Virus record (IMG/VR): IMGVR_UViG_3300023184_008416
Coordinates: 62,001-126,000 of that record
From: a virus
Direction: 5' to 3' (one strand)
DNA length: 64,000 nt
Shown here: positions 1 through 64,000 of the stretch, in pieces
Numbering within the stretch: the first letter of the stretch is position 1
How the letters are laid out: every line of letters begins with the position of its first letter
Program-made: the position numbers and the translations under genes
Notes under the pieces: generated by a model
Told to the model about the DNA's origin: nothing
The model's database searches: none
Seen by the model: the letters and a program-made list of their open reading frames with translations, nothing else

Positions 1-81
1 CGACCATCTGTCAGAGATGACGTTCAGGAACTGATGCCTAAAGAGCCAGAAGCAGATGAAGACGAAGAAGAACAAATTTAA
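1..81 (+). CDS. C-terminal end of an upstream gene, cut by the window edge
   Basis: An open frame enters from the left edge and stops at a TAA. The visible 26 residues are very acidic near the end (Glu/Asp run, then Gln-Ile). No domain can be recognised. It lies 62 bases upstream of the portal start, so it is probably a late virion-assembly gene. In T4 the tube and sheath genes precede the portal, but here those lie elsewhere, so gene order gives no identity. Confidence 0.55.
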   Translation, partial: RPSVRDDVQELMPKEPEADEDEEEQI

Positions 82-143
82 CAATTATTATAAAAAACCA
101 ATATTGATCTAAGGGCCGAACCTCGAAATAGGTCGGTGTATCA

Positions 144-3100
144 ATGGCAAATAAAGAATCACAAGAAAGCCTCTTTAAAAGATTAACTCGCCTCTTTCGT
201 AGCGGACCGGTAGTAAAACGAAAGATCAGAACCGCTGATACGACCATCGCCGTTCCTGACAGGACAAAATCTTCTGGGGCTTTGCTTTTTCAAAAGAGTT
301 TGTCACCTACATACGCAACTATCACTTCAAACGCTTATAACCTCTCAGAGCGCCTGATGAGGTACCAAGATTTTCAAGAAATGGAATATTCACTGGCAAT
401 TTCTACAAAAATTGCTACGCCTGATGGATTCAAAACTATCGGTGAGTTGACGGAAGAGTGCGAAAAAGATCCGAACAAGACCTTCGTCGTTTATTCTTAC
501 GACCATGTACAGAAAAAAATAGTACCCGCTTTAGGTAAACAAGCTCGTCAGACTTGCGTTGACCATGCGTGGAAAGTCAAATTTGATAACGGCAAGGAAA
601 TAATTGCCAGCCCAGAGCATCGTTTGATGTTGCGAGATGGCACCTACAGGAAGGTTGAGGATTTGCAGCCTGGGGATTCCATGATGCCCTTCTATCGCAA
701 GGATCTTTTTGAAGGTGCCAAGGAAGGTACCAGGGGATATTCTTGGATTTATACGATGGACGATAGGTTCCGTGGATGGACCAAAGAGCACCAGATGGTT
801 GCCGAGTGGATTGCGGGTAGAAATTTGGCAGAAGATGAAGTGGTTCATCACATTAATTTTGTGAAGACCGACAATCGACCAGAAAATCTAAAAATTATGT
901 CGAAGTCGGATCACGATTCTTATCACACAGCCTTAAATAATAATGTAAAATGGTCGCCTGAAAATGGGGAATGGATAGAAGACTTTAAAAAACGTCATTC
1001 CGCATGGATGCGTGACAATGCCCCAACCGCCCGCACCGACGTTACATTTTCTAGGATACTGGAAGTGGCCGAGCGCGTCGGTTTTAGCATGCCTGCGATT
1101 GCGTCGACCTTGGATGTGACCTGGAATTTGATATATTCCCGGCTGACAGCACATGGATTTGCCAATTTTGAGCAATTTGTCGAAGCTTATCGCGATGGAC
1201 AAAAAGATTCTCTGATCGATGGTCGTCCTGGATTGTTGACAAGAGACTTGACGTTAGATATGATACGTTCTGTAGTTCTTCCCGAGGACACAAAGCGATC
1301 TTTGGCCATTAAATTAGGTTGTACCACCAATGTGCTGGATAAATTTTTAGCAAAAAGAGAACGAATGACCTGGACACAGCTGAGGTCTTCTTTGGGATAC
1401 AATGATCAAGGAAGCACTGGCTTTCCAAACTTGCTCCGCCGTGGTGGAAGGCCTAAGGAAAAGAATAATCACGAAATAACATTTCAGCAAATATGTGACG
1501 CTTATCTACCCGGCCGAACTCTCCCCAGATTGGCTTCTTCTTTAGGTGTTAACAAGAACACTGTCATTTCTCGATTGGCGCAACAAGGTCACAAGAGGTA
1601 CAGCGATTTTGCTTCGGCTTATCAAAACTGTAAAGTGGAATCCATAGAATACATGGGAGTTATTCCGCTCTACGACTTAACCGTCGATGGATATAAGAAT
1701 TTTGCGACCGATTCAGTAATGTCTCATAACACACCGGAGTTGGCAGCTGCAATGGACATCTATGCAGATGAAACGGTCGCCTCTGATGAAAAGGGAAAGG
1801 TACTCCACGTTTACTCAGATAACCCTAAAATAAAACAGATTTTAGATGACCTATTTTATAATACCCTAAACGTTGAATTTAATTTGAGGTCATGGGCAAG
1901 GAATCTTTGTAAGTTTGGTGATTTCTTTTTATACAATGATGTGTCACCACAGCATGGCGTTATTAATGCTTTCCCCATCCCAGTCAATGAAATTGAACGT
2001 GAAGAAAATTATGACAGGGCAGATCCTGCAGCTGTTCGTTTTAGGTGGGTGACTTTAGGAAACAGGGTTCTTGAAAATTGGGAAATATCACACTTTAGGT
2101 TGTTAGGCAATGACATGTTCTTGCCTTACGGTTCTTCAATTATTGAGCCTGCTCGTCGTATTTGGCGACAGTTGATTCTTATTGAAGACGCCATGTTGGT
2201 TTACAGAGTTGTTAGAGCTCCTGAACGTCGTGTCTTCTACATTGACGTTGGAGGTATGCCAGCAGAGGCCATCTCTCCATACGTTGAAGAGCAAAAAAGA
2301 ACATTAAAATCTAGTCAAGTCATTGATAACACGACGGGAAGAGTTGATTTAAGGTACAATCCTCTTTCGGTTGATGAAGATTACTTTTTACCCGTTAGAG
2401 GTGGCGAGACGGGAACAAAAATTGAGACTCTTGCGGGTGGTCAAAATGCGGCAGCAATTGAAGACGTTCAGTACATTCAGAAAAAGCTATTTGCGTCTCT
2501 TAAAATTCCACGTGCTTATTTGGGATACGATGAAATGTTATCTTCAAAAGCGACTTTGGCACAAGAAGACATTCGTTTTTCTCGTACAATCAATGTTATT
2601 CAGAAGACCATTATTGCTGAATTAAACAAGCTTGCAACAATACACCTTTATGCAAATGGATTTGATCAAGACGATCTTGTTAATTTCACACTTAAATTAT
2701 CCAATCCTTCTACAATTGCCCAACAACAAAAATTAGAACTCTGGCGTGCCAGATTCGAAATAGCAACATCAGGTTTGGGCGAAGGAATGACGTCCAAAAA
2801 ATTTGTTAGAAAAGAAATTTTAGGACTTAATGACGATCAAATAGATGCAATTGATTCACAACGTTATGATGAAAAAATTGTTGAAAGTATGATTGAGGCT
2901 GCAAAACCCGAAGAAGGTGGTGAGGGTGGTTCTGAAGCTGGCGGTGAAGAAACCGGTGGTGAAGAAGGCGGCGGAGAAGATTTATTTGGTGGTGGTGAAG
3001 AGGAAAAAGAGGCTGAAAAACCCGAAGGGGGTAAAGAGGCAGGTGGTGAAGAAAAACCAGAAAATGCCGGTGAACCCGATGAAGGTGGTATAGACTTGTT

Positions 3101-3521
3101 GACAGCCAATGATGACCTTGATAATGAAGTAATACAATTATCAGCAAGAGACAGAAGAATTAAGAAACCATTACCTGTCAGGGTAAGTGATAAAGTAAAT
3201 CTTAGAAAGCACAACAGGAACAGGCAGAGGAAACAAGGGAGTGGTGACAAGAGGTCAGAACTTGTAACACCAGATTTTGTGAAAATGACGTCCGATTTTG
3301 AGTCCTTAAACAACCCCTCAGACCCTGATTGGTTTAAATCATTTGTTTCAAACCCCATGGGGGAAAACGTTGAATCTCCCCGTCGACGCGGCTTGCCAGG
3401 AGACATGATAAAGACGCTCGAAAAAATGTCGAATGCGCTCGGGCCAGCAACAAAACGTGGAGTCATCAGTGAAGCGTCAGGATTAGATTTAGAACTATTT
3501 AACGAGGAAGATTCAGAATGA
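144..3521 (+). CDS. 20: Portal vertex protein (T4 gp20-like), interrupted by an in-frame intein
   Basis: Portal proteins form the dodecameric ring at one capsid vertex through which DNA enters, and they nucleate prohead assembly. The host protein resembles T4 gp20: after removal of the intein the N-part ending EMEY joins TPELAAAMDIYADE, a typical gp20 helix. The rest carries the gp20-like core (for example PYGSSIIEPARRIWRQL and LFASLKIPRAYLG). The precursor is 1125 residues and the predicted spliced product 678, longer than T4 gp20 (524). The excess is mainly a Glu/Gly-rich linker at about precursor residues 915-985 and a basic tail. The stop overlaps the next start (ATGA). Family assignment is from remembered motifs; splicing is inferred. 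Confidence 0.9.
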   Translation: MANKESQESLFKRLTRLFRSGPVVKRKIRTADTTIAVPDRTKSSGALLFQKSLSPTYATITSNAYNLSERLMRYQDFQEMEYSLAISTKIATPDGFKTIGELTEECEKDPNKTFVVYSYDHVQKKIVPALGKQARQTCVDHAWKVKFDNGKEIIASPEHRLMLRDGTYRKVEDLQPGDSMMPFYRKDLFEGAKEGTRGYSWIYTMDDRFRGWTKEHQMVAEWIAGRNLAEDEVVHHINFVKTDNRPENLKIMSKSDHDSYHTALNNNVKWSPENGEWIEDFKKRHSAWMRDNAPTARTDVTFSRILEVAERVGFSMPAIASTLDVTWNLIYSRLTAHGFANFEQFVEAYRDGQKDSLIDGRPGLLTRDLTLDMIRSVVLPEDTKRSLAIKLGCTTNVLDKFLAKRERMTWTQLRSSLGYNDQGSTGFPNLLRRGGRPKEKNNHEITFQQICDAYLPGRTLPRLASSLGVNKNTVISRLAQQGHKRYSDFASAYQNCKVESIEYMGVIPLYDLTVDGYKNFATDSVMSHNTPELAAAMDIYADETVASDEKGKVLHVYSDNPKIKQILDDLFYNTLNVEFNLRSWARNLCKFGDFFLYNDVSPQHGVINAFPIPVNEIEREENYDRADPAAVRFRWVTLGNRVLENWEISHFRLLGNDMFLPYGSSIIEPARRIWRQLILIEDAMLVYRVVRAPERRVFYIDVGGMPAEAISPYVEEQKRTLKSSQVIDNTTGRVDLRYNPLSVDEDYFLPVRGGETGTKIETLAGGQNAAAIEDVQYIQKKLFASLKIPRAYLGYDEMLSSKATLAQEDIRFSRTINVIQKTIIAELNKLATIHLYANGFDQDDLVNFTLKLSNPSTIAQQQKLELWRARFEIATSGLGEGMTSKKFVRKEILGLNDDQIDAIDSQRYDEKIVESMIEAAKPEEGGEGGSEAGGEETGGEEGGGEDLFGGGEEEKEAEKPEGGKEAGGEEKPENAGEPDEGGIDLLTANDDLDNEVIQLSARDRRIKKPLPVRVSDKVNLRKHNRNRQRKQGSGDKRSELVTPDFVKMTSDFESLNNPSDPDWFKSFVSNPMGENVESPRRRGLPGDMIKTLEKMSNALGPATKRGVISEASGLDLELFNEEDSE
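390..1730 (+). other. Intein with HNH homing endonuclease domain, in the portal gene
   Basis: A 447-residue insert stays in frame. It starts with Ser1 (SLAISTKIATPDGFKTIGEL, an intein A block with Ser instead of Cys) and ends with an F/G block finishing in His-Asn (VMSHN), followed by extein Thr+1. A B-like block (SPEHRLM) is also visible. Inside lies an HNH motif (VVHHINFVKTDNRPENL). Three helix-turn-helix modules of about 50 residues follow (around nucleotides 1045-1190, 1246-1400 and 1480-1625), probably for DNA recognition. Self-splicing would restore the portal, and the HNH domain would spread the element. All terminal residues needed for splicing are present, so it looks active. Exact boundaries are inferred from the motifs. 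Confidence 0.88.
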
Positions 3522-4369
3522 GCACGACACACAACAAGAAAAGAAACAGTTGTCTTATCTATGAATTTTTGGTGCGTCATATCAGCACAGCGCTGGTTAA
3601 CGATGATAAAAAATCATCCAATGCCGCTCTAAAGATACTGAAACAATATTACAGACCTGGGACAGAACTTTATAAAGAGTTTAGGTTGCTGAATGCACTT
3701 GCTACTACATCTGTTAGCAGCGAGGCTGTTGCTGTGTCAATATTGAGCGAAGCGAAGAGTGCTGCAAGGTCTCATGACGTTCACCAGCTAGATGCAGAAA
3801 AGACAGCCTTGATACATTCCATCAATCGTTCCATATCAGACGTTGATTTTTATGATCAGCCCATCAGTGAATACAAGACCTTGGCTACAACGCAATCATT
3901 GATTAATTTTTGGCGCACACCAAATCATGATTTTCTTGACAAGCAGGCACAGTATGAAGATACAATTTTGCGTCATCTGGTGACACAAAAGGAAATTCGT
4001 GATGCACAGAAGCTAAACGAAGAATCAATTGGAACAAATAGATTATTGTTTAAGGTTTTGCTTCGAAAAATTAACGACAAGTATTCTGGCACTTTAACAA
4101 CGGAACAAAAATCTTTGCTTAAAGCTTATGCTTTTTCTGAAGCAAATGGCGACGATACCATCGTTAAAAAGATGACAGAAATAAAAAGTGATCTCTTGAG
4201 TTCTTTGGATCAACAGCTAATAAAAGAGAATGGTAATAGTTACATGTCTAAAAAATTGCGTGAAGTTAAAGATGAAGTTTTAACAACGAGCGTCTCTCCC
4301 ACTGACGATAACATCACAAAATTTATGTTGTTCACCAAACTAAAAACTGAACTCATCTCGGAGGAATGA
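3518..4369 (+). CDS. Predicted all-helical prohead-associated protein of unknown function
   Basis: The start overlaps the portal stop by ATGA, indicating translational coupling. The 283-residue product is rich in charged amphipathic helices, has no Cys cluster, signal peptide or membrane segment, and ends acidic (ISEE). It lies between portal and protease, where T4-like phages often keep small prohead-core proteins (gp67/gp68 in T4). A role in the prohead core or in portal assembly is therefore inferred from position only. I do not recognise a family. Confidence 0.7.
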   Translation: MSTTHNKKRNSCLIYEFLVRHISTALVNDDKKSSNAALKILKQYYRPGTELYKEFRLLNALATTSVSSEAVAVSILSEAKSAARSHDVHQLDAEKTALIHSINRSISDVDFYDQPISEYKTLATTQSLINFWRTPNHDFLDKQAQYEDTILRHLVTQKEIRDAQKLNEESIGTNRLLFKVLLRKINDKYSGTLTTEQKSLLKAYAFSEANGDDTIVKKMTEIKSDLLSSLDQQLIKENGNSYMSKKLREVKDEVLTTSVSPTDDNITKFMLFTKLKTELISEE

Positions 4370-4370
4370 A

Positions 4371-4973
4371 ATGAAACTTTTAAATTCATACGAAATTTTT
4401 GATTACACGCCTGAGACCCTTAGGGAATCTCGTGAAAAAAACAATGGAAAAATTGTGATGAAGGGTATCCTCCAGAAGGCCAACACTCTGAACCAAAACG
4501 GTAGAATTTATCCTAGAGAAATTTTGGAGCGTGAGGTTCGCAATTATCAAAAATTTATCATTGAAAATCGAGCAGTTGGTGAGCTTGACCATCCAGATTC
4601 TTCTGTCGTTAACTTGAAGAACGTATCTCATATTGTTCGTGAAGCGTACTTTGATAAAGACGTTGTTTACGGATCTGTGGAATTATTGGATACGCCTTCT
4701 GGAAAAATTCTTCAATCTCTGGTTGAATCAGGTGTTAAATTAGGAATCTCTTCTCGCGGCGTCGGTTCGACTCGTAGAGACGGAGATTATCAAGTGGTCC
4801 AAGATGATTTTCAGTTAATTTGTTGGGACTACGTTTCAGAACCATCAACACCTGGTGCTTTCATGATGGCCGAAGGAAAGACAATCAACACAAGCGAATT
4901 AAAGTCCGTCTTTAATAAATCTGATCGCATCAATCGCATAATCAACGACATCATGTCAATAAAAAAGTCGTGA
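4371..4973 (+). CDS. 21: Prohead core protease (T4 gp21-like)
   Basis: This is a serine peptidase of the T4 gp21 type (family S80). It matures the prohead by cutting capsid and core proteins after an (L/I)-x-E motif. The 200-residue length is close to that of T4 gp21. Typical family segments are GRIYPREIL (about residues 45-53), GELDHPD with the likely catalytic His (70-76) and LGISSRGVGS with the likely nucleophile Ser (124-133). A ribosome-binding site (CGGAGGA) lies just upstream and the gene follows its neighbour with one base between. The placement portal, unknown gene, protease, core, capsid repeats the T4 head module. Confidence 0.9.
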   Translation: MKLLNSYEIFDYTPETLRESREKNNGKIVMKGILQKANTLNQNGRIYPREILEREVRNYQKFIIENRAVGELDHPDSSVVNLKNVSHIVREAYFDKDVVYGSVELLDTPSGKILQSLVESGVKLGISSRGVGSTRRDGDYQVVQDDFQLICWDYVSEPSTPGAFMMAEGKTINTSELKSVFNKSDRINRIINDIMSIKKS

Positions 4974-5001
4974 AAGTCAATATTGAAGAAAGATATTTAA
5001 A

Positions 5002-5415
5002 ATGTCATTGAATAACACAAGATCGGGTCTCAACAATACAGCAGAATTTGTTACTTCTGCTCTTCCTTGGGTGATAACCGGGACGACTTCTGGAACAGAC
5101 GTTATTACATACACTTTACCCAAAGTCAGCAAAAATATAATTTTGATGAATAACGCCAGTACGGGCAATTATCTACGATTAGGGTTTACTAAGAATGGCA
5201 TTAATGCGGTAGAAGACAAATATTATTTTAATGTTGATGGTGGTCAATCAATTAGTCTTGACGTACGGGTAAAAACTTTTTTTGTGAGAGCAGATTCGTC
5301 AGGCACACTTGATTTTAGCATTTATGCAGGATTAACGACGATAGACAATATTATGATGCCGACTTTAACGGGAAGCCTTGCTGTTCATGGAGATGGTTGG
5401 GAAGGAGTGGGATGA
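5002..5415 (+). CDS. Small beta-rich head-region protein, function unknown
   Basis: The 137-residue product is rich in Thr, Ser, Gly and beta-branched residues, with alternating hydrophobic stretches that suggest a beta-sandwich. There is no membrane segment. It lies inside the head module, so a minor capsid or decoration role is possible but not shown. The start is ATG with only a weak purine stretch (GAAGAAAG) upstream. An AT-rich GATATTTAAA directly precedes the ATG. Confidence 0.65.
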   Translation: MSLNNTRSGLNNTAEFVTSALPWVITGTTSGTDVITYTLPKVSKNIILMNNASTGNYLRLGFTKNGINAVEDKYYFNVDGGQSISLDVRVKTFFVRADSSGTLDFSIYAGLTTIDNIMMPTLTGSLAVHGDGWEGVG

Positions 5416-5416
5416 T

Positions 5417-5848
5417 ATGAAATTAACTAAGCAACAACTAAAAGACGTGGTCAAAGAATGCCTTGTTGAAATATTGAGTGAGGGTGTAACACCTGTAAGA
5501 AGAAACTCCCAGACTTCAAGTCCTTCATTAAGTGAATCAAGTTTTCGTGACAAATCAACAACAAAACAAAATCAAAAACAACAAATCGTTCCCGATCAAC
5601 AAAGCAGGGCTCTGTATGAAGCGATACGAAGAGAGTCCAATGGCGATCCTGTGATGGCTGAAATTCTAGCAGACACTGCAATAAAAACCTTACCTGCGAT
5701 GCAAGAAGCAGAATCTCGTCGTCAACCGATTGTTACCGGAACAGTAGAAAAATTGGTCAGTGAATCTGATCCTAAAAACCTTTTTGGTGAGGATGTGGCA
5801 TCTAAATGGGCTGCTCTTGCTTTTAATGAAATTGGCAAAAAAAATTAG
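5417..5848 (+). CDS. Small head-module protein with N-terminal KLT-helix motif
   Basis: I chose the ATG preceded by AAGGAG; a longer frame begins 39 bases upstream inside the previous gene. The 143-residue product begins MKLTKQQLKDVVKECLVEIL, an amphipathic helix of the same kind as in the next gene. A low-complexity Ser/Gln/Lys segment follows, then a helical C-terminal half. Such short N-terminal helices in head-module genes may act like the capsid-targeting sequences of T4 internal proteins; this is inference. No enzyme motif is seen. Confidence 0.7.
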   Translation: MKLTKQQLKDVVKECLVEILSEGVTPVRRNSQTSSPSLSESSFRDKSTTKQNQKQQIVPDQQSRALYEAIRRESNGDPVMAEILADTAIKTLPAMQEAESRRQPIVTGTVEKLVSESDPKNLFGEDVASKWAALAFNEIGKKN

Positions 5849-5862
5849 CAAATCATTTTTAA

Positions 5863-5875
5863 CATATACTTAAGG
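5863..5875 (+). promoter_or_regulatory. Candidate late promoter motif (ATACTTAAG type)
   Basis: The sequence CATATACTTAAGG lies 20 bases before the start codon at 5895. It matches a motif repeated before other structural genes in this window and is AT-rich like the T4 late -10 element TATAAATA. No -35 box is evident. The role is inferred from recurrence. Confidence 0.35.
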
Positions 5876-5894
5876 CTTAGCTGAGGTATTCATT

Positions 5895-6137
5895 ATGAAA
5901 CTTACATCTTCAATGTTACGCACACTTGTTATGGAGGAAGTCGCCAAGCTTAAATCTGACAAGCTTGATGCGGAAGCCGCCAAGGAAACAGACGCCGACG
6001 CGCTCGCTGATTCTCTTGAAAATCATATTGACTACGTTAAGGCTCTTAAGATCAAAGAGTCAAGACTTGTGAGTCAATTGAAACAAGTTCGTGAGCAAAA
6101 AGAAAAAATCGTTCGTAAGATCATCGGTTCAAAGTGA
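5895..6137 (+). CDS. 80-residue helical head-module protein with KLT-helix motif
   Basis: The product begins MKLTSSMLRTLVMEEVAKL, closely resembling the N-terminus of the gene before it. It then continues as a charged helix with heptad-like spacing that probably forms a coiled coil and ends in Lys. A GAGG ribosome-binding site and an ATACTTAAG motif precede it. A prohead-core or internal head role fits its position between protease and scaffold. No family is recognised. Confidence 0.7.
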   Translation: MKLTSSMLRTLVMEEVAKLKSDKLDAEAAKETDADALADSLENHIDYVKALKIKESRLVSQLKQVREQKEKIVRKIIGSK

Positions 6138-6172
6138 TCGTTGGATTTAACATTTGATTGGAGGGTAACAAA

Positions 6173-6736
6173 ATGCCAGGTGAAGGAAAATATTCAAACT
6201 ATCTTGACAAAATGCCAGATGAAAAGTCTGGCGGTATTTCTTCTGCAAAACTTGTCCTCTTGAAGAAGTTGTTTCCAACTGCACCATCTTTAAATAAAGA
6301 TGATGTTTTAAAACGTGCTCTAGAGAACTTAACCCCGGCTGAGCAAAATACGCCTGATCCTGCATTTGCAAATTTAAATGGAAAAGTCAATCTCAATTAT
6401 GCCGGTTCGCCAAATTTAAATGATGTTAAATTTAATTCTCCCGGTGGACCATCAACCCCTTACACACCCGACATTAGATCACCAGGTTCAGCAGTACCTG
6501 TTGATCAATTGGGTAGCACAGACACGACATCAATTAACACAAACCTAAAACCAGCGTCAGGTGATCCCGGCGTTGCACCCGCTGATTTCCATAAAAATTA
6601 TGTCCCTGGAACTCTAGACAGCGGCACTAAATCTCCAGCTCTCCAGACTGAAAAAGTAGCATCAAAAGTTGAATTGGGTAAATCATTACCCGTCAGCAAC
6701 ATGGATGATAATTCTGGAGGCGAAATCTACAAGTGA
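6173..6736 (+). CDS. Pro/Gly/Asn-rich head-module protein, function unknown
   Basis: I chose the ATG after a strong GGAGGG site; a TTG 15 bases upstream would overlap that site. The 187-residue product has a short helical start (about 1-55) followed by a long disordered segment rich in Pro, Gly, Asn, Ser and Thr. No transmembrane segment or enzymatic motif is seen. It directly precedes the scaffold gene, so it may be a head accessory or linker protein; this is inference. Confidence 0.7.
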   Translation: MPGEGKYSNYLDKMPDEKSGGISSAKLVLLKKLFPTAPSLNKDDVLKRALENLTPAEQNTPDPAFANLNGKVNLNYAGSPNLNDVKFNSPGGPSTPYTPDIRSPGSAVPVDQLGSTDTTSINTNLKPASGDPGVAPADFHKNYVPGTLDSGTKSPALQTEKVASKVELGKSLPVSNMDDNSGGEIYK

Positions 6737-6755
6737 TTCGAACCGAGGAAGGAAC

Positions 6756-8729
6756 ATGAGCAAACAACTTTACGAGGAGGCCCTGGCAGAAGTTCGCCAG
6801 CTAAAACAACTGGCTGAAGACAACGCCAAAAAAGCCATCATAGACGAAGTGACGCCAAGAATTCGTGCGCTCATTGAGTCTCAACTTGTCGGTGAAACAA
6901 CCGTCGAAGAAACAGACGAAAGCGCCAACACAGAAGAAAGCGTTTCTGAAGAGACAGAAGAGACTGCGGCGGAAGGCAAGGATGATTCATCTTTGTCTGA
7001 AGATCTTTCTGAGAACAAGAAAAAAGTCCTTGAATTAAGACACCTTGTTTTCAAATTAGGTCGCAAAGTTAATTCACTAAAACTTGTTGAACCCAGTTTA
7101 TTCGCATCTCGCAAAGAAGGCCTTGCCGAAGCGTTAAAGACGACATATGTTCTGACCCAGGAGTCAGTGACCGATGAAACGGTCAAAAATTTGTTACAGG
7201 AAAGATTAGATACATACTACAGAACCTTACTTCAACAGGAGCCACAGATGATTTCCAGAAAAAATCGCCTCAACGAAGCAGACCTCAACGTCAAAATCAA
7301 AGGATTTTCTGACGAAGCAATTTCAAGCGATGAACTCGACAAATTAAGCGTTGAAATTGTTCCTGATACGGACGAGGCAGAGGACGACGAAGAGGCCGGT
7401 GGCGAAGAGGAAGAGTCTAATGACGAAGACCTCCTCGGCGGTGAAGAGTCTGGCGAAGAAAAATCAGGCGAAGAAGGATCTGATGAAAAAGACTTATTTG
7501 GTTCTGATGAAGAACCTGAAGAGAAAGAAACAAAATTGGAGGGTAGAAGAATGAATGGAATTGCGATGCTCAAAAACGACACAGTTGTCGAAATAGACGA
7601 GGGCATGCTGCGTCGGGAGATCGCACGCATGAAGGCTCTCCGTGAAGGTAAAGTCGAAGGCAAATCAGTTGCTGGCAAGAAAATGACTCCCGGAGTCCTC
7701 TCGGCTTTCGGTGGCGGTCACGACGAAGGTGATGCTTGGCTCGATGGTAAGGTCACAACAGAAGGTCTTGATGAAGACATGATGGACGAGAGTGACGATC
7801 TTGAAGAAGCCGATGAAGTGGACGAAGTTTATGAAGTCCATGGAATGGAAGAAGGCGACGAACTTGATGAACTTGTCAAAGAACTTACTTCTGGCCACGA
7901 AGACGAAGCTCACAAAGTTGACCACGAACCCGAAACTCACAAAGTTGATGACGAAGACGAAGACGAAGCTCACTCCATGGATCCACATGGCGTTCACTCG
8001 GCTGAAGGGCTTGATGAGTACGGCATGGATGAGGATGAAGAGGTTGATGAGGATGAAGAGAAAGAAGTTGCTGAATCTGGCACAGAAAAGTCTGAAGGCG
8101 CCGGACGCCGCCGTGGCGATGCAATTGGACAAAATGTAGCCGATCAGCATCCTTCAATGACAGAATCTCGCCGCAAGCTTGGTCGTGTTCTCGAGACACG
8201 TAAGGCCTCGGCTCATAAAGCCCAGAAGGCACGCCGCATCATGGAAGCTGCCCGTAAGGTCGGTAACAAGGCTGCGTTCCTCAAGGCGAAGAAAGTTTAC
8301 ACAGAGGCCGCTACGACATATGCTCGTGCAACCAAGGCCGCGAGGGTCCTCTCAGAGTCCCTCAAACGCAGCTCCAATAGCCGCGTTGTCGCAGAAACAG
8401 CGACACTCCGCAAACAGTTGGCAGAAACAAATCTGTTCAACGCCAAGCTACTCTACACCAATAAGCTGCTCCAGAACGAGTCCATGACGCCACGTCAAAA
8501 GGTCTCGATCATCGAGAAACTCGATGAAGCTCGCAGCCTACGTGAGGCAAAGCTTGTCTACGAGAGCCTGATGCGTACCATCTCATCAGGTAAGGATCGC
8601 GTCAATGAAGGCGCCGATCGTCAGGTGTTAGGTTCAGCCTCACGTGCAACCAGGCCAGCCTCCACCGTGTCGCTCAACGAGGGCATTGAGGCATCTCGCT
8701 GGGCCAAACTCGCCGGCATCGTCAAGTGA
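6756..8729 (+). CDS. Acidic prohead core/scaffold protein (gp22-like by position)
   Basis: The 657-residue product is extremely rich in Glu and Asp. It has predicted coiled-coil ends and three acidic low-complexity tracts (about residues 45-85, 205-265 and 340-455), then a basic, Ala-rich helical C-terminal third. It lies directly before the capsid gene, where T4 has scaffold gene 22. The start is the ATG after GAGGAAGG; the longer frame upstream overlaps the preceding gene. The C-terminus is SRWAKLAGIVK, a tag related to the ends of two proteins near 41-42 kb. A strong internal start lies at 7551. The scaffold role is inferred from composition and order, not from sequence identity. Confidence 0.75.
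   Translation: MSKQLYEEALAEVRQLKQLAEDNAKKAIIDEVTPRIRALIESQLVGETTVEETDESANTEESVSEETEETAAEGKDDSSLSEDLSENKKKVLELRHLVFKLGRKVNSLKLVEPSLFASRKEGLAEALKTTYVLTQESVTDETVKNLLQERLDTYYRTLLQQEPQMISRKNRLNEADLNVKIKGFSDEAISSDELDKLSVEIVPDTDEAEDDEEAGGEEEESNDEDLLGGEESGEEKSGEEGSDEKDLFGSDEEPEEKETKLEGRRMNGIAMLKNDTVVEIDEGMLRREIARMKALREGKVEGKSVAGKKMTPGVLSAFGGGHDEGDAWLDGKVTTEGLDEDMMDESDDLEEADEVDEVYEVHGMEEGDELDELVKELTSGHEDEAHKVDHEPETHKVDDEDEDEAHSMDPHGVHSAEGLDEYGMDEDEEVDEDEEKEVAESGTEKSEGAGRRRGDAIGQNVADQHPSMTESRRKLGRVLETRKASAHKAQKARRIMEAARKVGNKAAFLKAKKVYTEAATTYARATKAARVLSESLKRSSNSRVVAETATLRKQLAETNLFNAKLLYTNKLLQNESMTPRQKVSIIEKLDEARSLREAKLVYESLMRTISSGKDRVNEGADRQVLGSASRATRPASTVSLNEGIEASRWAKLAGIVK
7538..7553 (+). promoter_or_regulatory. 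Internal ribosome-binding site and ATG inside the scaffold gene
   Basis: A strong Shine-Dalgarno sequence (GGAGGG) lies about 9 bases before an in-frame ATG at 7551. Initiation here would give a 392-residue C-terminal form. Nested scaffold genes with this logic are known in other phages (lambda Nu3 inside C). Whether it is used is unknown. Confidence 0.45.
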
Positions 8730-8779
8730 TTGATACGGCACAGATTTTTTAACACATCAACTTTATTGGAGAACAACAA

Positions 8780-10681
8780 ATGAAATCATTTTCACTAGAT
8801 CAACTCGCGGAAGGCATCCGCGATCGTAACGTCGGCGCTGAACGCAGCCGACTCATTGAAAAGTGGAGCCGCACAGGCCTCCTCCGCGGACTCGACGGCT
8901 TCAAGCGCGAAGCAATGTCGCAACTCCTCGAAAATCAGGCAGCACAGGTCCTCAAGGAGAGCAACAGCCTCTCCACCGGCGGTGGCAGCGTTGCCTCCTC
9001 CGGCCAGATCCAAGGCTTCACCAACATCGCTTTCCCAATCGTTCGCCGCGTCTTCGGTGGCCTCGTTGCCAACGAACTCGTCTCGATCCAACCAATGAGC
9101 CTCCCAAGCGGACTCATCTTCTACATCGACTACACCTACGGCAGTAACAAGGGTGGCGATGCAGGTGATCTCCTCTCTAACTCGGCTACATACGAGACAT
9201 ACACCCGCGGACAGTCCATCTACAACAACCCAACCGGCCGCGGCGTGCAGTCTGGTTCGTTGGCAACAGGTGGTATGTACGACCTCGTCAATGTTGGTTA
9301 CAGCAAGGTTCACAAGGCCTCGCTCGCCATCTCCGCTTCCAACGCTGATATCGGTGCTTGGAAGGGTGCCGATGGAACAACCTGGGCAGCTGCTGCAGCA
9401 GTTGCAACTCAGCTTGATCTCAGCGGCAGCAACGCTCGCTTCCTCAACTTCGACCCACAGGTCGACACAGACGTCACACAAAATCTTCTCGACGTTTGCT
9501 TCGTCCACGTTCCAACCTCCGCCATCGCGGCCGTCGTTCCAAACGCCGACCTCCTCGCGGTGGAAAATGCTGCTCTCTTTGGTTTCACATCAAACGGAAA
9601 CGCAGCTGCTTGGGGCGAGACATATCAAGGTGGAACAGGCGTCCTCAACCTTCGCCGTCTCACCAAGCGTGGTAACTGGACAGGTTCGGTCTTCACACCA
9701 GACCAACTCAACGGTTCTCACTATCAGTTCGTTGTGAAGCTCTCTAATGGCGGATCGGTTCCATCCGTTGGAACTGCTGCACTCACCGGCTCCTTCGCAA
9801 TTGCTGATAACGTAACAGCAACCTCTGGCGGTACAGGTTCAACTCTCACAGTGCCTTCCTTTGAGTCTGACTTCGGTGCAACCCCATCGCCAGCAATCCC
9901 AGAGATCGACATCAAGATCGAGTCAATCGCCATCACAGCTCAGACCCGTAAGCTCCGTGCTCGTTGGTCGCCAGAGCTCGCACAGGATCTCAACGCTTAC
10001 CACAGCCTCGACGCTGAGGTGGAGCTCACCTCGATCCTCTCGGAGCAAATTGCCCTCGAGATCGATCGCGAGATCCTCAACGACCTCCTCGCAACCGCCA
10101 ACGGCGCGAACTACTACTGGTCTCGTGCACCAGGCAAGTTCGTCAACAAAACAACCGGTGCTCAAATCTCGTTAGCTTCCAGCTTCCAGATTGGTCCACA
10201 ATTCACCGGTACTGTCCGCGAATGGTACGAGACCCTCATCGAAACAATCATCGACGTGGCAAACTCCATCCACCGCAAGACCCTCCGCGGATCCGCGAAC
10301 TTCATGGTCACAAGCCCTGACATCGCAACAATCCTCGAGAGCTCCGTCCTCTACAAGCCCAAGTACACACTCGACGGCGAGGGCCAGGTCGGATCACCAT
10401 TCACCATCGGCGCAGAACAAATCGGTACCCTTAGCAACCGCTTCACCGTCTACAAAGATCCTTACTTCATCCGTAACAAGATCCTCGTCGGCTACAAAGG
10501 CGGCTCCTACCTCGAGACCGGCTACGTCTACGCTCCTTACGTGCCACTCATCGTGACACCAACCATCTTCGCACCAGAGGATTTCACACCCCGCAAGGGC
10601 GTCATGACTCGCTATGGTAAGAAAATGGTGAGATCAGATTTTTACGGCACGGTGACTTGTTTAGACATGAATATCATATAA
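8780..10681 (+). CDS. 23: Major capsid protein (T4 gp23-like, HK97 fold)
   Basis: This is the main shell protein of the head. Family features include LIEKWSRTGLLRGLDGF near the N-terminus, FPIVRRVFGGLVANELVSIQ (about residues 85-105) and a conserved C-terminal part (YVYAPYVPLIVTP, then FTPRKGVMTRYGKKMV). The 633-residue length exceeds T4 gp23 (521). A gp21-type cleavage site LKE is predicted at residues 58-60, close to T4's cleavage after residue 65, so residues 1-60 are probably removed on maturation. Codon use is strongly skewed to C-ending codons, as expected for a very abundant protein. A TTGGAG site precedes the ATG and a strong terminator follows the stop. Confidence 0.95.
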   Translation: MKSFSLDQLAEGIRDRNVGAERSRLIEKWSRTGLLRGLDGFKREAMSQLLENQAAQVLKESNSLSTGGGSVASSGQIQGFTNIAFPIVRRVFGGLVANELVSIQPMSLPSGLIFYIDYTYGSNKGGDAGDLLSNSATYETYTRGQSIYNNPTGRGVQSGSLATGGMYDLVNVGYSKVHKASLAISASNADIGAWKGADGTTWAAAAAVATQLDLSGSNARFLNFDPQVDTDVTQNLLDVCFVHVPTSAIAAVVPNADLLAVENAALFGFTSNGNAAAWGETYQGGTGVLNLRRLTKRGNWTGSVFTPDQLNGSHYQFVVKLSNGGSVPSVGTAALTGSFAIADNVTATSGGTGSTLTVPSFESDFGATPSPAIPEIDIKIESIAITAQTRKLRARWSPELAQDLNAYHSLDAEVELTSILSEQIALEIDREILNDLLATANGANYYWSRAPGKFVNKTTGAQISLASSFQIGPQFTGTVREWYETLIETIIDVANSIHRKTLRGSANFMVTSPDIATILESSVLYKPKYTLDGEGQVGSPFTIGAEQIGTLSNRFTVYKDPYFIRNKILVGYKGGSYLETGYVYAPYVPLIVTPTIFAPEDFTPRKGVMTRYGKKMVRSDFYGTVTCLDMNII

Positions 10682-10703
10682 TCACAAACTACCAAGTTTG
10701 AGC

Positions 10704-10738
10704 GGAAAGGCCTTCGAAAGAGGGCCTTTTTGCTTTTC
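10704..10738 (+). terminator. Rho-independent terminator after the capsid gene
   Basis: A 10-bp stem (AAAGGCCTTC paired with GAGGGCCTTT) encloses a GAAA tetraloop, with one G-U pair, and is followed by a T-run. It lies 24 bases after the capsid stop and would end the head-module transcript. Confidence 0.9.
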
Positions 10739-10750
10739 TGCTGTTTGTTT

Positions 10751-10779
10751 TTTACAATTCGCTAATTACCATGTATTTT
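10751..10779 (+). promoter_or_regulatory. Sigma70-like promoter for the TnsA-like nuclease gene
   Basis: TTTACA and TATTTT are separated by 17 bases. The -10 box ends only 6 bases before the ATG at 10786, so the transcript would be leaderless or nearly so. No Shine-Dalgarno sequence precedes that ATG, which agrees. Confidence 0.5.
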
Positions 10780-10785
10780 TAAATC

Positions 10786-11646
10786 ATGATTACATGCAAA
10801 GAATGTGGTTGCGAATGTTCGGCTCAGAATGCTTTAGGATATCACTTACGATCTCATGGTCTGTCATATCCTGACTATGTTGTCAAACACGAATACGATA
10901 ATGTTTGGCCTCATTGTCATTGTGGAATAAAACTTCATTATAAGAAAGGAGGCTTTTCTCGTTTCTGTTCTAAGTCTTGTGCAGTGAGTGGAACCAATAA
11001 TCCAATGTCAGGAAAGATTGGAGATAAATCTCCGAATTATGGATTGAAAAGAACCAAAGAACAATTAAAGCATTATTCTGAAGGTTCCAAGAAGCGATGG
11101 CAGATTCATGGTAATAAGCTTCGAGAGATGATGCAGACATCGGAATACAGAGAAGCTCAATCAAAATCAAACAAAATTTCCTATGCAACTTCAGATAGAG
11201 CCAAAAGAACATCAGAATCAGTCAACCGTTTCTGGGCCGAATCACCTTTGGCCCCTGTTCTTCGTGAGGAAGCATCACAACGAGCGATTAAGTTACTTTC
11301 AGAAAACAAGATTGGACCACAGGCACCATTCAAACGTGAGACTTTGATTAATCCATGGACAGGCGAAGAAGAGCACATGCATTCATCATGGGAGTCTATC
11401 TTTTTCCAGTCGTGCATTTCAAGAAGATATGAAGTGACTAAGAATCATGGAATAACGATTCCATATAGGCATCCAGATGGAACGACTAGAAACTATATTC
11501 CTGATTTCTTTGGGAAGGAAGACAGGGTGTTGTACGAGATGAAGGGACGACATGATGAAGTCGATGAAGCTAAATGGTTAGCAGCACAGGAATATTGCGA
11601 CAGAATGGGTTGGGGATTTGTGGTGATGTTGTCTCCTGAAATTTGA
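10786..11646 (+). CDS. Free-standing endonuclease: C2H2 finger, NUMOD3-like motif, TnsA-like PD-(D/E)xK nuclease
   Basis: The 286-residue product starts with a finger (C4, C7, H20, H24) of the MucR/Ros type, ending HGLSYPDYV. A second Cys/His cluster follows (about residues 45-66) and then a NUMOD3-like segment (SPNYGLKRTKEQLKHYSEGS). The C-terminal nuclease shows SSWESIFFQ, RNYIPDFFG and LYEMKGR, the E, D and E-x-K positions of the TnsA-like fold. This is the same pattern as the gp4-like protein at 24072. It probably acts as a homing endonuclease inserted after the capsid gene. The function is inferred; the motifs are visible. Confidence 0.75.
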   Translation: MITCKECGCECSAQNALGYHLRSHGLSYPDYVVKHEYDNVWPHCHCGIKLHYKKGGFSRFCSKSCAVSGTNNPMSGKIGDKSPNYGLKRTKEQLKHYSEGSKKRWQIHGNKLREMMQTSEYREAQSKSNKISYATSDRAKRTSESVNRFWAESPLAPVLREEASQRAIKLLSENKIGPQAPFKRETLINPWTGEEEHMHSSWESIFFQSCISRRYEVTKNHGITIPYRHPDGTTRNYIPDFFGKEDRVLYEMKGRHDEVDEAKWLAAQEYCDRMGWGFVVMLSPEI

Positions 11647-11701
11647 TTATTACAACCCCAGATTTGTTGATACTATATAGTCCATATAAGGGTGTAATGA
11701 C

Positions 11702-13132
11702 ATGGACTGTAGGTTATGCGACTTTCGACACGATGACGCAAAGAAGCTGACCAATCACATCAGATCCGAACATGGATTGTCTTCTGAGGACTACACGGTA
11801 AGGGTTTATCATGATGGAATAAAGCCTGTCTGTAGGGAATGTCAAGCTCCTGTTAGGTATGTTTCTTTCTCTTTCAAGGCTTTCTGTAAGGATCATTCGT
11901 ACCTTGCCATGAAGGAAGGTGGATCTCGTGGTGGAAAAGCAGGGGCGTGGAATCGGGGATTGACGAAGGAAACAAATTTACGTATTAAAGAACAATCACT
12001 TAAAATGACGGGAGTTGGTAATCATTTTTATGGTCGTCAACATTCTCGAGATGCCTTACAAAAAATTAGCTTAAGTAAGTTATTGACAACATCATCTTTG
12101 CAAGAAAGATTATTTTCAAGGCAAAAAGAATTCAAATTAGTAACCTCAATTGATGATTACAAATCAAGGCAAGATCAGTATCTGTCATTTGAGTGTTTGA
12201 TTTGTGGTGAGATACAACCCAAGACATTACAAGCCTTTGAAAGAGGTAGTAGGTGTTATCGTTGTTACCCGGTTGGTAAATCCAATTGGGAATTAGATGT
12301 ATTTTCTTATGTTCAGATAAATGTTCCAGATGCAGTATCAGGAGACAAGAAGATTATTTCTCCGAAGGAGATTGACATTTATGTTCCTTCCAAAAAATTT
12401 GGAATTGAATGTCACGGATTGTATTGGCACAGTGAAGGAGCCAAACAAGATGAAATCTTTGACAAGAACAAACATTTAGATAAGTTCGTGTTGGCTTCCA
12501 ACAAAGGAATAAAGTTATTGCAGATATTTGAGGATGAGTGGAGAGACAAGAGAGAGATCTGTGAATCTATGATTCTTCATCGTTTAGGATTGAGCCAGCA
12601 TCGATGTAAGACATGGTCAACAAAAGTTGCAGAGTTGAGTACGAAAGAGCAAAGAGACTTCTTTGATTCTACGCATATCTCGGGTTACGTTCCATCAAAG
12701 ATCGTATGGGGATTGAAAGACAGGACTGGCAAAGTTGTAGCAGGATTGTCGTTGCGTGTTCCTCGTCATGGTAAGAAGTATGAAAGTTTTTTGGAGATAG
12801 CTCGATTTAGTACTGCTTTAAAAACATCTGTTCCTGGTGGTTTGTCTAAGTTATTAAAACGAGCAAAATCTTGGTGTGTTGAAAATGGATACAAGGGTAT
12901 CATGACTTATGTGGATAAACGTGTGGGTGAAGGAAATGGTTACAAATCTGCAGGATTTAAGCTAAGTGGATCGACATCCGCCGATTATTGGTACACCGAT
13001 AATCATTTACGTTATGACAGATTTAAATTCCGCGCCCAAAACGGCAAATCAGAAAAACAAATTGTTTCTGATGCCAAAGTTTCCAGGATTTATGGTTGTG
13101 GATCGCTGGTATTAATTTGCGAAATTTTATGA
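11702..13132 (+). CDS. Homing endonuclease: C2H2 finger, NUMOD3-like, Vsr-like nuclease, GNAT-like C-terminal domain
   Basis: The 476-residue product is modular. It has a finger at residues 3-24 (C3, C6, H19, H24), a second Cys-rich site, a WNRGLTKETNLRI motif, a NUMOD3-like NHFYGRQHSRDALQKIS, and a Cys pair module (CLIC, CYRC). A Vsr-like core follows (EIDIYVPSKKFGIECHGLYW, then LLQIFEDEWRDK). The last about 170 residues resemble a GNAT acyltransferase fold (VPGGLSKLL, NGYKSAGF). The same C-terminal half occurs in the minus-strand gene ending at 35844. A mobile element role is inferred. The promoter is probably just upstream (TATAAG 11 bases before ATG). Confidence 0.8.
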   Translation: MDCRLCDFRHDDAKKLTNHIRSEHGLSSEDYTVRVYHDGIKPVCRECQAPVRYVSFSFKAFCKDHSYLAMKEGGSRGGKAGAWNRGLTKETNLRIKEQSLKMTGVGNHFYGRQHSRDALQKISLSKLLTTSSLQERLFSRQKEFKLVTSIDDYKSRQDQYLSFECLICGEIQPKTLQAFERGSRCYRCYPVGKSNWELDVFSYVQINVPDAVSGDKKIISPKEIDIYVPSKKFGIECHGLYWHSEGAKQDEIFDKNKHLDKFVLASNKGIKLLQIFEDEWRDKREICESMILHRLGLSQHRCKTWSTKVAELSTKEQRDFFDSTHISGYVPSKIVWGLKDRTGKVVAGLSLRVPRHGKKYESFLEIARFSTALKTSVPGGLSKLLKRAKSWCVENGYKGIMTYVDKRVGEGNGYKSAGFKLSGSTSADYWYTDNHLRYDRFKFRAQNGKSEKQIVSDAKVSRIYGCGSLVLICEIL

Positions 13133-13140
13133 TACTTAAT
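13131..13140 (+). promoter_or_regulatory. Candidate late promoter motif (GATACTTAAT)
   Basis: This copy of the recurrent GATACTTAA motif overlaps the end of the nuclease gene. It lies 83 bases before the start of the beta-rich virion protein at 13224, in an AT-rich stretch. Confidence 0.35.
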
Positions 13141-13223
13141 ATTTTTATTTATGAATTACAATGACAAATTTATATTTATGAATTGATAACTTCACATTGA
13201 AGTTATGTATGAAGGAGAGCAAG

Positions 13224-13778
13224 ATGACGACTGTAAAAATTAATGATGTTGTTGGGTTACAGGTTTCTCAGGTGGGTTCTGGCGTCGAAATTTCAAGTCC
13301 GTTGTCTACAACGGGAAACGCCACGATTACAAGTGACCTGTCTGTTGGAGGAAACACCACTCTCAGCGGCACCTACCTCACGATGGCCGGCGTCACTCAG
13401 ACAGGCGACCGCCGTGCGATCATCGGGAGCGGTCTCGTACTCACTTCAGCAGAGAGCGGAGCCGTTCTCATACCTGGAGGGTCTGCTCAGACGTTCACGC
13501 TTCCTGCCCCCGCTCAAGGACTTCGCTTCAAGATGTATGCTGCCACCGCTGCAGCCCATAAGATCCAGGTTCCCGCCGGGTCCGCAAAGATCTACGGCAA
13601 TGCCATCAACACGAATAACGGAGCCGCCTCCGCGGCCGAAGGTCAACAGGTCACGGCTGCAATATCCGTTGCTTTCGGTGTTGCTTATCAGACAGGTGAT
13701 TTCATGGAAGTCGTCTGCAACGGCACCCACTGGTTCCTCCATGCGGTGACCAATGATCCGCTTACGATTGCAACATGA
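13224..13778 (+). CDS. Beta-rich virion surface or decoration-type protein
   Basis: The start is the ATG after GAAGGAGAGC; an upstream in-frame ATG-like start would lie over that site. The 184-residue product is almost entirely beta-prone (Gly, Thr, Ser, Val, Ala), with short repeats such as ATITSDLSVGGNTTLSG, as in phage fibres and head decorations. It lacks signal and membrane segments. The first about 30 codons are AT-rich while the rest uses G/C-ending codons like the capsid gene. This suggests a mosaic or a highly expressed structural protein. The specific role is unknown. Confidence 0.65.
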   Translation: MTTVKINDVVGLQVSQVGSGVEISSPLSTTGNATITSDLSVGGNTTLSGTYLTMAGVTQTGDRRAIIGSGLVLTSAESGAVLIPGGSAQTFTLPAPAQGLRFKMYAATAAAHKIQVPAGSAKIYGNAINTNNGAASAAEGQQVTAAISVAFGVAYQTGDFMEVVCNGTHWFLHAVTNDPLTIAT

Positions 13779-13780
13779 TT

Positions 13781-13808
13781 TTGACTGTTGTAAAGATTGA
13801 AGTATAAT
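13781..13808 (+). promoter_or_regulatory. Sigma70-like promoter for the HNH gene
   Basis: TTGACT and TATAAT are separated by 16 bases, a near-consensus promoter. The predicted transcription start falls at about 13815, exactly at an in-frame GTG. This decides the start of the HNH gene and implies a leaderless mRNA. Confidence 0.65.
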
Positions 13809-13814
13809 GTTGTT

Positions 13815-14171
13815 GTGAAGCGTCGCAGACATGGTCAGGACAAGTTACTCAAGGATCGGTGTGAGGTTTGTGGGTATGACCGGTCTGCGGCGTTGAACGT
13901 TCATCACATCATTCCGCGGTGTGATCCTCGGTGTACCAATAACAACGAGAATTTGGCGGTATTGTGTCATTCGTGCCATGACCTGGTACATGCCGGTGAG
14001 ATCACGATAATAGGTGTGTATTCATCTACGGCCGGTAGAAAATTATTGTGGTTTAAAGAAGGGGAAATACCTCCAATAGAAAAAGAATTTTGGTTGGTCA
14101 AGGAGAATCCACTGGTGATACGAGGTAAAGTCACGCCGCACCGGTCAGATCGTGGTGAAAATAATTTATAA
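13815..14171 (+). CDS. Small free-standing HNH endonuclease
   Basis: A Cys-Cys-bound HNH core is clear: CEVCGYDRSAALNVHHIIPR, then NNNENLAVLCHSCHDLVH. The treble-clef zinc cysteines (CEVC, CHSC) and the HH/N/H residues are all present. Its length is about 118 residues, with a basic N-terminus and an unassigned C-terminal extension. The GTG start is chosen because the longer TTG start at 13797 would lie inside the promoter. Unlike the other nucleases here it has no N-terminal C2H2 finger. It is probably a homing-type nuclease. Confidence 0.8.
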   Translation: MKRRRHGQDKLLKDRCEVCGYDRSAALNVHHIIPRCDPRCTNNNENLAVLCHSCHDLVHAGEITIIGVYSSTAGRKLLWFKEGEIPPIEKEFWLVKENPLVIRGKVTPHRSDRGENNL

Positions 14172-14223
14172 ATTCGTTGTTGATTTTGTCTAGATTCGCC
14201 TACCTAATTTTAGGAGGTGGATT

Positions 14224-14436
14224 ATGGATCCCGTCCTTAAACCAACGTCTGTTGGTTCAATGTTGTTTCAATTGAAGTCTGAGTTAGAGGTTATCTCTCG
14301 GTCTGTGCAGGTGTGGAGGCAGATGGGAGTGAATGGCACTGGGTTGATGCCCATATCTGTTTTGCCGATGGAGGCAAAATTGAACAAGGTGATTTCTGAG
14401 ATTGATGAAATGATACGTCTTGTTTCTAAGATATGA
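14224..14436 (+). CDS. 70-residue helical protein of unknown function
   Basis: It has a strong ribosome-binding site (TAGGAGGTGG). The product is helical with a leucine/isoleucine pattern suitable for a short coiled coil and contains no Cys. It shares no motif I recognise. It sits between the HNH gene and another small helical gene, before the fibre genes. Confidence 0.55.
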   Translation: MDPVLKPTSVGSMLFQLKSELEVISRSVQVWRQMGVNGTGLMPISVLPMEAKLNKVISEIDEMIRLVSKI

Positions 14437-14474
14437 TCTGTGGATAATTTGATATTCTTTTAATAATTAGAATA

Positions 14475-14846
14475 GTGTCAAAGCGCAGCAAACAAGACGT
14501 TTTATTGCAAGACCTAGAATCTCAGATTCTGTTGCGTCAAGTTATACGTGAGCAGATTGTTACCTTGTCAGAAATTAAAGGGAAAATACGACCAATTGAT
14601 CCAAAACAAAAACCAGGATTTGAACAATTGGACGTCAATCCAAAAACGTTCGATGCTAAAAAGTTGGCTATGATATTAGGGTTTCCAACGTCCAAGATTG
14701 ATTCAATAACCAAAAAAGCAGAACAGGGTTCAAAAAGATCTCCTGATGACAATGCTCTTTATGCTGATTTGTTGATTAAGGCGATTGAATCACCTAAAGT
14801 TCTTTCGCAAGTTATGGCTATTTTTAAAAAGGTTAAACCGTTTTAA
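14475..14846 (+). CDS. 123-residue basic helical protein of unknown function
   Basis: The frame starts at GTG with no clear Shine-Dalgarno sequence. An AT-rich TAGAAT lies just upstream, so the start or a leaderless transcript remains open. The product is Lys-rich and helical. A segment near residues 58-78 (AKKLAMILGFPTSKIDSITK) looks like a possible helix-turn-helix, but this is weak. No family is recognised. Confidence 0.5.
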   Translation: MSKRSKQDVLLQDLESQILLRQVIREQIVTLSEIKGKIRPIDPKQKPGFEQLDVNPKTFDAKKLAMILGFPTSKIDSITKKAEQGSKRSPDDNALYADLLIKAIESPKVLSQVMAIFKKVKPF

Positions 14847-15005
14847 TAACAGTTAAAGTTAATTCATTTATTGAATGTTGTTGTAGAATGACCGGAATTG
14901 TCCTATATAATTTGGACACGGCGTTCAATGAGTTTACATATTAATTTAGGTTTGTCAAACATCTTTTATTGTATCCCGTTATTGGGTATAATGGTGGGTT
15001 GAGAC

Positions 15006-16388
15006 ATGGTAGCCAAACGGATAATAGATGACCACACGGAGTTGGTTAATATTGGTACGCTTGGTCACGATCAATTGGATTCCGTCGTCAATGATACACC
15101 ATTTTTGGTGTTGTCAGGATCGAATTCTGATTTAGCTTCGAGCTCTCGTAGACTGGTTGCGGGTAGCGGGATCACCTTACAAGATTCAGGGCCTGCTGGT
15201 GATTTAACAATAACTGCAGACGTTACAGGCAGCAATTATACTTTTGAAAATGATTTGACAGTGTCTTTGTCGGGAGGAAGATCTTTTGGAAGGTATGCAT
15301 CTGGTGAAAAAATACCAGCTCAGGGCAAGACGCCTGCTGAGGTCATTTTACTTGCGATAGCAGAGCCCATTGATCCGACAATTTCCTTGACTACGCCAAC
15401 CTCAATTCCCTTTAATCAAACGTCTATCAATAATGTTCTTAATTTTAGTTATACGATAAACAGCCTTGGTGCTTCTGTGGCGAGTGTTGTCTTAGAGTGG
15501 AGAAGAAATAATTCTGGCAATTGGACGACCTTGTCTGTTGACAGCAATTTGTTGACATATATGCATGTAACAGTTGATACAAATTACAACTCTCAATCTT
15601 TTAATTACCGTTATACCGTAATTGATACCTTGGGAGCTACTTCAATTGGGACATTGGACATAACACCCCAAAGTTATGTGGCACCGTCCGTGTCGCTCTT
15701 GTTGTCAGAAATTGTTTCTGGGGGAGTTACCGGAGAATCTACTTATAAGAGGGAAAAGGGAAATATAAATTCTACTCTGAGTGGAACTGTGACAAGAAAC
15801 AGCGTCAACATTCCAGTGACAAGTTATTCTGTGCAATATCAGGTTAATGGTTCAGGATCTTGGAATGACGTTCCAGGATTATCCAGCGTTGTTGTGGCTG
15901 GCAATCCATCGTCAGTTTCGATTCCTTTGACAACACATACAGACGAAAATCTTAAGACATCCGCAAGCCTGTCTTATAGAGTTCTTGTAGTTGATGAGTA
16001 TCAGACACACATTTCCAGTTTTGTGACAGGTGGTAATACCACAATTAATTTTCTTAACGTTGTTTTTTATTCTCCCACATCTTCTGTCCCGTCTGTCTCG
16101 TCTGATGTTAGATCCTTGTCTAACAAAATCTTTACAGACGGCACAAATCCATTCATTTTAAATACAGGTAACGTGGACAGGAATTTTTCTGTTGCTGTTC
16201 CTTCGAATCTTTCAATTACTAATGTCGTCGATATTGATGCACTGAACGCGGATATTACGTCGAATTATGTTCAGTCTACATTTAACGTTAATGATGCCGG
16301 AGGATCATCGGTCACTTATCACGTATATACTTTGACGAATGCCATACCTTATGGAGCCAATCACAGGCACCAGGTGACAAGGGGATAG
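15006..16388 (+). CDS. Virion surface protein with Ig/fibronectin-like repeats
   Basis: The 460-residue product begins with a short linker (LGHDQLDSVVNDTPFLVLSG) and a motif LVAGSGITLQDSGPAGDLTI. Related versions of this motif occur in the next gene. From about residue 120 it contains two or three Ser/Thr-rich beta domains of Ig or fibronectin III type (for example SYTINSLGASVASVVLEWR). Such proteins decorate heads or tail fibres and bind host surfaces. The 160-base gap upstream holds two TATAAT boxes (14906 and 14987) without convincing -35 boxes. The fibre or adhesin role is inferred from composition and the collagen-like neighbour. Confidence 0.65.
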   Translation: MVAKRIIDDHTELVNIGTLGHDQLDSVVNDTPFLVLSGSNSDLASSSRRLVAGSGITLQDSGPAGDLTITADVTGSNYTFENDLTVSLSGGRSFGRYASGEKIPAQGKTPAEVILLAIAEPIDPTISLTTPTSIPFNQTSINNVLNFSYTINSLGASVASVVLEWRRNNSGNWTTLSVDSNLLTYMHVTVDTNYNSQSFNYRYTVIDTLGATSIGTLDITPQSYVAPSVSLLLSEIVSGGVTGESTYKREKGNINSTLSGTVTRNSVNIPVTSYSVQYQVNGSGSWNDVPGLSSVVVAGNPSSVSIPLTTHTDENLKTSASLSYRVLVVDEYQTHISSFVTGGNTTINFLNVVFYSPTSSVPSVSSDVRSLSNKIFTDGTNPFILNTGNVDRNFSVAVPSNLSITNVVDIDALNADITSNYVQSTFNVNDAGGSSVTYHVYTLTNAIPYGANHRHQVTRG

Positions 16389-16400
16389 TGGGTTGATATC

Positions 16401-18611
16401 ATGGCGTTGACACCAGGCTTACAGTTACCTTTTGGAATTCAACCGGTTAATCCGGTGCCGGTTGACGCCTGGTCGGGACCGTATTCGGGTGTCGATGAGA
16501 GTTCTGCAATATCTTTAGCAAATTCATTGATTCCGTTGGGCATCAGGTTCCAATCGATGGAAGTTCGTCTCATTATGGGGGGAACTTCTCGTAAATATTG
16601 GTATCGCGATGGAGTTACCGATTCCGATCTCGTAGAGTTTTCAGGAGGTGGGGTTGGCTCGCAAGGAGCACAAGGCAGTCAAGGTTCTTCGGGACCGCAA
16701 GGCCCTCAGGGCGTAGCAGGTCAGCAAGGAAGTATTGGATCTCAAGGAGACAGTGGACCACAGGGTGTAACGGGTCTTCAAGGTGCGCAAGGTGTAACAG
16801 GACTTCAGGGTAAAGATGGATACCAGGGTTTCCAGGGAGACGTAGGTCCACAAGGGTTTCAAGGTGCGACGGGAAGTCAAGGTATAGCAGGTCCTCAGGG
16901 AGATGTTGGATACCAAGGGTTTCAAGGATCCAAGGGAAATACTGGTAAAGGATTTGTAATTTCTAAGGTTTACAATTCTGACGCCGAGAGGTTGTCTGCA
17001 ATTGGCATTGATCTTCCCGGCGATGGTGAGTTTGGGTTGGTGGCAGGAACTTTGCCTCAAGCTGATCCAGATTATGGCAAATTATATCTTTACACTGTTG
17101 CCAACGGATGGTCATATGAAACAGACTTGTCTGTTCAGGGAATTCAAGGACCGCAAGGTGAAACTGGTTTACAGGGAACTGTTGGGTTACAAGGATCAAT
17201 TGGTCCACAAGGTGTAGCCGGATCATGGGGAGACGTAGGTCCACAAGGATTTCAAGGAAGTGTAGGATCACAAGGTCCTCAGGGTGAAAAGGGCGCTCAA
17301 GGTTTGCAGGGGTTGTCGGGAGGTGTTTCAACCATCATAGCCGGCAAGGGTCTTAGTGTAGTGACGGGATCAAATGGTGAAGTCACTATAAATTTGATTT
17401 CATCTGGAAGTAACGGTGCAGGAGATTGTCCTTCAGAGTCGTTATTTGAACGTCGTCAACAAGTCGTTGCGTCTTCGTCTGTTGCGGGCGATGACGTAGA
17501 TCTTGGTTTTGTTATTGATCCTGTAAAAATGTCGCAGGGTCGCATAAACATTTATCTTAATGGCGTGTTGCAACGTTTAGGTAATCAATACGACGTTTAT
17601 GCAGGATCCGTGTCTTCTGCACTGAAATTTAATCGTGATTTGTCCATGGGTGATTTAATCACTGTACATGTCGACCCGGGAACGTCGGCTGATCTTGTTC
17701 TGTTCCAACGAGAGTATTACATCGTAGATACTTTCTATGGTCCTGACGCCAACATTGAGTTAGGTTTTATCATTGATAGTAACAATTTCAGCAATGGAAG
17801 AATCAACGTTTATTTGAACGGCGTCTTACAACGATCAGGAATTGATAATGATGTTTACCTTGGAATGACAGCGACCTCTTTGAGGTTTAACTCATCCCTA
17901 GAGGTGGGCGATGTTATTACTGTTTATTCAGACAATTGTATTACCTTGATGCCGTATCCTTACTCGTCTATTGAGAGGAACTACGCTGCGATCGTTTCCT
18001 TTTATGATCCAGGTGACGATGTTGAGTTGGGATTCTCCATCGATCCTCATAAATTTGAGAAGGATTTGATCAGCGTTTACCTTAACGGCATTCTTTTAAG
18101 GCCAGGCCAAGATCACGATTTTTATCTGGGTTCTACGATAACCTCATTGAGATTCACTCGTGGCATTGATGTCGGTGATGTCATATTTGTTCAGGTAGAT
18201 CACAGCGACGGATTGAGCAATTTTGCGTCAATGTCTGGCGATAATTTATTTTTTGGCAACAACATTTTTGCCGCCGGTCTGTCAGGATCACTACAGTCCC
18301 TTGCTAACGGAGATCCGTATTTGGTGTCCGGTCAAGGCATAAACATTGTCACCGGATCTTCGGGACAAATTGTTGTTTCATCTAGACAGATGTTTCAATG
18401 GAATGAGAAGCCCAATGGAAACATTGATGGAGCAAATGACACGTTTAAACTGTTGTTTTCGCCATCGCCTCCGGAATCTTTGATGGTGTTTCGAGATGGA
18501 TTGTTATTAGATTCCGACCTCGGCGATTATGCTATTGTTGGTGACACAATAACATTACCCGTCCCACCCCCCGTTGGAACACGGATTAAGGTTTCTTATC
18601 CTCACGAATGA
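16401..18611 (+). CDS. Collagen-like fibre protein with repeated beta domains
   Basis: The 736-residue product is probably a virion fibre. After an N-terminal domain (residues 1-85) it has two blocks of Gly-X-Gln collagen-like triplets, separated by a globular insert at about 185-245. Three homologous units of about 75 residues follow (centred on ELGFxID and VYLNGVLQR), then a terminal unit (VFRDGLLLDSDLGDYAIVGD) of a type common in phage structural proteins. Triplets rich in Gln are typical of phage and bacterial collagen-like proteins, which trimerise. The stop lies 2 bases from the stop of the convergent minus-strand gene. Receptor binding or fibre-shaft function is inferred. Confidence 0.75.
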   Translation: MALTPGLQLPFGIQPVNPVPVDAWSGPYSGVDESSAISLANSLIPLGIRFQSMEVRLIMGGTSRKYWYRDGVTDSDLVEFSGGGVGSQGAQGSQGSSGPQGPQGVAGQQGSIGSQGDSGPQGVTGLQGAQGVTGLQGKDGYQGFQGDVGPQGFQGATGSQGIAGPQGDVGYQGFQGSKGNTGKGFVISKVYNSDAERLSAIGIDLPGDGEFGLVAGTLPQADPDYGKLYLYTVANGWSYETDLSVQGIQGPQGETGLQGTVGLQGSIGPQGVAGSWGDVGPQGFQGSVGSQGPQGEKGAQGLQGLSGGVSTIIAGKGLSVVTGSNGEVTINLISSGSNGAGDCPSESLFERRQQVVASSSVAGDDVDLGFVIDPVKMSQGRINIYLNGVLQRLGNQYDVYAGSVSSALKFNRDLSMGDLITVHVDPGTSADLVLFQREYYIVDTFYGPDANIELGFIIDSNNFSNGRINVYLNGVLQRSGIDNDVYLGMTATSLRFNSSLEVGDVITVYSDNCITLMPYPYSSIERNYAAIVSFYDPGDDVELGFSIDPHKFEKDLISVYLNGILLRPGQDHDFYLGSTITSLRFTRGIDVGDVIFVQVDHSDGLSNFASMSGDNLFFGNNIFAAGLSGSLQSLANGDPYLVSGQGINIVTGSSGQIVVSSRQMFQWNEKPNGNIDGANDTFKLLFSPSPPESLMVFRDGLLLDSDLGDYAIVGDTITLPVPPPVGTRIKVSYPHE
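16656..17319 (+). repeat. Two blocks of Gly-X-Gln collagen-like codon repeats
   Basis: In-frame 9-base units, mostly GGx-xxx-CAA/CAG, run from about 16656 to 16947 and again from about 17139 to 17319. They encode triple-helix-type triplets, broken by a non-repetitive segment. They are coding repeats, not a CRISPR. Confidence 0.85.
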
Positions 18612-18613
18612 TC

Positions 18614-19282
18614 TCAGAATTTTTTCTTGCGACCTCTTTTGGATTTTATTGTCTCTTCAACAACAAATTTTTCTTTTGACTTCTTGCGCCTTTGCATGAG
18701 GTCCATAGCAGCTTGTCCTGTTCTGGAGTGTGGATTTTTGTCAGGACGAATCTTTGATTCTTCTACACTTGGACCGTCTTCTGTGATGTTAGGTACTTCG
18801 ACGGGTTGTGAGACCGATGGTTCTTCCCACGTTACTTCTATAGACTCGGCTGTCACATTTTCTGTTGTTTCATCTTCTACTCTTAATTTTTCGATCTCAC
18901 TTTTTTTACTGTCAATTAGGACGCTTAATTTTGTTGTCCTGTTTTTGATGCCCAAGATTTCACCTAATCTTACGTGATGAAGCTTGTCCGCCTCTGACGA
19001 AAAATCTTTTACAAATTTTAAGATATTTCCAGTCGCTGAAACCAATAAAGTTGTCACGGCGGGCTGAATTTTTTCAGCTCTTTCTAGGGCTGCTACTTCT
19101 TCTTTTTGTTTTTTTATGTAATCTTCTACTTTATTGGTCGCCTCTTTCGCCCCCAGCGCATATCCTTCTATTTGTTTTATGTTAGACTCTAGAGCAACAA
19201 GTTCTTGTGAAGTTGTTAGAAGTAGTGTGTCTAAAATTTCTATTTGTGAGGTGAGAGATTCAATCTTTTTTTCGTTTTTCAT
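18614..19282 (-). CDS. Long coiled-coil protein with basic C-terminus
   Basis: The 222-residue product has heptad-rich coiled coil at about residues 1-145, an acidic disordered linker (about 145-185) and a very basic tail (KSKRGRKKKF). It lacks membrane and enzyme motifs. It converges on the collagen-like gene with a 2-base gap. Its start follows the terminator of the upstream minus-strand gene by only a few bases and has no clear Shine-Dalgarno sequence, so expression probably depends on read-through or its own promoter. A fibre-assembly chaperone is one possibility given the neighbours; this is speculative. Confidence 0.6.
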   Translation of the reverse strand: MKNEKKIESLTSQIEILDTLLLTTSQELVALESNIKQIEGYALGAKEATNKVEDYIKKQKEEVAALERAEKIQPAVTTLLVSATGNILKFVKDFSSEADKLHHVRLGEILGIKNRTTKLSVLIDSKKSEIEKLRVEDETTENVTAESIEVTWEEPSVSQPVEVPNITEDGPSVEESKIRPDKNPHSRTGQAAMDLMQRRKKSKEKFVVEETIKSKRGRKKKF

Positions 19283-19289
19283 GATTAAT

Positions 19290-19326
19290 AAATAAAACCG
19301 CGGGGTGGAAAAATTCCACCCCGCGG
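19290..19326 (-). terminator. Strong terminator for the minus-strand fibre gene
   Basis: A 13-bp perfect stem (CCGCGGGGTGGAA with its complement) has a 3-base loop and, on the minus strand, is followed by TTTTATTT. It is GC-rich and lies 41 bases after the stop of the fibre gene, between the two minus-strand genes. Confidence 0.9.
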
Positions 19327-19367
19327 CACTTATTTTACGTTATTGTTACTGTTTATTGATGACAATA

Positions 19368-21464
19368 TCAGGCTGCGTCACGAATGAGGAAGGTCACCTT
19401 GTCACCAGCCTGGAAGGAGAATCCGACCAGGTCGATCTGCTTGCCTTGGCTGTCGGCATTGTTTCCAATGGAATAATCATCGCCAGCCGTGAGGAGAACG
19501 CCATTGAGATAAACGTCCATGTCTTTCTCTGCGTCGTAGTCTGCACGAAGCTTACCGACAGAAGAGAAGTCAAGGGAGCTTGCGCCGTCAGTGGCTGCAA
19601 TGCTGCCCTTCTTGAGATGACCACCCGAAGCTGCTGACAAGATAGCACCGATGATGCTCTTGTCGGCGCCAAATTCCGCCTCGAAGGCAGCTTGATCGCC
19701 CGCAATCGCAAGGCTGAACTCAGAGCCGTTGGCCTTGAGCATCATGTCACCATCTGCTTGAAGTTCGAGCTTATTGCCGCGGATGGCTGCGAGTTTGACT
19801 GCAGCATCAGAAGCATTCCACTCGATTCTACCCTCTTCGCGTCCTTCTTGCGCACTTAGCTTGACACCGGCCATCCAGGAGCTAACGAGATCGATGCCGG
19901 CCATCGTTCCGTCACCATCTGAACCACGGTCGCCCTTGCCGAAGACGACTTCGCCTACGTTACCGTGCTGTCCGACGACGAGGTCCAGGTTCGCTCCCGC
20001 TCCATCGACGAGAACGATACCGGAGTCGACCGCCGAGCCCACGTTCGCGAGGATGACGAATGCATCTTGAACGCGCATGTTGGTGGTGTCGATGTATGTC
20101 AGATCGCCTTTGACGTTGAGGTTGCCGAGAACTTCAACGTTCTTTTTGAAGCTCACGTTACGTGCATCATCCTCGTCACCGATGGACGCAAAGACTTGAC
20201 CACCAGTTTCCTTGAGATCCGCTCCGTTGAACTTGACTGCGGCAGCGTGAAGCTCGAGTTCACCAGCAGTTTCGCTGGAAACGTAAATGCCGTGGGAGAG
20301 ATCAATCTTTCCGCCAGCAACTTCGAGGTCGTCTGCCAAGTAAAGTTTACCGGCAGAGCTGACAGTTGCTTTATCGCTGTAGAAATTAACTTCTTCAGAG
20401 GTGTAGGTCATGTTCTCGCTGTCAACGATGTCATTGTCAGCACCTGCAAAGGCAATGTGGGTTGGTGTGAGGCTGTTGATTATGAGCTTGGCAGTCGAGC
20501 CGACAGTGACGTTTTTTTGGAATTCTGCTGTTTCTTTGGCAGTCAATGCACCGTCGATCTCGAGGGTTGAGCCAACAACAACTGCACCCTCAGAATCGAC
20601 CGTGAAGTCTCCATCTGCGAGGCTGACAGAACCATCAGCAGCGATTGATGCTTTTGTCCCGACAGTGACGTCGCCAGCAGCATAAACTGCACCACTAGAG
20701 CTGACCGTGAAGTCACCATCTGCAAGTTTTGCAGATCCATCACCTCTGATAGCAACTTTGCTGCCGCCTACAGAGAGGTCTGAACCATCAAATGCCAATC
20801 CGGCAGAGTTTGTCATGACAAGTTTGTCATTGACATCAACGTATGGGATTGCGTTGGTGTCAGATCCGTCGATCTGGACAGCTCCGCCGAACTCTGCATC
20901 GCCATTTGACTTGAAAGATGCGACGGTTGCTTTTCCGTCCACATCTAACGTGCCACGTGCATAGACGTCACCAGAAGCCGCGGCCACAGTGAAGTTAGAA
21001 GGACCACCAGCAGCGCTCTTGATGCTCATGTCTGCGCCAGAGAGTTCAAGTGAATCGCCATCAACTTCCATTCCACCGGAGGTGACGTTTACCTTTGCAT
21101 CAAAAGTGGATACTCCCATCGCGTGGAGAGTTCCACTGAAAATCAAGTGACCTTCAAATTCTGCATCACCGTGCACCCTGACTAGTGATTCAAAGATTGC
21201 ATCGCCTGTTGTTGTTAATTTGCCCTGAATCTCTGCGTCCTCTCCATCGACGTGCAATGCTGTGTAGATATCGGAGAGATTTTGAGTGATAGCATGGAGA
21301 TATGATGCTTCACCGGTGACGGCTCTCATCTGCGTGCGAAGTTTGTTGAGCTCGTCGCCGAGCGATCCACCTGCGATCGCAAGATCGGAATTGGACAAGT
21401 CGTCATGAACGTCAGATGAGTGCGATCCACTTATTTGGGATTGTTGAATCATTGTTTTAGCCAT
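19368..21464 (-). CDS. Large beta-helical fibre-like virion protein
   Basis: The 698-residue product is repetitive and rich in Gly, Asp, Ala, Ser and Val, with recurring strands such as LADGDFTV, AAGDVTVGTKASI and EIDGALTAKE. This is typical of beta-helical or beta-solenoid fibres. It ends with MDVYLNGVLLTAGDDYSIGN, the same terminal unit type as in the collagen-like protein. The N-terminal 60 residues are helical and could attach it to the virion. A ribosome-binding site (AGGAAACT) precedes the ATG on the minus strand. Codon use is G/C-ending, suggesting high expression. The opposite orientation sets it apart as an exchangeable host-recognition module; this is inference. Confidence 0.7.
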   Translation of the reverse strand: MAKTMIQQSQISGSHSSDVHDDLSNSDLAIAGGSLGDELNKLRTQMRAVTGEASYLHAITQNLSDIYTALHVDGEDAEIQGKLTTTGDAIFESLVRVHGDAEFEGHLIFSGTLHAMGVSTFDAKVNVTSGGMEVDGDSLELSGADMSIKSAAGGPSNFTVAAASGDVYARGTLDVDGKATVASFKSNGDAEFGGAVQIDGSDTNAIPYVDVNDKLVMTNSAGLAFDGSDLSVGGSKVAIRGDGSAKLADGDFTVSSSGAVYAAGDVTVGTKASIAADGSVSLADGDFTVDSEGAVVVGSTLEIDGALTAKETAEFQKNVTVGSTAKLIINSLTPTHIAFAGADNDIVDSENMTYTSEEVNFYSDKATVSSAGKLYLADDLEVAGGKIDLSHGIYVSSETAGELELHAAAVKFNGADLKETGGQVFASIGDEDDARNVSFKKNVEVLGNLNVKGDLTYIDTTNMRVQDAFVILANVGSAVDSGIVLVDGAGANLDLVVGQHGNVGEVVFGKGDRGSDGDGTMAGIDLVSSWMAGVKLSAQEGREEGRIEWNASDAAVKLAAIRGNKLELQADGDMMLKANGSEFSLAIAGDQAAFEAEFGADKSIIGAILSAASGGHLKKGSIAATDGASSLDFSSVGKLRADYDAEKDMDVYLNGVLLTAGDDYSIGNNADSQGKQIDLVGFSFQAGDKVTFLIRDAA

Positions 21465-21517
21465 AGTTTCCTACCTTTTTCCTGTTGGAAAATAGTTGTT
21501 AGTTAATTAACCGGTAC

Positions 21518-21560
21518 GTGTGCAAAGTCCTGCACCTGTGCGTAATATTGCACACAATAT
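21518..21560. promoter_or_regulatory. Nested inverted repeats in the divergent intergenic region
   Basis: GTGTGCAA at 21518 pairs with TTGCACAC at 21548. Inside lies GCAC/GTGC (21532-21541), and overlapping the right arm is the dyad ATATTG-CACA-CAATAT (21545-21560). The cluster lies between the minus-strand fibre gene and the plus-strand J-domain gene. It could be an operator or an RNA hairpin; no regulator is known. Confidence 0.4.
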
Positions 21561-21620
21561 ATAACTATAATCATTAACGATTATTGAAGAGGTTTTTTGC
21601 AAAAATTTTTACAAAATTTT

Positions 21621-21649
21621 TTGACAGTTTTGCCTGAGGAAAGTACTAT
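21621..21649 (+). promoter_or_regulatory. Consensus sigma70 promoter for the J-domain gene
   Basis: A perfect TTGACA and a TACTAT are separated by 17 bases. The start codon ATG lies at 21665, so the leader would be about 9 bases or absent. It is the best -35 box seen in the window. Confidence 0.7.
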
Positions 21650-21664
21650 TTATTGTTTGACACC

Positions 21665-22318
21665 ATGTCACAAAATAATGTCCAGCGACGCTGGAAAACC
21701 TTGCTCCACAAAGTGGGGTATCTGCGGCTTGAAGTGGAGGACAAAAAAGAAGTCCTGCAGGAAGCGGAGTCTGAGTTCAATGACAGCTATTCAGAAATGG
21801 CTCGTCGTCATCCAGATCCAGACGATCCTGATTCTCTGCCTAAGGAATCAAACGATTCTGCTGAATTGCAAGTTGAGATTAATGACGTGCGTCAATCTCC
21901 TTTACAAGAGGATTTACCCCCTCCACAAAATCCTGATTCTTTTGAAGAGGTAAAATCTAACGATTCTTTGGGAGAACAAGAAGACTTTAAAAAAATATGG
22001 AAATTAATTGCTGCCAAGACACACCCAGACATTTCTAAAGATTCAGATCTAATAGACACCTATAAAAGAGCATTGGATGCCTGGAATAATGGACGATACG
22101 AAGTTTTACTTGATATTGCAAGCGAGCTATCTATAAAAATGCCCCAACCAACAGAGGGCATGTTGACCGCCTTAGAAACCAGGGCTGCTGTTCTTCAGGA
22201 TGAGCTTAAAAAATTCGAAGGCAGTGTGTTATGGGATTGGATGCATGCTCCTGTTGATAAAAAAGATGTCATCGTGGAGCAGCTGCTAAAATTCAGGCGA
22301 AAGCGTCGGAAGAAATAA
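21665..22318 (+). CDS. J-domain-like protein
   Basis: The 217-residue product has a helical N-terminus, a disordered acidic Pro-rich middle, and from about residue 107 a J-domain-like segment FKKIWKLIAAKTHPDISKDS. It carries the His-Pro-Asp tripeptide at residues 120-122 followed by YKRALDAW, as in helix III of J-domains. J-domains stimulate Hsp70 (DnaK) ATPase, so the protein may recruit the host chaperone to virion assembly. Helices I and IV are less clear. The C-terminus is very basic. ATG 21665 is preferred over a TTG 12 bases upstream. Confidence 0.65.
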   Translation: MSQNNVQRRWKTLLHKVGYLRLEVEDKKEVLQEAESEFNDSYSEMARRHPDPDDPDSLPKESNDSAELQVEINDVRQSPLQEDLPPPQNPDSFEEVKSNDSLGEQEDFKKIWKLIAAKTHPDISKDSDLIDTYKRALDAWNNGRYEVLLDIASELSIKMPQPTEGMLTALETRAAVLQDELKKFEGSVLWDWMHAPVDKKDVIVEQLLKFRRKRRKK

Positions 22319-22368
22319 AATATCGTGATCATTTTTGCTCGAGACAATATAATAGATCTCGGTGTCTT

Positions 22369-23043
22369 ATGTCGATAGAAAAACTTCTGGTAGCTGACTT
22401 TGGTCCAAACAAAGCTAACGCCACGGGATCATCAGGTGTTGGGTATGTGTTATTGGACGTCACTGGGTCAATGTTCTCTCCTAGAACAACCAGTGATGTT
22501 TATCAAACAGTGCCTGGCATTTATGCTGTGAAAGCTTCTCTACCGTCAGGATTTCTTGGACAAGTCGTGTGGGACACGGGCAACGCATTCTCTAAAAAGT
22601 ATTACGTTGCAGAACCCGTTGATTCGCCAGATAATTTGCAGGTCATCAATGATTTGACCACGGTAATATCAAGTTCTTCTACCCTGATTAAAGGAGGAGA
22701 GACTTTGATCGAAGACATGATCACCGCTATATCGGGTAATCTGGTGCAATTTAATTCTGGTGTTTTGGCAGGATTAAGTAATATTGACATGCAGAGCGAT
22801 GTTCTTCAGGATCTTGTGACTCAACTGTCAGCTTCAGCTGTTCACATGGAAAACGCCGTCATGACAGTGCAGGAAGACATCATATTTCTTAGAGGAATAA
22901 CTGCGGGTCGGTGGCACATCATAGACAACCAGATGATCTTTTACGGAGAAGACAATGTCACCGAGATCGCGAGATATAATTTGCTTGATGACAATGGTCA
23001 ACCTTCTATGGAAGCCGTGTTTGATCGTGTCAGGGTGATTTAG
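22369..23043 (+). CDS. Virion structural protein with coiled-coil middle
   Basis: The 224-residue product has a beta-rich N-terminal domain (about 1-85), a helical segment rich in Ser, Leu and Val (about 90-165), and a short C-terminal module beginning GRWHIIDNQMIFY. Close variants of that module are common at the ends of phage structural proteins. A TATAAT lies 15 bases before the ATG, without a good -35. It probably belongs to the head, neck or fibre structure; the exact role is unknown. Confidence 0.6.
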   Translation: MSIEKLLVADFGPNKANATGSSGVGYVLLDVTGSMFSPRTTSDVYQTVPGIYAVKASLPSGFLGQVVWDTGNAFSKKYYVAEPVDSPDNLQVINDLTTVISSSSTLIKGGETLIEDMITAISGNLVQFNSGVLAGLSNIDMQSDVLQDLVTQLSASAVHMENAVMTVQEDIIFLRGITAGRWHIIDNQMIFYGEDNVTEIARYNLLDDNGQPSMEAVFDRVRVI

Positions 23044-23045
23044 TC

Positions 23046-23402
23046 TTGCCCCAGAAGATATTAAAGAGAAGAGGGAATGCTCTTCTACTGAGAGGAATGG
23101 GTCCTAATCCTGCGATAGTTTTGCAGGGGCACATTATTTTAATGCACGAGATCGTTGCTCGCATCGTTCGCACAGGTAGGTCCTCGGCTGAACGGGCCAA
23201 GAGAGAGCTCGAAGAGATCATTGCCTGGGCACGTCTTATTAGACTTAATGATGAAAGACCGGGAGTTGACATCGAGGGATACGTTAAAATTTTGGTTAAA
23301 AAGGATGTGGTTCAACAACTCCCCAAGGCACAATTCATTTCTTCAAAGGTTAGAGATGCCCTAGATGATATTAAAATAACGATTCAAAGAATTAAAAGAT
23401 AG
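23046..23402 (+). CDS. 118-residue basic helical protein of unknown function
   Basis: The frame opens with TTG 2 bases after the preceding stop, indicating a coupled operon. An internal ATG at residue 18 is an alternative start. The product is helical, rich in Arg, Lys and Ile, and has no motif I recognise. It lies among virion genes. Confidence 0.55.
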   Translation: MPQKILKRRGNALLLRGMGPNPAIVLQGHIILMHEIVARIVRTGRSSAERAKRELEEIIAWARLIRLNDERPGVDIEGYVKILVKKDVVQQLPKAQFISSKVRDALDDIKITIQRIKR

Positions 23403-23425
23403 TTATCACAATAATTAAGGAAACC

Positions 23426-24070
23426 ATGGAAAGCTTGCTTGAAACCGTAGACTTAGACATAGAAGAATCAAATGAATTGACCTTTCGAATTAAATTGGAA
23501 GGTGTTGGAACCAATCCCGTTAAAGTTAGACTGGTTTGTGAGGATAAAGATGTATCTTATCTGTTTAATGGATACGGTACAAGTGAGGATGGTGTGGTGC
23601 AGTTTGTATTACCTCAAATGAAAAATAAATTGAATGAAGGATTACATCAAGCCAAAGTGGAAGTTTTGGTTGACAATCGGTATTTTTCACCGGTTCAATT
23701 TCAGATCAATTTTAAGAAAACGATGAGTGTTGTTGCTGAGTCCATGTTCGTTGCGCCGAAACCTCCGTCTCGCCAAGAAATTAAGGTTTCTGCTCAACCA
23801 ATAACGGTTCGTCAATTGTCTAAAGAATCTGCCATTGCTCCCGTTTCAATCGCAGAAGATAAACCCAGATTTCAACAGCCTGTCGAAGAAATCATAAATC
23901 ATTTGCAAACAAATCCAGTACAAGTTAAAAGGTCAGTTGAAAAATCTTCAACTCAAAGAATTATAGAGAGAGACCTGTCAAGGCGTTCAACCCTCGCAGC
24001 AGCAGTGGATTCTGATGAAAAATTGCAGGAGATAGCCCGCACCATTAGATTCAAAAATTCAGGTCGTTGA
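23426..24070 (+). CDS. Structural protein with N-terminal beta domain, function unknown
   Basis: The 214-residue product starts with a beta-sandwich-like domain (about residues 15-105, LTFRIKLEGVGTNPVKVRLV) followed by a Pro/Gln/Ser-rich linker and a short basic helix. The preceding AAGGAAACC is an adequate ribosome-binding site. It directly precedes the head-completion nuclease gene with one base between, so it is probably a head or neck component. No family name can be given. Confidence 0.6.
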   Translation: MESLLETVDLDIEESNELTFRIKLEGVGTNPVKVRLVCEDKDVSYLFNGYGTSEDGVVQFVLPQMKNKLNEGLHQAKVEVLVDNRYFSPVQFQINFKKTMSVVAESMFVAPKPPSRQEIKVSAQPITVRQLSKESAIAPVSIAEDKPRFQQPVEEIINHLQTNPVQVKRSVEKSSTQRIIERDLSRRSTLAAAVDSDEKLQEIARTIRFKNSGR

Positions 24071-24071
24071 T

Positions 24072-24434
24072 TTGAATCGTTGGTCAACAGGTCGATATAA
24101 AAATCAAAAAACTGGGGTTGTTTGTAAGTATCGGTCCTCTTGGGAGGCCATCTACATGGGTCTTCTGGATTCAGATCACAGGATTGTTACGTGGGAGTAT
24201 GAATCAATTCTTGTTTGTTATCTTCACGGAATTAAAGTCAAACGTTACATACCGGATTTTTTGGTGACTGTTAACACGGGAAAAAAAATTTTGGTAGAAA
24301 TTAAACCCGAAAGAATGAGAGATATCCCTGTCAACGCTGCCAAGAGAGCAGCTGTGATGCAAAAGTGTCAAGAAGAAGGTTGGATATATTACGAGTGGTC
24401 ACCCAATAATCCTGTTGTTCCTGAAGTTTTGTAA
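24072..24434 (+). CDS. 4: Head completion protein with TnsA-like nuclease fold (T4 gp4-like)
   Basis: T4 gp4 is needed to complete packaged heads before tail joining. The 120-residue product shows the family pattern GRYKNQKTG, YRSSWEAIYM, KRYIPDFLV and ILVEIKPERM, matching the E, D and E-x-K positions of PD-(D/E)xK nucleases. It starts at TTG, overlapping no neighbour. The motif set is strikingly like that of the homing-type nuclease at 10786 (SSWE, YIPDF, E-x-K). Assignment to gp4 rests on the remembered family pattern and on its place before the neck genes. Confidence 0.8.
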   Translation: MNRWSTGRYKNQKTGVVCKYRSSWEAIYMGLLDSDHRIVTWEYESILVCYLHGIKVKRYIPDFLVTVNTGKKILVEIKPERMRDIPVNAAKRAAVMQKCQEEGWIYYEWSPNNPVVPEVL

Positions 24435-24517
24435 TTTTGTACACCCTTAAAGTCTTAATGTAGTGTTAACCTCAACAACTGGCAAAAAATACTTGCCACT
24501 AGGAAAGGTAAATTTTC

Positions 24518-24766
24518 ATGAGCACCACGTCTAATCGTAATGCAGTCATTCGTAGCAGCGTCACTCGTAATGGTCGGTATCGTACTGAGACAGCACGTCG
24601 AGACGAAGGTACCCTTCGAGCTTCAGCCTTCACCGATCCAAATCGTAATTCAACTCGTATTTACATCGATCACCCAGATTACGGCACGATCTCGCTTAGT
24701 GGCCGCGAGGCACGTACTATCTTTAGGGTTTTGAATGAGCATTATAATTACACTGGTCGTCAGTGA
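24518..24766 (+). CDS. 82-residue Arg/Thr-rich protein of unknown function
   Basis: It has a GGAAAGG ribosome-binding site and ATG start. The N-terminal 35 residues are Arg, Ser and Thr rich and probably disordered; the C-terminal half looks folded (RIYIDHPDYGTISLSGREAR). The high Arg content suggests nucleic-acid contact, but no domain is recognised. A stem-loop terminator follows. Confidence 0.6.
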   Translation: MSTTSNRNAVIRSSVTRNGRYRTETARRDEGTLRASAFTDPNRNSTRIYIDHPDYGTISLSGREARTIFRVLNEHYNYTGRQ

Positions 24767-24787
24767 TTTAAGTAAGTGATGCAATTT

Positions 24788-24828
24788 ACAGCCAGCTCTC
24801 CTTAACTGGATTGCTGGCTGTTTATTAT
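24788..24828 (+). terminator. Rho-independent terminator or attenuator
   Basis: A 9-bp perfect stem (ACAGCCAGC with GCTGGCTGT) with a 16-base loop is followed by TTATTATT. The ribosome-binding site of the next gene begins almost at once, so partial read-through is likely. Confidence 0.75.
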
Positions 24829-24839
24829 TGGAGGAAGCA

Positions 24840-25019
24840 ATGTCAGCAAAAACTGAAAAATTGTTAGAGCAAATTAACCGTTATAAAAATACTATCCGTG
24901 AAATGGAAGAACAAGGTGAGGATCCTCACTCTATCAAGATTCAACTTGAAAAAGCATTGAACGAACTCAACGCAGCAAACAAAGTGCTTAGTGAAAGTGT
25001 AACAATCCTGAAAGGATGA
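24840..25019 (+). CDS. 59-residue coiled-coil protein
   Basis: A strong GGAGGAAG site precedes the ATG. The product is one charged amphipathic helix pair (LLEQINRYKNTIREMEEQGE), probably a coiled coil or helical hairpin. No known family. It begins a short operon leading to the endolysin. Confidence 0.6.
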   Translation: MSAKTEKLLEQINRYKNTIREMEEQGEDPHSIKIQLEKALNELNAANKVLSESVTILKG

Positions 25020-25026
25020 TCAAGAC

Positions 25027-25245
25027 ATGAACTCCGCAGACATTTATCAACCCATTGTAGCGACTTCGATGGGAACAGCCCCCATCACTTTAAGGGTGAT
25101 TACAACACCAAATAATATGGAATATGTGGGTGGTGTTCCTTCAACTGCAACCAAGGCTGAAACTTATGTATTATATTCTGCGTTACCAGACGATCTCAAA
25201 GAAAGAGTCAAAGTAGCAGTACAAGCTTTAATCACGGCAGGATGA
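25027..25245 (+). CDS. 72-residue protein of unknown function
   Basis: It starts 7 bases after the previous stop, with GATCAAGA just upstream as a weak ribosome-binding site. The product has a beta-prone first half and a helical C-terminus (DDLKERVKVAVQALITAG). It precedes the endolysin by 10 bases. No recognisable motif. Confidence 0.55.
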   Translation: MNSADIYQPIVATSMGTAPITLRVITTPNNMEYVGGVPSTATKAETYVLYSALPDDLKERVKVAVQALITAG

Positions 25246-25255
25246 TACATAAACC

Positions 25256-26014
25256 ATGTCAGTTTTAATTAAATTAGGTTCTGTTGATCCCACGGTCATT
25301 CAATGGCAACAATTTTTGAAAGGACAATTTCCAGAGTCAGAGATTGTTGCCAGTGGAAATTTTGATGGTGTTACAGACTCTGTTACCAAAAGGTTTCAAC
25401 AATTACATAGATTAACACCTGACGGTGTGGTTGGATCTAAGACCTTGCAGCTCGCTCTTTCGTTGGGTCTATGTGTTACTGATCAACCGACCACTAACGG
25501 TATTTTACCGATCACAGCAGCACAAAGAGAAATTCTTTTTGGTCATTTTAATTATACCCCTGCTCCCGTGGCAAATAATCCTGAGGCCATCAAGATTGAT
25601 CAATCTTGGATTAATTCCAATATTACAAGTGTCACTATTGATGAATTAGCAAACATTTCTGGTGCACCTAAAAATTGTACAATACCATTTAATCATGCTG
25701 CAGCGAGTCAATTAAAGTCTTTATTTGGTGCGTGGTCATCGGCAGGTCTGTTGGACAGAATATTGACTTGGGACGGTTCATGGGCTCCTCGGTTCATACG
25801 TGGATCCCGAACTACGTTGTCAAATCATGCGTGGGGAACAGCCTTTGACATTAATGCTCGGTGGAATCCGTTAGGTACAGTTCCACCAGCAATCGGTGAT
25901 AAAGGTTGCACGAGAGAACTCGTGTCAATAGCAGAAGATAATGGTTTCTTTTGGGGTGGAAATTTTTCAAAAAGACCAGACGGTATGCACTTTGAGTGTG
26001 CGATGTTGAAGTAA
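25256..26014 (+). CDS. Endolysin: peptidoglycan-binding domain plus M15 peptidase
   Basis: The 252-residue product has an N-terminal peptidoglycan-binding domain (about residues 8-72; FDGVTDSVTKRFQQLHRLTP, DGVVGSKT). A C-terminal D-Ala-D-Ala carboxypeptidase/L-Ala-D-Glu peptidase of family M15 follows. The zinc ligands are visible: H191 and D198 in SNHAWGTAFDIN and H245 in GMHFE, with the GFFWGGNF segment between. It would cut peptide cross-links for lysis or entry. There is no signal peptide, so release would need a holin, or it may be virion-associated given its tail-gene neighbours. No holin is seen adjacent. Confidence 0.9.
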   Translation: MSVLIKLGSVDPTVIQWQQFLKGQFPESEIVASGNFDGVTDSVTKRFQQLHRLTPDGVVGSKTLQLALSLGLCVTDQPTTNGILPITAAQREILFGHFNYTPAPVANNPEAIKIDQSWINSNITSVTIDELANISGAPKNCTIPFNHAAASQLKSLFGAWSSAGLLDRILTWDGSWAPRFIRGSRTTLSNHAWGTAFDINARWNPLGTVPPAIGDKGCTRELVSIAEDNGFFWGGNFSKRPDGMHFECAMLK

Positions 26015-26059
26015 TTGATTAGATGATTCAATCAAGAATTGTGTACCATACATATTGGT

Positions 26060-27238
26060 ATGCCCTCTTTTGCAAGTACAATCAATCCGACACCCTTTGG
26101 TTTTTTTGATCCAGATACCAGCTTTCAAACAGAAGCTGACAGTATGGTCACGTTTGTCAAACGAAAGATGGGTGATGACATATTGTCTGTTGAATTAACC
26201 AATCGTCAAATTTGGGCATGTTTTGAAGAAGCTTGCTGTGAATATAGTCATCAAATTCATCAAGTAAAGATTAAATCTGAATTAATGAACATGCTCGGCG
26301 TACCAACTGGTTCTACCGACCTAACCAATAAACTTCCAAAACAATCACTTGAATATTTGATGCGTCAGGCTGAACCCTATGCTTCATATGCAAATGTCAT
26401 GGGATCCTATGATCCCATTTTAGGGTACATTGATCTAAAGGCCGGCGTTCAGGATTATAATTTATACGACAGTTTAAAGAATGTTGTTAGCGGAACATTG
26501 GTCTATGGAAATGGCCCAGGAGGCGTGGGTAATAGTAAACTTAGATTGATAGAAATATTTCAGCTTGAGCCCTTAGCCGCTCAACAATTTCTTCTTAATG
26601 CGTCAAACGTTACCAATTTTTTAGCAACAAACTTCAATTACGAGTCTTATGTTAATTCAACCGTCTTTTACGTTCTCCCCGTCTTTGAAGACGTTTTACG
26701 CAGAGGAATGTTAGAGACTGCGTTTCGTGTCCGTAGATCACACTACAGTTATGATGTGATAGGTCGTCAATTAAGGATTTATCCGATCCCTGCGACCGAA
26801 TTTCAATTAGGCAAACTTTTTATAAAAGTTGCCCCTCCCCAGAACCCTCTCGACCCTAGCTACGAAGATAGTTCTATCTATGGTATTTCTGGCCCACAGA
26901 ACATGCCATTAAATAATATTCCTTACGTTTCAATCACCCAGCCAGGAAGACAGTGGATTAGACAATATACTTTAGCCCTGGCCAGAGAATTGTTAGGTCT
27001 TGTTAGATCAAAATTTCAGAACATACCCATTCCAAATGCTGATCTTCAACTTAACGGATCTGATTTGGTTTCTCAAGGTCGGGAAGATAAAGAAAAATTG
27101 ATTACCCAACTTAGAGAATTCTTAGATAATTTAACCAATGCAAAATTGTTAGAAACAGCAGCAACTGCTGCGGATAACATGATAAAGCAATTACGTTACG
27201 TTCCGGTCCCCAACGGCAGAGCAATTATCATAGGTTAG
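26060..27238 (+). CDS. 13: Neck protein (T4 gp13-like)
   Basis: Neck proteins close the portal after packaging and bind the tail. The 392-residue product has the gp13-type N-terminus (MVTFVKRKMGDDILSVELTN, then a helix IWACFEEACCEYSHQ) and C-terminus. The latter reads WIRQYTLALARELLGLVRSK, followed by LNGSDLVSQGREDKEKLITQ, aligning with the T4 gp13 end. T4 gp13 is 309 residues, and the extra length lies in the middle. I chose ATG 26060; a TTG 21 bases upstream is possible. Gene order 13, 14, 15, 18 follows T4. Confidence 0.8.
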   Translation: MPSFASTINPTPFGFFDPDTSFQTEADSMVTFVKRKMGDDILSVELTNRQIWACFEEACCEYSHQIHQVKIKSELMNMLGVPTGSTDLTNKLPKQSLEYLMRQAEPYASYANVMGSYDPILGYIDLKAGVQDYNLYDSLKNVVSGTLVYGNGPGGVGNSKLRLIEIFQLEPLAAQQFLLNASNVTNFLATNFNYESYVNSTVFYVLPVFEDVLRRGMLETAFRVRRSHYSYDVIGRQLRIYPIPATEFQLGKLFIKVAPPQNPLDPSYEDSSIYGISGPQNMPLNNIPYVSITQPGRQWIRQYTLALARELLGLVRSKFQNIPIPNADLQLNGSDLVSQGREDKEKLITQLREFLDNLTNAKLLETAATAADNMIKQLRYVPVPNGRAIIIG

Positions 27239-27292
27239 AGTTTAATTTCATAAATGATAGTTGTTTGGCCTACTTAATCTAGAGGTCGAACA

Positions 27293-27955
27293 ATGTCACG
27301 ACTTTTTATTACACCACGAGAACTTAACTTTATTTCTGACATCTCTAAAGAAGTGATTAAAGATGTCATTGGTCAAAAAATCTATTATTTTCCAATTTCC
27401 GAAATTAAGACACAAACGCATCTTGTCTATAATGAGGCGATGCAAAAAATATTCGATAATCCCATAGAAATTGAGGGATTAATCGCAGGTCCAACTGCTG
27501 AGGTCAAAGTCAATTCCTTTGGTATAGACAAAACTTTTACAGTAGAGGTTTATCTCCAATGGCGTGACCTTGTTGATAAAGGAATCAACGTTAGTATGGG
27601 AGACTACTTTTCTTTTGGTGACGTGTTTTATGAAATATCAGAATTTTTTTACTCACGTCTTATTTACGGTATGCCAGAACATGTTGATGGAATGAAAATA
27701 ACGGGTGTCAAAGTACGTGAGAGTCAATTTAAAGCCAAATATTTTGGTCCAACTGACGTTTCTTACACTGAAGACGATGCTGTTCAAAAAACCTTCGTTC
27801 AACAACGAGGTGCAGAAGAAAACAGATTGGGCAAAACTAACGACGTTAGAGATTTACAGAAGAACGGCGTTTTGGAATCACCCTTGACGGGCCCTAAAGA
27901 GGTTTCAGAAAAAGTTGCTGATCCCGCTGGTCCTGGATTTTACGGTGAGGACTGA
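27293..27955 (+). CDS. 14: Neck protein (T4 gp14-like)
   Basis: The 220-residue product resembles T4 gp14: an N-terminal IYYFPISEIKTQTHLVYNEA matches the YYVPRE region, and GDYFSFGDVFYEISEFFYSR matches the gp14 beta core. It forms the neck between portal and tail with gp13. A TCTAGAGGTCG purine stretch precedes the ATG. The C-terminal 60 residues are polar and probably disordered. Identification is by segment resemblance and gene order. Confidence 0.75.
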   Translation: MSRLFITPRELNFISDISKEVIKDVIGQKIYYFPISEIKTQTHLVYNEAMQKIFDNPIEIEGLIAGPTAEVKVNSFGIDKTFTVEVYLQWRDLVDKGINVSMGDYFSFGDVFYEISEFFYSRLIYGMPEHVDGMKITGVKVRESQFKAKYFGPTDVSYTEDDAVQKTFVQQRGAEENRLGKTNDVRDLQKNGVLESPLTGPKEVSEKVADPAGPGFYGED

Positions 27956-27960
27956 ACATT

Positions 27961-29217
27961 ATGACAACTAGATTTTCTCCAATTCCCGATGGAACGTTGG
28001 AAAATGGTTACAGCAATCAGAACGTTTCTGACATCACAATCCCACCTTGTGGTTTGGAGGACGTAGACGTTGCTCTTTTTGACTTGTTTGATAAGGAACT
28101 TAGATTGTATGCAATGGGAAATGAATCAATCAAAGAGGCCAATCAAAAAAGGATACCAGTCATTTTTGCAGCCGGTGAAAAGTGGGCCATGCTCAAAAAG
28201 GGTCGTCCATTACGCGACAAATCAGAGGCATTGATACTTCCGCTCATTACCGTGATGAGGACGGGCATTGAACAAAATTCAGCCTCTGACATTGTGGGCA
28301 GAGGTATAAACCAACAAACAGGTGTTTTGTCGATTAGAAGAAAACTTGATTCTTCTGACAGGGAATACCAAAACCTAATTAACAAATTATACATTGTCAA
28401 TCAGAAAAATGTTGCTGTTAATCCAGGAGATCCACACCTATTAAATCAATTATTGTCTGACAGAAAAGTCGGAGAATTACGAGATGATCCTGACGTATTA
28501 AACAGCGCGTTGATGGCACCCAATCGTTTGAACAATGTTTATGAAACACTGACACTACCAGCACCCCAATTTTTCTCCGCAAAATATGAAGTTACTTTCT
28601 GGACGCAATACACTCAACAAATGAACGCTTTGACCGAAGTTTTCATGAGTTCTTTTCTTCCTCAAGGTCGTTGTTTTAAGTTGATCACAAACAAGGGATA
28701 TTGGTTTGTTGCTTACATAGAAGAATCATTTCAACAAGAAAACAATTTTGATGACATGTCGCGCCAAGAAAGGGTGATTAAACAAAAATTTTCAATCAAT
28801 GTTCCGGCGTATGTTTTGGCCTCCGGAGCCCCTGGTGTTCCAATACCGATTAGAAGATACGTTTCATCACCCGTTATAACATTTTCAACCAATATAGATG
28901 ATAATGTTTCTATGCCCTCCAACAATGATGGCATTGATTATCCTTATTTAGGTGCTGATGATCCCACTTTACCAAGTCAATTAAAGGGTAAACCGACTCG
29001 ACTTGACATGAGAGACACCGGCATAGGACCTTTGGGAACACAAACCGGTGCACATCAGGATCCTGCACTGGCTTCGTATCGCAGAGGTGAGCCAAATGCA
29101 ACATATGTAAGAGTTGGAACAAATCTTGTGAAGGGAATTCCTGTGTCCAATTCTAATGGAGAAATTGTTTATCGAGGGTATGATTTTATAAATTTAGAGA
29201 CGATTATTGAGGAATAA
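27961..29217 (+). CDS. 15: Proximal tail sheath stabiliser/tail completion protein (T4 gp15-like)
   Basis: T4 gp15 caps the finished tail and joins it to the neck. The 418-residue product contains KRIPVIFAAGEKWAMLKKGR and EALILPLITVMRTGIEQNSA, similar to the gp15 N-terminal part. It also has YEVTFWTQYTQQMNALTEVF followed by a long hydrophobic-polar strand pattern, similar to the gp15 core. It is longer than T4 gp15 (272), with a polar C-terminal extension. It starts 5 bases after gp14, consistent with one operon. Confidence 0.75.
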   Translation: MTTRFSPIPDGTLENGYSNQNVSDITIPPCGLEDVDVALFDLFDKELRLYAMGNESIKEANQKRIPVIFAAGEKWAMLKKGRPLRDKSEALILPLITVMRTGIEQNSASDIVGRGINQQTGVLSIRRKLDSSDREYQNLINKLYIVNQKNVAVNPGDPHLLNQLLSDRKVGELRDDPDVLNSALMAPNRLNNVYETLTLPAPQFFSAKYEVTFWTQYTQQMNALTEVFMSSFLPQGRCFKLITNKGYWFVAYIEESFQQENNFDDMSRQERVIKQKFSINVPAYVLASGAPGVPIPIRRYVSSPVITFSTNIDDNVSMPSNNDGIDYPYLGADDPTLPSQLKGKPTRLDMRDTGIGPLGTQTGAHQDPALASYRRGEPNATYVRVGTNLVKGIPVSNSNGEIVYRGYDFINLETIIEE

Positions 29218-29237
29218 CAAGACTTTCAATCACGACA

Positions 29238-29249
29238 GCAATACTTAAC
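29238..29249 (+). promoter_or_regulatory. Candidate late promoter motif before the first sheath gene
   Basis: GCAATACTTAAC, a copy of the recurrent ATACTTAA motif, lies 32 bases before the sheath start codon and upstream of its CAGGAGAAC ribosome-binding site. Confidence 0.35.
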
Positions 29250-29281
29250 ATCAATCGTTAAAAACGTCTCAGGAGAACACG

Positions 29282-32200
29282 ATGGCCGAGCAGACATTTA
29301 GATCCCCCAATTTTTTTGACCGTGAAGTTGATCTGTCAGCCCCCAATCCCGCTTTACCGTCTGGTATTCCAGCGGGTGTGATTGGTACAGCAAATCAGGG
29401 CCCAGCATTTGTGCCGATCACATTTCCAAATTTTTCAGAATTTACGTCTGTATTTGGCAGTTTTGATCCTAAAAAACCTGCAATTTATGCTGCCAATCAA
29501 TTTCTTAATAATAGAAATGCATTGACATTTTTGAGAGTTCTCGGAGCAGGTGCAAATTCTTCTTCTTACGATATCAATTACACAAACGCAACGGGTAGGG
29601 TTGTTAATGCCGGTATGGTGGTTGAAAAAAATGGTATCAATGGTGGAGTTTCATTTTTAGTCAGTCAAGAAAGAGCCACTAATGATGAAACCTATGGCAT
29701 GCCTCTAATCTCTGAAAATGACAGTATACCGTCTTCTTTAGCTGCCGTTGGTGGTTACCAATTTGTTAGGGCAATGTTGATGTTACCGACAACGTCTAGA
29801 GTTATGATTTTTGGTGATGTTACCCTAGTAAATTCATACTTTAACGATTTGAATGATCTACATGATGGTGGTTTCGGAGTTAATGCTGAAACATCTTATT
29901 TTAAATTGGTGATTTCTTCTTCTTTGGGAAGTTCTTTCTCAAATGATGATGGGCTACCTGGGATTAGAGTTTACAGTGCATCTCTTGATCCTTCAAGTAA
30001 TAATTACGTAGGAAAAATTTTAAATAGTGACACAAATCAGTTTAATTCTTCACAACATGTGTTATACGCACATTTTCCCTTAGACACTCAGGTGTCTTTG
30101 GCACAATCTGCGTCAATCCTTACAGGATCTTCAACAGCAAATTCTATCAACACGACAGCGGGAAATGTTTCATTCCAAAAATTATTCGGAATGCAGGACA
30201 CAAGATACACAACGGCACGAACACCAGCCTTCATTTCTCAACCAATGGGAAATCTTGAAAATGATTTATTCTATTTTGAATCATTAAGTGATGGAGCAGG
30301 TGTCAACAGTCTTTACAAGATTTCAATTGCTAACATCAAGATGTCTGTTGATGAAACCAGTCCGTATGGTAGCTTCTCTGTACAGGTTAGAGACTGGAAT
30401 GATAATGACGTCAGTCCAAATGTTTTGGAACAATTCAATAATTGTGATCTAAATCCATTTTCACCTAACTTTATTGCTAGAGTTATTGGTGATCGTAAAA
30501 TAACCTACAATTTTGATGCAGACATTCCTTCGGAAAAGAGAGTGATAACATCAGGTCTATACAACAATCAATCTAAATTTATTAGGGTTGTTGTTTCTGA
30601 ACAAGTCACAAAGGCCGAAGTTCCTAAATCCTCATTACCTTTTGGCTTTCGAGGTCCAAGACTTCTAAAGACAACCGATGGGTTAATTGCATCAGGTTCA
30701 GTCGCAGGTCGTTTAGTGACGCAAGATGCCGCATTAAACTGGTCCCCTGTATTACCACCAATTCCTTATAGATTTAAGGTTACTCGTGGACCGGTAGCAA
30801 CAGTAGGATTTAAAGGTAACCCCGGTAAAACAGAGGCAGTTAACTCCGCATTTTATTGGGGTGTAAAGTTTGAAAGAAACACAACGCCTTTGGATTCAAA
30901 CATTAGTACCGAAAAGAATCAGTTAATTGAAAATCTAACTAAATTCTATGGTGTTGAAAAGATGGATGCATTATTAACTGGATCTTCTTCAGATTTGGTT
31001 AATAATAATAAATTTACCCTTGCTCGGGTTGCCTTGCCAAACAAGTCTTTAACCGACATTACCTCGTCCGTATCAAAACACCTCTTAGGTGCCGCATACA
31101 TTAGAAATGGTGTTGTTGATGCCAACGATTATAGAATTTATGACGCTGATTTTGAGTCAGGTGCTTCACGCGTTACCTTCGCTTCTTTGTTAAATGCCCA
31201 GGACGCAAGTTACGCAGGTTCATCAACACCAATTATTGCTGCTGCTAATTTTAACAGATTCGCAGGGTTCATGAAATACACAACTTTCATGTATGGTGGA
31301 TTTGATGGTATGAACATTCTGGACCAAAATTCATCTCTTTTAAATGATAAATTTACCTCATTTGATTCGAGTGGTGGAGCCCAGGTTGGTTATGTACCAA
31401 CGGGATTTGCGAAGAATCAAAACGGTGTAGAGGTAAATAATAGCGCAGTTGCTTCCTATCTTACTGCCCTTGACATCATGACAGATCCTTATTCTGTCAA
31501 CAATAATTTGTTAGCAATTCCCGGGATCAAAGAACCATATATCACCGATTACGCAGGAATTAAGACTCGTGATTACGGATTGTCAATGTATGTAATGGAC
31601 ATCCCCAGCTACGATGATTTAGGTGCTCGTATCTATGATGACAGCACTTCAAAACCAAACATTGAAGCGACCGCATCAACATTTGAATCTCGTCAAGTTG
31701 ATAACAATTATGTTGCAACGTATTATCCTGAAATTTTTATCGATGATTCTGTAAATCGTCGCAGGGTAAAAGTACCTGCATCAGTCGCAGCTCTTAGCTC
31801 TCTTGGATTTAATGACAGGGTTGCTTATCCCTGGTTTGCACCTGCAGGTTTCAATCGTGCAGCCCTGGACTTTGTGACCAACGTAGCAGTGCGTTTGAAT
31901 GTATCTGACAGAGATCGTTTGTACGATGCACGTATTAATCCAATTGCAACATTCCCCCGACAAGGATTTGTGATTTATGGTCAAAAGACCTTACAATTTA
32001 ACAAATCTGCTCTTGACAGAGTCAATGTTCGTAGATTGATGCTAGAGATCAAGAGAATTATCATAGGAATTGCACAAAAAATTGTCTTTGAACAAAACAC
32101 TGCTGACGTGAGAAATCGCTTCGTCGCAGAGTCTGCAATTCAACTGGGACTAATCCAGGCCCAAGCAGGTGTTGAGGCATATCAAGTTGTCATGAATGAA

Positions 32201-32329
32201 AGTAACAACACACAGGACGACGTTGATAATAACAGGCTTCGTGGCCGAATTGTTGTAGTTCCAACTAGAGCAATTGAGTTCATTGCTATCGACTTCATCG
32301 TCACAAATAGTGGTGTTCAATTCGCATGA
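29282..32329 (+). CDS. 18: Tail sheath protein, copy 1 (T4 gp18-like)
   Basis: Sheath subunits form the contractile outer tail. The 1015-residue product begins with the family segment GIPAGVIGTANQGPAFVPIT and ends with the conserved sheath fold: YPWFAPAGFNRAALDFV, LYDARINPIATFPRQGFVIY, LDRVNVRRLMLEIKRI and TRAIEFIAIDFIVTNSG. It is much longer than T4 gp18 (659), the extra being variable outer domains in the middle. A second sheath gene follows 45 bases downstream with the same architecture. The ATG follows CAGGAGAACACG. Confidence 0.93.
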   Translation: MAEQTFRSPNFFDREVDLSAPNPALPSGIPAGVIGTANQGPAFVPITFPNFSEFTSVFGSFDPKKPAIYAANQFLNNRNALTFLRVLGAGANSSSYDINYTNATGRVVNAGMVVEKNGINGGVSFLVSQERATNDETYGMPLISENDSIPSSLAAVGGYQFVRAMLMLPTTSRVMIFGDVTLVNSYFNDLNDLHDGGFGVNAETSYFKLVISSSLGSSFSNDDGLPGIRVYSASLDPSSNNYVGKILNSDTNQFNSSQHVLYAHFPLDTQVSLAQSASILTGSSTANSINTTAGNVSFQKLFGMQDTRYTTARTPAFISQPMGNLENDLFYFESLSDGAGVNSLYKISIANIKMSVDETSPYGSFSVQVRDWNDNDVSPNVLEQFNNCDLNPFSPNFIARVIGDRKITYNFDADIPSEKRVITSGLYNNQSKFIRVVVSEQVTKAEVPKSSLPFGFRGPRLLKTTDGLIASGSVAGRLVTQDAALNWSPVLPPIPYRFKVTRGPVATVGFKGNPGKTEAVNSAFYWGVKFERNTTPLDSNISTEKNQLIENLTKFYGVEKMDALLTGSSSDLVNNNKFTLARVALPNKSLTDITSSVSKHLLGAAYIRNGVVDANDYRIYDADFESGASRVTFASLLNAQDASYAGSSTPIIAAANFNRFAGFMKYTTFMYGGFDGMNILDQNSSLLNDKFTSFDSSGGAQVGYVPTGFAKNQNGVEVNNSAVASYLTALDIMTDPYSVNNNLLAIPGIKEPYITDYAGIKTRDYGLSMYVMDIPSYDDLGARIYDDSTSKPNIEATASTFESRQVDNNYVATYYPEIFIDDSVNRRRVKVPASVAALSSLGFNDRVAYPWFAPAGFNRAALDFVTNVAVRLNVSDRDRLYDARINPIATFPRQGFVIYGQKTLQFNKSALDRVNVRRLMLEIKRIIIGIAQKIVFEQNTADVRNRFVAESAIQLGLIQAQAGVEAYQVVMNESNNTQDDVDNNRLRGRIVVVPTRAIEFIAIDFIVTNSGVQFA

Positions 32330-32374
32330 TGCGTTGTGAATAATAATTAGACATGATCATAGGAGCTGAATCAG

Positions 32375-35300
32375 ATGGCAAACGTTAAGTTAGGTAGCGC
32401 TGGAGTCACCGCAAAAGAAATTGACCAACAGGGGCCCGCGCCCACATCACCCCAAGGAACACCTGCCGGAATTATCGGCACTGCGAACGGGGGACCTGCG
32501 TTCGTTCCCTACACAGTTGCAAACTTGCAAGACTTTTATGCAAAATTTGGAACGTCTGATGGCAAAAAATTCGGCCTTTTGGCGGCGTCAGAATGGTTAA
32601 GAAACGCAAGATCATTAACTTACCTCAGAGTGTTAGGTGTCGGTGATGGTTTACAAAGACTCAGTGATGGTCGAGTAAATACATCAGGTTTTGTTGTTGG
32701 TGAACAACTACCAAACGGAGAATGGGGACAAGCTTCCAATAATCCTTATGCTAACGTAGGTGGTCCACTTGGCAGAACATACTTTTTGGGAGCTTTCATG
32801 TCAGCCTCTAACGGAATTGATCCCTTGTTCACCAATGGGATTCAATCATCTGCCCGGGCAATACCTTTTATTCGCGGCGTTTTAATGACACCGTCGGGAG
32901 TTGTGGCAACATTATCATCGTCGGTTGCTATTACGAGTGATTCTGCTTCATCCAATGCTTTAAATCCCAACGGTTCCGAGGTTGGTGACGTTAAATTATT
33001 TACTTCAGCTCCTCCAGGATCTGCAGCGTCTAGCCAATTTATTATGTTGCTAAACGGACACATTGGAACTGTGTCTCATCCAAATGTTTTGACTGCATCT
33101 TTTGACCCAATTGCAGGGGGAGCTTACTTCCCACTAAAATTAAACACCGATCCTTTAAAATTACAAGAAGCTGGCCATTATTTGTATGCTGCATATGATA
33201 TGCCAGGATTCGTAGTTACTGGTTCAGGTTTGCTTTCATCCTCTGTTGTTGCATCACTGGCAACAAATTATAATGAAACAGCTGCATTTTTGTTGTCTGG
33301 GTCAGCAAACTATAACAGCGGTTCTACAACAAAACCAAACTTTGAAAATTTTGAAACCCGTTTTGAGCATGCAAAAACGCCTTGGTTTATTTCACAAAAA
33401 CTAGGCGGAAAGAATTTTAATCTTTTTAGATTCCACTCTCTTGATGCCGGCTTAAACGTTTCTGACAAATACAAGATTTCAATAGAAAATTTAACGACAT
33501 CGACTGACCAAAATAATCTTTACGGAGCATTCGATATTCTCGTGAGACAATGGGATGACACAGATTTTGACAGAAAGATAATTGAAAGATACACGGGAGT
33601 TAGTTTAGATCCCTCATCTGATCGATACATCGCGAAGGTTATTGGCGATGTTAAAGTATATTACGATTTTGACAGGGCTGAAACTGATCAAAAATTAGTT
33701 GTTGAAGGAAATTATTCAAACCTTTCTCGAGTTTTTAGAGTTGAAGTTTCAACCGAGGTTGATCATGCGATCATAGACGCAAGCGCTCTCCCCATGGGCT
33801 TTAGAGGTGTATATCACCTAGTAACCTCTGGATCTGACCCACTTGCACCTGTACCTGCATTCAACATAACCGGTTCAAATTCAGTTGGTTCGTTTACCAA
33901 TTTGATGAAATCAGCAAAACAACCACCCCTTCCTTTTAATCTCTCTGTTTATCGCGGTTCTCCCAACAAGCGTGTTGCAGATCCAGCGGTTTACTGGGGC
34001 GTCGCATTCCAATTACCAGTTGTAAGCACCGATGCTGGCACACGTCTTAGCAAGAAACAAGCAAACGGTGTCAAATCATTTGCTAAATTCTTCCCTGATT
34101 TCAAGACAGATACAATCAATTTCATCGTCGGCGACAATGAAGGTGTTGCAGATACGATCAAAAACGGTGTTCTTGATGCAGACAGATTCAATGACAATCT
34201 TTTTAATCTTGAAAAAATAAAGGTTGTCACGGGCTCAAATGGTTTGGCTGATCCACAAAAGTGGCAAGAAGCTCAATACATTAGAGTTGGAAATGTTACG
34301 TCAAATCCATCGGCCAAAACCCGTGCATTCTCGGTCAATGATTTAACGACTGAGAACAGAAGATACGCAAAATTCAGTACCTTCATGCAAGGAGGATGGG
34401 ACGGTGTCAATCTCTTTGATTACGAAGAGTCAACGTTAAGTAACATTGCTGTTGAAAGCGACATGCAGATTCCAGAACGCGGTTCAAACATGGGTCCAAA
34501 TGTTAGAGCATACACCAAGGCTCTTGATGTCATGAAGAATGTTGTTAACGTTGACGTCCAGTTGCTTGCAATACCAGGCATCAGAAATGAATTTGTTACA
34601 AACACCGCCATCGGCGCAGTTGAAGACAGATTCGATGCAATGTATGTCATGGATATCGTTCCTTACGACATGAATGATTCAATCGTTACCTCTTCACTCC
34701 AACAGGTTTCTGTACAAAACACAACACAACAGTTCGTCCAAAGAGGCTTGAATTCTTCGTTCGCTGCAGCATACTTCCCTGACGTTTCAATGTTGGATCC
34801 AAACCTAAACATAGCAGTCCAGGTTCCACCCTCTGTTGTCGTGATGGGTGCACTCGCTCTCAATGATGCTGTCGGATACTCATGGTTTGCTCCCGCTGGT
34901 TTCACACGTGGTTCTCTGTCCACAACACTAGAGACCAAGGTAAAACTCAGCAAGCTCAACCAAGACGTTCTCTACGATGCAGACATCAACCCGCTCGTTC
35001 AGTTCACCACTAACACTGTAGGTGGAACAGATCCATCGGGCAACGTAGTGGTCTGGGGTCAAAAGACGCTCCTCGCAGCAGCTTCTTCTCTCGACCGTGT
35101 CAACGTCCGTCGCCTCCTCATTGAGATCAGGCGCCAGGTCAGAGACATTGCACAGACAATCCTCTTTGAGCCAAACAGGGCAGCAACACTCGCCCGCTTC
35201 TCAGCAGCCGTCACACCAAGGCTCCAAAGAATCCAGGCTCTCGCAGGTCTCGAACGATTCAAGGTTGTCATTGACTCTTCGACAACGACCCAGGCCGACG

Positions 35301-35401
35301 TCGAAAACAACACGATTCGCGGAAAGATCTTCGTGCAGCCAACCAAGACTGTCGAATTCGTATCACTTGACTTCGTCGTGGCAAACAACGCTCAACAGTA
35401 A
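32375..35401 (+). CDS. 18: Tail sheath protein, copy 2 (T4 gp18-like paralogue)
   Basis: The 1008-residue product is collinear with the preceding sheath protein: GTPAGIIGTANGGPAFVPYT at the start, and YSWFAPAGFTRGSLSTTLET, SLDRVNVRRLLIEIRRQVRD and TKTVEFVSLDFVVANNAQQ at the end. The two differ clearly through the middle, so this is an old duplication. The last about 500 bases use strongly C-ending codons, unlike the rest of the gene. A terminator follows. Both could co-assemble, or one may be used in a special zone of the tail; this is inference. Confidence 0.93.
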   Translation: MANVKLGSAGVTAKEIDQQGPAPTSPQGTPAGIIGTANGGPAFVPYTVANLQDFYAKFGTSDGKKFGLLAASEWLRNARSLTYLRVLGVGDGLQRLSDGRVNTSGFVVGEQLPNGEWGQASNNPYANVGGPLGRTYFLGAFMSASNGIDPLFTNGIQSSARAIPFIRGVLMTPSGVVATLSSSVAITSDSASSNALNPNGSEVGDVKLFTSAPPGSAASSQFIMLLNGHIGTVSHPNVLTASFDPIAGGAYFPLKLNTDPLKLQEAGHYLYAAYDMPGFVVTGSGLLSSSVVASLATNYNETAAFLLSGSANYNSGSTTKPNFENFETRFEHAKTPWFISQKLGGKNFNLFRFHSLDAGLNVSDKYKISIENLTTSTDQNNLYGAFDILVRQWDDTDFDRKIIERYTGVSLDPSSDRYIAKVIGDVKVYYDFDRAETDQKLVVEGNYSNLSRVFRVEVSTEVDHAIIDASALPMGFRGVYHLVTSGSDPLAPVPAFNITGSNSVGSFTNLMKSAKQPPLPFNLSVYRGSPNKRVADPAVYWGVAFQLPVVSTDAGTRLSKKQANGVKSFAKFFPDFKTDTINFIVGDNEGVADTIKNGVLDADRFNDNLFNLEKIKVVTGSNGLADPQKWQEAQYIRVGNVTSNPSAKTRAFSVNDLTTENRRYAKFSTFMQGGWDGVNLFDYEESTLSNIAVESDMQIPERGSNMGPNVRAYTKALDVMKNVVNVDVQLLAIPGIRNEFVTNTAIGAVEDRFDAMYVMDIVPYDMNDSIVTSSLQQVSVQNTTQQFVQRGLNSSFAAAYFPDVSMLDPNLNIAVQVPPSVVVMGALALNDAVGYSWFAPAGFTRGSLSTTLETKVKLSKLNQDVLYDADINPLVQFTTNTVGGTDPSGNVVVWGQKTLLAAASSLDRVNVRRLLIEIRRQVRDIAQTILFEPNRAATLARFSAAVTPRLQRIQALAGLERFKVVIDSSTTTQADVENNTIRGKIFVQPTKTVEFVSLDFVVANNAQQ

Positions 35402-35427
35402 TAACACGGCATAATCGAATGGAACGT

Positions 35428-35466
35428 GTGGCGGACAATTAAGGTTGTTCGCCACTCTCTTTTTTA
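35428..35466 (+). terminator. Rho-independent terminator after the sheath genes
   Basis: An 11-bp stem (GTGGCGGACAA with TTGTTCGCCAC, one G-U pair) with a 6-base loop is followed by TCTCTTTTTTA. Confidence 0.88.
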
Positions 35467-35492
35467 TGGTCTAAAATGATGCAGGTGATCAA

Positions 35493-35873
35493 TTGAATAA
35501 TCACAACAAGACAATTAAGATATCTGTAAGCAACCTAAGAAAATTAATTCGTGAGGTCGTAGAATCACATGCTGAGCCAGAAATAAAAACACTGGCTTCC
35601 AACCTTGAGGCAACCATTCTTGAAGCCATTGAAAACGGCGTGAGAAATATTGACGCAAAAATGATCGCAAGTCAAATACCCATGATCTCTATTCCCTCTC
35701 CACTGGGAGGAGATTACAAAGATCTTGCAACAAAAATAATTGATGCCGTCTTGTCAATGCCAGAATCGCGTGATCTTCCTCCGTCAGAAAATACATCAGA
35801 TGTCATTGACCTGATCTCTGACGTATTAATGATAGCAGACGCATCAGCTCGCAGCGATGAGCCGATAAATTAA
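35493..35873 (+). CDS. 126-residue helical protein with KLT-type N-terminal helix
   Basis: It starts at TTG with a GCAGGTG-type site upstream. The first 14 bases of the gene match those of the gene at 41029. After a short leader the product has IKISVSNLRKLIREVVESHA, related to the N-terminal helices at 5417 and 5895. The rest is acidic and helical. Its 3' end overlaps the convergent minus-strand nuclease gene by 30 bases, suggesting that element inserted right against it. Function unknown. Confidence 0.6.
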   Translation: MNNHNKTIKISVSNLRKLIREVVESHAEPEIKTLASNLEATILEAIENGVRNIDAKMIASQIPMISIPSPLGGDYKDLATKIIDAVLSMPESRDLPPSENTSDVIDLISDVLMIADASARSDEPIN

Positions 35874-37517
35874 GTTAGAACATCCCCAGATCTTGACCAC
35901 CCCCATCTCTGCAGCAACCTCAGCCTCTGTCATCCCCCTGTTTGGGTCGGCTTTAAACTTAAATCGATTGAAGCGATTGTCAAAATCAGTCCACCAAAAT
36001 CGGGGCGTCGTCTCCCCAATTTTCTGAAATCCCGAAGATTCATAACCCACACCTGTTCCAATCCGCCTATCGACATAAGTCATCAATCCTGCCTTCGAAT
36101 TTGCTTTTACAAATTGCATGGCAACTTTGGTCAATTTCCTTAACCCCCCTCTCACGTGAGTGTTAACCCTGGTACAAAATCGGGCAACCTCATAATAATC
36201 TTCATGTGTCTTGTGAAAGGGCTTCCTGATGCTTAACGCACAAACCAACTCTTTTTCAAGATATAAACCCCAAGCAACTATCGAGGCTGTATCTCCATCG
36301 ACATGATTTGCATTAAAAAATTTTCTACGTGATTCTACGTCTAATTTTCCCACCCTTAACTGCCGCGCACCGTACTTATTAGGGGTCATTTTTAAACGGT
36401 GTAAAATCATGCTCTTGACAATGTCGGACTTGTCTCTCCAATCATCTTCAAAAACATGCATTAACTGAATCCCAACTTCTCCCGCCATCTTCAACTTGTT
36501 TTCATGGTAGGCTGAAGACTTGTGCAGATCAGAGTGCCAGTACAATCCATTATATTCGATCGCAAAGTTGTGATCAGGTACCAACACGTCCAACTCAACT
36601 CCCTTAAGAACAGACCGATCATTTCTTTTTAACGTCACTCCCAAAGAAACTATGTAGTCAGCGATTTCCTGCTGTGCGGCAGATCCTGTGGGCTGGCATA
36701 CGTAACACCGACCACGTTGCAATCTCCTAAGCGAATCGTGAAATTCAGAACCACAAACATCACACCTCACCTTGATAACAGGCGAAGCATCATTAATGTA
36801 ATGCTCTGTCCCCCCAATCACCCTTAGGTTTGATCCGATCTCTATCCTACTCTTGATTTCATCGACCTTCAACCTCTTGATCTGATCCAATCTCTTCCTA
36901 AGAGATTCTTTCTTCAGTGACAACGAAACCTTGGTCGCCATGTTCCGAATCCTGACATCAGTATCCTTGTTTAATCCTACAGACCAAGGCACCCGAGAGC
37001 CGGTAGAAAATTCTTCTTTCAATTTATTTGATAACCCCAACAACCTGTCATCTGTATATTTCGTGTGTCCCCTGGACCATGCAACCCTGTCGCCAGATTT
37101 GAACTGTTGCGACACGGTCAAAGATCTCTTCTGGGAAGCTTTCATCAGTCTGTCGTCTGTCTGCTTCGACAACCCCTTGGCCCAATTAACAACAATCCCC
37201 GTTTCCAAAGACTCTTTCAAAGTATTGTTTCGCTTCTCAACTACTCGTTGAGCCTCACCAGAATCGAGATAACTGTAAATGCTGGCGTTGTGACCGATGA
37301 TGAAGTCAGAATAACCCACCTTCCACCCCACCCACCGTGGAATCTGTCCACACCCACACCTACACAGTCTGCACCCATTGATTTGAATCCACGCACTCTC
37401 AACTGTAATCTGATGTACCTCCCCAAGATGTACCTCAAACGACGTCAATCTTTTGGATTCAAAGTCACAAAAAGGACACCTAACAGGCTCTAACACCCTT
37501 CCTTTAATCGCACCCAT
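35844..37517 (-). CDS. Homing endonuclease: C2H2 finger, triplicated W-x-x-G motif, Vsr-like nuclease, GNAT-like domain
   Basis: The 557-residue product starts with a finger (CPFCDFESKRLTSFEVHLGE ending VH) and a second Cys cluster (CRLCRCGCGQ). Three tandem copies of a unit with W-x-(K/R/V)-G-(L/H)-x-K-x-T-D-x-R-(L/I) follow (about residues 110-205). Next come a zinc ribbon (CDVC, CYVC) and the Vsr-like core (ELDVLVPDHNFAIEYNGLYW, MHVFEDDWRDK). A GNAT-like domain ends the protein (VARFCTRVNTHVRGGLRKL, GVGYESSGF). The downstream half matches the gene at 11702. It is on the opposite strand to the sheath and tube genes it separates. A mobile function is inferred. Confidence 0.82.
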   Translation of the reverse strand: MGAIKGRVLEPVRCPFCDFESKRLTSFEVHLGEVHQITVESAWIQINGCRLCRCGCGQIPRWVGWKVGYSDFIIGHNASIYSYLDSGEAQRVVEKRNNTLKESLETGIVVNWAKGLSKQTDDRLMKASQKRSLTVSQQFKSGDRVAWSRGHTKYTDDRLLGLSNKLKEEFSTGSRVPWSVGLNKDTDVRIRNMATKVSLSLKKESLRKRLDQIKRLKVDEIKSRIEIGSNLRVIGGTEHYINDASPVIKVRCDVCGSEFHDSLRRLQRGRCYVCQPTGSAAQQEIADYIVSLGVTLKRNDRSVLKGVELDVLVPDHNFAIEYNGLYWHSDLHKSSAYHENKLKMAGEVGIQLMHVFEDDWRDKSDIVKSMILHRLKMTPNKYGARQLRVGKLDVESRRKFFNANHVDGDTASIVAWGLYLEKELVCALSIRKPFHKTHEDYYEVARFCTRVNTHVRGGLRKLTKVAMQFVKANSKAGLMTYVDRRIGTGVGYESSGFQKIGETTPRFWWTDFDNRFNRFKFKADPNRGMTEAEVAAEMGVVKIWGCSNLIYRLIAAS

Positions 37518-37589
37518 CAATACTAATGTAATCCCCTTACCTCAAATTGTATCCAATTTTTGGTTTACAGGTTGCTCAATTTTCTCATG

Positions 37590-37600
37590 TGATATTTAAG
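37590..37600 (+). promoter_or_regulatory. Candidate late promoter motif before the tube gene
   Basis: TGATATTTAAG lies 23 bases before the tube start codon. It differs by one base from the GATACTTAAG motif seen before the tape-measure gene. The upstream gene is on the other strand, so the tube gene needs its own promoter here. Confidence 0.45.
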
Positions 37601-37623
37601 ACTGACCCCAAGGAGGTTTTACC

Positions 37624-38115
37624 ATGGCCGCAGAGACACTTGACGTATCATCAATGATTCCCAATAAATTCGAGCCAAAACGCAAGAATCGGTGGGTACT
37701 TATGATTGAAGGCATCGACGCCTACATCATCAAGACCGCCGCCCGCCCAACTTTCACGACAGACGAAATCGAAATCCCATTCATCAACTCCCGCCGCTAC
37801 GTGGCAGGCCTCACCAAGTTCGAGACCATGAGCGTCACCCTCCACGACCCCATCGCCCCATCCGGCGCACAACAAATCATGGAATGGATCCGCCTCCACT
37901 ACGAATCGGTCTCCGGCCGCGCAGGCTACGCTGACTTCTACAAACGCGACATCCAACTCAAACTCCTCGACCCAGTCGGCACAGTCATCGAACTCTGGGA
38001 CATCAAAGGCGCCTTCATCACCTCCGCCAACTTCGGCGAACTCGGCTACGACGGCGCAGACGCACAGGAAATCCAACTCACACTTCGTTTCGACAATTGC
38101 GTTCTGCAATTTTGA
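37624..38115 (+). CDS. 19: Tail tube protein (T4 gp19-like)
   Basis: Tube subunits form the inner tail channel. The product is 163 residues, exactly the length of T4 gp19. It shares the pattern of that family: NRWVLMIEGIDAYIIKTAAR, then FINSRRYVAGLTKFETMSVT, and an end of GELGYDGADAQEIQLTLRFD. A consensus AAGGAGG site precedes ATG. Codon use is strongly C-ending, as in the capsid gene, consistent with very high expression. It stands alone between two nuclease genes, one on each side. Confidence 0.92.
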   Translation: MAAETLDVSSMIPNKFEPKRKNRWVLMIEGIDAYIIKTAARPTFTTDEIEIPFINSRRYVAGLTKFETMSVTLHDPIAPSGAQQIMEWIRLHYESVSGRAGYADFYKRDIQLKLLDPVGTVIELWDIKGAFITSANFGELGYDGADAQEIQLTLRFDNCVLQF

Positions 38116-38182
38116 CATCAATATTCGACAACTGCACAATTGTCGATTGTACAAGTCATTGGGTCTGTGGTACTTTTTAACC

Positions 38183-38974
38183 ATGGACCCAAAGATTTTT
38201 GTGTGCCCTGAGTGTAAAGGGTATGAGGCGACAAAGTTAGATTCATTGCGTATTCATTATCAAAAGAAACACGGCTTACCTGCCCGTAAACTCTATGCAG
38301 ACTTGTTTTTGCAAGGAGGCAAGGAACCACTGTGTGCTTGTGGTTGTGGTGAGCCGACCCGATTTTTGACCTTACAAAAGGGTTTTTCTAAGTATCTTCT
38401 GGGACATGCATCCCGTGTTACCAATAATTGGGGTCACAATAAAATGGCGCAGGAGAAGAGCCTAAAGAAGCGCCGCGATGAAGGGTTGTGGAGTCGGAAC
38501 CCGTGGAACAAAGGTAAGACAAAAGAAAGTGATCCAGAGTTTGCTGAAATTGCAGAGAAAGCCTATGCTTCTCAAGCAGAAAAATCTCGTAAATCAAAAA
38601 TGATGAAAGAACAATGGTCAGACGGGACGATAATTCCTTTGTCTGGTTCTGCACACCCTCAGTGGAGAGGGGGTACATCTGCGTTGCAACCTTTGGTTCG
38701 TTCTCATTTACACACCAGATGGACTTATCCTAAGTTAAGAGAGAGTGGGTTTAAGTGTGTTCAATGTGGTTTGACAAGCGATCTTGAGGTCCATCACAAT
38801 GGAGAGAGGTTTGCTTCAATACTTCATCGGGCGATTGAGACCCTTGGCGAGCCTGGAGAAGATTTTCACAAGAAGTTTATCATTGCCGAGTGGGTCGCCG
38901 ATTACCATGTCGAGCACGAGGTTCCGGGAGTTGTCCTGTGTCAGTCGTGTCACGATATTGAGCATGTCCAGTAA
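38183..38974 (+). CDS. Free-standing HNH endonuclease with N-terminal C2H2 finger
   Basis: The ATG start gives 263 residues. The N-terminus is a finger (C8, C11, H25, H30) followed by a Cys-rich LCACGCGEPTRFLTL. A motif NPWNKGKTKESDPEF, related to those of the Vsr-like nucleases here, comes next. The C-terminal HNH domain shows FKCVQCGLTSDLEVHHNGER and, after an insertion, VVLCQSCHDIEH. It lies directly after the tube gene, with the Vsr-like nuclease on the other side. A homing role is inferred. Confidence 0.85.
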   Translation: MDPKIFVCPECKGYEATKLDSLRIHYQKKHGLPARKLYADLFLQGGKEPLCACGCGEPTRFLTLQKGFSKYLLGHASRVTNNWGHNKMAQEKSLKKRRDEGLWSRNPWNKGKTKESDPEFAEIAEKAYASQAEKSRKSKMMKEQWSDGTIIPLSGSAHPQWRGGTSALQPLVRSHLHTRWTYPKLRESGFKCVQCGLTSDLEVHHNGERFASILHRAIETLGEPGEDFHKKFIIAEWVADYHVEHEVPGVVLCQSCHDIEHVQ

Positions 38975-39021
38975 TTGGTATAATATTCCGCTCAGCAGCA
39001 AATTTGGGCCGCGTAGGATAT

Positions 39022-39033
39022 ATATACTTAAAC
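39022..39033 (+). promoter_or_regulatory. Candidate late promoter motif (TATATACTTAAA)
   Basis: A copy of the recurrent ATACTTAA motif lies 38 bases before the start at 39072 and upstream of its GGAGAAG ribosome-binding site. Confidence 0.4.
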
Positions 39034-39071
39034 ACGACCGGCAGATTTTTGGAGAAGAGTGAGATTTTGAC

Positions 39072-41006
39072 ATGAGAAATGATACCTTTTTGTTTGAGTC
39101 CAACGTTGATGATTGTGAGCTCATGACCGAGGCTGGCATTTGGCAATGGGCGAAACACAAGCTTGGAAAGCTTGGTTCTCTCGAGAAAGGTGGTAGCATT
39201 TTTGGTTCAGGTGAAAAGGCTGAGAAAGCGAAGGAGCAATTTGCTGATCAGTTTGAGATCGAGACCAGTAAGATTGGTAATAACATTAATAGCATCATGA
39301 AGGAGAAACTCGCTGAGGCCGATCCTGATCAGGACAAGTCTAATTCCAGGGAGTTCCCTAACGGTCCTGATGGCGAGGCTTTTAAGGCGATGTTGCCTGC
39401 CGCGTTTGAGGCTGTCAACGAATATATTGACGGTCTTGAGGCGGGTGGTGAGAAGCTCGTCGCCCTGGAGGCGTTGCAGAGGTGGATCAAGTATTACATG
39501 GACTATTCTCTCTCTGATGTCTACAAACATTTTGAGTCAATGAGCAGGCGCGATGATGTCATTTTGGAACATAATCTGCTGGTGAAGGAACATGCTAAGT
39601 GGGTTCAATCTCTTCTCAACGAAGATGAAGACTTGCTTGCTGGCAAGTCTGAGACGTGGAAGGGACTCAACAGCAACATGTTACCTGGGATCTTAAGCGG
39701 GCTTGCTGCCGTCACCGGAATTGTTGCCCTCGCTGCAAAGATAGCGATTGCTGAGGCTGGGAAACAGGGTGTAGAGATTGTAAAAGAGGTTGTGTCAGGC
39801 GGTGATGTGAGTTGGGTCAATGGCAGTCCCTTGAAGTACGTGGTTCAGTCAGGTGATGGATTTGATAGGATCACCTTGGGTTTTATGAAGGCAGGTCACT
39901 TTGCAACTCCTCAGGAGTTGTTCAAGGCTTGTGGGGCTGGTGATGAGCACGCTGGAATTCTTGCTTTTGCAAAAGATCTTGGCATGAAAAGCCCAGAAAA
40001 AGTTGCCCAATACGTTGAGGGTCAGATGAAGGCCGGTAGTATTGATCCTCTCAATTGGGGAGGACCAGGAACGGGTGGTGGATTAGGAGATCCAACGGGT
40101 ACGACCGCAAAGTCGTTCATGGCTGCGAATAAACACCCAAAGGACTTGTTGACAATAGGTGCTTTTAAAGCGGTGTTGATTCCAATTGTCAAGTCGACAG
40201 TTAAACTTGGAGTTGCAGGCGGAGCGTCAGCTGCTTTGGTGGCAGCTGCTCCTGCACTTGCCGGAGTCGCAGCTTTTGCAGCTCCTGCGTCATTGGTTTT
40301 GGGTTTAGGTGCCATGGCGATTAAAGCGTTAAGGAGCAAAGGTAAAAAGTCCAGTCGGGCATCACAATTACAGGCTTTATTTGATGCGTTGGATGAGAAG
40401 CTTCGTGATTTGAAAAAGAAGATAGGAATGGGTGAGAAAGAAGAAAAAGCGATAAAGACCGTGCCTACACCTCCACCTGCCCCTCCGCCCGAGCCTGAGA
40501 CGAAACCTGGTAGTGAAGAAGGAGAAGTTAACTTCTTACCTGATGAGGACGTCGTGAGCGTTGAAGACACGCCTCTGTCACAAATTAGGGCAGACATGAA
40601 AAATAAGAAGCTTAACGCCCGTCTCTTTGACGCGATTATCAAGGCGTTTGATTCCAAGGGACTGGTACGTAACGTCGCCATGAATGAGGCGATTAAATCA
40701 CGTGATCTTAACGTTGATGCCGCTATTAATGTTATTGCTGATGATCCTGGGGTTAGAAAATTACTCGGAGCGATGTTGAGGGTTGTTCCACCAAAACGCC
40801 TCAGCAGTGACAAGATAATCAATAATAAGTCTGTTAGACGGATTGTCGCCATCCTGGTGAAGCACGACTTTATCGTCGCAGGTGGGGGCAAAAACAAAAA
40901 ACCAGAGTCCAAACTTAAGAAAAAAGTTACCGCAGAATCCTTCAGCGGTAATGATGATTCTGTTGTGTTGGTTGAGAGATGGCAAAAGATTGCTGGTTTA
41001 ATTTGA
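39072..41006 (+). CDS. Large helical virion-associated protein with hydrophobic segments and C-terminal RWQKIAGL tag
   Basis: The 644-residue product is helical. It has two hydrophobic Ala/Gly-rich segments (about residues 203-225 and 375-420) that could cross a membrane, a Pro-rich linker (about 472-490) and a basic C-terminal domain. Its last residues, VLVERWQKIAGLI, nearly match the end of the next gene and resemble the scaffold C-terminus. Such a protein could be packaged and injected, or be tail-associated. Neither is shown. No family is recognised. Confidence 0.65.
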   Translation: MRNDTFLFESNVDDCELMTEAGIWQWAKHKLGKLGSLEKGGSIFGSGEKAEKAKEQFADQFEIETSKIGNNINSIMKEKLAEADPDQDKSNSREFPNGPDGEAFKAMLPAAFEAVNEYIDGLEAGGEKLVALEALQRWIKYYMDYSLSDVYKHFESMSRRDDVILEHNLLVKEHAKWVQSLLNEDEDLLAGKSETWKGLNSNMLPGILSGLAAVTGIVALAAKIAIAEAGKQGVEIVKEVVSGGDVSWVNGSPLKYVVQSGDGFDRITLGFMKAGHFATPQELFKACGAGDEHAGILAFAKDLGMKSPEKVAQYVEGQMKAGSIDPLNWGGPGTGGGLGDPTGTTAKSFMAANKHPKDLLTIGAFKAVLIPIVKSTVKLGVAGGASAALVAAAPALAGVAAFAAPASLVLGLGAMAIKALRSKGKKSSRASQLQALFDALDEKLRDLKKKIGMGEKEEKAIKTVPTPPPAPPPEPETKPGSEEGEVNFLPDEDVVSVEDTPLSQIRADMKNKKLNARLFDAIIKAFDSKGLVRNVAMNEAIKSRDLNVDAAINVIADDPGVRKLLGAMLRVVPPKRLSSDKIINNKSVRRIVAILVKHDFIVAGGGKNKKPESKLKKKVTAESFSGNDDSVVLVERWQKIAGLI

Positions 41007-41028
41007 TTTTAAGAAGAGTGGAGTCATC

Positions 41029-42273
41029 TTGAATAATCACAATTTCCAGTACAAAGCATACCAAGGCCTGCTCGAGGGCAAGATCACACGGTTAGAGTAC
41101 GACACGCTCGTCGAGAAAGTTGGGTTTCTCAGCAGAGTTGGTTCAACCTTGAAGGGATTGCTCTCGGGCGGCAAGGAATTTAAGAAGGGATATGATGACA
41201 AGAAGTACAAAGATCTCCTTGGTAAGGCGCAGGCTGACCTCAAAGACACTGTTACGCAGATACGAAAGTTTGCAGAAAAGGTCGGTGTCGAAGACGTAGA
41301 GGATTTGATTCAGCAGTCTGTTGCAGGTATTTTAGGTGCCGCGAACGTGCAACCTGCCGCAGTTGCTCGAGCTATCACTCCTGCCGCTGCGGGTGCTTCC
41401 GGTGGTGGTGACGGAGGTGGGGGAGCTACAACGAGAGGTACAGTCGCAGTTGATAATCCGGATGCAGCAGTTGACAAAGGTGCATCTGTGACCAAACCAG
41501 AACAGGCAGCTGCGAGTCTTGCTGTCGCTCAAGGAGCAGATGAAAAGAAGGTTGATGCAGCGGCTAAGAACCCCCAAAAGGTTTTGGATGACTTTGCAAA
41601 ATACGTTTCCGGCAAGTCAAAAGTTGATATTGACGTTACGTCAAAAATTTTGAATCTTTTGTTGAAGAACGGGATGTTGAAATCAAACGTTAGTATCACT
41701 TCTGAATCTTTAAGAGCTTCAACACAGAGTCTTATTCTAGAACAGAACGGGGTTGTTTTGGGAGAAATCTCACACAGTGACGTCAGGAGAATGTTGAACC
41801 TGTTGAATGAGGCAAGTAAAAAAAAGCCCGCCGCTTCCGCAACACCCAAGACCGCAACACCCACGACCGTAGCTACCACGACGGCTGTGAAGGCTCCCAC
41901 GGCCGGCAAGGGCCGCAGCAGTGGAAAAATGACCGCGCCGCCGCCGAAGGCCGCGAAGCCTGCGCCGCCGCCGAAAGCCGCGAAGCCTGCGCCGCCGCCG
42001 AAAGCCGCGAAGCCTGCGCCGCGCGCCGAACCGAAGAGCGCGCCGCCGCCGAAGGCAAAGCCAGCTGAATCCTCAAGTAAGCAGGTAAATGTTCCAGAGA
42101 ATCTTAAGACAATTGTTAATAAGCTCGAAGGACAATTGAAAGAAAAAGGAGTTAATAAGACCAATTTGGTAGCAACTCTTAAGGTGATTGATGATTATTT
42201 TCTTGTGAAGGAAGGAAGAGTTACTCAAGAGGTTTTAGTAGAACGTTGGCAGCGACTTGCTGGTATTCTTTGA
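41029..42273 (+). CDS. Helical protein with Pro-Ala-Lys repeat linker and C-terminal RWQRLAGI tag
   Basis: The gene starts at TTG after GTGGAG. The 414-residue product has an N-terminal helical domain (about 1-95), an Ala/Gly linker, a second helical domain (about 145-265), a Pro/Ala/Lys-rich linker encoded by 27-base repeats, and a short C-terminal domain ending VLVERWQRLAGIL. The ending and position pair it with the preceding gene. A terminator follows. Function unknown; an internal virion role is possible. Confidence 0.65.
   Translation: MNNHNFQYKAYQGLLEGKITRLEYDTLVEKVGFLSRVGSTLKGLLSGGKEFKKGYDDKKYKDLLGKAQADLKDTVTQIRKFAEKVGVEDVEDLIQQSVAGILGAANVQPAAVARAITPAAAGASGGGDGGGGATTRGTVAVDNPDAAVDKGASVTKPEQAAASLAVAQGADEKKVDAAAKNPQKVLDDFAKYVSGKSKVDIDVTSKILNLLLKNGMLKSNVSITSESLRASTQSLILEQNGVVLGEISHSDVRRMLNLLNEASKKKPAASATPKTATPTTVATTTAVKAPTAGKGRSSGKMTAPPPKAAKPAPPPKAAKPAPPPKAAKPAPRAEPKSAPPPKAKPAESSSKQVNVPENLKTIVNKLEGQLKEKGVNKTNLVATLKVIDDYFLVKEGRVTQEVLVERWQRLAGIL
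41935..42057 (+). repeat. 27-base tandem repeat encoding APPPKAAKP
   Basis: Three near-identical 27-base units run from 41935 to 42015 and then decay into related codons. The tract is much more GC-rich than its surroundings and is likely prone to unit gain or loss. It encodes an extended Pro/Ala/Lys linker. Confidence 0.9.
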
Positions 42274-42303
42274 TTCCTTGTTTTTGTTCTCCTGTGATTG
42301 TGA

Positions 42304-42340
42304 GTGCAGTGATCTTTTGGGTCACTGCGTTTTTATTTTA
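42304..42340 (+). terminator. Rho-independent terminator
   Basis: A 7-bp stem (GCAGTGA with TCACTGC) with a 9-base loop is followed by GTTTTTATTTT. It lies 31 bases after the stop of the tagged protein gene. Confidence 0.8.
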
Positions 42341-42370
42341 AAAAAAGGTTGTTAAATGTGAGGTAAGGTA

Positions 42371-42400
42371 TTTACTTCTGTTGTCGCAGGACCGTATAAT
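42371..42400 (+). promoter_or_regulatory. Sigma70-like promoter before the gp26-like gene
   Basis: TTTACT and a perfect TATAAT are separated by 18 bases, directly after a terminator. The gp26-like ATG follows 21 bases later with an ACAGGAGAA site. Confidence 0.45.
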
Positions 42401-42421
42401 TGACGCAGCAACAGGAGAATT

Positions 42422-43285
42422 ATGTCAGAAGAAAGAGAACAACGTAACGCAGTGTTTACCAATGTTGGTGTTGATCCACGCATTCCAACAACAACAGCAG
42501 CTGATCGAGCGCGGGCTGATTTTGGTCTTGATATTCCGGTTGAAGTCGTGCCGCTTCCTTCGATGGGTAGAGTGTATCCTGCCAATTCTTCTCTTCACGG
42601 GAGAGAGACAGTTGACATTCGAGCCATGACGGCGCGTGAAGAAGACATTTTGACAAGTCGAGCCCTGTTGAAAAAGGGAACTGTTATTACAGAGCTTATT
42701 AAGTCTTGCCTCACTGACAAGTCAATTAATACCAGTGAGCTTCTTGTTGGTGATCGAAATGCTCTGATGGTGGCAGTTAGAATCACGGGTTATGGTGCTG
42801 AGTATGAGGTTGAAGTTGATTGCACCGAGTGTGGATCCAAGACGCCTCACGTATTTAACCTTGGTGAGCTTCCGATTCGCAGGTTAGAGATTAATCCCGT
42901 TGAAGAAGGAATGAATCTTTTTGAGACTGTTTTGCCTGTGTGTAAAAAGACAGTTAGATTTAAGTTTTTGACGGGTCGCGATGAGGAAGAGATCAGTGCA
43001 ACTTCAGAGAAGCAAAAGAAGTTAGCGTTGGGAACCGACACTGCTGTGACAACCAATTTGATGTATGCGATTGTTGCTGTGGATGGTGTCACTGATCGTG
43101 CAAAGTTGGCTAACTTTGTTAAGATGATGCCTGCACGTGATTCTCTTGCATTGCGTAATTTTATTCGTGACAATGAGCCTGGAATTATCTTGAAGCAGGA
43201 GGCAGCCTGCGAAAGTTGCGGACATACGGAGGACCTAGACATGCCACTAGGTGTGTCCTTTCTTTGGCCTTCCGTCAGACGCTAA
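42422..43285 (+). CDS. 26: gp26-like baseplate/tail assembly chaperone with paired CxxC motifs
   Basis: The 287-residue product matches the T4 gp26-type family (T4_baseplate): PVEVVPLPSMGRVYPANSSL, an INTSELLVGDRNALMVAVRI segment, then CTECGSKTPHVFNLGELPI and CESCGHTEDLDMPL, ending in SFLWPSVRR. The two CxxC pairs probably bind one zinc. It lies just before an overlapping frame and the tape-measure gene, the normal place of a tail assembly chaperone. Family identity is fairly sure; chaperone action is inferred from context. Confidence 0.8.
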   Translation: MSEEREQRNAVFTNVGVDPRIPTTTAADRARADFGLDIPVEVVPLPSMGRVYPANSSLHGRETVDIRAMTAREEDILTSRALLKKGTVITELIKSCLTDKSINTSELLVGDRNALMVAVRITGYGAEYEVEVDCTECGSKTPHVFNLGELPIRRLEINPVEEGMNLFETVLPVCKKTVRFKFLTGRDEEEISATSEKQKKLALGTDTAVTTNLMYAIVAVDGVTDRAKLANFVKMMPARDSLALRNFIRDNEPGIILKQEAACESCGHTEDLDMPLGVSFLWPSVRR

Positions 43286-43535
43286 AACGTTATTGATACT
43301 TGAACCCGCCTTTCTGCTCATGTATTACGGCGGGTTCACGTATGCTGAAACGTACATGATGCCGATCTCATACAAGAGATGGTTTTTGGAGCGTATTTCT
43401 AAAGAGTTGAAGTCAGGTTCTGAATCTGGAGAAAATGCGCCTTCAAGAGCAGCTCATGCTGACACAGCAGAAATGAGAGCGATGCAGGGCCGTGTTAGAT
43501 CTCAAGTTCCTTCAAGAATGAGACGATTCACGTGA
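43251..43535 (+). CDS. Overlapping second frame of the tail assembly chaperone (gp51-like by position)
   Basis: This frame overlaps the end of the gp26-like gene by 35 bases and continues for 94 codons up to the tape measure. Its conserved-looking part is LLMYYGGFTYAETYMMPISY followed by KRWFLERISKEL, typical of the second chaperone part in contractile phages. No good ribosome-binding site lies at a suitable distance from the GTG at 43251. A +1 shift within the overlap (sequence TCC TTT CTT TGG) would join it to the upstream protein. Independent initiation at ATG 43320 is the alternative. Confidence 0.65.
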   Translation: MCPFFGLPSDAKTLLILEPAFLLMYYGGFTYAETYMMPISYKRWFLERISKELKSGSESGENAPSRAAHADTAEMRAMQGRVRSQVPSRMRRFT

Positions 43536-43562
43536 TTGTCGTGTGGTCGTTCTTGAAATCTG

Positions 43563-43574
43563 TTGATACTTAAG
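43563..43574 (+). promoter_or_regulatory. Candidate late promoter motif before the tape-measure gene
   Basis: TTGATACTTAAG lies 31 bases before the GTG start of the tape-measure gene and upstream of its TGAGGAA ribosome-binding site. Confidence 0.4.
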
Positions 43575-43605
43575 TCCATGTTTTGTTTGGTAATCATGAG
43601 GAATT

Positions 43606-46600
43606 GTGGCTGATAATAAAGAAAAAGAATTATCAGCCCAATCTGCAGCTGCTACGCAACTTGTTGCTGCAATGATGCAGCTGAATGAAACGTTAAAACA
43701 AACGGCGGCATCATGGGCCTCTGTTTCAGGTGCTGTTCAACAAGTGACTGCTGAGGAACAGAAACATTCAGCAGCTGTTAGTGAAGCAATAAAAAAAGAG
43801 GAAGAGTTTAAGACAGTCACCGGCGAGGTGATGAAGTATATTGAAAACAAAGTAGAATCCGCGACTGGCGCTGTAAAAAAGTATTTTGAGCAGTTTAAAA
43901 ATCAATCTGCTCCGTTGTTGGCCATAAAAGGATTGGCCAAAGGTTTTTCTGGATTTTTCTCTACGTTATCTAGCGGATTCACCATACTCTCAGGCGTCGT
44001 AGAAGGTCTTTTCAACATAGGCGTAGCAATTCTTAAAATTCCGCTCAAAATATTTGAGTCGTTTATTGACATGGCTGGTTCTGCCGGTAGCACTGAATTT
44101 GCTCAAGCTTTAGAAGATATTAGGAAAGAGTTTGGTGCCCTTAACGGACCGACTGCTTCTTCTATCGTTACGACGGCCAAAAATATGCAGGGCTTTACGG
44201 CCACTGGTTTGAGTGTTTATAGAGTTTTTGGTAATACAGCCGAAAGATTAAAAACTGTCGCTGAAGCTGCGGCTGGCATGGGTCCTGCGTTTGATCAGCT
44301 GATGGAAGATTTTAAGGGTGCAGAAGGTCAAGCGTTTGCTTATCAAAAAGGTTTAGGCTTGACCTGGGAACAGATGTCAATCATCACCCAAGGTGCCATG
44401 GCCATGGGTAAGAGCAGTGAGTCTGTCCTGCGTGACATGACCAAGATATCAAATGAATTAGGAGATGCTTTTGGAATTAATGCCAAGGTCATCTCCAAAG
44501 ACATGGGCAAAGCCCTCCAAGACGTAGGTCACTTTGCCACGGCGACACAAAAACAATTGGGTCAAGCTGTCGTCTATTCTCGTAAATTGGGTCTAGAGCT
44601 GTCCAAAATTACCGGATTGATGGATGCCTTCGGAACATTTGAGGATTCTGCAAATGCTGTGTCTGACTTGACGCAGGCAATTGGAATCAATGTTGATGCT
44701 TTGAAATTGATGAATGCCGCGACGCCCGACGAACAATTGGATTTGTTACGTAAGTCAATGGCCGCCGCAGGCAAGAGCGCAGAAGATTTTAATAGATTCC
44801 AATTGAAAGCCGTTGCATCTACTTTACACCTTGATGAGGGCACTGCAAAGGCTGCTCTGTCAATGAAGAATCAGGGTAAAACACTCGAGGAAATCAAAAA
44901 ATCAGGTGATAAAGCCGAAAAGAAAACGATGACCCAAGAAGAGGCAATGAGCAAACTTGCCGACTCTATTGAAAGATTGGTGAAAGCCGGCGAAGACATG
45001 AAGGGTGGTTTCTTTGCTACCTTCATGAAGGGATTTGGAATAGGGTTGCAACAGGCTCCTGAATTCCGCCAAGCTATTATGGCCGTCCGCCAGGCTTTAT
45101 ACGCTACATTCCAGGCTGGTATTAAATTCGGTAGAATGGTGATGGACACCTTTCCAGGCATCAAGAAAATGTTTTTAGGAATTGCTGAGGCATTCTCCGG
45201 ACAACGTTTCAGGAATTTTTTTAATGAAATCACGCAGTATTTTAGAACTTTCTTCAAAGACCTGTCGTCAGGTAAACACTCGTTTCCCGAATTGATGAAA
45301 CACTTGAAAGAAAGTTTTTTTAATTTCTTTAACAAGTCTTCACCGGGCGGGTCAAAATTTCTTGATGGATTAAAGGAAGCGATGAAAGCGATCAGCACTA
45401 TCGTTGCTGAAGGAATAAAGTGGGCGGCCGGTGCTCTGGCCGACGGTTTGCAATACATTACCGATATTATGACAGGTAAGAAAAAGTTGGGCGACCTGGG
45501 TAGTGGTACGGAATTTTTATCGCAAGTTTTAGGACCTATTGCCGAGGCACTTGGACAGGCTGCTGAAAAATTGGGTCCGGTGCTCAAGGATTTCGTGCTT
45601 GCGTTGTGGGAAAAACTTCAGGAATTGTGGAACAGTGAAGATTTTGCACCCATAAGAAATGCCATCGTCGGTGGATCCATGTTAAAGATGTTCGGTCCGG
45701 CAGCGATCAACATTGGAGGAGGATTGATCGCTAAATTTTTTATGAGCGGAGCCAAAAAGGGAATCGAGCAAGCTGCTCCAAAGATTGCTGCTGATATGGC
45801 AACGGCCGGACAAAAGATTGCCGCCGACGCTCCCAAAGCACTCGAATCTGGCAAGGCTGCCATGTCAGCTGCTGTTCCCAATTCTTCGCAAACGGCCGCT
45901 TTAACGGCCGCAGGCAAAGCTCAAATTGATTGGTCAGGTGTCAAGAAATTCTTGGTAGGATTTGCAGGCGTGGTTGCCATAGGGCTAGTCGCCATGGGAA
46001 TTGCAATTGCCGCGATAAGAACTTTCGATATTACAACCGATGAAATTTTAAAGGCGGGTCTGTTGATGCTAGCTATCGCTGTGACGATGGCACCATTTGT
46101 GCTCCTGACCAAATTTATTTCGTCAATCAAGATTGATGAAAAAACAATGAACAAAACTTTGCTTGCGATGGGAGTTGTTATGGCCGAAGGTCTGGTTGCC
46201 TTTGGATTCGCACTCTTGATGGTGAGCAAGACTGACATGGAGGGTGTTAAAAAGGCGGGAATTGCGTTGGGAATTATCGTTTTGACCATGGCATCTGTAG
46301 GTCTGTTGGTTCTTGAAATGGCTGGTATTGGTTATCTTGTCAAAAAAATGGAAGATAAAATCACAGCAGGTGCGGCTGCGATGGTTGCTACAATAGCAAT
46401 CATGATTACCACAGCTACTGTGATAGGTGGAATTACAGCAGCAATGGGTGTGGAGGCAATGAAGGCAGGTGCTGAGTTACTGAGCGTTATATCTAATGTG
46501 TTCGTGAAAGTAGGTGAAATCCTGTTTGTTGCTGCTGGCGTTGGTGCTATGATTGTTGCAACTGAGGGGATCGGAGCAGGTTTAATGGCGGCAGGCATGG

Positions 46601-49017
46601 CAGCGTTAGTCTCAGGTGTTGGAATAATGACAACAACGGCAGTTGGAGTTATGGAGACCTTGTCAACTTTAAAGGAAGACCCGAACACGATTAAGCTGAA
46701 GGCACAGGCCTTTGAATCAGTGATGAATTCTATCACAAATCTGATGAACGCGATTGGCAATATCTTGGGAACTGTCAAATTTGATCCAACAGATTCTGAA
46801 GCCAAGGTCAAAGCCAAGTTTGGGGGTCTGAATCAATTCATAAAAACTTTGTTGGAGGGTGAAAATGGCAATGCGGGATTGATTGGTGTCGTTCGTTCCA
46901 TCATCGAAGGTTTAAAATCTTTGAAACCGTCTGCGATTGAGACGGCAAAGGCAATCGGTGGTATTTTGTCAAGCATCGCTTCATTGATGGACGGCATGGG
47001 TAAAAGCATGCAATCGTTAAATGATGTCGTTAATGGCAGCGGGTTAGCTTCATTTTTGGCTTCGGGCGGTGAAAAAGCTTACAATTTAAATACTGTTCTT
47101 ACTGGAGCCGGTGATTATATAAAAACCGTCACTGGAGCTGCTATCGGTTTAATAAAAGTTATAATTAATGCCTTGAGTGGTATTCCAACGTCTCAGCTTG
47201 GTAAATTAAAAGAGGGAGGTGAGGCGGTCGGTAGTTTGTTGGGAGCTGTTGCGAATTTATTGCATTCAGTTGCCCCCGATCTTTCTGCTTTAACAATGGA
47301 GACTCAATCCGGGGGTACAGTCGCAGGTATTCTTGACGTAGGAGAAAAAAGTAAATATCTTGACATGAGTGCATTAAAAGCAGTTGGTCAACAAATGGGA
47401 ACGATGTTAGAAAATATTGGAAAATACTTGCCTACTTTAATTGATTCCATGGTTACAGCAATTAATAAAGTTAAATTAAAACCCGAAGACGTCAAAAAAG
47501 TAGAGGGTGTTGGACATCTGCTTGGTGCTGTCGGCAGCATTATGTCTGCAATTTCTAGTTCTATCAAACAAGCAAAGTCAACGACAACGACAGATGCAGG
47601 TTCAAAACACGAAGTGGGATTGGCAAGTGCTAGTGTATCCAAAACATCAAAGAACGTTCAAGAGATAGTGAGCGTAGCCCCCAAGTTGTCGGAAATCATA
47701 GATTCTATCAAAGATTCTTTACCCGATCTTATACGAAGAATAGTGACAGTTGTTGCTTCAATCAGTCTGCCTCCTGGGTTTAAGGAAAAAACTGAGGCGA
47801 TGGTAAAGTTGTTTGAGGGTATTTCAGCATTGACTAGCATGTTAGGTAACATGCCACAAATGGGTGCTGAGGGTACTGGTGCTACAGTTGAGCTCGCTCT
47901 TCGCCCCTTAACAAATTCAATACATCTAGCTCAATGGTTTTTTAAAGGTCTTGCTGACAATAATGAAATTGGAAATTTAATTTCATGGATAGCAGTCGTC
48001 CAAGCACAAATTGCAAAAGGTTCAATTGCGGCCGTTAATTCTACGACAAGTTCATTAACAAAAATGTTTGATGGTATCAAAAATTTGTTTGAAAAATTGA
48101 AGGATTTTAAAGATTTATCAACGAGTGAAGGGAAAACTGATTTCTCTCCAATTCTCGCCGTGCTCGGTGCAGCTACAAGATTTTTACGATCTTTAGCCAC
48201 CCCCGCCAGCGACACAGGTCTTGAAAATCTCAGTTCAGCTCTTAGCAAGGCAAATACAGCAGCTTCAAAAAACAATATGATTGAAAATGCTGCGAATTTG
48301 GGTCGCATTTTAAAGGCTGTTTTTATTGATGGAACTCTGTTTAAAGATGCGTTGCCCAAGATGCAAGGAATGTGGGACGCTGGTAAGAGTGCAGAAGTTG
48401 AGACGACAATTTCAACAGCAAAGATTTTGTTCACAAATTTATCAACGCAAGGCAATCCTTCTTCTCTTGTTGATTTGAGTCGTTTAATAACAAATGATTT
48501 GTCTGTTTCAGCGGCTTTTTTGGCAAAAGCAACCTTCCCGGACATGAGTTCACTTACAGAAGGTTTAATGACATTCGTAAAGCAATTTGAAAATTTAGGA
48601 ACTATAATTAAAGATTCTGGTGTTGAGCCGACCCTCGAGGCTGTCAATAAGATTATTAATACCTTGAATGAGATGGATGTGGCAATGTCAAAAGCTGTTG
48701 ACGTGAAATTCCCAGCCAGATTACAAGCGTTAGCGGGTGGAATAGGTTTAGGCAAAAAAATGACGGTACGTGTTGAGAGGGGAGAAGCAACGATCAATGT
48801 TGATCTTGCAGTTGTGATGGAAGTTGGCAAGGTCGAAAAAGTTTTGTTATCTGGTGAATCTGCGATCAGAAAACGTATAAATTATCTTTTTGATAATGCA
48901 CAAAAAAAGACAGATGACAAAGCAAAAACAGTTGGACAAGACGTTACACAATATGATGGATTTAGTTGGAAGATTGGAGACGATGGTTCTGCTGGCAAAA
49001 TGCCTCACAATTATTGA
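43606..49017 (+). CDS. Tape measure protein
   Basis: At 1803 residues this is the longest product in the window. It is almost wholly helical, has a coiled-coil N-terminus and a strongly hydrophobic Ala/Ile/Val/Met-rich zone at about residues 780-1010 with several membrane-like helices. Those features, and its place just after the chaperone frames, are typical of tape measure proteins. These set tail length and help DNA cross the host membrane. T4 gp29 is only 590 residues. The C-terminal 120 residues return to a mixed beta fold. The start is GTG with GAGGAA upstream. No lysozyme or peptidase motif was recognised inside. Confidence 0.85.
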   Translation: MADNKEKELSAQSAAATQLVAAMMQLNETLKQTAASWASVSGAVQQVTAEEQKHSAAVSEAIKKEEEFKTVTGEVMKYIENKVESATGAVKKYFEQFKNQSAPLLAIKGLAKGFSGFFSTLSSGFTILSGVVEGLFNIGVAILKIPLKIFESFIDMAGSAGSTEFAQALEDIRKEFGALNGPTASSIVTTAKNMQGFTATGLSVYRVFGNTAERLKTVAEAAAGMGPAFDQLMEDFKGAEGQAFAYQKGLGLTWEQMSIITQGAMAMGKSSESVLRDMTKISNELGDAFGINAKVISKDMGKALQDVGHFATATQKQLGQAVVYSRKLGLELSKITGLMDAFGTFEDSANAVSDLTQAIGINVDALKLMNAATPDEQLDLLRKSMAAAGKSAEDFNRFQLKAVASTLHLDEGTAKAALSMKNQGKTLEEIKKSGDKAEKKTMTQEEAMSKLADSIERLVKAGEDMKGGFFATFMKGFGIGLQQAPEFRQAIMAVRQALYATFQAGIKFGRMVMDTFPGIKKMFLGIAEAFSGQRFRNFFNEITQYFRTFFKDLSSGKHSFPELMKHLKESFFNFFNKSSPGGSKFLDGLKEAMKAISTIVAEGIKWAAGALADGLQYITDIMTGKKKLGDLGSGTEFLSQVLGPIAEALGQAAEKLGPVLKDFVLALWEKLQELWNSEDFAPIRNAIVGGSMLKMFGPAAINIGGGLIAKFFMSGAKKGIEQAAPKIAADMATAGQKIAADAPKALESGKAAMSAAVPNSSQTAALTAAGKAQIDWSGVKKFLVGFAGVVAIGLVAMGIAIAAIRTFDITTDEILKAGLLMLAIAVTMAPFVLLTKFISSIKIDEKTMNKTLLAMGVVMAEGLVAFGFALLMVSKTDMEGVKKAGIALGIIVLTMASVGLLVLEMAGIGYLVKKMEDKITAGAAAMVATIAIMITTATVIGGITAAMGVEAMKAGAELLSVISNVFVKVGEILFVAAGVGAMIVATEGIGAGLMAAGMAALVSGVGIMTTTAVGVMETLSTLKEDPNTIKLKAQAFESVMNSITNLMNAIGNILGTVKFDPTDSEAKVKAKFGGLNQFIKTLLEGENGNAGLIGVVRSIIEGLKSLKPSAIETAKAIGGILSSIASLMDGMGKSMQSLNDVVNGSGLASFLASGGEKAYNLNTVLTGAGDYIKTVTGAAIGLIKVIINALSGIPTSQLGKLKEGGEAVGSLLGAVANLLHSVAPDLSALTMETQSGGTVAGILDVGEKSKYLDMSALKAVGQQMGTMLENIGKYLPTLIDSMVTAINKVKLKPEDVKKVEGVGHLLGAVGSIMSAISSSIKQAKSTTTTDAGSKHEVGLASASVSKTSKNVQEIVSVAPKLSEIIDSIKDSLPDLIRRIVTVVASISLPPGFKEKTEAMVKLFEGISALTSMLGNMPQMGAEGTGATVELALRPLTNSIHLAQWFFKGLADNNEIGNLISWIAVVQAQIAKGSIAAVNSTTSSLTKMFDGIKNLFEKLKDFKDLSTSEGKTDFSPILAVLGAATRFLRSLATPASDTGLENLSSALSKANTAASKNNMIENAANLGRILKAVFIDGTLFKDALPKMQGMWDAGKSAEVETTISTAKILFTNLSTQGNPSSLVDLSRLITNDLSVSAAFLAKATFPDMSSLTEGLMTFVKQFENLGTIIKDSGVEPTLEAVNKIINTLNEMDVAMSKAVDVKFPARLQALAGGIGLGKKMTVRVERGEATINVDLAVVMEVGKVEKVLLSGESAIRKRINYLFDNAQKKTDDKAKTVGQDVTQYDGFSWKIGDDGSAGKMPHNY

Positions 49018-49028
49018 TAAAAATTCAT

Positions 49029-49259
49029 ATGAAATCGCTTAAAGAACAATTTTTAGAAGATCCAAAATTTTTGAAGATACTTTCACAGGCACGTTCACCC
49101 GAAGAACGTCAAAAAATTCAATCTGTTGTGTCCAGTTTAATTGGACCACTGTGGTCATCAATGGAAGATCTTTTAAAAGACGTTGAAAACAATCCTGAAA
49201 AATTGGAACAAATTCGCGAAGATATGAATCAAATAATTTCCCAAAAATTTGAGAAGTAG
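49029..49259 (+). CDS. 76-residue helical protein of unknown function
   Basis: I chose the ATG 11 bases after the tape-measure stop; the longer frame upstream overlaps that gene. The product is acidic and helical (RSPEERQKIQSVVSSLIGPL) with no recognised motif. Its position suggests a tail assembly or baseplate accessory role. Confidence 0.6.
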   Translation: MKSLKEQFLEDPKFLKILSQARSPEERQKIQSVVSSLIGPLWSSMEDLLKDVENNPEKLEQIREDMNQIISQKFEK

Positions 49260-49287
49260 TATTTAATTTTTGTAAGAGATTTGTCCA

Positions 49288-52200
49288 ATGCCCCCACCCC
49301 CAGATTCCAAGATAAATTTAGATACCGGGGATCCGGGATTTGAAATCGATGGTGAAGAATACACATATGATATTGGTGATTCTCAAGATCCGCAGGTACC
49401 CGGACCTGGTAAACAGCGAAAAAAGACTATTGATGTAGATAAATCTTATAATGGTAATTCTGGTCCCAAAGATTTATCTAAAGGTACTCTTTTAACGTTG
49501 TCGCAGTACATGAGTAACCTTACAAATGGTACAAAGGGAACAGCAAAAAGACCTAATTCGTACCCAGTTGATTACAATTCTGCAATAGAAAAATTATCTC
49601 TTGAGACCAAAGGTTATCCAACAACGCTTTCGCCTACCACAAATTCTCAAAAATTTATCGATTCAGCATCTGCTCCTGGCTTAAATCCCTACGGTAAAAA
49701 TTATTCATCAATTAGCGCAACACTAAAAAAGGGTGCTGCGAGCCCAAATAATATTAATGGAAATCTTCTATTACAAAATTTAACACCAACTCCTGTTTCG
49801 GATAATGAACCTGGATTCCCCATCGAGGGTAAAGTTGGCAGCAAAGATTCCGTTGTTCCTTATGTTTCTGCCATACTAAAAAGAAACAGATTTAAAAATG
49901 AAAATGTTTACAATTCCGGCCAAATGCGTGTGCGTGGAAGTTCATTTAATAATACTTTTGAATACGGCCGCTCCGGCGGCGGCGAATTAGTTAATTCTTC
50001 TATAATGAATATGGTTGGCGTTGAACTCTCTCGCCGTTCGAGCAATGAATTTTTTTCTAATGAATCAAACCAACATCCTAACAATATTGGTAACCAAATT
50101 GCTGACGGTCTCACACCCAGTTTTAATCAAATAGGGGTACCTCCAGCTACTAAATTTACAACAACATTATTGGAAGCACAGGATGTTTTAAACAAGCTTG
50201 CTCGTGATCATCAAGACATTACAACGCTCAAATTATCTGATGAAACATGGGGTGCACTGAACAATGTGCATGATACATTCGACGGATTTGACGCCGTAGG
50301 CATGGGAATTTTATCAAGTGTTTTAGTGTTTTCTATTGCTGCTATAATTACAAGCATAAGCCAAATTCTATCATTAATAGGCAGTAAAAACGCAATTTCT
50401 GCAAGATATGATAACCAGGGCTTGTATAAAAAAGGTTGGTCGCTTATCGATCTTTCACAAAGTTTTAATGGTTCAAAGGGCCTGTCTTACATGGGAATTA
50501 GTCCAACTAAGATATCTTATTCTGATGCCGTTTTTAATGGAATCATGATCTTTTTTAAAATTAATCCCGAAGATTTATTGAATACTAACAATTTTAAATA
50601 CAGCGGATTTAATGTTGTAACTTCTAGGTCGATAGTTAGATCGTCAAAAACATTTTATGATTCTGCTAAAAATTTGTTTACTGTCGCCGGCATACCAAAT
50701 TTGCTAAAAATAATTGATATTATAAAATCATCACGCATAATTTTAGCAATCAATACATTCGCGCAATTGGGCGATTTTAACCAGAATGATCGTAAATTTA
50801 ATTTAGACAAGCAACCTGCTATAGGTTTTACTACGACCAAAAATAGAAAAGTTGCAAATTCACCAGGTTTGGCGTGGTCATCTGTAAGTACGCCAAGCGC
50901 ATTCTTAATACCCAGTAATATTTTACCATTTTTGAGTCGAGCAAGTACAGATCCTGAAAATTCAATGAAAGGTGTTCACGCTGATCTTGGCGCGTTTTCT
51001 TACCAGACGCCAGAAAATAGGCTTTCCCAAAACGTAGTTGAACGTGTTGAAGAGCAGATGGATTCGGAATACATGCCTTTTTATTTTCACGATTTGCGAA
51101 CAAATGAAATTATTTCATTTCACGCATTCCTGTCGTCATTGACAGATGGATTTACCGCAAGTTATGACAGTCATGAATCATTTGGAAGAGTAGAACCGGT
51201 AAGAACTTATAAAAGCGCTGAACGTAAGATAGGGATGTCATTTAGTATTGTTGCGACAGGACCCAAAGATTTTGACGAGATGTACAAAAAGATCAATAAA
51301 TTGGTGACCCTTGTCTACCCCCAGTTTACTGCCGGTAAAAAACAACTCTTATCATCGGGTAATAAAACTTTCACCATGCCGTTCAGCCAAATGCCTGCAG
51401 GAAGTCCGTTGATTAGATTAAGGTTAGGCGATATCTTTAGGTCAAATTATACCAAATTTGCACTAACACGCCTTTTCGGCGCAGTGCGTGAGACAAAAGA
51501 CGTACTAAACGGGGACAGAGAGGCAAAAAACAACGATAGTTTAAAAGCGTCAATTCTAGCAAATGAAATGAATGTCATAGATGCAGACCAAAATGTGCGC
51601 AAAGTTTTGGGTAATCCTGATACTGATGCTCTAGCAATAAAAAACTATACTGATGCTGTCAAGGAGCTAGCAAAGTCCCAAACCTCTTTCAAGAAATCAC
51701 AACGTAAAATTGTTGATATCTCGTCAAGATTAGAACCAAAGCCGCTAAGAAATTCTACCTATGATTCACTTTTCCGCCCGATACCTGGAATTTCTTATGA
51801 GGGTAAAGATGCAGACAATAACAAGTTTACGCTGCGATCAGATCAATGGAGTTATTTGTACGATCACATCGGTTTTAAGCGTAAGCCAAATGGTAAATTT
51901 TTTATAGATGAAGGAAATACAGCCCCAGATGTGTTTGCATCCCTGAAAGAAGTTGGAGCCGTATTAGTTGAGTATAATATACCCATTAGTTTTTTAAATA
52001 TAAAGGGTTATAATAACATAAGATCACAAAAAGATGACAGTTTTGTTGACCCAGGTGAGTGGACAGAATCGGGGATAGATTTAACCCAGAGAAATAATGC
52101 AATTGTAAGATATTTTGAAGAAACGAGTGGAAAGGGTCTTGCGGGATTCATAGAATCTATGAACTTTAGTTGGCTTGATGGAACCTGGAATACGACCAAG

Positions 52201-52833
52201 AATTTTGATTCTCGAGCACCAATGATTTGTAAAGTCGATATTACATTTGCTCCTGTCCACGATATTACTCCGGGATTGGATCACTATGGTTATAACAGAG
52301 CTCCTGTCTATCCTGTCGGTGCATACATGGCGCAAGTTGGACTTGGAAATGGTGGCGATGTTAGTGGCGACGGTGAAAATGTTAGTCCTGACGTGGTCGG
52401 AACCCCACAACTTTCAGATGAAGAAACTGCAATCGCCGCATCACCCGACGTGGTCGCCGCATCACCCGACGTGGTCGACATGGAGTATGACCCCGATGTG
52501 GTCGACATGGAGTACGACCCCGAAAATCCCGCCACTAATCCCAAATCCCCCCCTCTCCAAATTCATGAAACTCCCGGTTACAGAACAATCAAGGTTGGAA
52601 ACACGAGGGTAGTAAAATTTGAACCTTATAAGTATAATCAAAGTGGAGAGCCAATTTCAGGAAACCCCGGAAATCCAGCCGCGATTGTTGCAGCATACAA
52701 TCAATACAACCACACTAATCTTACTGTTGAAGATCTCTACAATGCAGACCCAAAAACGTCCGATAAAGTTTACAAGGATGCCCGTGCGTATTTTACCCGA
52801 ACTGGTCAAATAACCAAAGGATTTCCAAAGTGA
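49288..52833 (+). CDS. Large tail/baseplate structural protein
   Basis: The 1181-residue product has a disordered Pro/Asp/Gly-rich N-terminus and a hydrophobic helix near residues 345-372. A folded middle contains VEPVRTYKSAERKIGMSFSI, then DEMYKKINKLVTLVYPQFTA and LIRLRLGDIF, a pattern seen in phage tail-tip, tube-cap and baseplate proteins. Near the C-terminus is a short tandem repeat (SPDVVAASPDVVDMEYDPDV). It lies between the tape measure and the LysM-like/hub genes. A central baseplate or tube-cap role is inferred; no family name is certain. Confidence 0.6.
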   Translation: MPPPPDSKINLDTGDPGFEIDGEEYTYDIGDSQDPQVPGPGKQRKKTIDVDKSYNGNSGPKDLSKGTLLTLSQYMSNLTNGTKGTAKRPNSYPVDYNSAIEKLSLETKGYPTTLSPTTNSQKFIDSASAPGLNPYGKNYSSISATLKKGAASPNNINGNLLLQNLTPTPVSDNEPGFPIEGKVGSKDSVVPYVSAILKRNRFKNENVYNSGQMRVRGSSFNNTFEYGRSGGGELVNSSIMNMVGVELSRRSSNEFFSNESNQHPNNIGNQIADGLTPSFNQIGVPPATKFTTTLLEAQDVLNKLARDHQDITTLKLSDETWGALNNVHDTFDGFDAVGMGILSSVLVFSIAAIITSISQILSLIGSKNAISARYDNQGLYKKGWSLIDLSQSFNGSKGLSYMGISPTKISYSDAVFNGIMIFFKINPEDLLNTNNFKYSGFNVVTSRSIVRSSKTFYDSAKNLFTVAGIPNLLKIIDIIKSSRIILAINTFAQLGDFNQNDRKFNLDKQPAIGFTTTKNRKVANSPGLAWSSVSTPSAFLIPSNILPFLSRASTDPENSMKGVHADLGAFSYQTPENRLSQNVVERVEEQMDSEYMPFYFHDLRTNEIISFHAFLSSLTDGFTASYDSHESFGRVEPVRTYKSAERKIGMSFSIVATGPKDFDEMYKKINKLVTLVYPQFTAGKKQLLSSGNKTFTMPFSQMPAGSPLIRLRLGDIFRSNYTKFALTRLFGAVRETKDVLNGDREAKNNDSLKASILANEMNVIDADQNVRKVLGNPDTDALAIKNYTDAVKELAKSQTSFKKSQRKIVDISSRLEPKPLRNSTYDSLFRPIPGISYEGKDADNNKFTLRSDQWSYLYDHIGFKRKPNGKFFIDEGNTAPDVFASLKEVGAVLVEYNIPISFLNIKGYNNIRSQKDDSFVDPGEWTESGIDLTQRNNAIVRYFEETSGKGLAGFIESMNFSWLDGTWNTTKNFDSRAPMICKVDITFAPVHDITPGLDHYGYNRAPVYPVGAYMAQVGLGNGGDVSGDGENVSPDVVGTPQLSDEETAIAASPDVVAASPDVVDMEYDPDVVDMEYDPENPATNPKSPPLQIHETPGYRTIKVGNTRVVKFEPYKYNQSGEPISGNPGNPAAIVAAYNQYNHTNLTVEDLYNADPKTSDKVYKDARAYFTRTGQITKGFPK
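52434..52519 (+). repeat. Short coding tandem repeats
   Basis: A 21-base unit (GCATCACCCGACGTGGTC core) occurs twice and is followed by two copies of a unit encoding VDMEYDPD/E. Repeats keep the reading frame and lie in a Pro-rich, probably flexible part of the protein. Confidence 0.85.
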
Positions 52834-52839
52834 TTTAAT

Positions 52840-53136
52840 ATGGCACACTCCAGGTACACAACAAACACTCCGGTATTAGGATCTAATCCCTATCGCGGAA
52901 CTTCACGCACGGTTTCTATTATACGATCGGCGATTCTTACAGGTGATTTGAGTTATACTCAACGAATTGTGACCGGCGTAGAAAGACTGGACACCGCCGC
53001 TGGTCGTGAGTATGGTGACGGCAGATATTGGTGGATTCTTGCCGCAGCTTCAAATATAGGTTGGGGTTTACAGATTCCCCCTGGAACAATACTGTACATT
53101 CCCTCGTTGTCCGACGTTTTATTACTGGTGTCGTAA
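52840..53136 (+). CDS. LysM-like baseplate protein (tail protein X/gp53 type)
   Basis: The 98-residue product contains VERLDTAAGREYGDGRYWWI and WGLQIPPGTILYIPS, the pattern of LysM-like domains in small contractile-tail baseplate proteins (P2 gpX, T4 gp53 C-terminal domain). It would link hub and wedge, or stabilise the hub. It starts 7 bases after its upstream neighbour and ends one base before the hub gene, so the three are one operon. Confidence 0.7.
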   Translation: MAHSRYTTNTPVLGSNPYRGTSRTVSIIRSAILTGDLSYTQRIVTGVERLDTAAGREYGDGRYWWILAAASNIGWGLQIPPGTILYIPSLSDVLLLVS

Positions 53137-53137
53137 C

Positions 53138-56100
53138 ATGGATTTACCTGACAAAGAACTTGACAAAAAAATTCGATCAATTTTCTTGAACATGCACAAC
53201 GGCATGTTCCCGAGCAATGTGAAATTATTTGAAAAATTCGTAGACGAAAACACGGAAGTCGCACCATGGAACGAAATTGATCCAGACAAATCTGTGTATA
53301 CTGAAGAATTTCAGGGTTTTAAACTCGTAAAAATGATAAAACGTTTAATAATCATTGCCCCAGATCCTGATGATGTTCCTGCATTTAAAAACACAAGCTT
53401 TGGCTCTGGAAAAGGAAAACCCGCGCTCGCAAGATTTGATAAGGGTTTCATTAATCTTAGTGGTAATAAAAAAAATTATTTAATTTTTAATGTAAAAGAT
53501 CAACTTGCATCAACACCTGATGATCGTGCAGCCTTTAACACAACTCAATTTATGAATCGAATGCCTTCAACACTGGTATCGTCAATGATGCCCTACGTTG
53601 ACATAGAATTTGAATACGGCAATCCTCCCGGGTCTCTTAAGTCTGATTTTAAAAACAAGAATGAAAAACCGCCAGGTCTACTGAGATATCTACTCCAGGG
53701 TAACGAACTAGGATCTTTTGACAGATTGATATTACAAAACAGCACGATTTTCCCACCGACCGATTCAACTGCAAACATACGTAGTTATTCCGGAATGGAA
53801 ACTTTTCTTAAGCCCGTGACTCTTGCAGATCCTAATTCATCTGGTCCTGATTCTTTGGATCCCTTTGCACCATTTTTATCTGTTGATTCTTTTACGGTTA
53901 CCAATGTATCGCAGGGTTCAGGAACTGGTGATCTTCAACGCAAGCGAGGTTCTTTGAATATTACTTTACATGATCGCTCAAGATTACCAGAAATCGCCGA
54001 TCTAGTAAGACCTGAATATATTTCTCAAATTAATGTATGGGTAACATACGGTTGGCGTTGTAATAAATACGGAACTGAGGGTGCTGTTTCTGAAAATGAT
54101 GTTTATGAAAAATATTCTGATTTTATTAATGGCAATTTTTTAGTTAAAGACTGTTTCTATGTCAGCAATTCGTCTTTTTCTTTTGAGGGAAATGGCATTA
54201 AGATTTCTTTGACTCTGACTTGCAGAGGGGGAACGGAATCAGAATATCAATCAATTGATGTTGCCTTATTGGAAGACGCTCCTCTTCTTCGGTCGGAAGA
54301 TTTAAGTAAAAATGGTGCAAAAGCGTCTCCAAATCTTCAAAGGATTCAAAACATTGCAACATTACTTGACAGGCTTCGAGCAGAAGAGAAGGGAATTTTA
54401 GATTCCCTTGAACGTTCAAAGAAAAATACGTCGATACTCGGATCTGATATCATTCATAACTTAGATGATTATCCAAATTATGCAGCTATTGACAAAAAAG
54501 AATTAAGTTCAAAACTCGAAGAGATTGAAAATAAATTAAAAGTAAGTCTTGGCGATGAGTTTAAGTCACAGGGTCAACAATTTATGAAAGATTTAAGGGA
54601 GTTGTTGCAACAAAATCAACAAAATAACAATAACTACACCAAAGAAACAGAATTATATGAAGGTCTTACTTCTAGGGTTCAAAAAGTTTTTAAGAAATTA
54701 AAAGAAAAAAATGATGTGTTCATGATTAGCGGTTGGGCTCAACAAACAGGTGCAGCATATGCAGTACCAGATAAAATCAAGGCAGCGGGTGTACCACTTA
54801 CTCTTAATAATGCTAAAATACCTGTAAATAATTTTATGTCTTACGGACATATTTTTTCATCAATTGTCGTCGGTGCTGCACTAAAAACACCAAATGTGAG
54901 AGAAGTACAGGTGCTTTTTTATCCAATGAATCCAACATTTAAAAACAATGATCCTCATTATAAAGAACCACAAAATTTCAATATAAGTTCTTTCCCCTTG
55001 GAGACAGCTGTATTTCTTGACAAATACAGGCGTATGGAAATGCAAACTGGATTAAAAAACAACTTAAAAGTGGGCCACATTATCACGATATTAAAACAAA
55101 TGGTAGAAGACCCCGCAGCAATACCTTATGATCTGCGTCAATATCTTGAACCTTACGATGCCGAACGCAAAGAAACGGACAAAAAAGACGGACCGTCTTG
55201 GCAGAAAACCCTCAATGCTGAAGGGAAACTGGCAAAAGCAAGGTACGAAGAGACAATCATAAAGCCTGAAATTAGTGTTGAAATTGAGAGTTATATGATT
55301 GACACTGGTGAAATCACGGGAGTTCTTAACAACGGATCTGTTGACTTGCTGACACACTTTGAAAAAACGGCGGCTGATTATCGAAGAACGGGTGATGGTC
55401 TTGGATTAGGATTAAGATTTATTGTTTCTGACAAAAGCAGGGGACGTTCTCAATTTAATGAAAAGGGTTTACTACAACAAATCAAACAGTCTAAATCAGA
55501 AGACAGAGGCAAGTTACTTGATCAAACATTAAATGAAATAAACAGTAGTTTAGAAAGACTAAAAATTTTATCCGGAGATCAAAACAACGGTTCCTCGGTC
55601 ATAATGATGGACCCTCAACAGGTTTATAATGATAAAACAAAATCAACAGGCGCTCAATTAAACAAAGATCCCAGTGCAAGGGCAACAGTCTTAAGTGAAT
55701 ATGTCAAATTAATCTTGAATGGCGGAGTTTCTCAACATCCACCCATGGCAATTTTTAATTCTCCGTCAACTCGATTTGTCAAAGAATTGATATCAATGGG
55801 TTATCCAACGATTGTTTATGGTTCTCAAGGATCGGTGATTAAAACGATTTCAGGAGGTTCCAAGATTAATCCCCTGATCGGCGCGTCTAATATGTACGAA
55901 AGTACGACAAAACCGGGACAACCTCTGGCTTCGTCTGGAAAGAACGGCATACCCGTACAAGTTCAGCCTGGAGAAATTAATGTCACTTGTCTTGGGTGTC
56001 CCTTGGTTCGGTACGGACAATTTTTCTTTATTGACATGGGAACAAACACCCAAACCGATAACGTTTACATAGCCACAGGAGTTACACACAATTTTACACC

Positions 56101-56212
56101 CGGCGCTTTTGAGACCCAAATCAAGTTCTCACCATACAATAGATATAACGCATTGCAAGGTCCCAGAGAAATAATCGACTTGTTGGATCAGGTACAACAA
56201 TATCAAAATTGA
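53138..56212 (+). CDS. Baseplate hub-type structural protein
   Basis: The 1024-residue product has a hub-like C-terminal domain: VTCLGCPLVRYGQFFFIDMG, then DNVYIATGVTHNFTPGAFET, a pattern of gp27/gpD-type hub proteins. Upstream are a beta domain (GSLNITLHDRSRLPEIADLV, about residues 268-287) and a charged coiled-coil insert with a Gln/Asn-rich loop (about 410-525). It lies directly after the LysM-like gene. The hub attaches the tail tip to the tube. Assignment is by motif resemblance and order. No lysozyme domain was seen. Confidence 0.65.
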   Translation: MDLPDKELDKKIRSIFLNMHNGMFPSNVKLFEKFVDENTEVAPWNEIDPDKSVYTEEFQGFKLVKMIKRLIIIAPDPDDVPAFKNTSFGSGKGKPALARFDKGFINLSGNKKNYLIFNVKDQLASTPDDRAAFNTTQFMNRMPSTLVSSMMPYVDIEFEYGNPPGSLKSDFKNKNEKPPGLLRYLLQGNELGSFDRLILQNSTIFPPTDSTANIRSYSGMETFLKPVTLADPNSSGPDSLDPFAPFLSVDSFTVTNVSQGSGTGDLQRKRGSLNITLHDRSRLPEIADLVRPEYISQINVWVTYGWRCNKYGTEGAVSENDVYEKYSDFINGNFLVKDCFYVSNSSFSFEGNGIKISLTLTCRGGTESEYQSIDVALLEDAPLLRSEDLSKNGAKASPNLQRIQNIATLLDRLRAEEKGILDSLERSKKNTSILGSDIIHNLDDYPNYAAIDKKELSSKLEEIENKLKVSLGDEFKSQGQQFMKDLRELLQQNQQNNNNYTKETELYEGLTSRVQKVFKKLKEKNDVFMISGWAQQTGAAYAVPDKIKAAGVPLTLNNAKIPVNNFMSYGHIFSSIVVGAALKTPNVREVQVLFYPMNPTFKNNDPHYKEPQNFNISSFPLETAVFLDKYRRMEMQTGLKNNLKVGHIITILKQMVEDPAAIPYDLRQYLEPYDAERKETDKKDGPSWQKTLNAEGKLAKARYEETIIKPEISVEIESYMIDTGEITGVLNNGSVDLLTHFEKTAADYRRTGDGLGLGLRFIVSDKSRGRSQFNEKGLLQQIKQSKSEDRGKLLDQTLNEINSSLERLKILSGDQNNGSSVIMMDPQQVYNDKTKSTGAQLNKDPSARATVLSEYVKLILNGGVSQHPPMAIFNSPSTRFVKELISMGYPTIVYGSQGSVIKTISGGSKINPLIGASNMYESTTKPGQPLASSGKNGIPVQVQPGEINVTCLGCPLVRYGQFFFIDMGTNTQTDNVYIATGVTHNFTPGAFETQIKFSPYNRYNALQGPREIIDLLDQVQQYQN

Positions 56213-56272
56213 ATTATCTTCAGTGTAAAAACAACATGAACACACAGATTTCTTGTTATATCATTTGAATTA

Positions 56273-57478
56273 ATGTCTTTGATTCAAGACGTTTATCTGT
56301 GTCCCGATGTCACGGGTGTTCAGGGTTCAGGTTTGTTGATCTCCACAACGGGAACCTTCACACGTCTATCTCGGCGACCACCTGGAACGTGGTTTTTGCG
56401 GTCTGCCTTGCGACCCAACGATGATTCTCCAAACGTAAACACTGCGTTGCGTCTCGAGGCACGTGATTGTATCGCGGTGCCTTCGCCCAAATTTTCATCA
56501 ACGCTGACTGGTATGCCACAAGGAACGTCACCACCGTGGCCCATGTTGATGCCGCGTCGTGAGTATCTGTCGTACATAAATTCAGTGATTGATTGTGTCA
56601 GAAGCAGTTTGAATCTCTCAGACAATTCATATTACTTGAATGCATGGTCTCAGGTGACTCATTTATTCACGTCAATGCAACGTTTGGTCGCTCCCAATCC
56701 GGTCATGTTTGATGATCAATCGTGTCACGAAGCGGCTTCATTTCGTCCTCGTGGAGGAAAGTGCGACACCATTTCCTACAACAGATTCGGAACACGTACT
56801 GGTCGCTTGACCACGTCGTCAGGTCCACAGATCTTGACACTCAGGAAGGACCACAGAAAATTCTTGAGGTCTCGTTGGGGGGATAATGGTCTGTTATTAT
56901 CGCTGGATTTTTCTGCCCTGGAGGTGAGGCTCCTGATGTCAGATATGGCCGGAATTGTGGTACAACAGGATCCGTACCTGGACCTGTCTGGCGCACTGAT
57001 GGGTGAGTTAAACAGAGAAAAATCCAAGCTTGCTCTGATCTCAACAGTGTACGGATCAACAACCCACGGCCTGTCACAATCCCTCGGTGTCTCTCTGACT
57101 GAGGCCAAACACATTCACTCGACAATTGCTGAACGGTGTGGGGTGGGAGACCTGCTAAAAAGACTGCGATCAGAACACAACAAAAATGGCTTCATCAGAA
57201 ATCGGTATGGGCGCCGGATAGAAACCCCAGATCCAGGCGATGGCCAACTTCTTAACTCTTACTTGCAATCTACTGGTGTCGACGTAGCGCTGCTTGGCTT
57301 TTCTGAAATAATCCGTAGGCTTAATTCCGACCATGCCGTCCCCGTCGCCCTGCTACATGACGCCCTGATTCTGGACACGACCCAAGAGTTTGCAGATAAA
57401 ATTAGTGTTTCGTTGTCGATCCCAGTCCCAGGATTCATCGGCAAGTTTCCAATAAAGGTAAGTGCGTTCAACACTTGA
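56273..57478 (+). CDS. Minimal family-A DNA polymerase (polymerase domain only)
   Basis: The 401-residue product carries the family-A polymerase motifs: FGTRTGRLTTSSGPQIL (about residues 172-188), motif A DFSALEVRLL (D212), an O-helix with R248, K252 and Y260 in the order of Taq R659, K663 and Y671, FIRNRYGRRIETP, and motif C LLHDALILD (H362, D363). The position of E. coli F762 is Ile256, and the Glu of the usual HDE is Ala364. There is no 3'-5' or 5'-3' exonuclease domain. It begins the replication cluster. Whether it is the replicative enzyme is open, since T4 relatives normally use a family-B polymerase. Confidence 0.85.
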   Translation: MSLIQDVYLCPDVTGVQGSGLLISTTGTFTRLSRRPPGTWFLRSALRPNDDSPNVNTALRLEARDCIAVPSPKFSSTLTGMPQGTSPPWPMLMPRREYLSYINSVIDCVRSSLNLSDNSYYLNAWSQVTHLFTSMQRLVAPNPVMFDDQSCHEAASFRPRGGKCDTISYNRFGTRTGRLTTSSGPQILTLRKDHRKFLRSRWGDNGLLLSLDFSALEVRLLMSDMAGIVVQQDPYLDLSGALMGELNREKSKLALISTVYGSTTHGLSQSLGVSLTEAKHIHSTIAERCGVGDLLKRLRSEHNKNGFIRNRYGRRIETPDPGDGQLLNSYLQSTGVDVALLGFSEIIRRLNSDHAVPVALLHDALILDTTQEFADKISVSLSIPVPGFIGKFPIKVSAFNT

Positions 57479-57510
57479 ACTTTTCTATTTTAAGATAATA
57501 AAGTCGATCC

Positions 57511-58104
57511 ATGAGTTTAACACCTGAACAAATTGAAGAGAATTGGAAGAAGTATTATGGTTTGTGCCAAAAAACTTTAGGAGACAGGTCAGCAGCCGCG
57601 ACAGCAATGTTGGACGCCCTGGAAGACAGGTTGGCTGTTTGTCCTGCTTCTGGAAAGGTAGAATTCCACAATGCATTTTTAGGGGGATTGGTAGAACACT
57701 CTTTAAGGGTTCTGTCAAACGCTTTCACCCTGGTCAAAGCATTTGGGTGGGATGTACCAAAGGATTCTTTGGTAATTGGAGCACTTTTTCATGACCTCGG
57801 AAAAGTAGGTGATGATAAAGATGATTATTACGTAGCACAGGATTCTGATTGGCATCGTGAGAAATTGGGAGAGATGTACAAGCACAATAAAGAGATTCGT
57901 TACATGACAGTACCCGATCGTGGTGTCTGGTTGTGTCAGCACTACGGTCTTCGTCTCACTCATGATGAATATTTGGCTATCAAGCTTAATGACGGTTGGG
58001 TTCTGCAAGAGAACAAACAATATTGTCTCAAGGAACCAAAGCTCGCTCACGTCATTATGACTGCAGATTACATTGCTACGATGCAGGAGAAAGGACTTTT
58101 GTGA
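57511..58104 (+). CDS. HD-domain phosphohydrolase
   Basis: The 197-residue product has the HD pattern: GGLVEHSLRVL (H63), GALFHDLGKVGD (H94, D95), a further His in CQHYGLRLTHDEYLAIKLND, and TADYIA with the last Asp. HD enzymes cleave phosphoester bonds of nucleotides or RNA. The GGLVEH spacing recalls YhaM-type proteins. A nucleotide- or RNA-processing role in replication fits the neighbours but the substrate cannot be read. A TTGAAC/TAATAA pair (16-base spacer) lies just upstream, with a near-leaderless start. Confidence 0.8.
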   Translation: MSLTPEQIEENWKKYYGLCQKTLGDRSAAATAMLDALEDRLAVCPASGKVEFHNAFLGGLVEHSLRVLSNAFTLVKAFGWDVPKDSLVIGALFHDLGKVGDDKDDYYVAQDSDWHREKLGEMYKHNKEIRYMTVPDRGVWLCQHYGLRLTHDEYLAIKLNDGWVLQENKQYCLKEPKLAHVIMTADYIATMQEKGLL

Positions 58105-58108
58105 TCCC

Positions 58109-58120
58109 TTGATACTTAGG
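58109..58120 (+). promoter_or_regulatory. GATACTTA motif directly before a small gene
   Basis: TTGATACTTAGG lies 4 bases before the ATG at 58125 and overlaps the place of a ribosome-binding site. It matches the motif before structural genes, but the short distance would make the transcript leaderless. Confidence 0.3.
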
Positions 58121-58124
58121 GAAC

Positions 58125-58325
58125 ATGGACGTTAACACACTAAAAAATTACATTGTTGAGATTTTACAAGATATCGCTTTAGATGAAGCAATGGTGGTAG
58201 GAGGAGCTGGCGGAGTACCTCAAATACAAGGTTTTAGTGGACCTTTATCTGGTCCTCCACTACCAAAACTTGCATCTAAAACCAAAAAGCGTGCAAAATC
58301 AAAAAAGAAAAAGAAATCTCAATAA
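58125..58325 (+). CDS. 66-residue protein with basic C-terminus
   Basis: The product begins with an amphipathic helix (VNTLKNYIVEILQDIALDEA), loosely like the KLT-type helices of the head module. It continues with a Gly/Pro-rich linker and ends in a Lys-rich tail. No known family. It separates the HD gene from the ssDNA-binding protein gene. Confidence 0.55.
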   Translation: MDVNTLKNYIVEILQDIALDEAMVVGGAGGVPQIQGFSGPLSGPPLPKLASKTKKRAKSKKKKKSQ

Positions 58326-58432
58326 AACTTAAAAGATTATTGTGTGAAACACAACGCACCGTGAGGATTAGAATTTAATTACTGATCACAAATTACTTTG
58401 AGATCGTTTATTAAAAAGGAAAGAGGAAATTT

Positions 58433-59263
58433 ATGGCTATTGATCTAGAGGCGATTCGTCGTAAGGTTGCAGAGCTCAACGGAACTGCAAATAAGAGAAT
58501 GTCAAATGTCCAACTGTGGAAGCCCACAGTGGGAGAATATCGTGTTAGGTGTCTACCTTGGAAGAATACTCCAGAGGGCCAACCTTTCATGGAACGTTGG
58601 TTTTATTACATTGGAACCAATCCTGGAATTCTGGCACCAAATCAGTTTGGAAAGCCAGACCCCATCAATGATTTGATGAAAAAGTTGTATTCTACAGGTA
58701 AGCCCGCCGATCGTGAGCAGGCTAAAAAGTTGCAGGCAAAAATGCGTTGTTATGCTCCTGTCATTGTCAGGGGTGAAGAGGACAAAGGAGTTCAGGTCTG
58801 GTCATTCGGTAAACTTGTGTATCAGCGATTGCTAAGCTTCTTCATTGATTCTGAGATTGGCGACATTCTGTCGCCTACGGATGGATTTGATCTGGTTGTT
58901 AAGATGTCTCAGCCTCCTGGCAAGCAATTTATGGATACGACTGTTGACGCAGCTCGTAGATCTTCCAAATTGTCAGATACTTCTGAACAGGCGCAGAAGT
59001 GGTTGGATGGAATTCCAAATATTGATGACATGTATCGTCTTAAGTCAACAGAGGAGATCACATCAGTTCTCAATTCTTGGATCAATGGTGATTCTGCCCC
59101 AGAGGTTGTTTCCCCCGGTCCTGGAACGTCCAAGGGTTCGGTAAAGACAGATGCGTTAGATGATCTGGTTGCCGAGGTAAAGACGACAGCACCAAAGGTA
59201 AAGAAGGAAGACGGTAAGTCTAAGAAATCTTTAGATGAAGCATTTGATGATCTTATGAGCTAA
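58433..59263 (+). CDS. 32: Single-stranded DNA-binding protein (T4 gp32-like)
   Basis: gp32 coats ssDNA in replication, recombination and repair. The 276-residue product has a basic N-terminal (B) segment (LEAIRRKVAELNG) and an OB-fold core (NVQLWKPTVGEYRVRCLPWK, QVWSFGKLVYQRLLSFF). It ends in an acidic C-terminal tail (SLDEAFDDLMS) like the protein-interaction tail of T4 gp32. The T4 zinc-binding Cys/His set is not visible; only two cysteines occur. A GAGGAAA site precedes ATG and a terminator follows. Confidence 0.9.
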   Translation: MAIDLEAIRRKVAELNGTANKRMSNVQLWKPTVGEYRVRCLPWKNTPEGQPFMERWFYYIGTNPGILAPNQFGKPDPINDLMKKLYSTGKPADREQAKKLQAKMRCYAPVIVRGEEDKGVQVWSFGKLVYQRLLSFFIDSEIGDILSPTDGFDLVVKMSQPPGKQFMDTTVDAARRSSKLSDTSEQAQKWLDGIPNIDDMYRLKSTEEITSVLNSWINGDSAPEVVSPGPGTSKGSVKTDALDDLVAEVKTTAPKVKKEDGKSKKSLDEAFDDLMS

Positions 59264-59283
59264 TTTAGTTTACAATAATCTGT

Positions 59284-59330
59284 GATCGCCGGGGCATAAA
59301 TTAATTGATTAGCTCCGGCGATTTTTTATT
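59284..59330 (+). terminator. Rho-independent terminator after gene 32
   Basis: An 11-bp stem (ATCGCCGGGGC with GCTCCGGCGAT, one G-U pair) with a 16-base loop is followed by TTTTTTATTT. Confidence 0.88.
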
Positions 59331-59359
59331 TGTCACATGAACCCCTAATGCTGTAGGAT
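59330..59359 (+). promoter_or_regulatory. Sigma70-like promoter for uvsX
   Basis: TTGTCA and TAGGAT are separated by 18 bases, directly after the gene 32 terminator. The uvsX ATG follows the -10 box by only 7 bases and has no Shine-Dalgarno sequence, implying a leaderless mRNA. Confidence 0.5.
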
Positions 59360-59366
59360 AGCGAAC

Positions 59367-60548
59367 ATGGCACGCAAGTTAAACGAAATCACAACAACAC
59401 AAACCAAATCTCCCGCTGATGATATTGCTTCACAACTCATCAAAGATTTAAATAAAACATTTGGAACCAGGGTTGCATATAACCTCAGTGAAGATGAAGC
59501 TCCCACGGTCGTGAAGCGTTGGATTGATACAGGCTCAATTCAACTTGATTATGCAATCAGAAACAGCACCGATGGTGGTTACCCAGAAGGAAGAATCATA
59601 GAAATTTCAGGCCTACCATCATCAGGAAAATCTCACCTCGCTTATCATGCAGCTGCAGTAACACAAAAGTTAGGTGGGTTAGTCGTCTATGTAGACACAG
59701 AAAATGCGACTCCTGTGCAGAAGCTGGCTAACATGGGGATTGATGTTGCGCATAGATTTGTTTATTGCGACACACACTGTACAGAAGAAGTTTTTGCTAT
59801 CATTGAGTCGACGATTCTTAAAGCAAAACAAATCATTGATAAAAACGTTCCAATCTTGGTCATCTGGGACTCTGTGGCAGCGACTTCTCCCAAGGCCGAG
59901 TTGGAAGGCGAGTATGATCAGAATTCCATGGGTCTGCAGGCTCGAGTCATTTCAAAGGGCATGCGTAAAATTACGGGTGTCATCGGGCAGAATAACGTCA
60001 CCCTGCTCTGTTTGAATCAAATTCGTGATAATATTGGAGTGATGCATGGAGATCCATTGACCACCCCTGGTGGCCGTGCGATTCCCTTTCATGCTTCAGT
60101 TAGAATTCGTTTGGGTTCTGGTAGTCCTGTCAAAGACAAGGCTGGCAATATCATTGGCATTCATACGACTGTGACGATTAAGAAAAATAAGGTCGCTGCA
60201 CCCTTTCGTAAGTGTGAGTTTGATATTATCTTTGGGAAGGGTATTGTCGAGGATGAATATCTTTTTGATGAAGTCCGGTCACATTGCAAAGAATCAGGTC
60301 CTGTTAAACGAGGAGGCAAAGACATTAATATTTCCGGCGAAGGTGCATGGAAAGAGTTGGTTGTCACCGACACAAAAACGGGTGAAGTGTTGCTTGAAAA
60401 GAAATTTTATAAATCGGAATTTGGAGAAATGTTAAAGGATGACAAGTACAGGGAATACATAATGTCAGCAATTGATTCAGCACTCACTTTGGTCGGAGGT
60501 GAACCATCCGGTGAAGGCGACGGCGAAGGAGAAACAAGCGATGAGTAA
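59367..60548 (+). CDS. uvsX: UvsX/RecA-type recombinase
   Basis: UvsX forms filaments on ssDNA and drives strand exchange for recombination-dependent replication. The 393-residue product has Walker A GLPSSGKS (residues 82-89), a YVDTEN segment, Walker B VPILVIWDSV (161-170), and an L2-like region with CLNQIRDN and PGGRAIPFHASVRIRL. The C-terminus is acidic and Gly-rich. It overlaps the dUTPase start by 8 bases. The order uvsX then helicase, with a few genes between, recalls T4. Confidence 0.95.
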   Translation: MARKLNEITTTQTKSPADDIASQLIKDLNKTFGTRVAYNLSEDEAPTVVKRWIDTGSIQLDYAIRNSTDGGYPEGRIIEISGLPSSGKSHLAYHAAAVTQKLGGLVVYVDTENATPVQKLANMGIDVAHRFVYCDTHCTEEVFAIIESTILKAKQIIDKNVPILVIWDSVAATSPKAELEGEYDQNSMGLQARVISKGMRKITGVIGQNNVTLLCLNQIRDNIGVMHGDPLTTPGGRAIPFHASVRIRLGSGSPVKDKAGNIIGIHTTVTIKKNKVAAPFRKCEFDIIFGKGIVEDEYLFDEVRSHCKESGPVKRGGKDINISGEGAWKELVVTDTKTGEVLLEKKFYKSEFGEMLKDDKYREYIMSAIDSALTLVGGEPSGEGDGEGETSDE

Positions 60549-60996
60549 TTTGAATGAAGCAGCAAATCCTGTATGGGTCAAATATGTTGCATGTGAAGGT
60601 GTTACAGTCCCTAAGTATCAGACTTTAGGTTCCGCGGGGTGTGACTTGCATTCGACAGAAGAGTGTATCGTAAGAGCTAGCGATAGGAGAGTCGTCAACA
60701 CCGGATTGAGACTGGAGTTACCTTCAGGTTACCAAGCTCAAGTTTGTTCCAGATCTGGTTTGGCAGCCAAATACGGGATCATGGTTCTAAATGCGCCTGG
60801 AATTATTGATCAAGACTTTACGGGGGAGATAAAAGTGATCTTGTTTAACTCAGGTAAGGAAGATTTTATTGTCAAAAAAGGCGATAGGATTGCACAACTT
60901 GTTTTCCTTCAAACATATCAGGCTATCTTTCAGAAGTCAGACGAACTACCCGAAACAACCAGAGGTCATGGTGGATTTGGTAGTACAGGCGTCTGA
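60541..60996 (+). CDS. dut: dUTPase (trimeric type)
   Basis: The enzyme hydrolyses dUTP to dUMP and pyrophosphate, keeping uracil out of DNA and supplying dTMP synthesis. The 151-residue product has all five motifs: AGCDLHS (32-38), RSGLA (71-75), PGIIDQDFTGE (86-96), GDRIAQL (114-120) and RGHGGFGSTG (141-150). Motif III has Phe where Tyr is usual. The start is the ATG overlapping uvsX; the longer upstream frame is inside uvsX. The stop overlaps the next start. Confidence 0.95.
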   Translation: MSNLNEAANPVWVKYVACEGVTVPKYQTLGSAGCDLHSTEECIVRASDRRVVNTGLRLELPSGYQAQVCSRSGLAAKYGIMVLNAPGIIDQDFTGEIKVILFNSGKEDFIVKKGDRIAQLVFLQTYQAIFQKSDELPETTRGHGGFGSTGV

Positions 60997-61946
60997 TGAC
61001 AATTGACAAATCAATTCTTATAATTGATGGATCAAACATGTTTATTAGGTGTTATAGCGCCTGCCCTGACATGTCATTACATGGTCACCAGGTCGGTGGA
61101 ACGATAGGCTCTTTGAGGACATTACGTCGTCTTTTAAATGAATTGCAACCTTCAGCCTTGTATCTTGTTTGGGAGGGTGGAGGTTCGTCTCGACGAAAGA
61201 GTCTGTTTTCTGAGTACAAAGAAAATCGTCGACCTGAAAAGCTGAATAGATTCTACGAAGATGATATTCCAGATTCAGACGACAATCGTCAACATCAGCT
61301 TGTGACTCTGATTAATTTGGTTAGGTTTCTTCCAATTAGACAATTATATGTTTCTGACTGTGAGGGAGATGATGTCATTGCTTTTTTGTGCAGAGGACCA
61401 CTACGAGGTTTAAATAAAGTTATTGCATCTTCTGATAAAGACATGTATCAACTTTTAGATCCTTTGACGAGGACATACTCCTTTCACAAGAAACGTTATG
61501 TTACAACTCAAGACGTGTTAGAAGAATTTAGAATATCTTGTGTCAATTTTTCTCTGGCCAAATCACTGTGTGGTGATCCGTCAGACAACATACCCGGTGT
61601 TGAGGGATTAGGTTTTAGGACAGTGGCAAAAAAATTCCCGTTTTTGGGATCAGATAATCCAATTATTTTACAAGATATTTTTGATTATTGTCACTCACGC
61701 GCAAAAGAATCTATCATTTATCGTCGAGTTTTGGAACACCGTGACGAGGTGGAAAGAAATTGGCGTTTAATTCACCTAGATGTTACATCGCTTGCTCCAG
61801 AGCAAATAAAACGTATTGAAACACAACTTAGTACATCAATACCCAAGGGGGATAGGATGTCACTAATTCGAGGTCTGGTTCAAGAGGGAATCGGAGATTT
61901 TGATGTTGAATCAATGTTCTACGCTTTTAACTGTCTAGAACGATAG
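60996..61946 (+). CDS. rnh: 5'-3' exonuclease/RNase H of the FEN family (T4 Rnh-like)
   Basis: FEN-type nucleases remove RNA primers and flaps. The 316-residue product has the acidic-site segments ILIIDGSNMFIRCY (D11), DCEGDDVIAF (121-130) and SSDKDMYQLL (145-154), and the helix-3-turn-helix LCGDPSDNIPGVEGLGFRTV. Its length is close to T4 RNase H (305). The start overlaps the dUTPase stop (TGATG type), indicating coupling. It sits with ssDNA-binding, recombinase and helicase genes. Confidence 0.9.
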   Translation: MTIDKSILIIDGSNMFIRCYSACPDMSLHGHQVGGTIGSLRTLRRLLNELQPSALYLVWEGGGSSRRKSLFSEYKENRRPEKLNRFYEDDIPDSDDNRQHQLVTLINLVRFLPIRQLYVSDCEGDDVIAFLCRGPLRGLNKVIASSDKDMYQLLDPLTRTYSFHKKRYVTTQDVLEEFRISCVNFSLAKSLCGDPSDNIPGVEGLGFRTVAKKFPFLGSDNPIILQDIFDYCHSRAKESIIYRRVLEHRDEVERNWRLIHLDVTSLAPEQIKRIETQLSTSIPKGDRMSLIRGLVQEGIGDFDVESMFYAFNCLER

Positions 61947-61953
61947 GAAAATC

Positions 61954-62748
61954 ATGTCAGAAATTACAGAATCTACAGGTCTTAACAAAGTCAACTTTGG
62001 AACCTATGGCAAACACTTTCAAGAGTGTGTCATGGCGGGTCTGCTCACAGACAATAGATGGGCAGAGCAAATGATGGAAGTATTTGATACAGAATATTTT
62101 GAACTCAAATACCTTCGATTCTTGGCCGAGAAGTACTTTGCTTATTCTCGCAAATACAAGGTTTTTCCTACCTTACAACTTCTTGCAACAATTATTAGAG
62201 AGGATCTAAAGACGGGATCAGACGCTCTTTTGCGTGATCAGATCATCGATTATTTGACTCGAATCAGAGCCAATCCGATGACCAACGACATGCAATATGC
62301 CAAAGAAAAATCTCTTGATTTTTGCAAGAAACAAGCCTTGAAGCATGCGTTGGAAACTGCAGTGGATCAGATGCAGGCAGAAAAATACGAGTCAATCGTT
62401 GAGACCATTCGTCGAGCAGTCTCTGTTGGAACAGTCCCCGCAGTTGGACATGATTTTTTGAATGACATGGAGGCACGGTTCACTCGACAAAAAAGAGACA
62501 CCATTCCAACTGGATTGGCTGAACTTGACAAGAAAGAAATTTTTAACGGTGGTTCCGGTAAAGGAGAGCTGTACTGTGTGATTGGTTCAACCGGGGCAGG
62601 AAAGTGTAGTGTACGTGATACTTATATTCACGTCAGATACACAACAATCAAAATCAATGGAAAATCCTACAAGCCTTGGGACAAGATCAGAACCCAAAGA
62701 GGCGAAATTTTTGTAAGAGACATCGTCAAATCAGACGAGCTCCTGTAA
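61954..62748 (+). CDS. 41: gp41-like replicative helicase, N-terminal part ending in an intein N-fragment
   Basis: The DnaB-family helicase unwinds DNA ahead of the fork. The visible 217 extein residues contain the N-terminal helical domain, the linker (TIPTGLAELDKKEIFNGGSG) and Walker A up to GSTGAGK (211-217). At the next position, where Ser/Thr is required, the frame continues with Cys218 and an intein A block (CSVRDTYIHVR). It stops 46 codons later. The motor domain is therefore missing from this gene and would have to be supplied by a separate downstream gene and joined by protein splicing. The stop may be real or an indel. Confidence 0.88.
   Translation: MSEITESTGLNKVNFGTYGKHFQECVMAGLLTDNRWAEQMMEVFDTEYFELKYLRFLAEKYFAYSRKYKVFPTLQLLATIIREDLKTGSDALLRDQIIDYLTRIRANPMTNDMQYAKEKSLDFCKKQALKHALETAVDQMQAEKYESIVETIRRAVSVGTVPAVGHDFLNDMEARFTRQKRDTIPTGLAELDKKEIFNGGSGKGELYCVIGSTGAGKCSVRDTYIHVRYTTIKINGKSYKPWDKIRTQRGEIFVRDIVKSDELL
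62605..62748 (+). other. N-terminal fragment of a split intein in the helicase Walker A loop
   Basis: The fragment is 47 residues, beginning with Cys1 directly after GAGK. The insertion point is the classical P-loop site used by many inteins in RecA-fold ATPases. Only the A block is clear. The remainder is basic and ends in VKSDELL before TAA. The following segments at 63834 look like the continuation. Confidence 0.75.
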
Positions 62749-62791
62749 CAAATGTGTTTATTGTGATAGGACTTATGTTTCCCACAGCGGA

Positions 62792-63853
62792 TTGGTAAGT
62801 CATCTAAGAAAGAAGCATGGACAAACTTATCGAGATTACAGGACACAAAATGGAATTTTGACAAAACGTCAGCAAAATCCTGCAAAAAACACAGTTAGAG
62901 AGAAAATGAAACAACGGCAGCAGGAATTATTTCAGCAAGGGCTCGCTGAAGGTTTATCTCCTATGAAGTGTTTAATTTGTGGTTTTGAGTCGATGTTTAC
63001 GTTGATTAGTCATATTTCTATGAAACATCAAATTACTACCGATGTCTATAGGGAAAAATTTGGTATTGAAAAAATACAACAAATTTTGCCATCGCAGAGA
63101 CAAGTTATAAGATCAATTGTAAAAGAAGCAATGAACAGGCCTGACGTCAAGGAGAGAGTTGCTTTGAAAAGGTCGTTTCCATCCGAGAAAAAGCATTGGC
63201 TTAATAAAGGTTTTACAGATGATGAGGCATCGAAAAAAGTCTCTGAATTTCAAAGAAGCATGGCTCTTCGAGCCGATGAGGAAACAAGAGCAAAATTATC
63301 GCAAAAGTCTCGTGGTAAAAATAATCCAATGTCAATTGAGTCAATCGCAAAAAGACACGGAGTTTCCCACGAAGAAGCGCGGCTTCTTACTCCGGCATGT
63401 GGTAGGTCTGGAGAATTACATCCAATGTGGGGGAAACGTCACACGCAAGAATCTTTGGAAAAGATTGCCTCATCTCGGCACCTCACAGATCCGACGTGGA
63501 GATCAAAACCAGAAATTCAGCTTGAGGAATGGTGTAAGTCTGTGTTCGGTGAATCTCAGGTGAAGGCAAACACAAAGATTAGCAGGTGGAATATTGACAT
63601 CCTCATTCAGGAAAAAAAGTTAATTGTTGAATTGTTTGGAGATTTTTGGCACATGAATCCTGACAAATTTTTGGAAACTGACGTCAATAAAATCACCAAT
63701 AAGGTAGCAAAAGAAATATGGCAGCACGATCTTAAAAAACTTGAATATCTGAAGACAAATGGTTACAATGTTTTAGTGGTGTGGGAACGTGACTGGAAGT
63801 TAAACCAGGAGCAGACAAAGGAAAGAATAAAAGATGCTTACAATCGAGTTTGA
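62792..63853 (+). CDS. Vsr-like homing endonuclease inside the fractured helicase gene
   Basis: From the TTG at 62792 the product has 353 residues, but the frame is open from 62717. The codons just before TTG encode the first half of a finger (CVYCDRTYVSHSG, then LVSHLRKKHGQTY), so the true product probably begins further upstream. A second finger follows (CLICGFESMFTLISHISMKH), then a NUMOD3-like region (NNPMSIESIAKRHG, HPMWGKRHTQESLEKIASS). The C-terminal Vsr-like nuclease shows WNIDILIQEKKLIVELFGDF, WHMNP and NVLVVWERDW. Vsr-like nucleases are known from fractured split-intein genes. Here it would spread the arrangement. Confidence 0.82.
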   Translation: MVSHLRKKHGQTYRDYRTQNGILTKRQQNPAKNTVREKMKQRQQELFQQGLAEGLSPMKCLICGFESMFTLISHISMKHQITTDVYREKFGIEKIQQILPSQRQVIRSIVKEAMNRPDVKERVALKRSFPSEKKHWLNKGFTDDEASKKVSEFQRSMALRADEETRAKLSQKSRGKNNPMSIESIAKRHGVSHEEARLLTPACGRSGELHPMWGKRHTQESLEKIASSRHLTDPTWRSKPEIQLEEWCKSVFGESQVKANTKISRWNIDILIQEKKLIVELFGDFWHMNPDKFLETDVNKITNKVAKEIWQHDLKKLEYLKTNGYNVLVVWERDWKLNQEQTKERIKDAYNRV

Positions 63854-64000
63854 CAGTGTGGAAGAACAGATTAAAATCGGTGATTTGTTTGACCAAATTG
63901 GATTTGAACAAACATCACGTCCCACCGACGATTCTGGTGACTCATTCATCAAGAACGATTGGTCAATTGAAGCGCTTTCACTGGATGGGTATTATCCTGT
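63834..64000 (+). CDS. Start of the second half of the split intein/helicase (cut by window edge)
   Basis: An ATG inside the last codons of the nuclease gene, preceded by AAAGGAAAG, opens a third frame that runs to the window edge (55 codons). It includes EEQIKIGDLFDQIGFE and WSIEALSLDGYYPV, which resemble the part of inteins following the A block (compare IKIxDLF and the xVLSxDG segment). It therefore probably encodes the larger intein C-part fused to the rest of the gp41 motor domain. The extein part lies outside the window, so this is a prediction. Confidence 0.6.
   Translation, partial: MLTIEFDSVEEQIKIGDLFDQIGFEQTSRPTDDSGDSFIKNDWSIEALSLDGYYP

Follow-up and report, generated by a model that had tools for sequence, protein, structure and literature searches.

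The gene at 10786-11646 (plus strand) can with good confidence be described as a free-standing homing-endonuclease-like gene (HEG) of the site 3' of gp23, composed of modular halves and carrying a nuclease of the gp4/TnsA type, for which cleavage, target and homing are predicted. It lies in a window of 64,000 nucleotides that corresponds to positions 62001-126000 of a virus record of 161,915 bases, that of a T4-like phage. Its upstream neighbor is a gp23-like major capsid protein (MCP) gene (8780-10681, plus strand; phrog_138 major head protein, 1e-73). The two genes are separated by a 104-nt spacer (10682-10785, plus strand) with a terminator-like hairpin and a cassette-specific leader, which was found to differ by HEG type when 26 loci were compared by eye. 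The HEG was recognized from Pfam and PHROG matches and from the MCP-side position of its relatives; its 286-aa product combines a type I nuclease with N-module A.

A second HEG follows in tandem (11702-13132, plus strand; 476 aa; phrog_3339 homing endonuclease, 5.5e-70), which we take to be probably of the EDxHD/Vsr-like type. The N-terminus of its product is distantly similar to that of 10786 (33% to residues 3-99 of the latter). Beyond this gene, an HNH gene (13797-14171) was detected by Pfam and PHROG matches. In the spacers of type B cassettes (L011 and others), a TATAAATA-like motif, presumably late-promoter-like, is located ahead of the HEG; the exact TATAAATA motif had no match in the window.

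The nuclease domain of 10786 occupies aa 185-286 (11338-11643, plus strand) and was assigned to the gp4/TnsA-like PD-(D/E)XK nucleases from Pfam, PHROG, invariant residues, the structural model and the PDB match. The earlier note had reported that its catalytic pattern recurs in the gp4-like protein encoded at 24072, and this was confirmed: HSSWE (E203), RNYIPDFFG (D240) and E251-x-K253 of 10786 correspond to RSSWE (E25), KRYIPDFLV (D62) and E76-x-K78 of 24072, in the same order and with similar spacing (37 residues from E to D in both proteins, and 11 in 10786 versus 14 in 24072 from D to E). The candidate catalytic residues E203, D240, E251 and K253 were invariant in 25 HEG sequences, and E25, D62, E76 and K78 were invariant in the 19 sequences of the 24072 set. 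Direct BLASTP comparison of the two proteins gave an E value of 5e-7 with 32% identity over 94 columns. Both proteins matched Pfam Tn7_TnsA-like_N above the curated cut-off (1.3e-8 for 10786 and 1.3e-9 for 24072) and phrog_218 'head closure' (7.4e-9 and 1.5e-19, respectively). The top PHROG family of 10786 was phrog_15427 'endonuclease' (7.5e-11), which covered residues 197-280, that is, the nuclease part only.

Structure prediction of both domains, which had been proposed as a check, agreed with these matches. In the AlphaFold model of the 10786 nuclease domain, pLDDT by block was mostly 85-96, the model of 24072 had a mean pLDDT of 91.8, and the order of strands and helices was alike in the two models. 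For both, the best PDB structure was TnsA (1t0f, 1f1z), at about 13-16% identity; the E value was 1.3e-5 for 24072, and for the whole 10786 model it was 5e-3 (probability 1.00), short of 0.001. Thus, 10786 has both the fold and the E...D...E-x-K arrangement of the TnsA/gp4 branch of PD-(D/E)XK nucleases. Sequence search of the PDB with 10786 returned chance matches only, a search with the gp4 profile A1 returned only T7 endonuclease I with weak scores (E 0.43-0.74), and one profile scan (A5) of cellular genomes found 12 weak relatives. The profile, BLAST and fold results ruled out mere convergence of the motifs between 10786 and 24072; in 10786, the nuclease domain is homologous to phage gp4 and to Tn7 TnsA, and the kinship that the earlier note had suspected is real. 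At the same time, 10786 is not itself a gp4, being a protein of 286 aa with an N-module and falling into a separate clade.

A putative zinc-finger/DNA-binding module takes up the first 60 residues of 10786 (10786-10965, plus strand). It was identified by a CxxC...HxxxH pattern seen by eye, by a NUMOD3 match below the Pfam cut-off and by the model, in which pLDDT ranged from about 90 to 63; residues 60-100 were poorly modelled. The module would bind DNA.

The two halves of these genes were found in different combinations. Over the N-terminal 75 aa, the window protein and its counterpart from L011 were 33% identical, but over the C-terminal 110 aa they were 96% identical. In the DNA, identity between the two rose from 37-60% to 92-98% near 11200-11220, so that the half common to both genes spans 11220-11643 (plus strand), although the corresponding MCP genes were only 82% identical in their last 300 bp. 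Among representatives of types I-B and II-B, identity was 54-66% in the N-terminus and 27-36% in the nuclease. Because the halves are swapped both between types I-B and II-B and between the window and L011, it may be concluded that each half, be it DNA-binding or nuclease, moves as a unit, and in this exchange 10786 displays the modular combination of a DNA-binding part and a nuclease that characterizes HEGs.

All 18 close relatives of 10786 in viral contigs lay directly 3' of the MCP gene, and in a wider scan this was the case for 27 of 33 loci, 16 of the loci being contigs of the first set. The occupancy of the site was polymorphic. When the best 80 of 599 MCP relatives were taken and the 50 with at least 1 kb of downstream sequence were inspected, 9 carried a gp4-like HEG, 4 an EDxHD-type HEG or a fragment of one, and 37 neither. 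Near-identical phages without the 10786-type gene were also found. Compared with L014, the flanks of the HEG-less site of L093 were 93.7% (600 bp) and 90.2% (946 bp) identical; compared with L096, they were 87.8% and 74.0% identical. At the 3' junction, the homology of L014 and L096 resumed at position +34 of L093 after the MCP stop codon. The 5' junction at L093 was not sharp, type A cassettes having a leader of their own; type B cassettes shared the leader with L093 to about +33. Decayed copies were present as well, the gene of L012 being frameshifted and that of L014 broken, as expected of selfish genes. Thus, 10786 is an insertion beside a conserved gene, with relatives that lack the HEG, and its designation as a homing-type nuclease in the earlier note is supported by this insertion pattern together with the decay and the module swapping. 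At another locus, L098, a 72-nt repeat (1074-1145 and 1906-1977; 85% identical), composed of the 3' end of the capsid gene, the spacer and the terminator-like hairpin, is present on both sides of an insert of about 760 bp.

The stand-alone gp4-like nuclease at 24072-24434 (plus strand; 120 aa, TTG start) had been regarded as the phage's own head-completion protein, and this identification was not supported. A second gp4 gene was found outside the window (G000:C1:54177-54578), which scored better on phrog_218 than 24072 (8.8e-26 vs 1.5e-19) and was followed by a RuvC-like gene, with the same neighbors kept in the relative L045. This comparison is based on the phrog_218 scores rather than on the alignment A1, since A1 included 24072 itself and the score of 24072 against it was therefore inflated. 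The view of 24072 as a simple gp4 was rejected in favor of the better candidate, and it is unlikely that 24072 serves this phage as its gp4.

The sequence of 24072 was instead close to those of HEGs. It shared 42-52% identity with the nuclease domains of type II gp23-site HEGs, including 47-48% with the HEGs of L247 and L103, and its start coincided with the linker of the HEGs. The 15 relatives that matched it best in viral contigs were all HEGs, 14 of them with an MCP gene directly upstream; several of the 15 are contigs or near-copies from earlier sets, and the alignment behind this search was made largely of those HEGs. A search with 24072 alone yielded 3 loci only. In G014, about 30 bp separated the orthologues of the flanking genes w23426 and w26039, and both 24072 and the endolysin gene were missing between them. 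In the window, 24072 shares the interval between w23426 and w26039 with small ORFs and an endolysin-like gene (25256-26014), which lie within 24435-26038. Considering the kinship with type II HEGs, the linker-coincident start and the gap in G014, 24072 may represent a HEG nuclease from which the DNA-binding half was lost, or the ancestor of a domain that HEGs took up; it looks like the nuclease domain of a type II HEG minus the DNA-binding half.

The relationships among these domains were studied with three trees. The 41-row tree contained 41 of 42 domains, one truncated gp4 being omitted. For the 85-row tree, 8 of 152 domains were dropped for length and the rest were thinned at 72% identity; T7 endonuclease I, X_G013b, contig-edge ORFs, L181 and L277 had been omitted beforehand, and L185 and L238 were relabelled by hand. 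The rows of the 40-row tree were hand-picked. In the 85-row tree, 24072 grouped with the nuclease of HEG L247 (100/91, starred) and then with L108 and L151 (99/92, starred), all three of which are HEGs adjoining gp23. In the 40-row tree, type II HEGs grouped with 24072 (81/89), and both joined the gp4 of their own lineage (94/86). Type I HEGs joined the HEGs of Bacillus phage Moonbeam and LR756508 in the 41-row tree (98/92, starred) and formed a separate clade with L193 and L195 in the 85-row tree (99/100, starred), where the link to Moonbeam and LR756508 was missing. AU tests rejected none of the tested groupings: on the 41-row tree, p was 0.195 for type I HEGs with 24072, 0.157 for type I HEGs with the own-lineage gp4, 0.293 for all HEGs together and 0.388 for all gp4 proteins together; on the 40-row tree, p was 0.218 for gp4 with 24072 and 0.109 for type I HEGs with 24072. 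Because no grouping was rejected and the trees disagreed, the claim made here is one of homology and exchange in either direction, and the direction of transfer is left both ways since the domain has only about 100 residues.

These results make it somewhat more probable than otherwise that type II gp23-site HEGs and 24072 have a recent common nuclease that branches with the own-lineage gp4, either because a HEG took up a gp4-like domain or because 24072 lost a DNA-binding half. The close identity to L247 and L103, the start at the linker, the starred nodes of the 85-row tree, the MCP-side position of the best relatives and the gap in G014 all argue for it. However, the node joining type II HEGs and 24072 in the 40-row tree reached just 81/89, the grouping of gp4 with 24072 was retained by the AU test, a single gene of the 24072 type was seen, and the relative search relied on an alignment mostly of those same HEGs. 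This history is compatible with the description of 10786 as a modular HEG and does not exclude it.

A direct capture, in which 10786 acquired its nuclease from the own-lineage gp4 or gp4 acquired it from 10786, is unlikely. The homology of 10786 and 24072 and the AU tests, which retained type I HEGs both with 24072 and with the own-lineage gp4, speak for such an event, but it was absent from the free trees, in which type I HEGs went with Moonbeam and LR756508 (41 rows) or with L193 and L195 (85 rows), and the identity of 10786 and 24072 was only about 32%; the Moonbeam and LR756508 link did not itself recur with 85 rows. The special link between 10786 and 24072 that had been suggested in the earlier note was likewise not borne out, since 10786 falls into a separate HEG clade and 24072 goes with the other HEG type, even though the AU tests did not reject the pair. 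As for the proposed capture between a virion nuclease and a mobile element, its direct form involving 10786 and the phage's own gp4 was not supported, but the general idea survives as an exchange through type II HEGs and 24072 with the own-lineage gp4. Exchange of the nuclease between gp4-type proteins and HEGs, in either direction, does look real. Slightly less probable still than direct capture is that 10786 is an ordinary, immobile accessory or packaging nuclease: it is situated among the head genes and has the domain of gp4, a nuclease on which morphogenesis depends according to PMC7824862, citing Benler 2020, but the presence/absence polymorphism, the decayed copies, the swapped halves and the alternation with EDxHD-type HEGs at the site argue against this.

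A homing-type nuclease with a gp4/TnsA-like domain had been considered unusual; it is less so, since many phages were found to have HEGs with gp4-like domains. Two scans of viral contigs gave 111 ORFs with such a domain; when a domain start beyond residue 70 was taken to define a HEG, 66 were HEGs, L238 and L277 being doubtful among them, and 45 were short. In Proteus phage PM2 and its relatives, including Salmonella phage S16, a gp4-like HEG lies inside uvsW, and in PM2 it has Pfam Intein_splicing matches on either side, the second below the cut-off. In Salmonella phage SEA1 and others, the HEG lies between the halves of gp17 (terminase), which have split-intein-like ends by eye; Pfam gave no intein match on these gp17 halves. 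A gp4-like HEG was also found between the phoH halves of Campylobacter phage CP20, and a free-standing one in LR756508 between genes that resemble gp47 and gp46 by reading.

Several further arrangements were observed. At L033:467-2212 and L034:843-2594, which belong to Shewanella phage Thanatos-2 and Escherichia phage G2494, a single open frame combines the first half of the terminase gene with an intein-like stretch and a gp4-like HEG. The phoH-associated HEG of Campylobacter phage CP21 (L028:3313-4435) is broken into two annotated genes, named endonuclease and head closure, so that pieces of a gp4-like HEG have been mis-named as head proteins. L057 (G012), a record with a gp23-site HEG, has in addition a HEG-like gene of 305 aa; its gp4-like nuclease is of a third kind and groups with Xanthomonas phage phiXF1.

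On the evidence of its sequence, 10786 is an intact member of a modular group of HEG-like genes that have a nuclease of the gp4/TnsA type, and its activity is predicted. With its zinc-finger/NUMOD-like N-terminal part, the protein would bind to a target within gp23 of HEG-less phages or close to it, its C-terminal PD-(D/E)XK domain would cut there in a site-specific manner, and recombination repair would then copy the cassette into the cut gp23 site, at which DNA-binding and nuclease halves recombine as modules. The nuclease is a member of the superfamily from which gp4, TnsA and probably T7 endonuclease I come. Since the cutting domain belongs to the gp4 family and the halves are freely swapped among relatives, a virion enzyme and a selfish element appear to share one nuclease toolkit. 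A stronger version is tentative and rather doubtful as a whole: the head-completion nuclease and the gp23-site HEGs would draw on one nuclease pool with recent traffic, 24072 being a HEG nuclease that lost its DNA-binding half and came to reside in the late gene cluster, with type II HEGs having received their nuclease from the own-lineage gp4 or given it to gp4. Provided that they are active, these genes would constitute a modular group of HEGs that is widespread both beside gp23 and within interrupted or intein-split genes, would link a virion-assembly enzyme to selfish DNA, and would offer a concrete place to test the direction of domain movement. How 24072 is related to type II HEGs most deserves to be followed up.

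Among known systems, phrog_15427 is similar in having a NUMOD/zinc-finger-like N-terminal part and a C-terminal gp4-like nuclease, and the Moonbeam endonuclease is annotated 'contains NUMOD3 domain'; however, 10786 matches its nuclease part only and has its own N-module, genomic site and clade. The EDxHD/Vsr-like HEGs, such as 11702, occupy the same gp23 site and have an N-module of the same general kind but a nuclease core other than that of 10786; neither phrog_3339 nor phrog_559 was among the 10 families listed for 10786, which does not belong with them. T4 segD is also a free-standing HEG beside gp23, situated, according to PMC2988022, between genes 23 and 24 and with an unknown target, but its GIY-YIG nuclease is of a family unrelated to 10786. 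The T5orf172 HEGs of ICP1 and its relatives resemble the present group in domain shuffling and in clustering near terminase and capsid genes (PMC10448857), but differ in their GIY-YIG-type nuclease; the main text of that paper makes no mention of gp4, TnsA or PHROG. PMC3322345 describes Hef of phage U5, which may be akin to the present group, as a free-standing endonuclease that resembles no known homing family and calls proteins of Campylobacter phage IBB_35 Hef-like. PD-(D/E)XK nucleases are one of six homing endonuclease families in PMC6083498, and the literature search, which covered open-licence papers, found no account of a homing family of the gp4/TnsA branch.

The nuclease itself can be compared with T4 gp4 and TnsA. 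In 2005, gp4 was predicted to be a PD-(D/E)XK nuclease near TnsA and T7 endonuclease I (PMC1189080), and according to PMC7824862, which cites Benler 2020, packaging depends on the non-specific DNase activity of T4 gp4. T4 gp4 (phrog_218) has the same PD-(D/E)XK domain and catalytic pattern as 10786, whereas it is short and lacks the N-terminal DNA-binding module, 10786 having about 185 additional residues and a polymorphic position. Tn7 TnsA, finally, is the top structural match of both models and the namesake of their Pfam match Tn7_TnsA-like_N, but no neighboring TnsB or TnsC genes were noted, and 10786 and 24072 match only its N-terminal domain.
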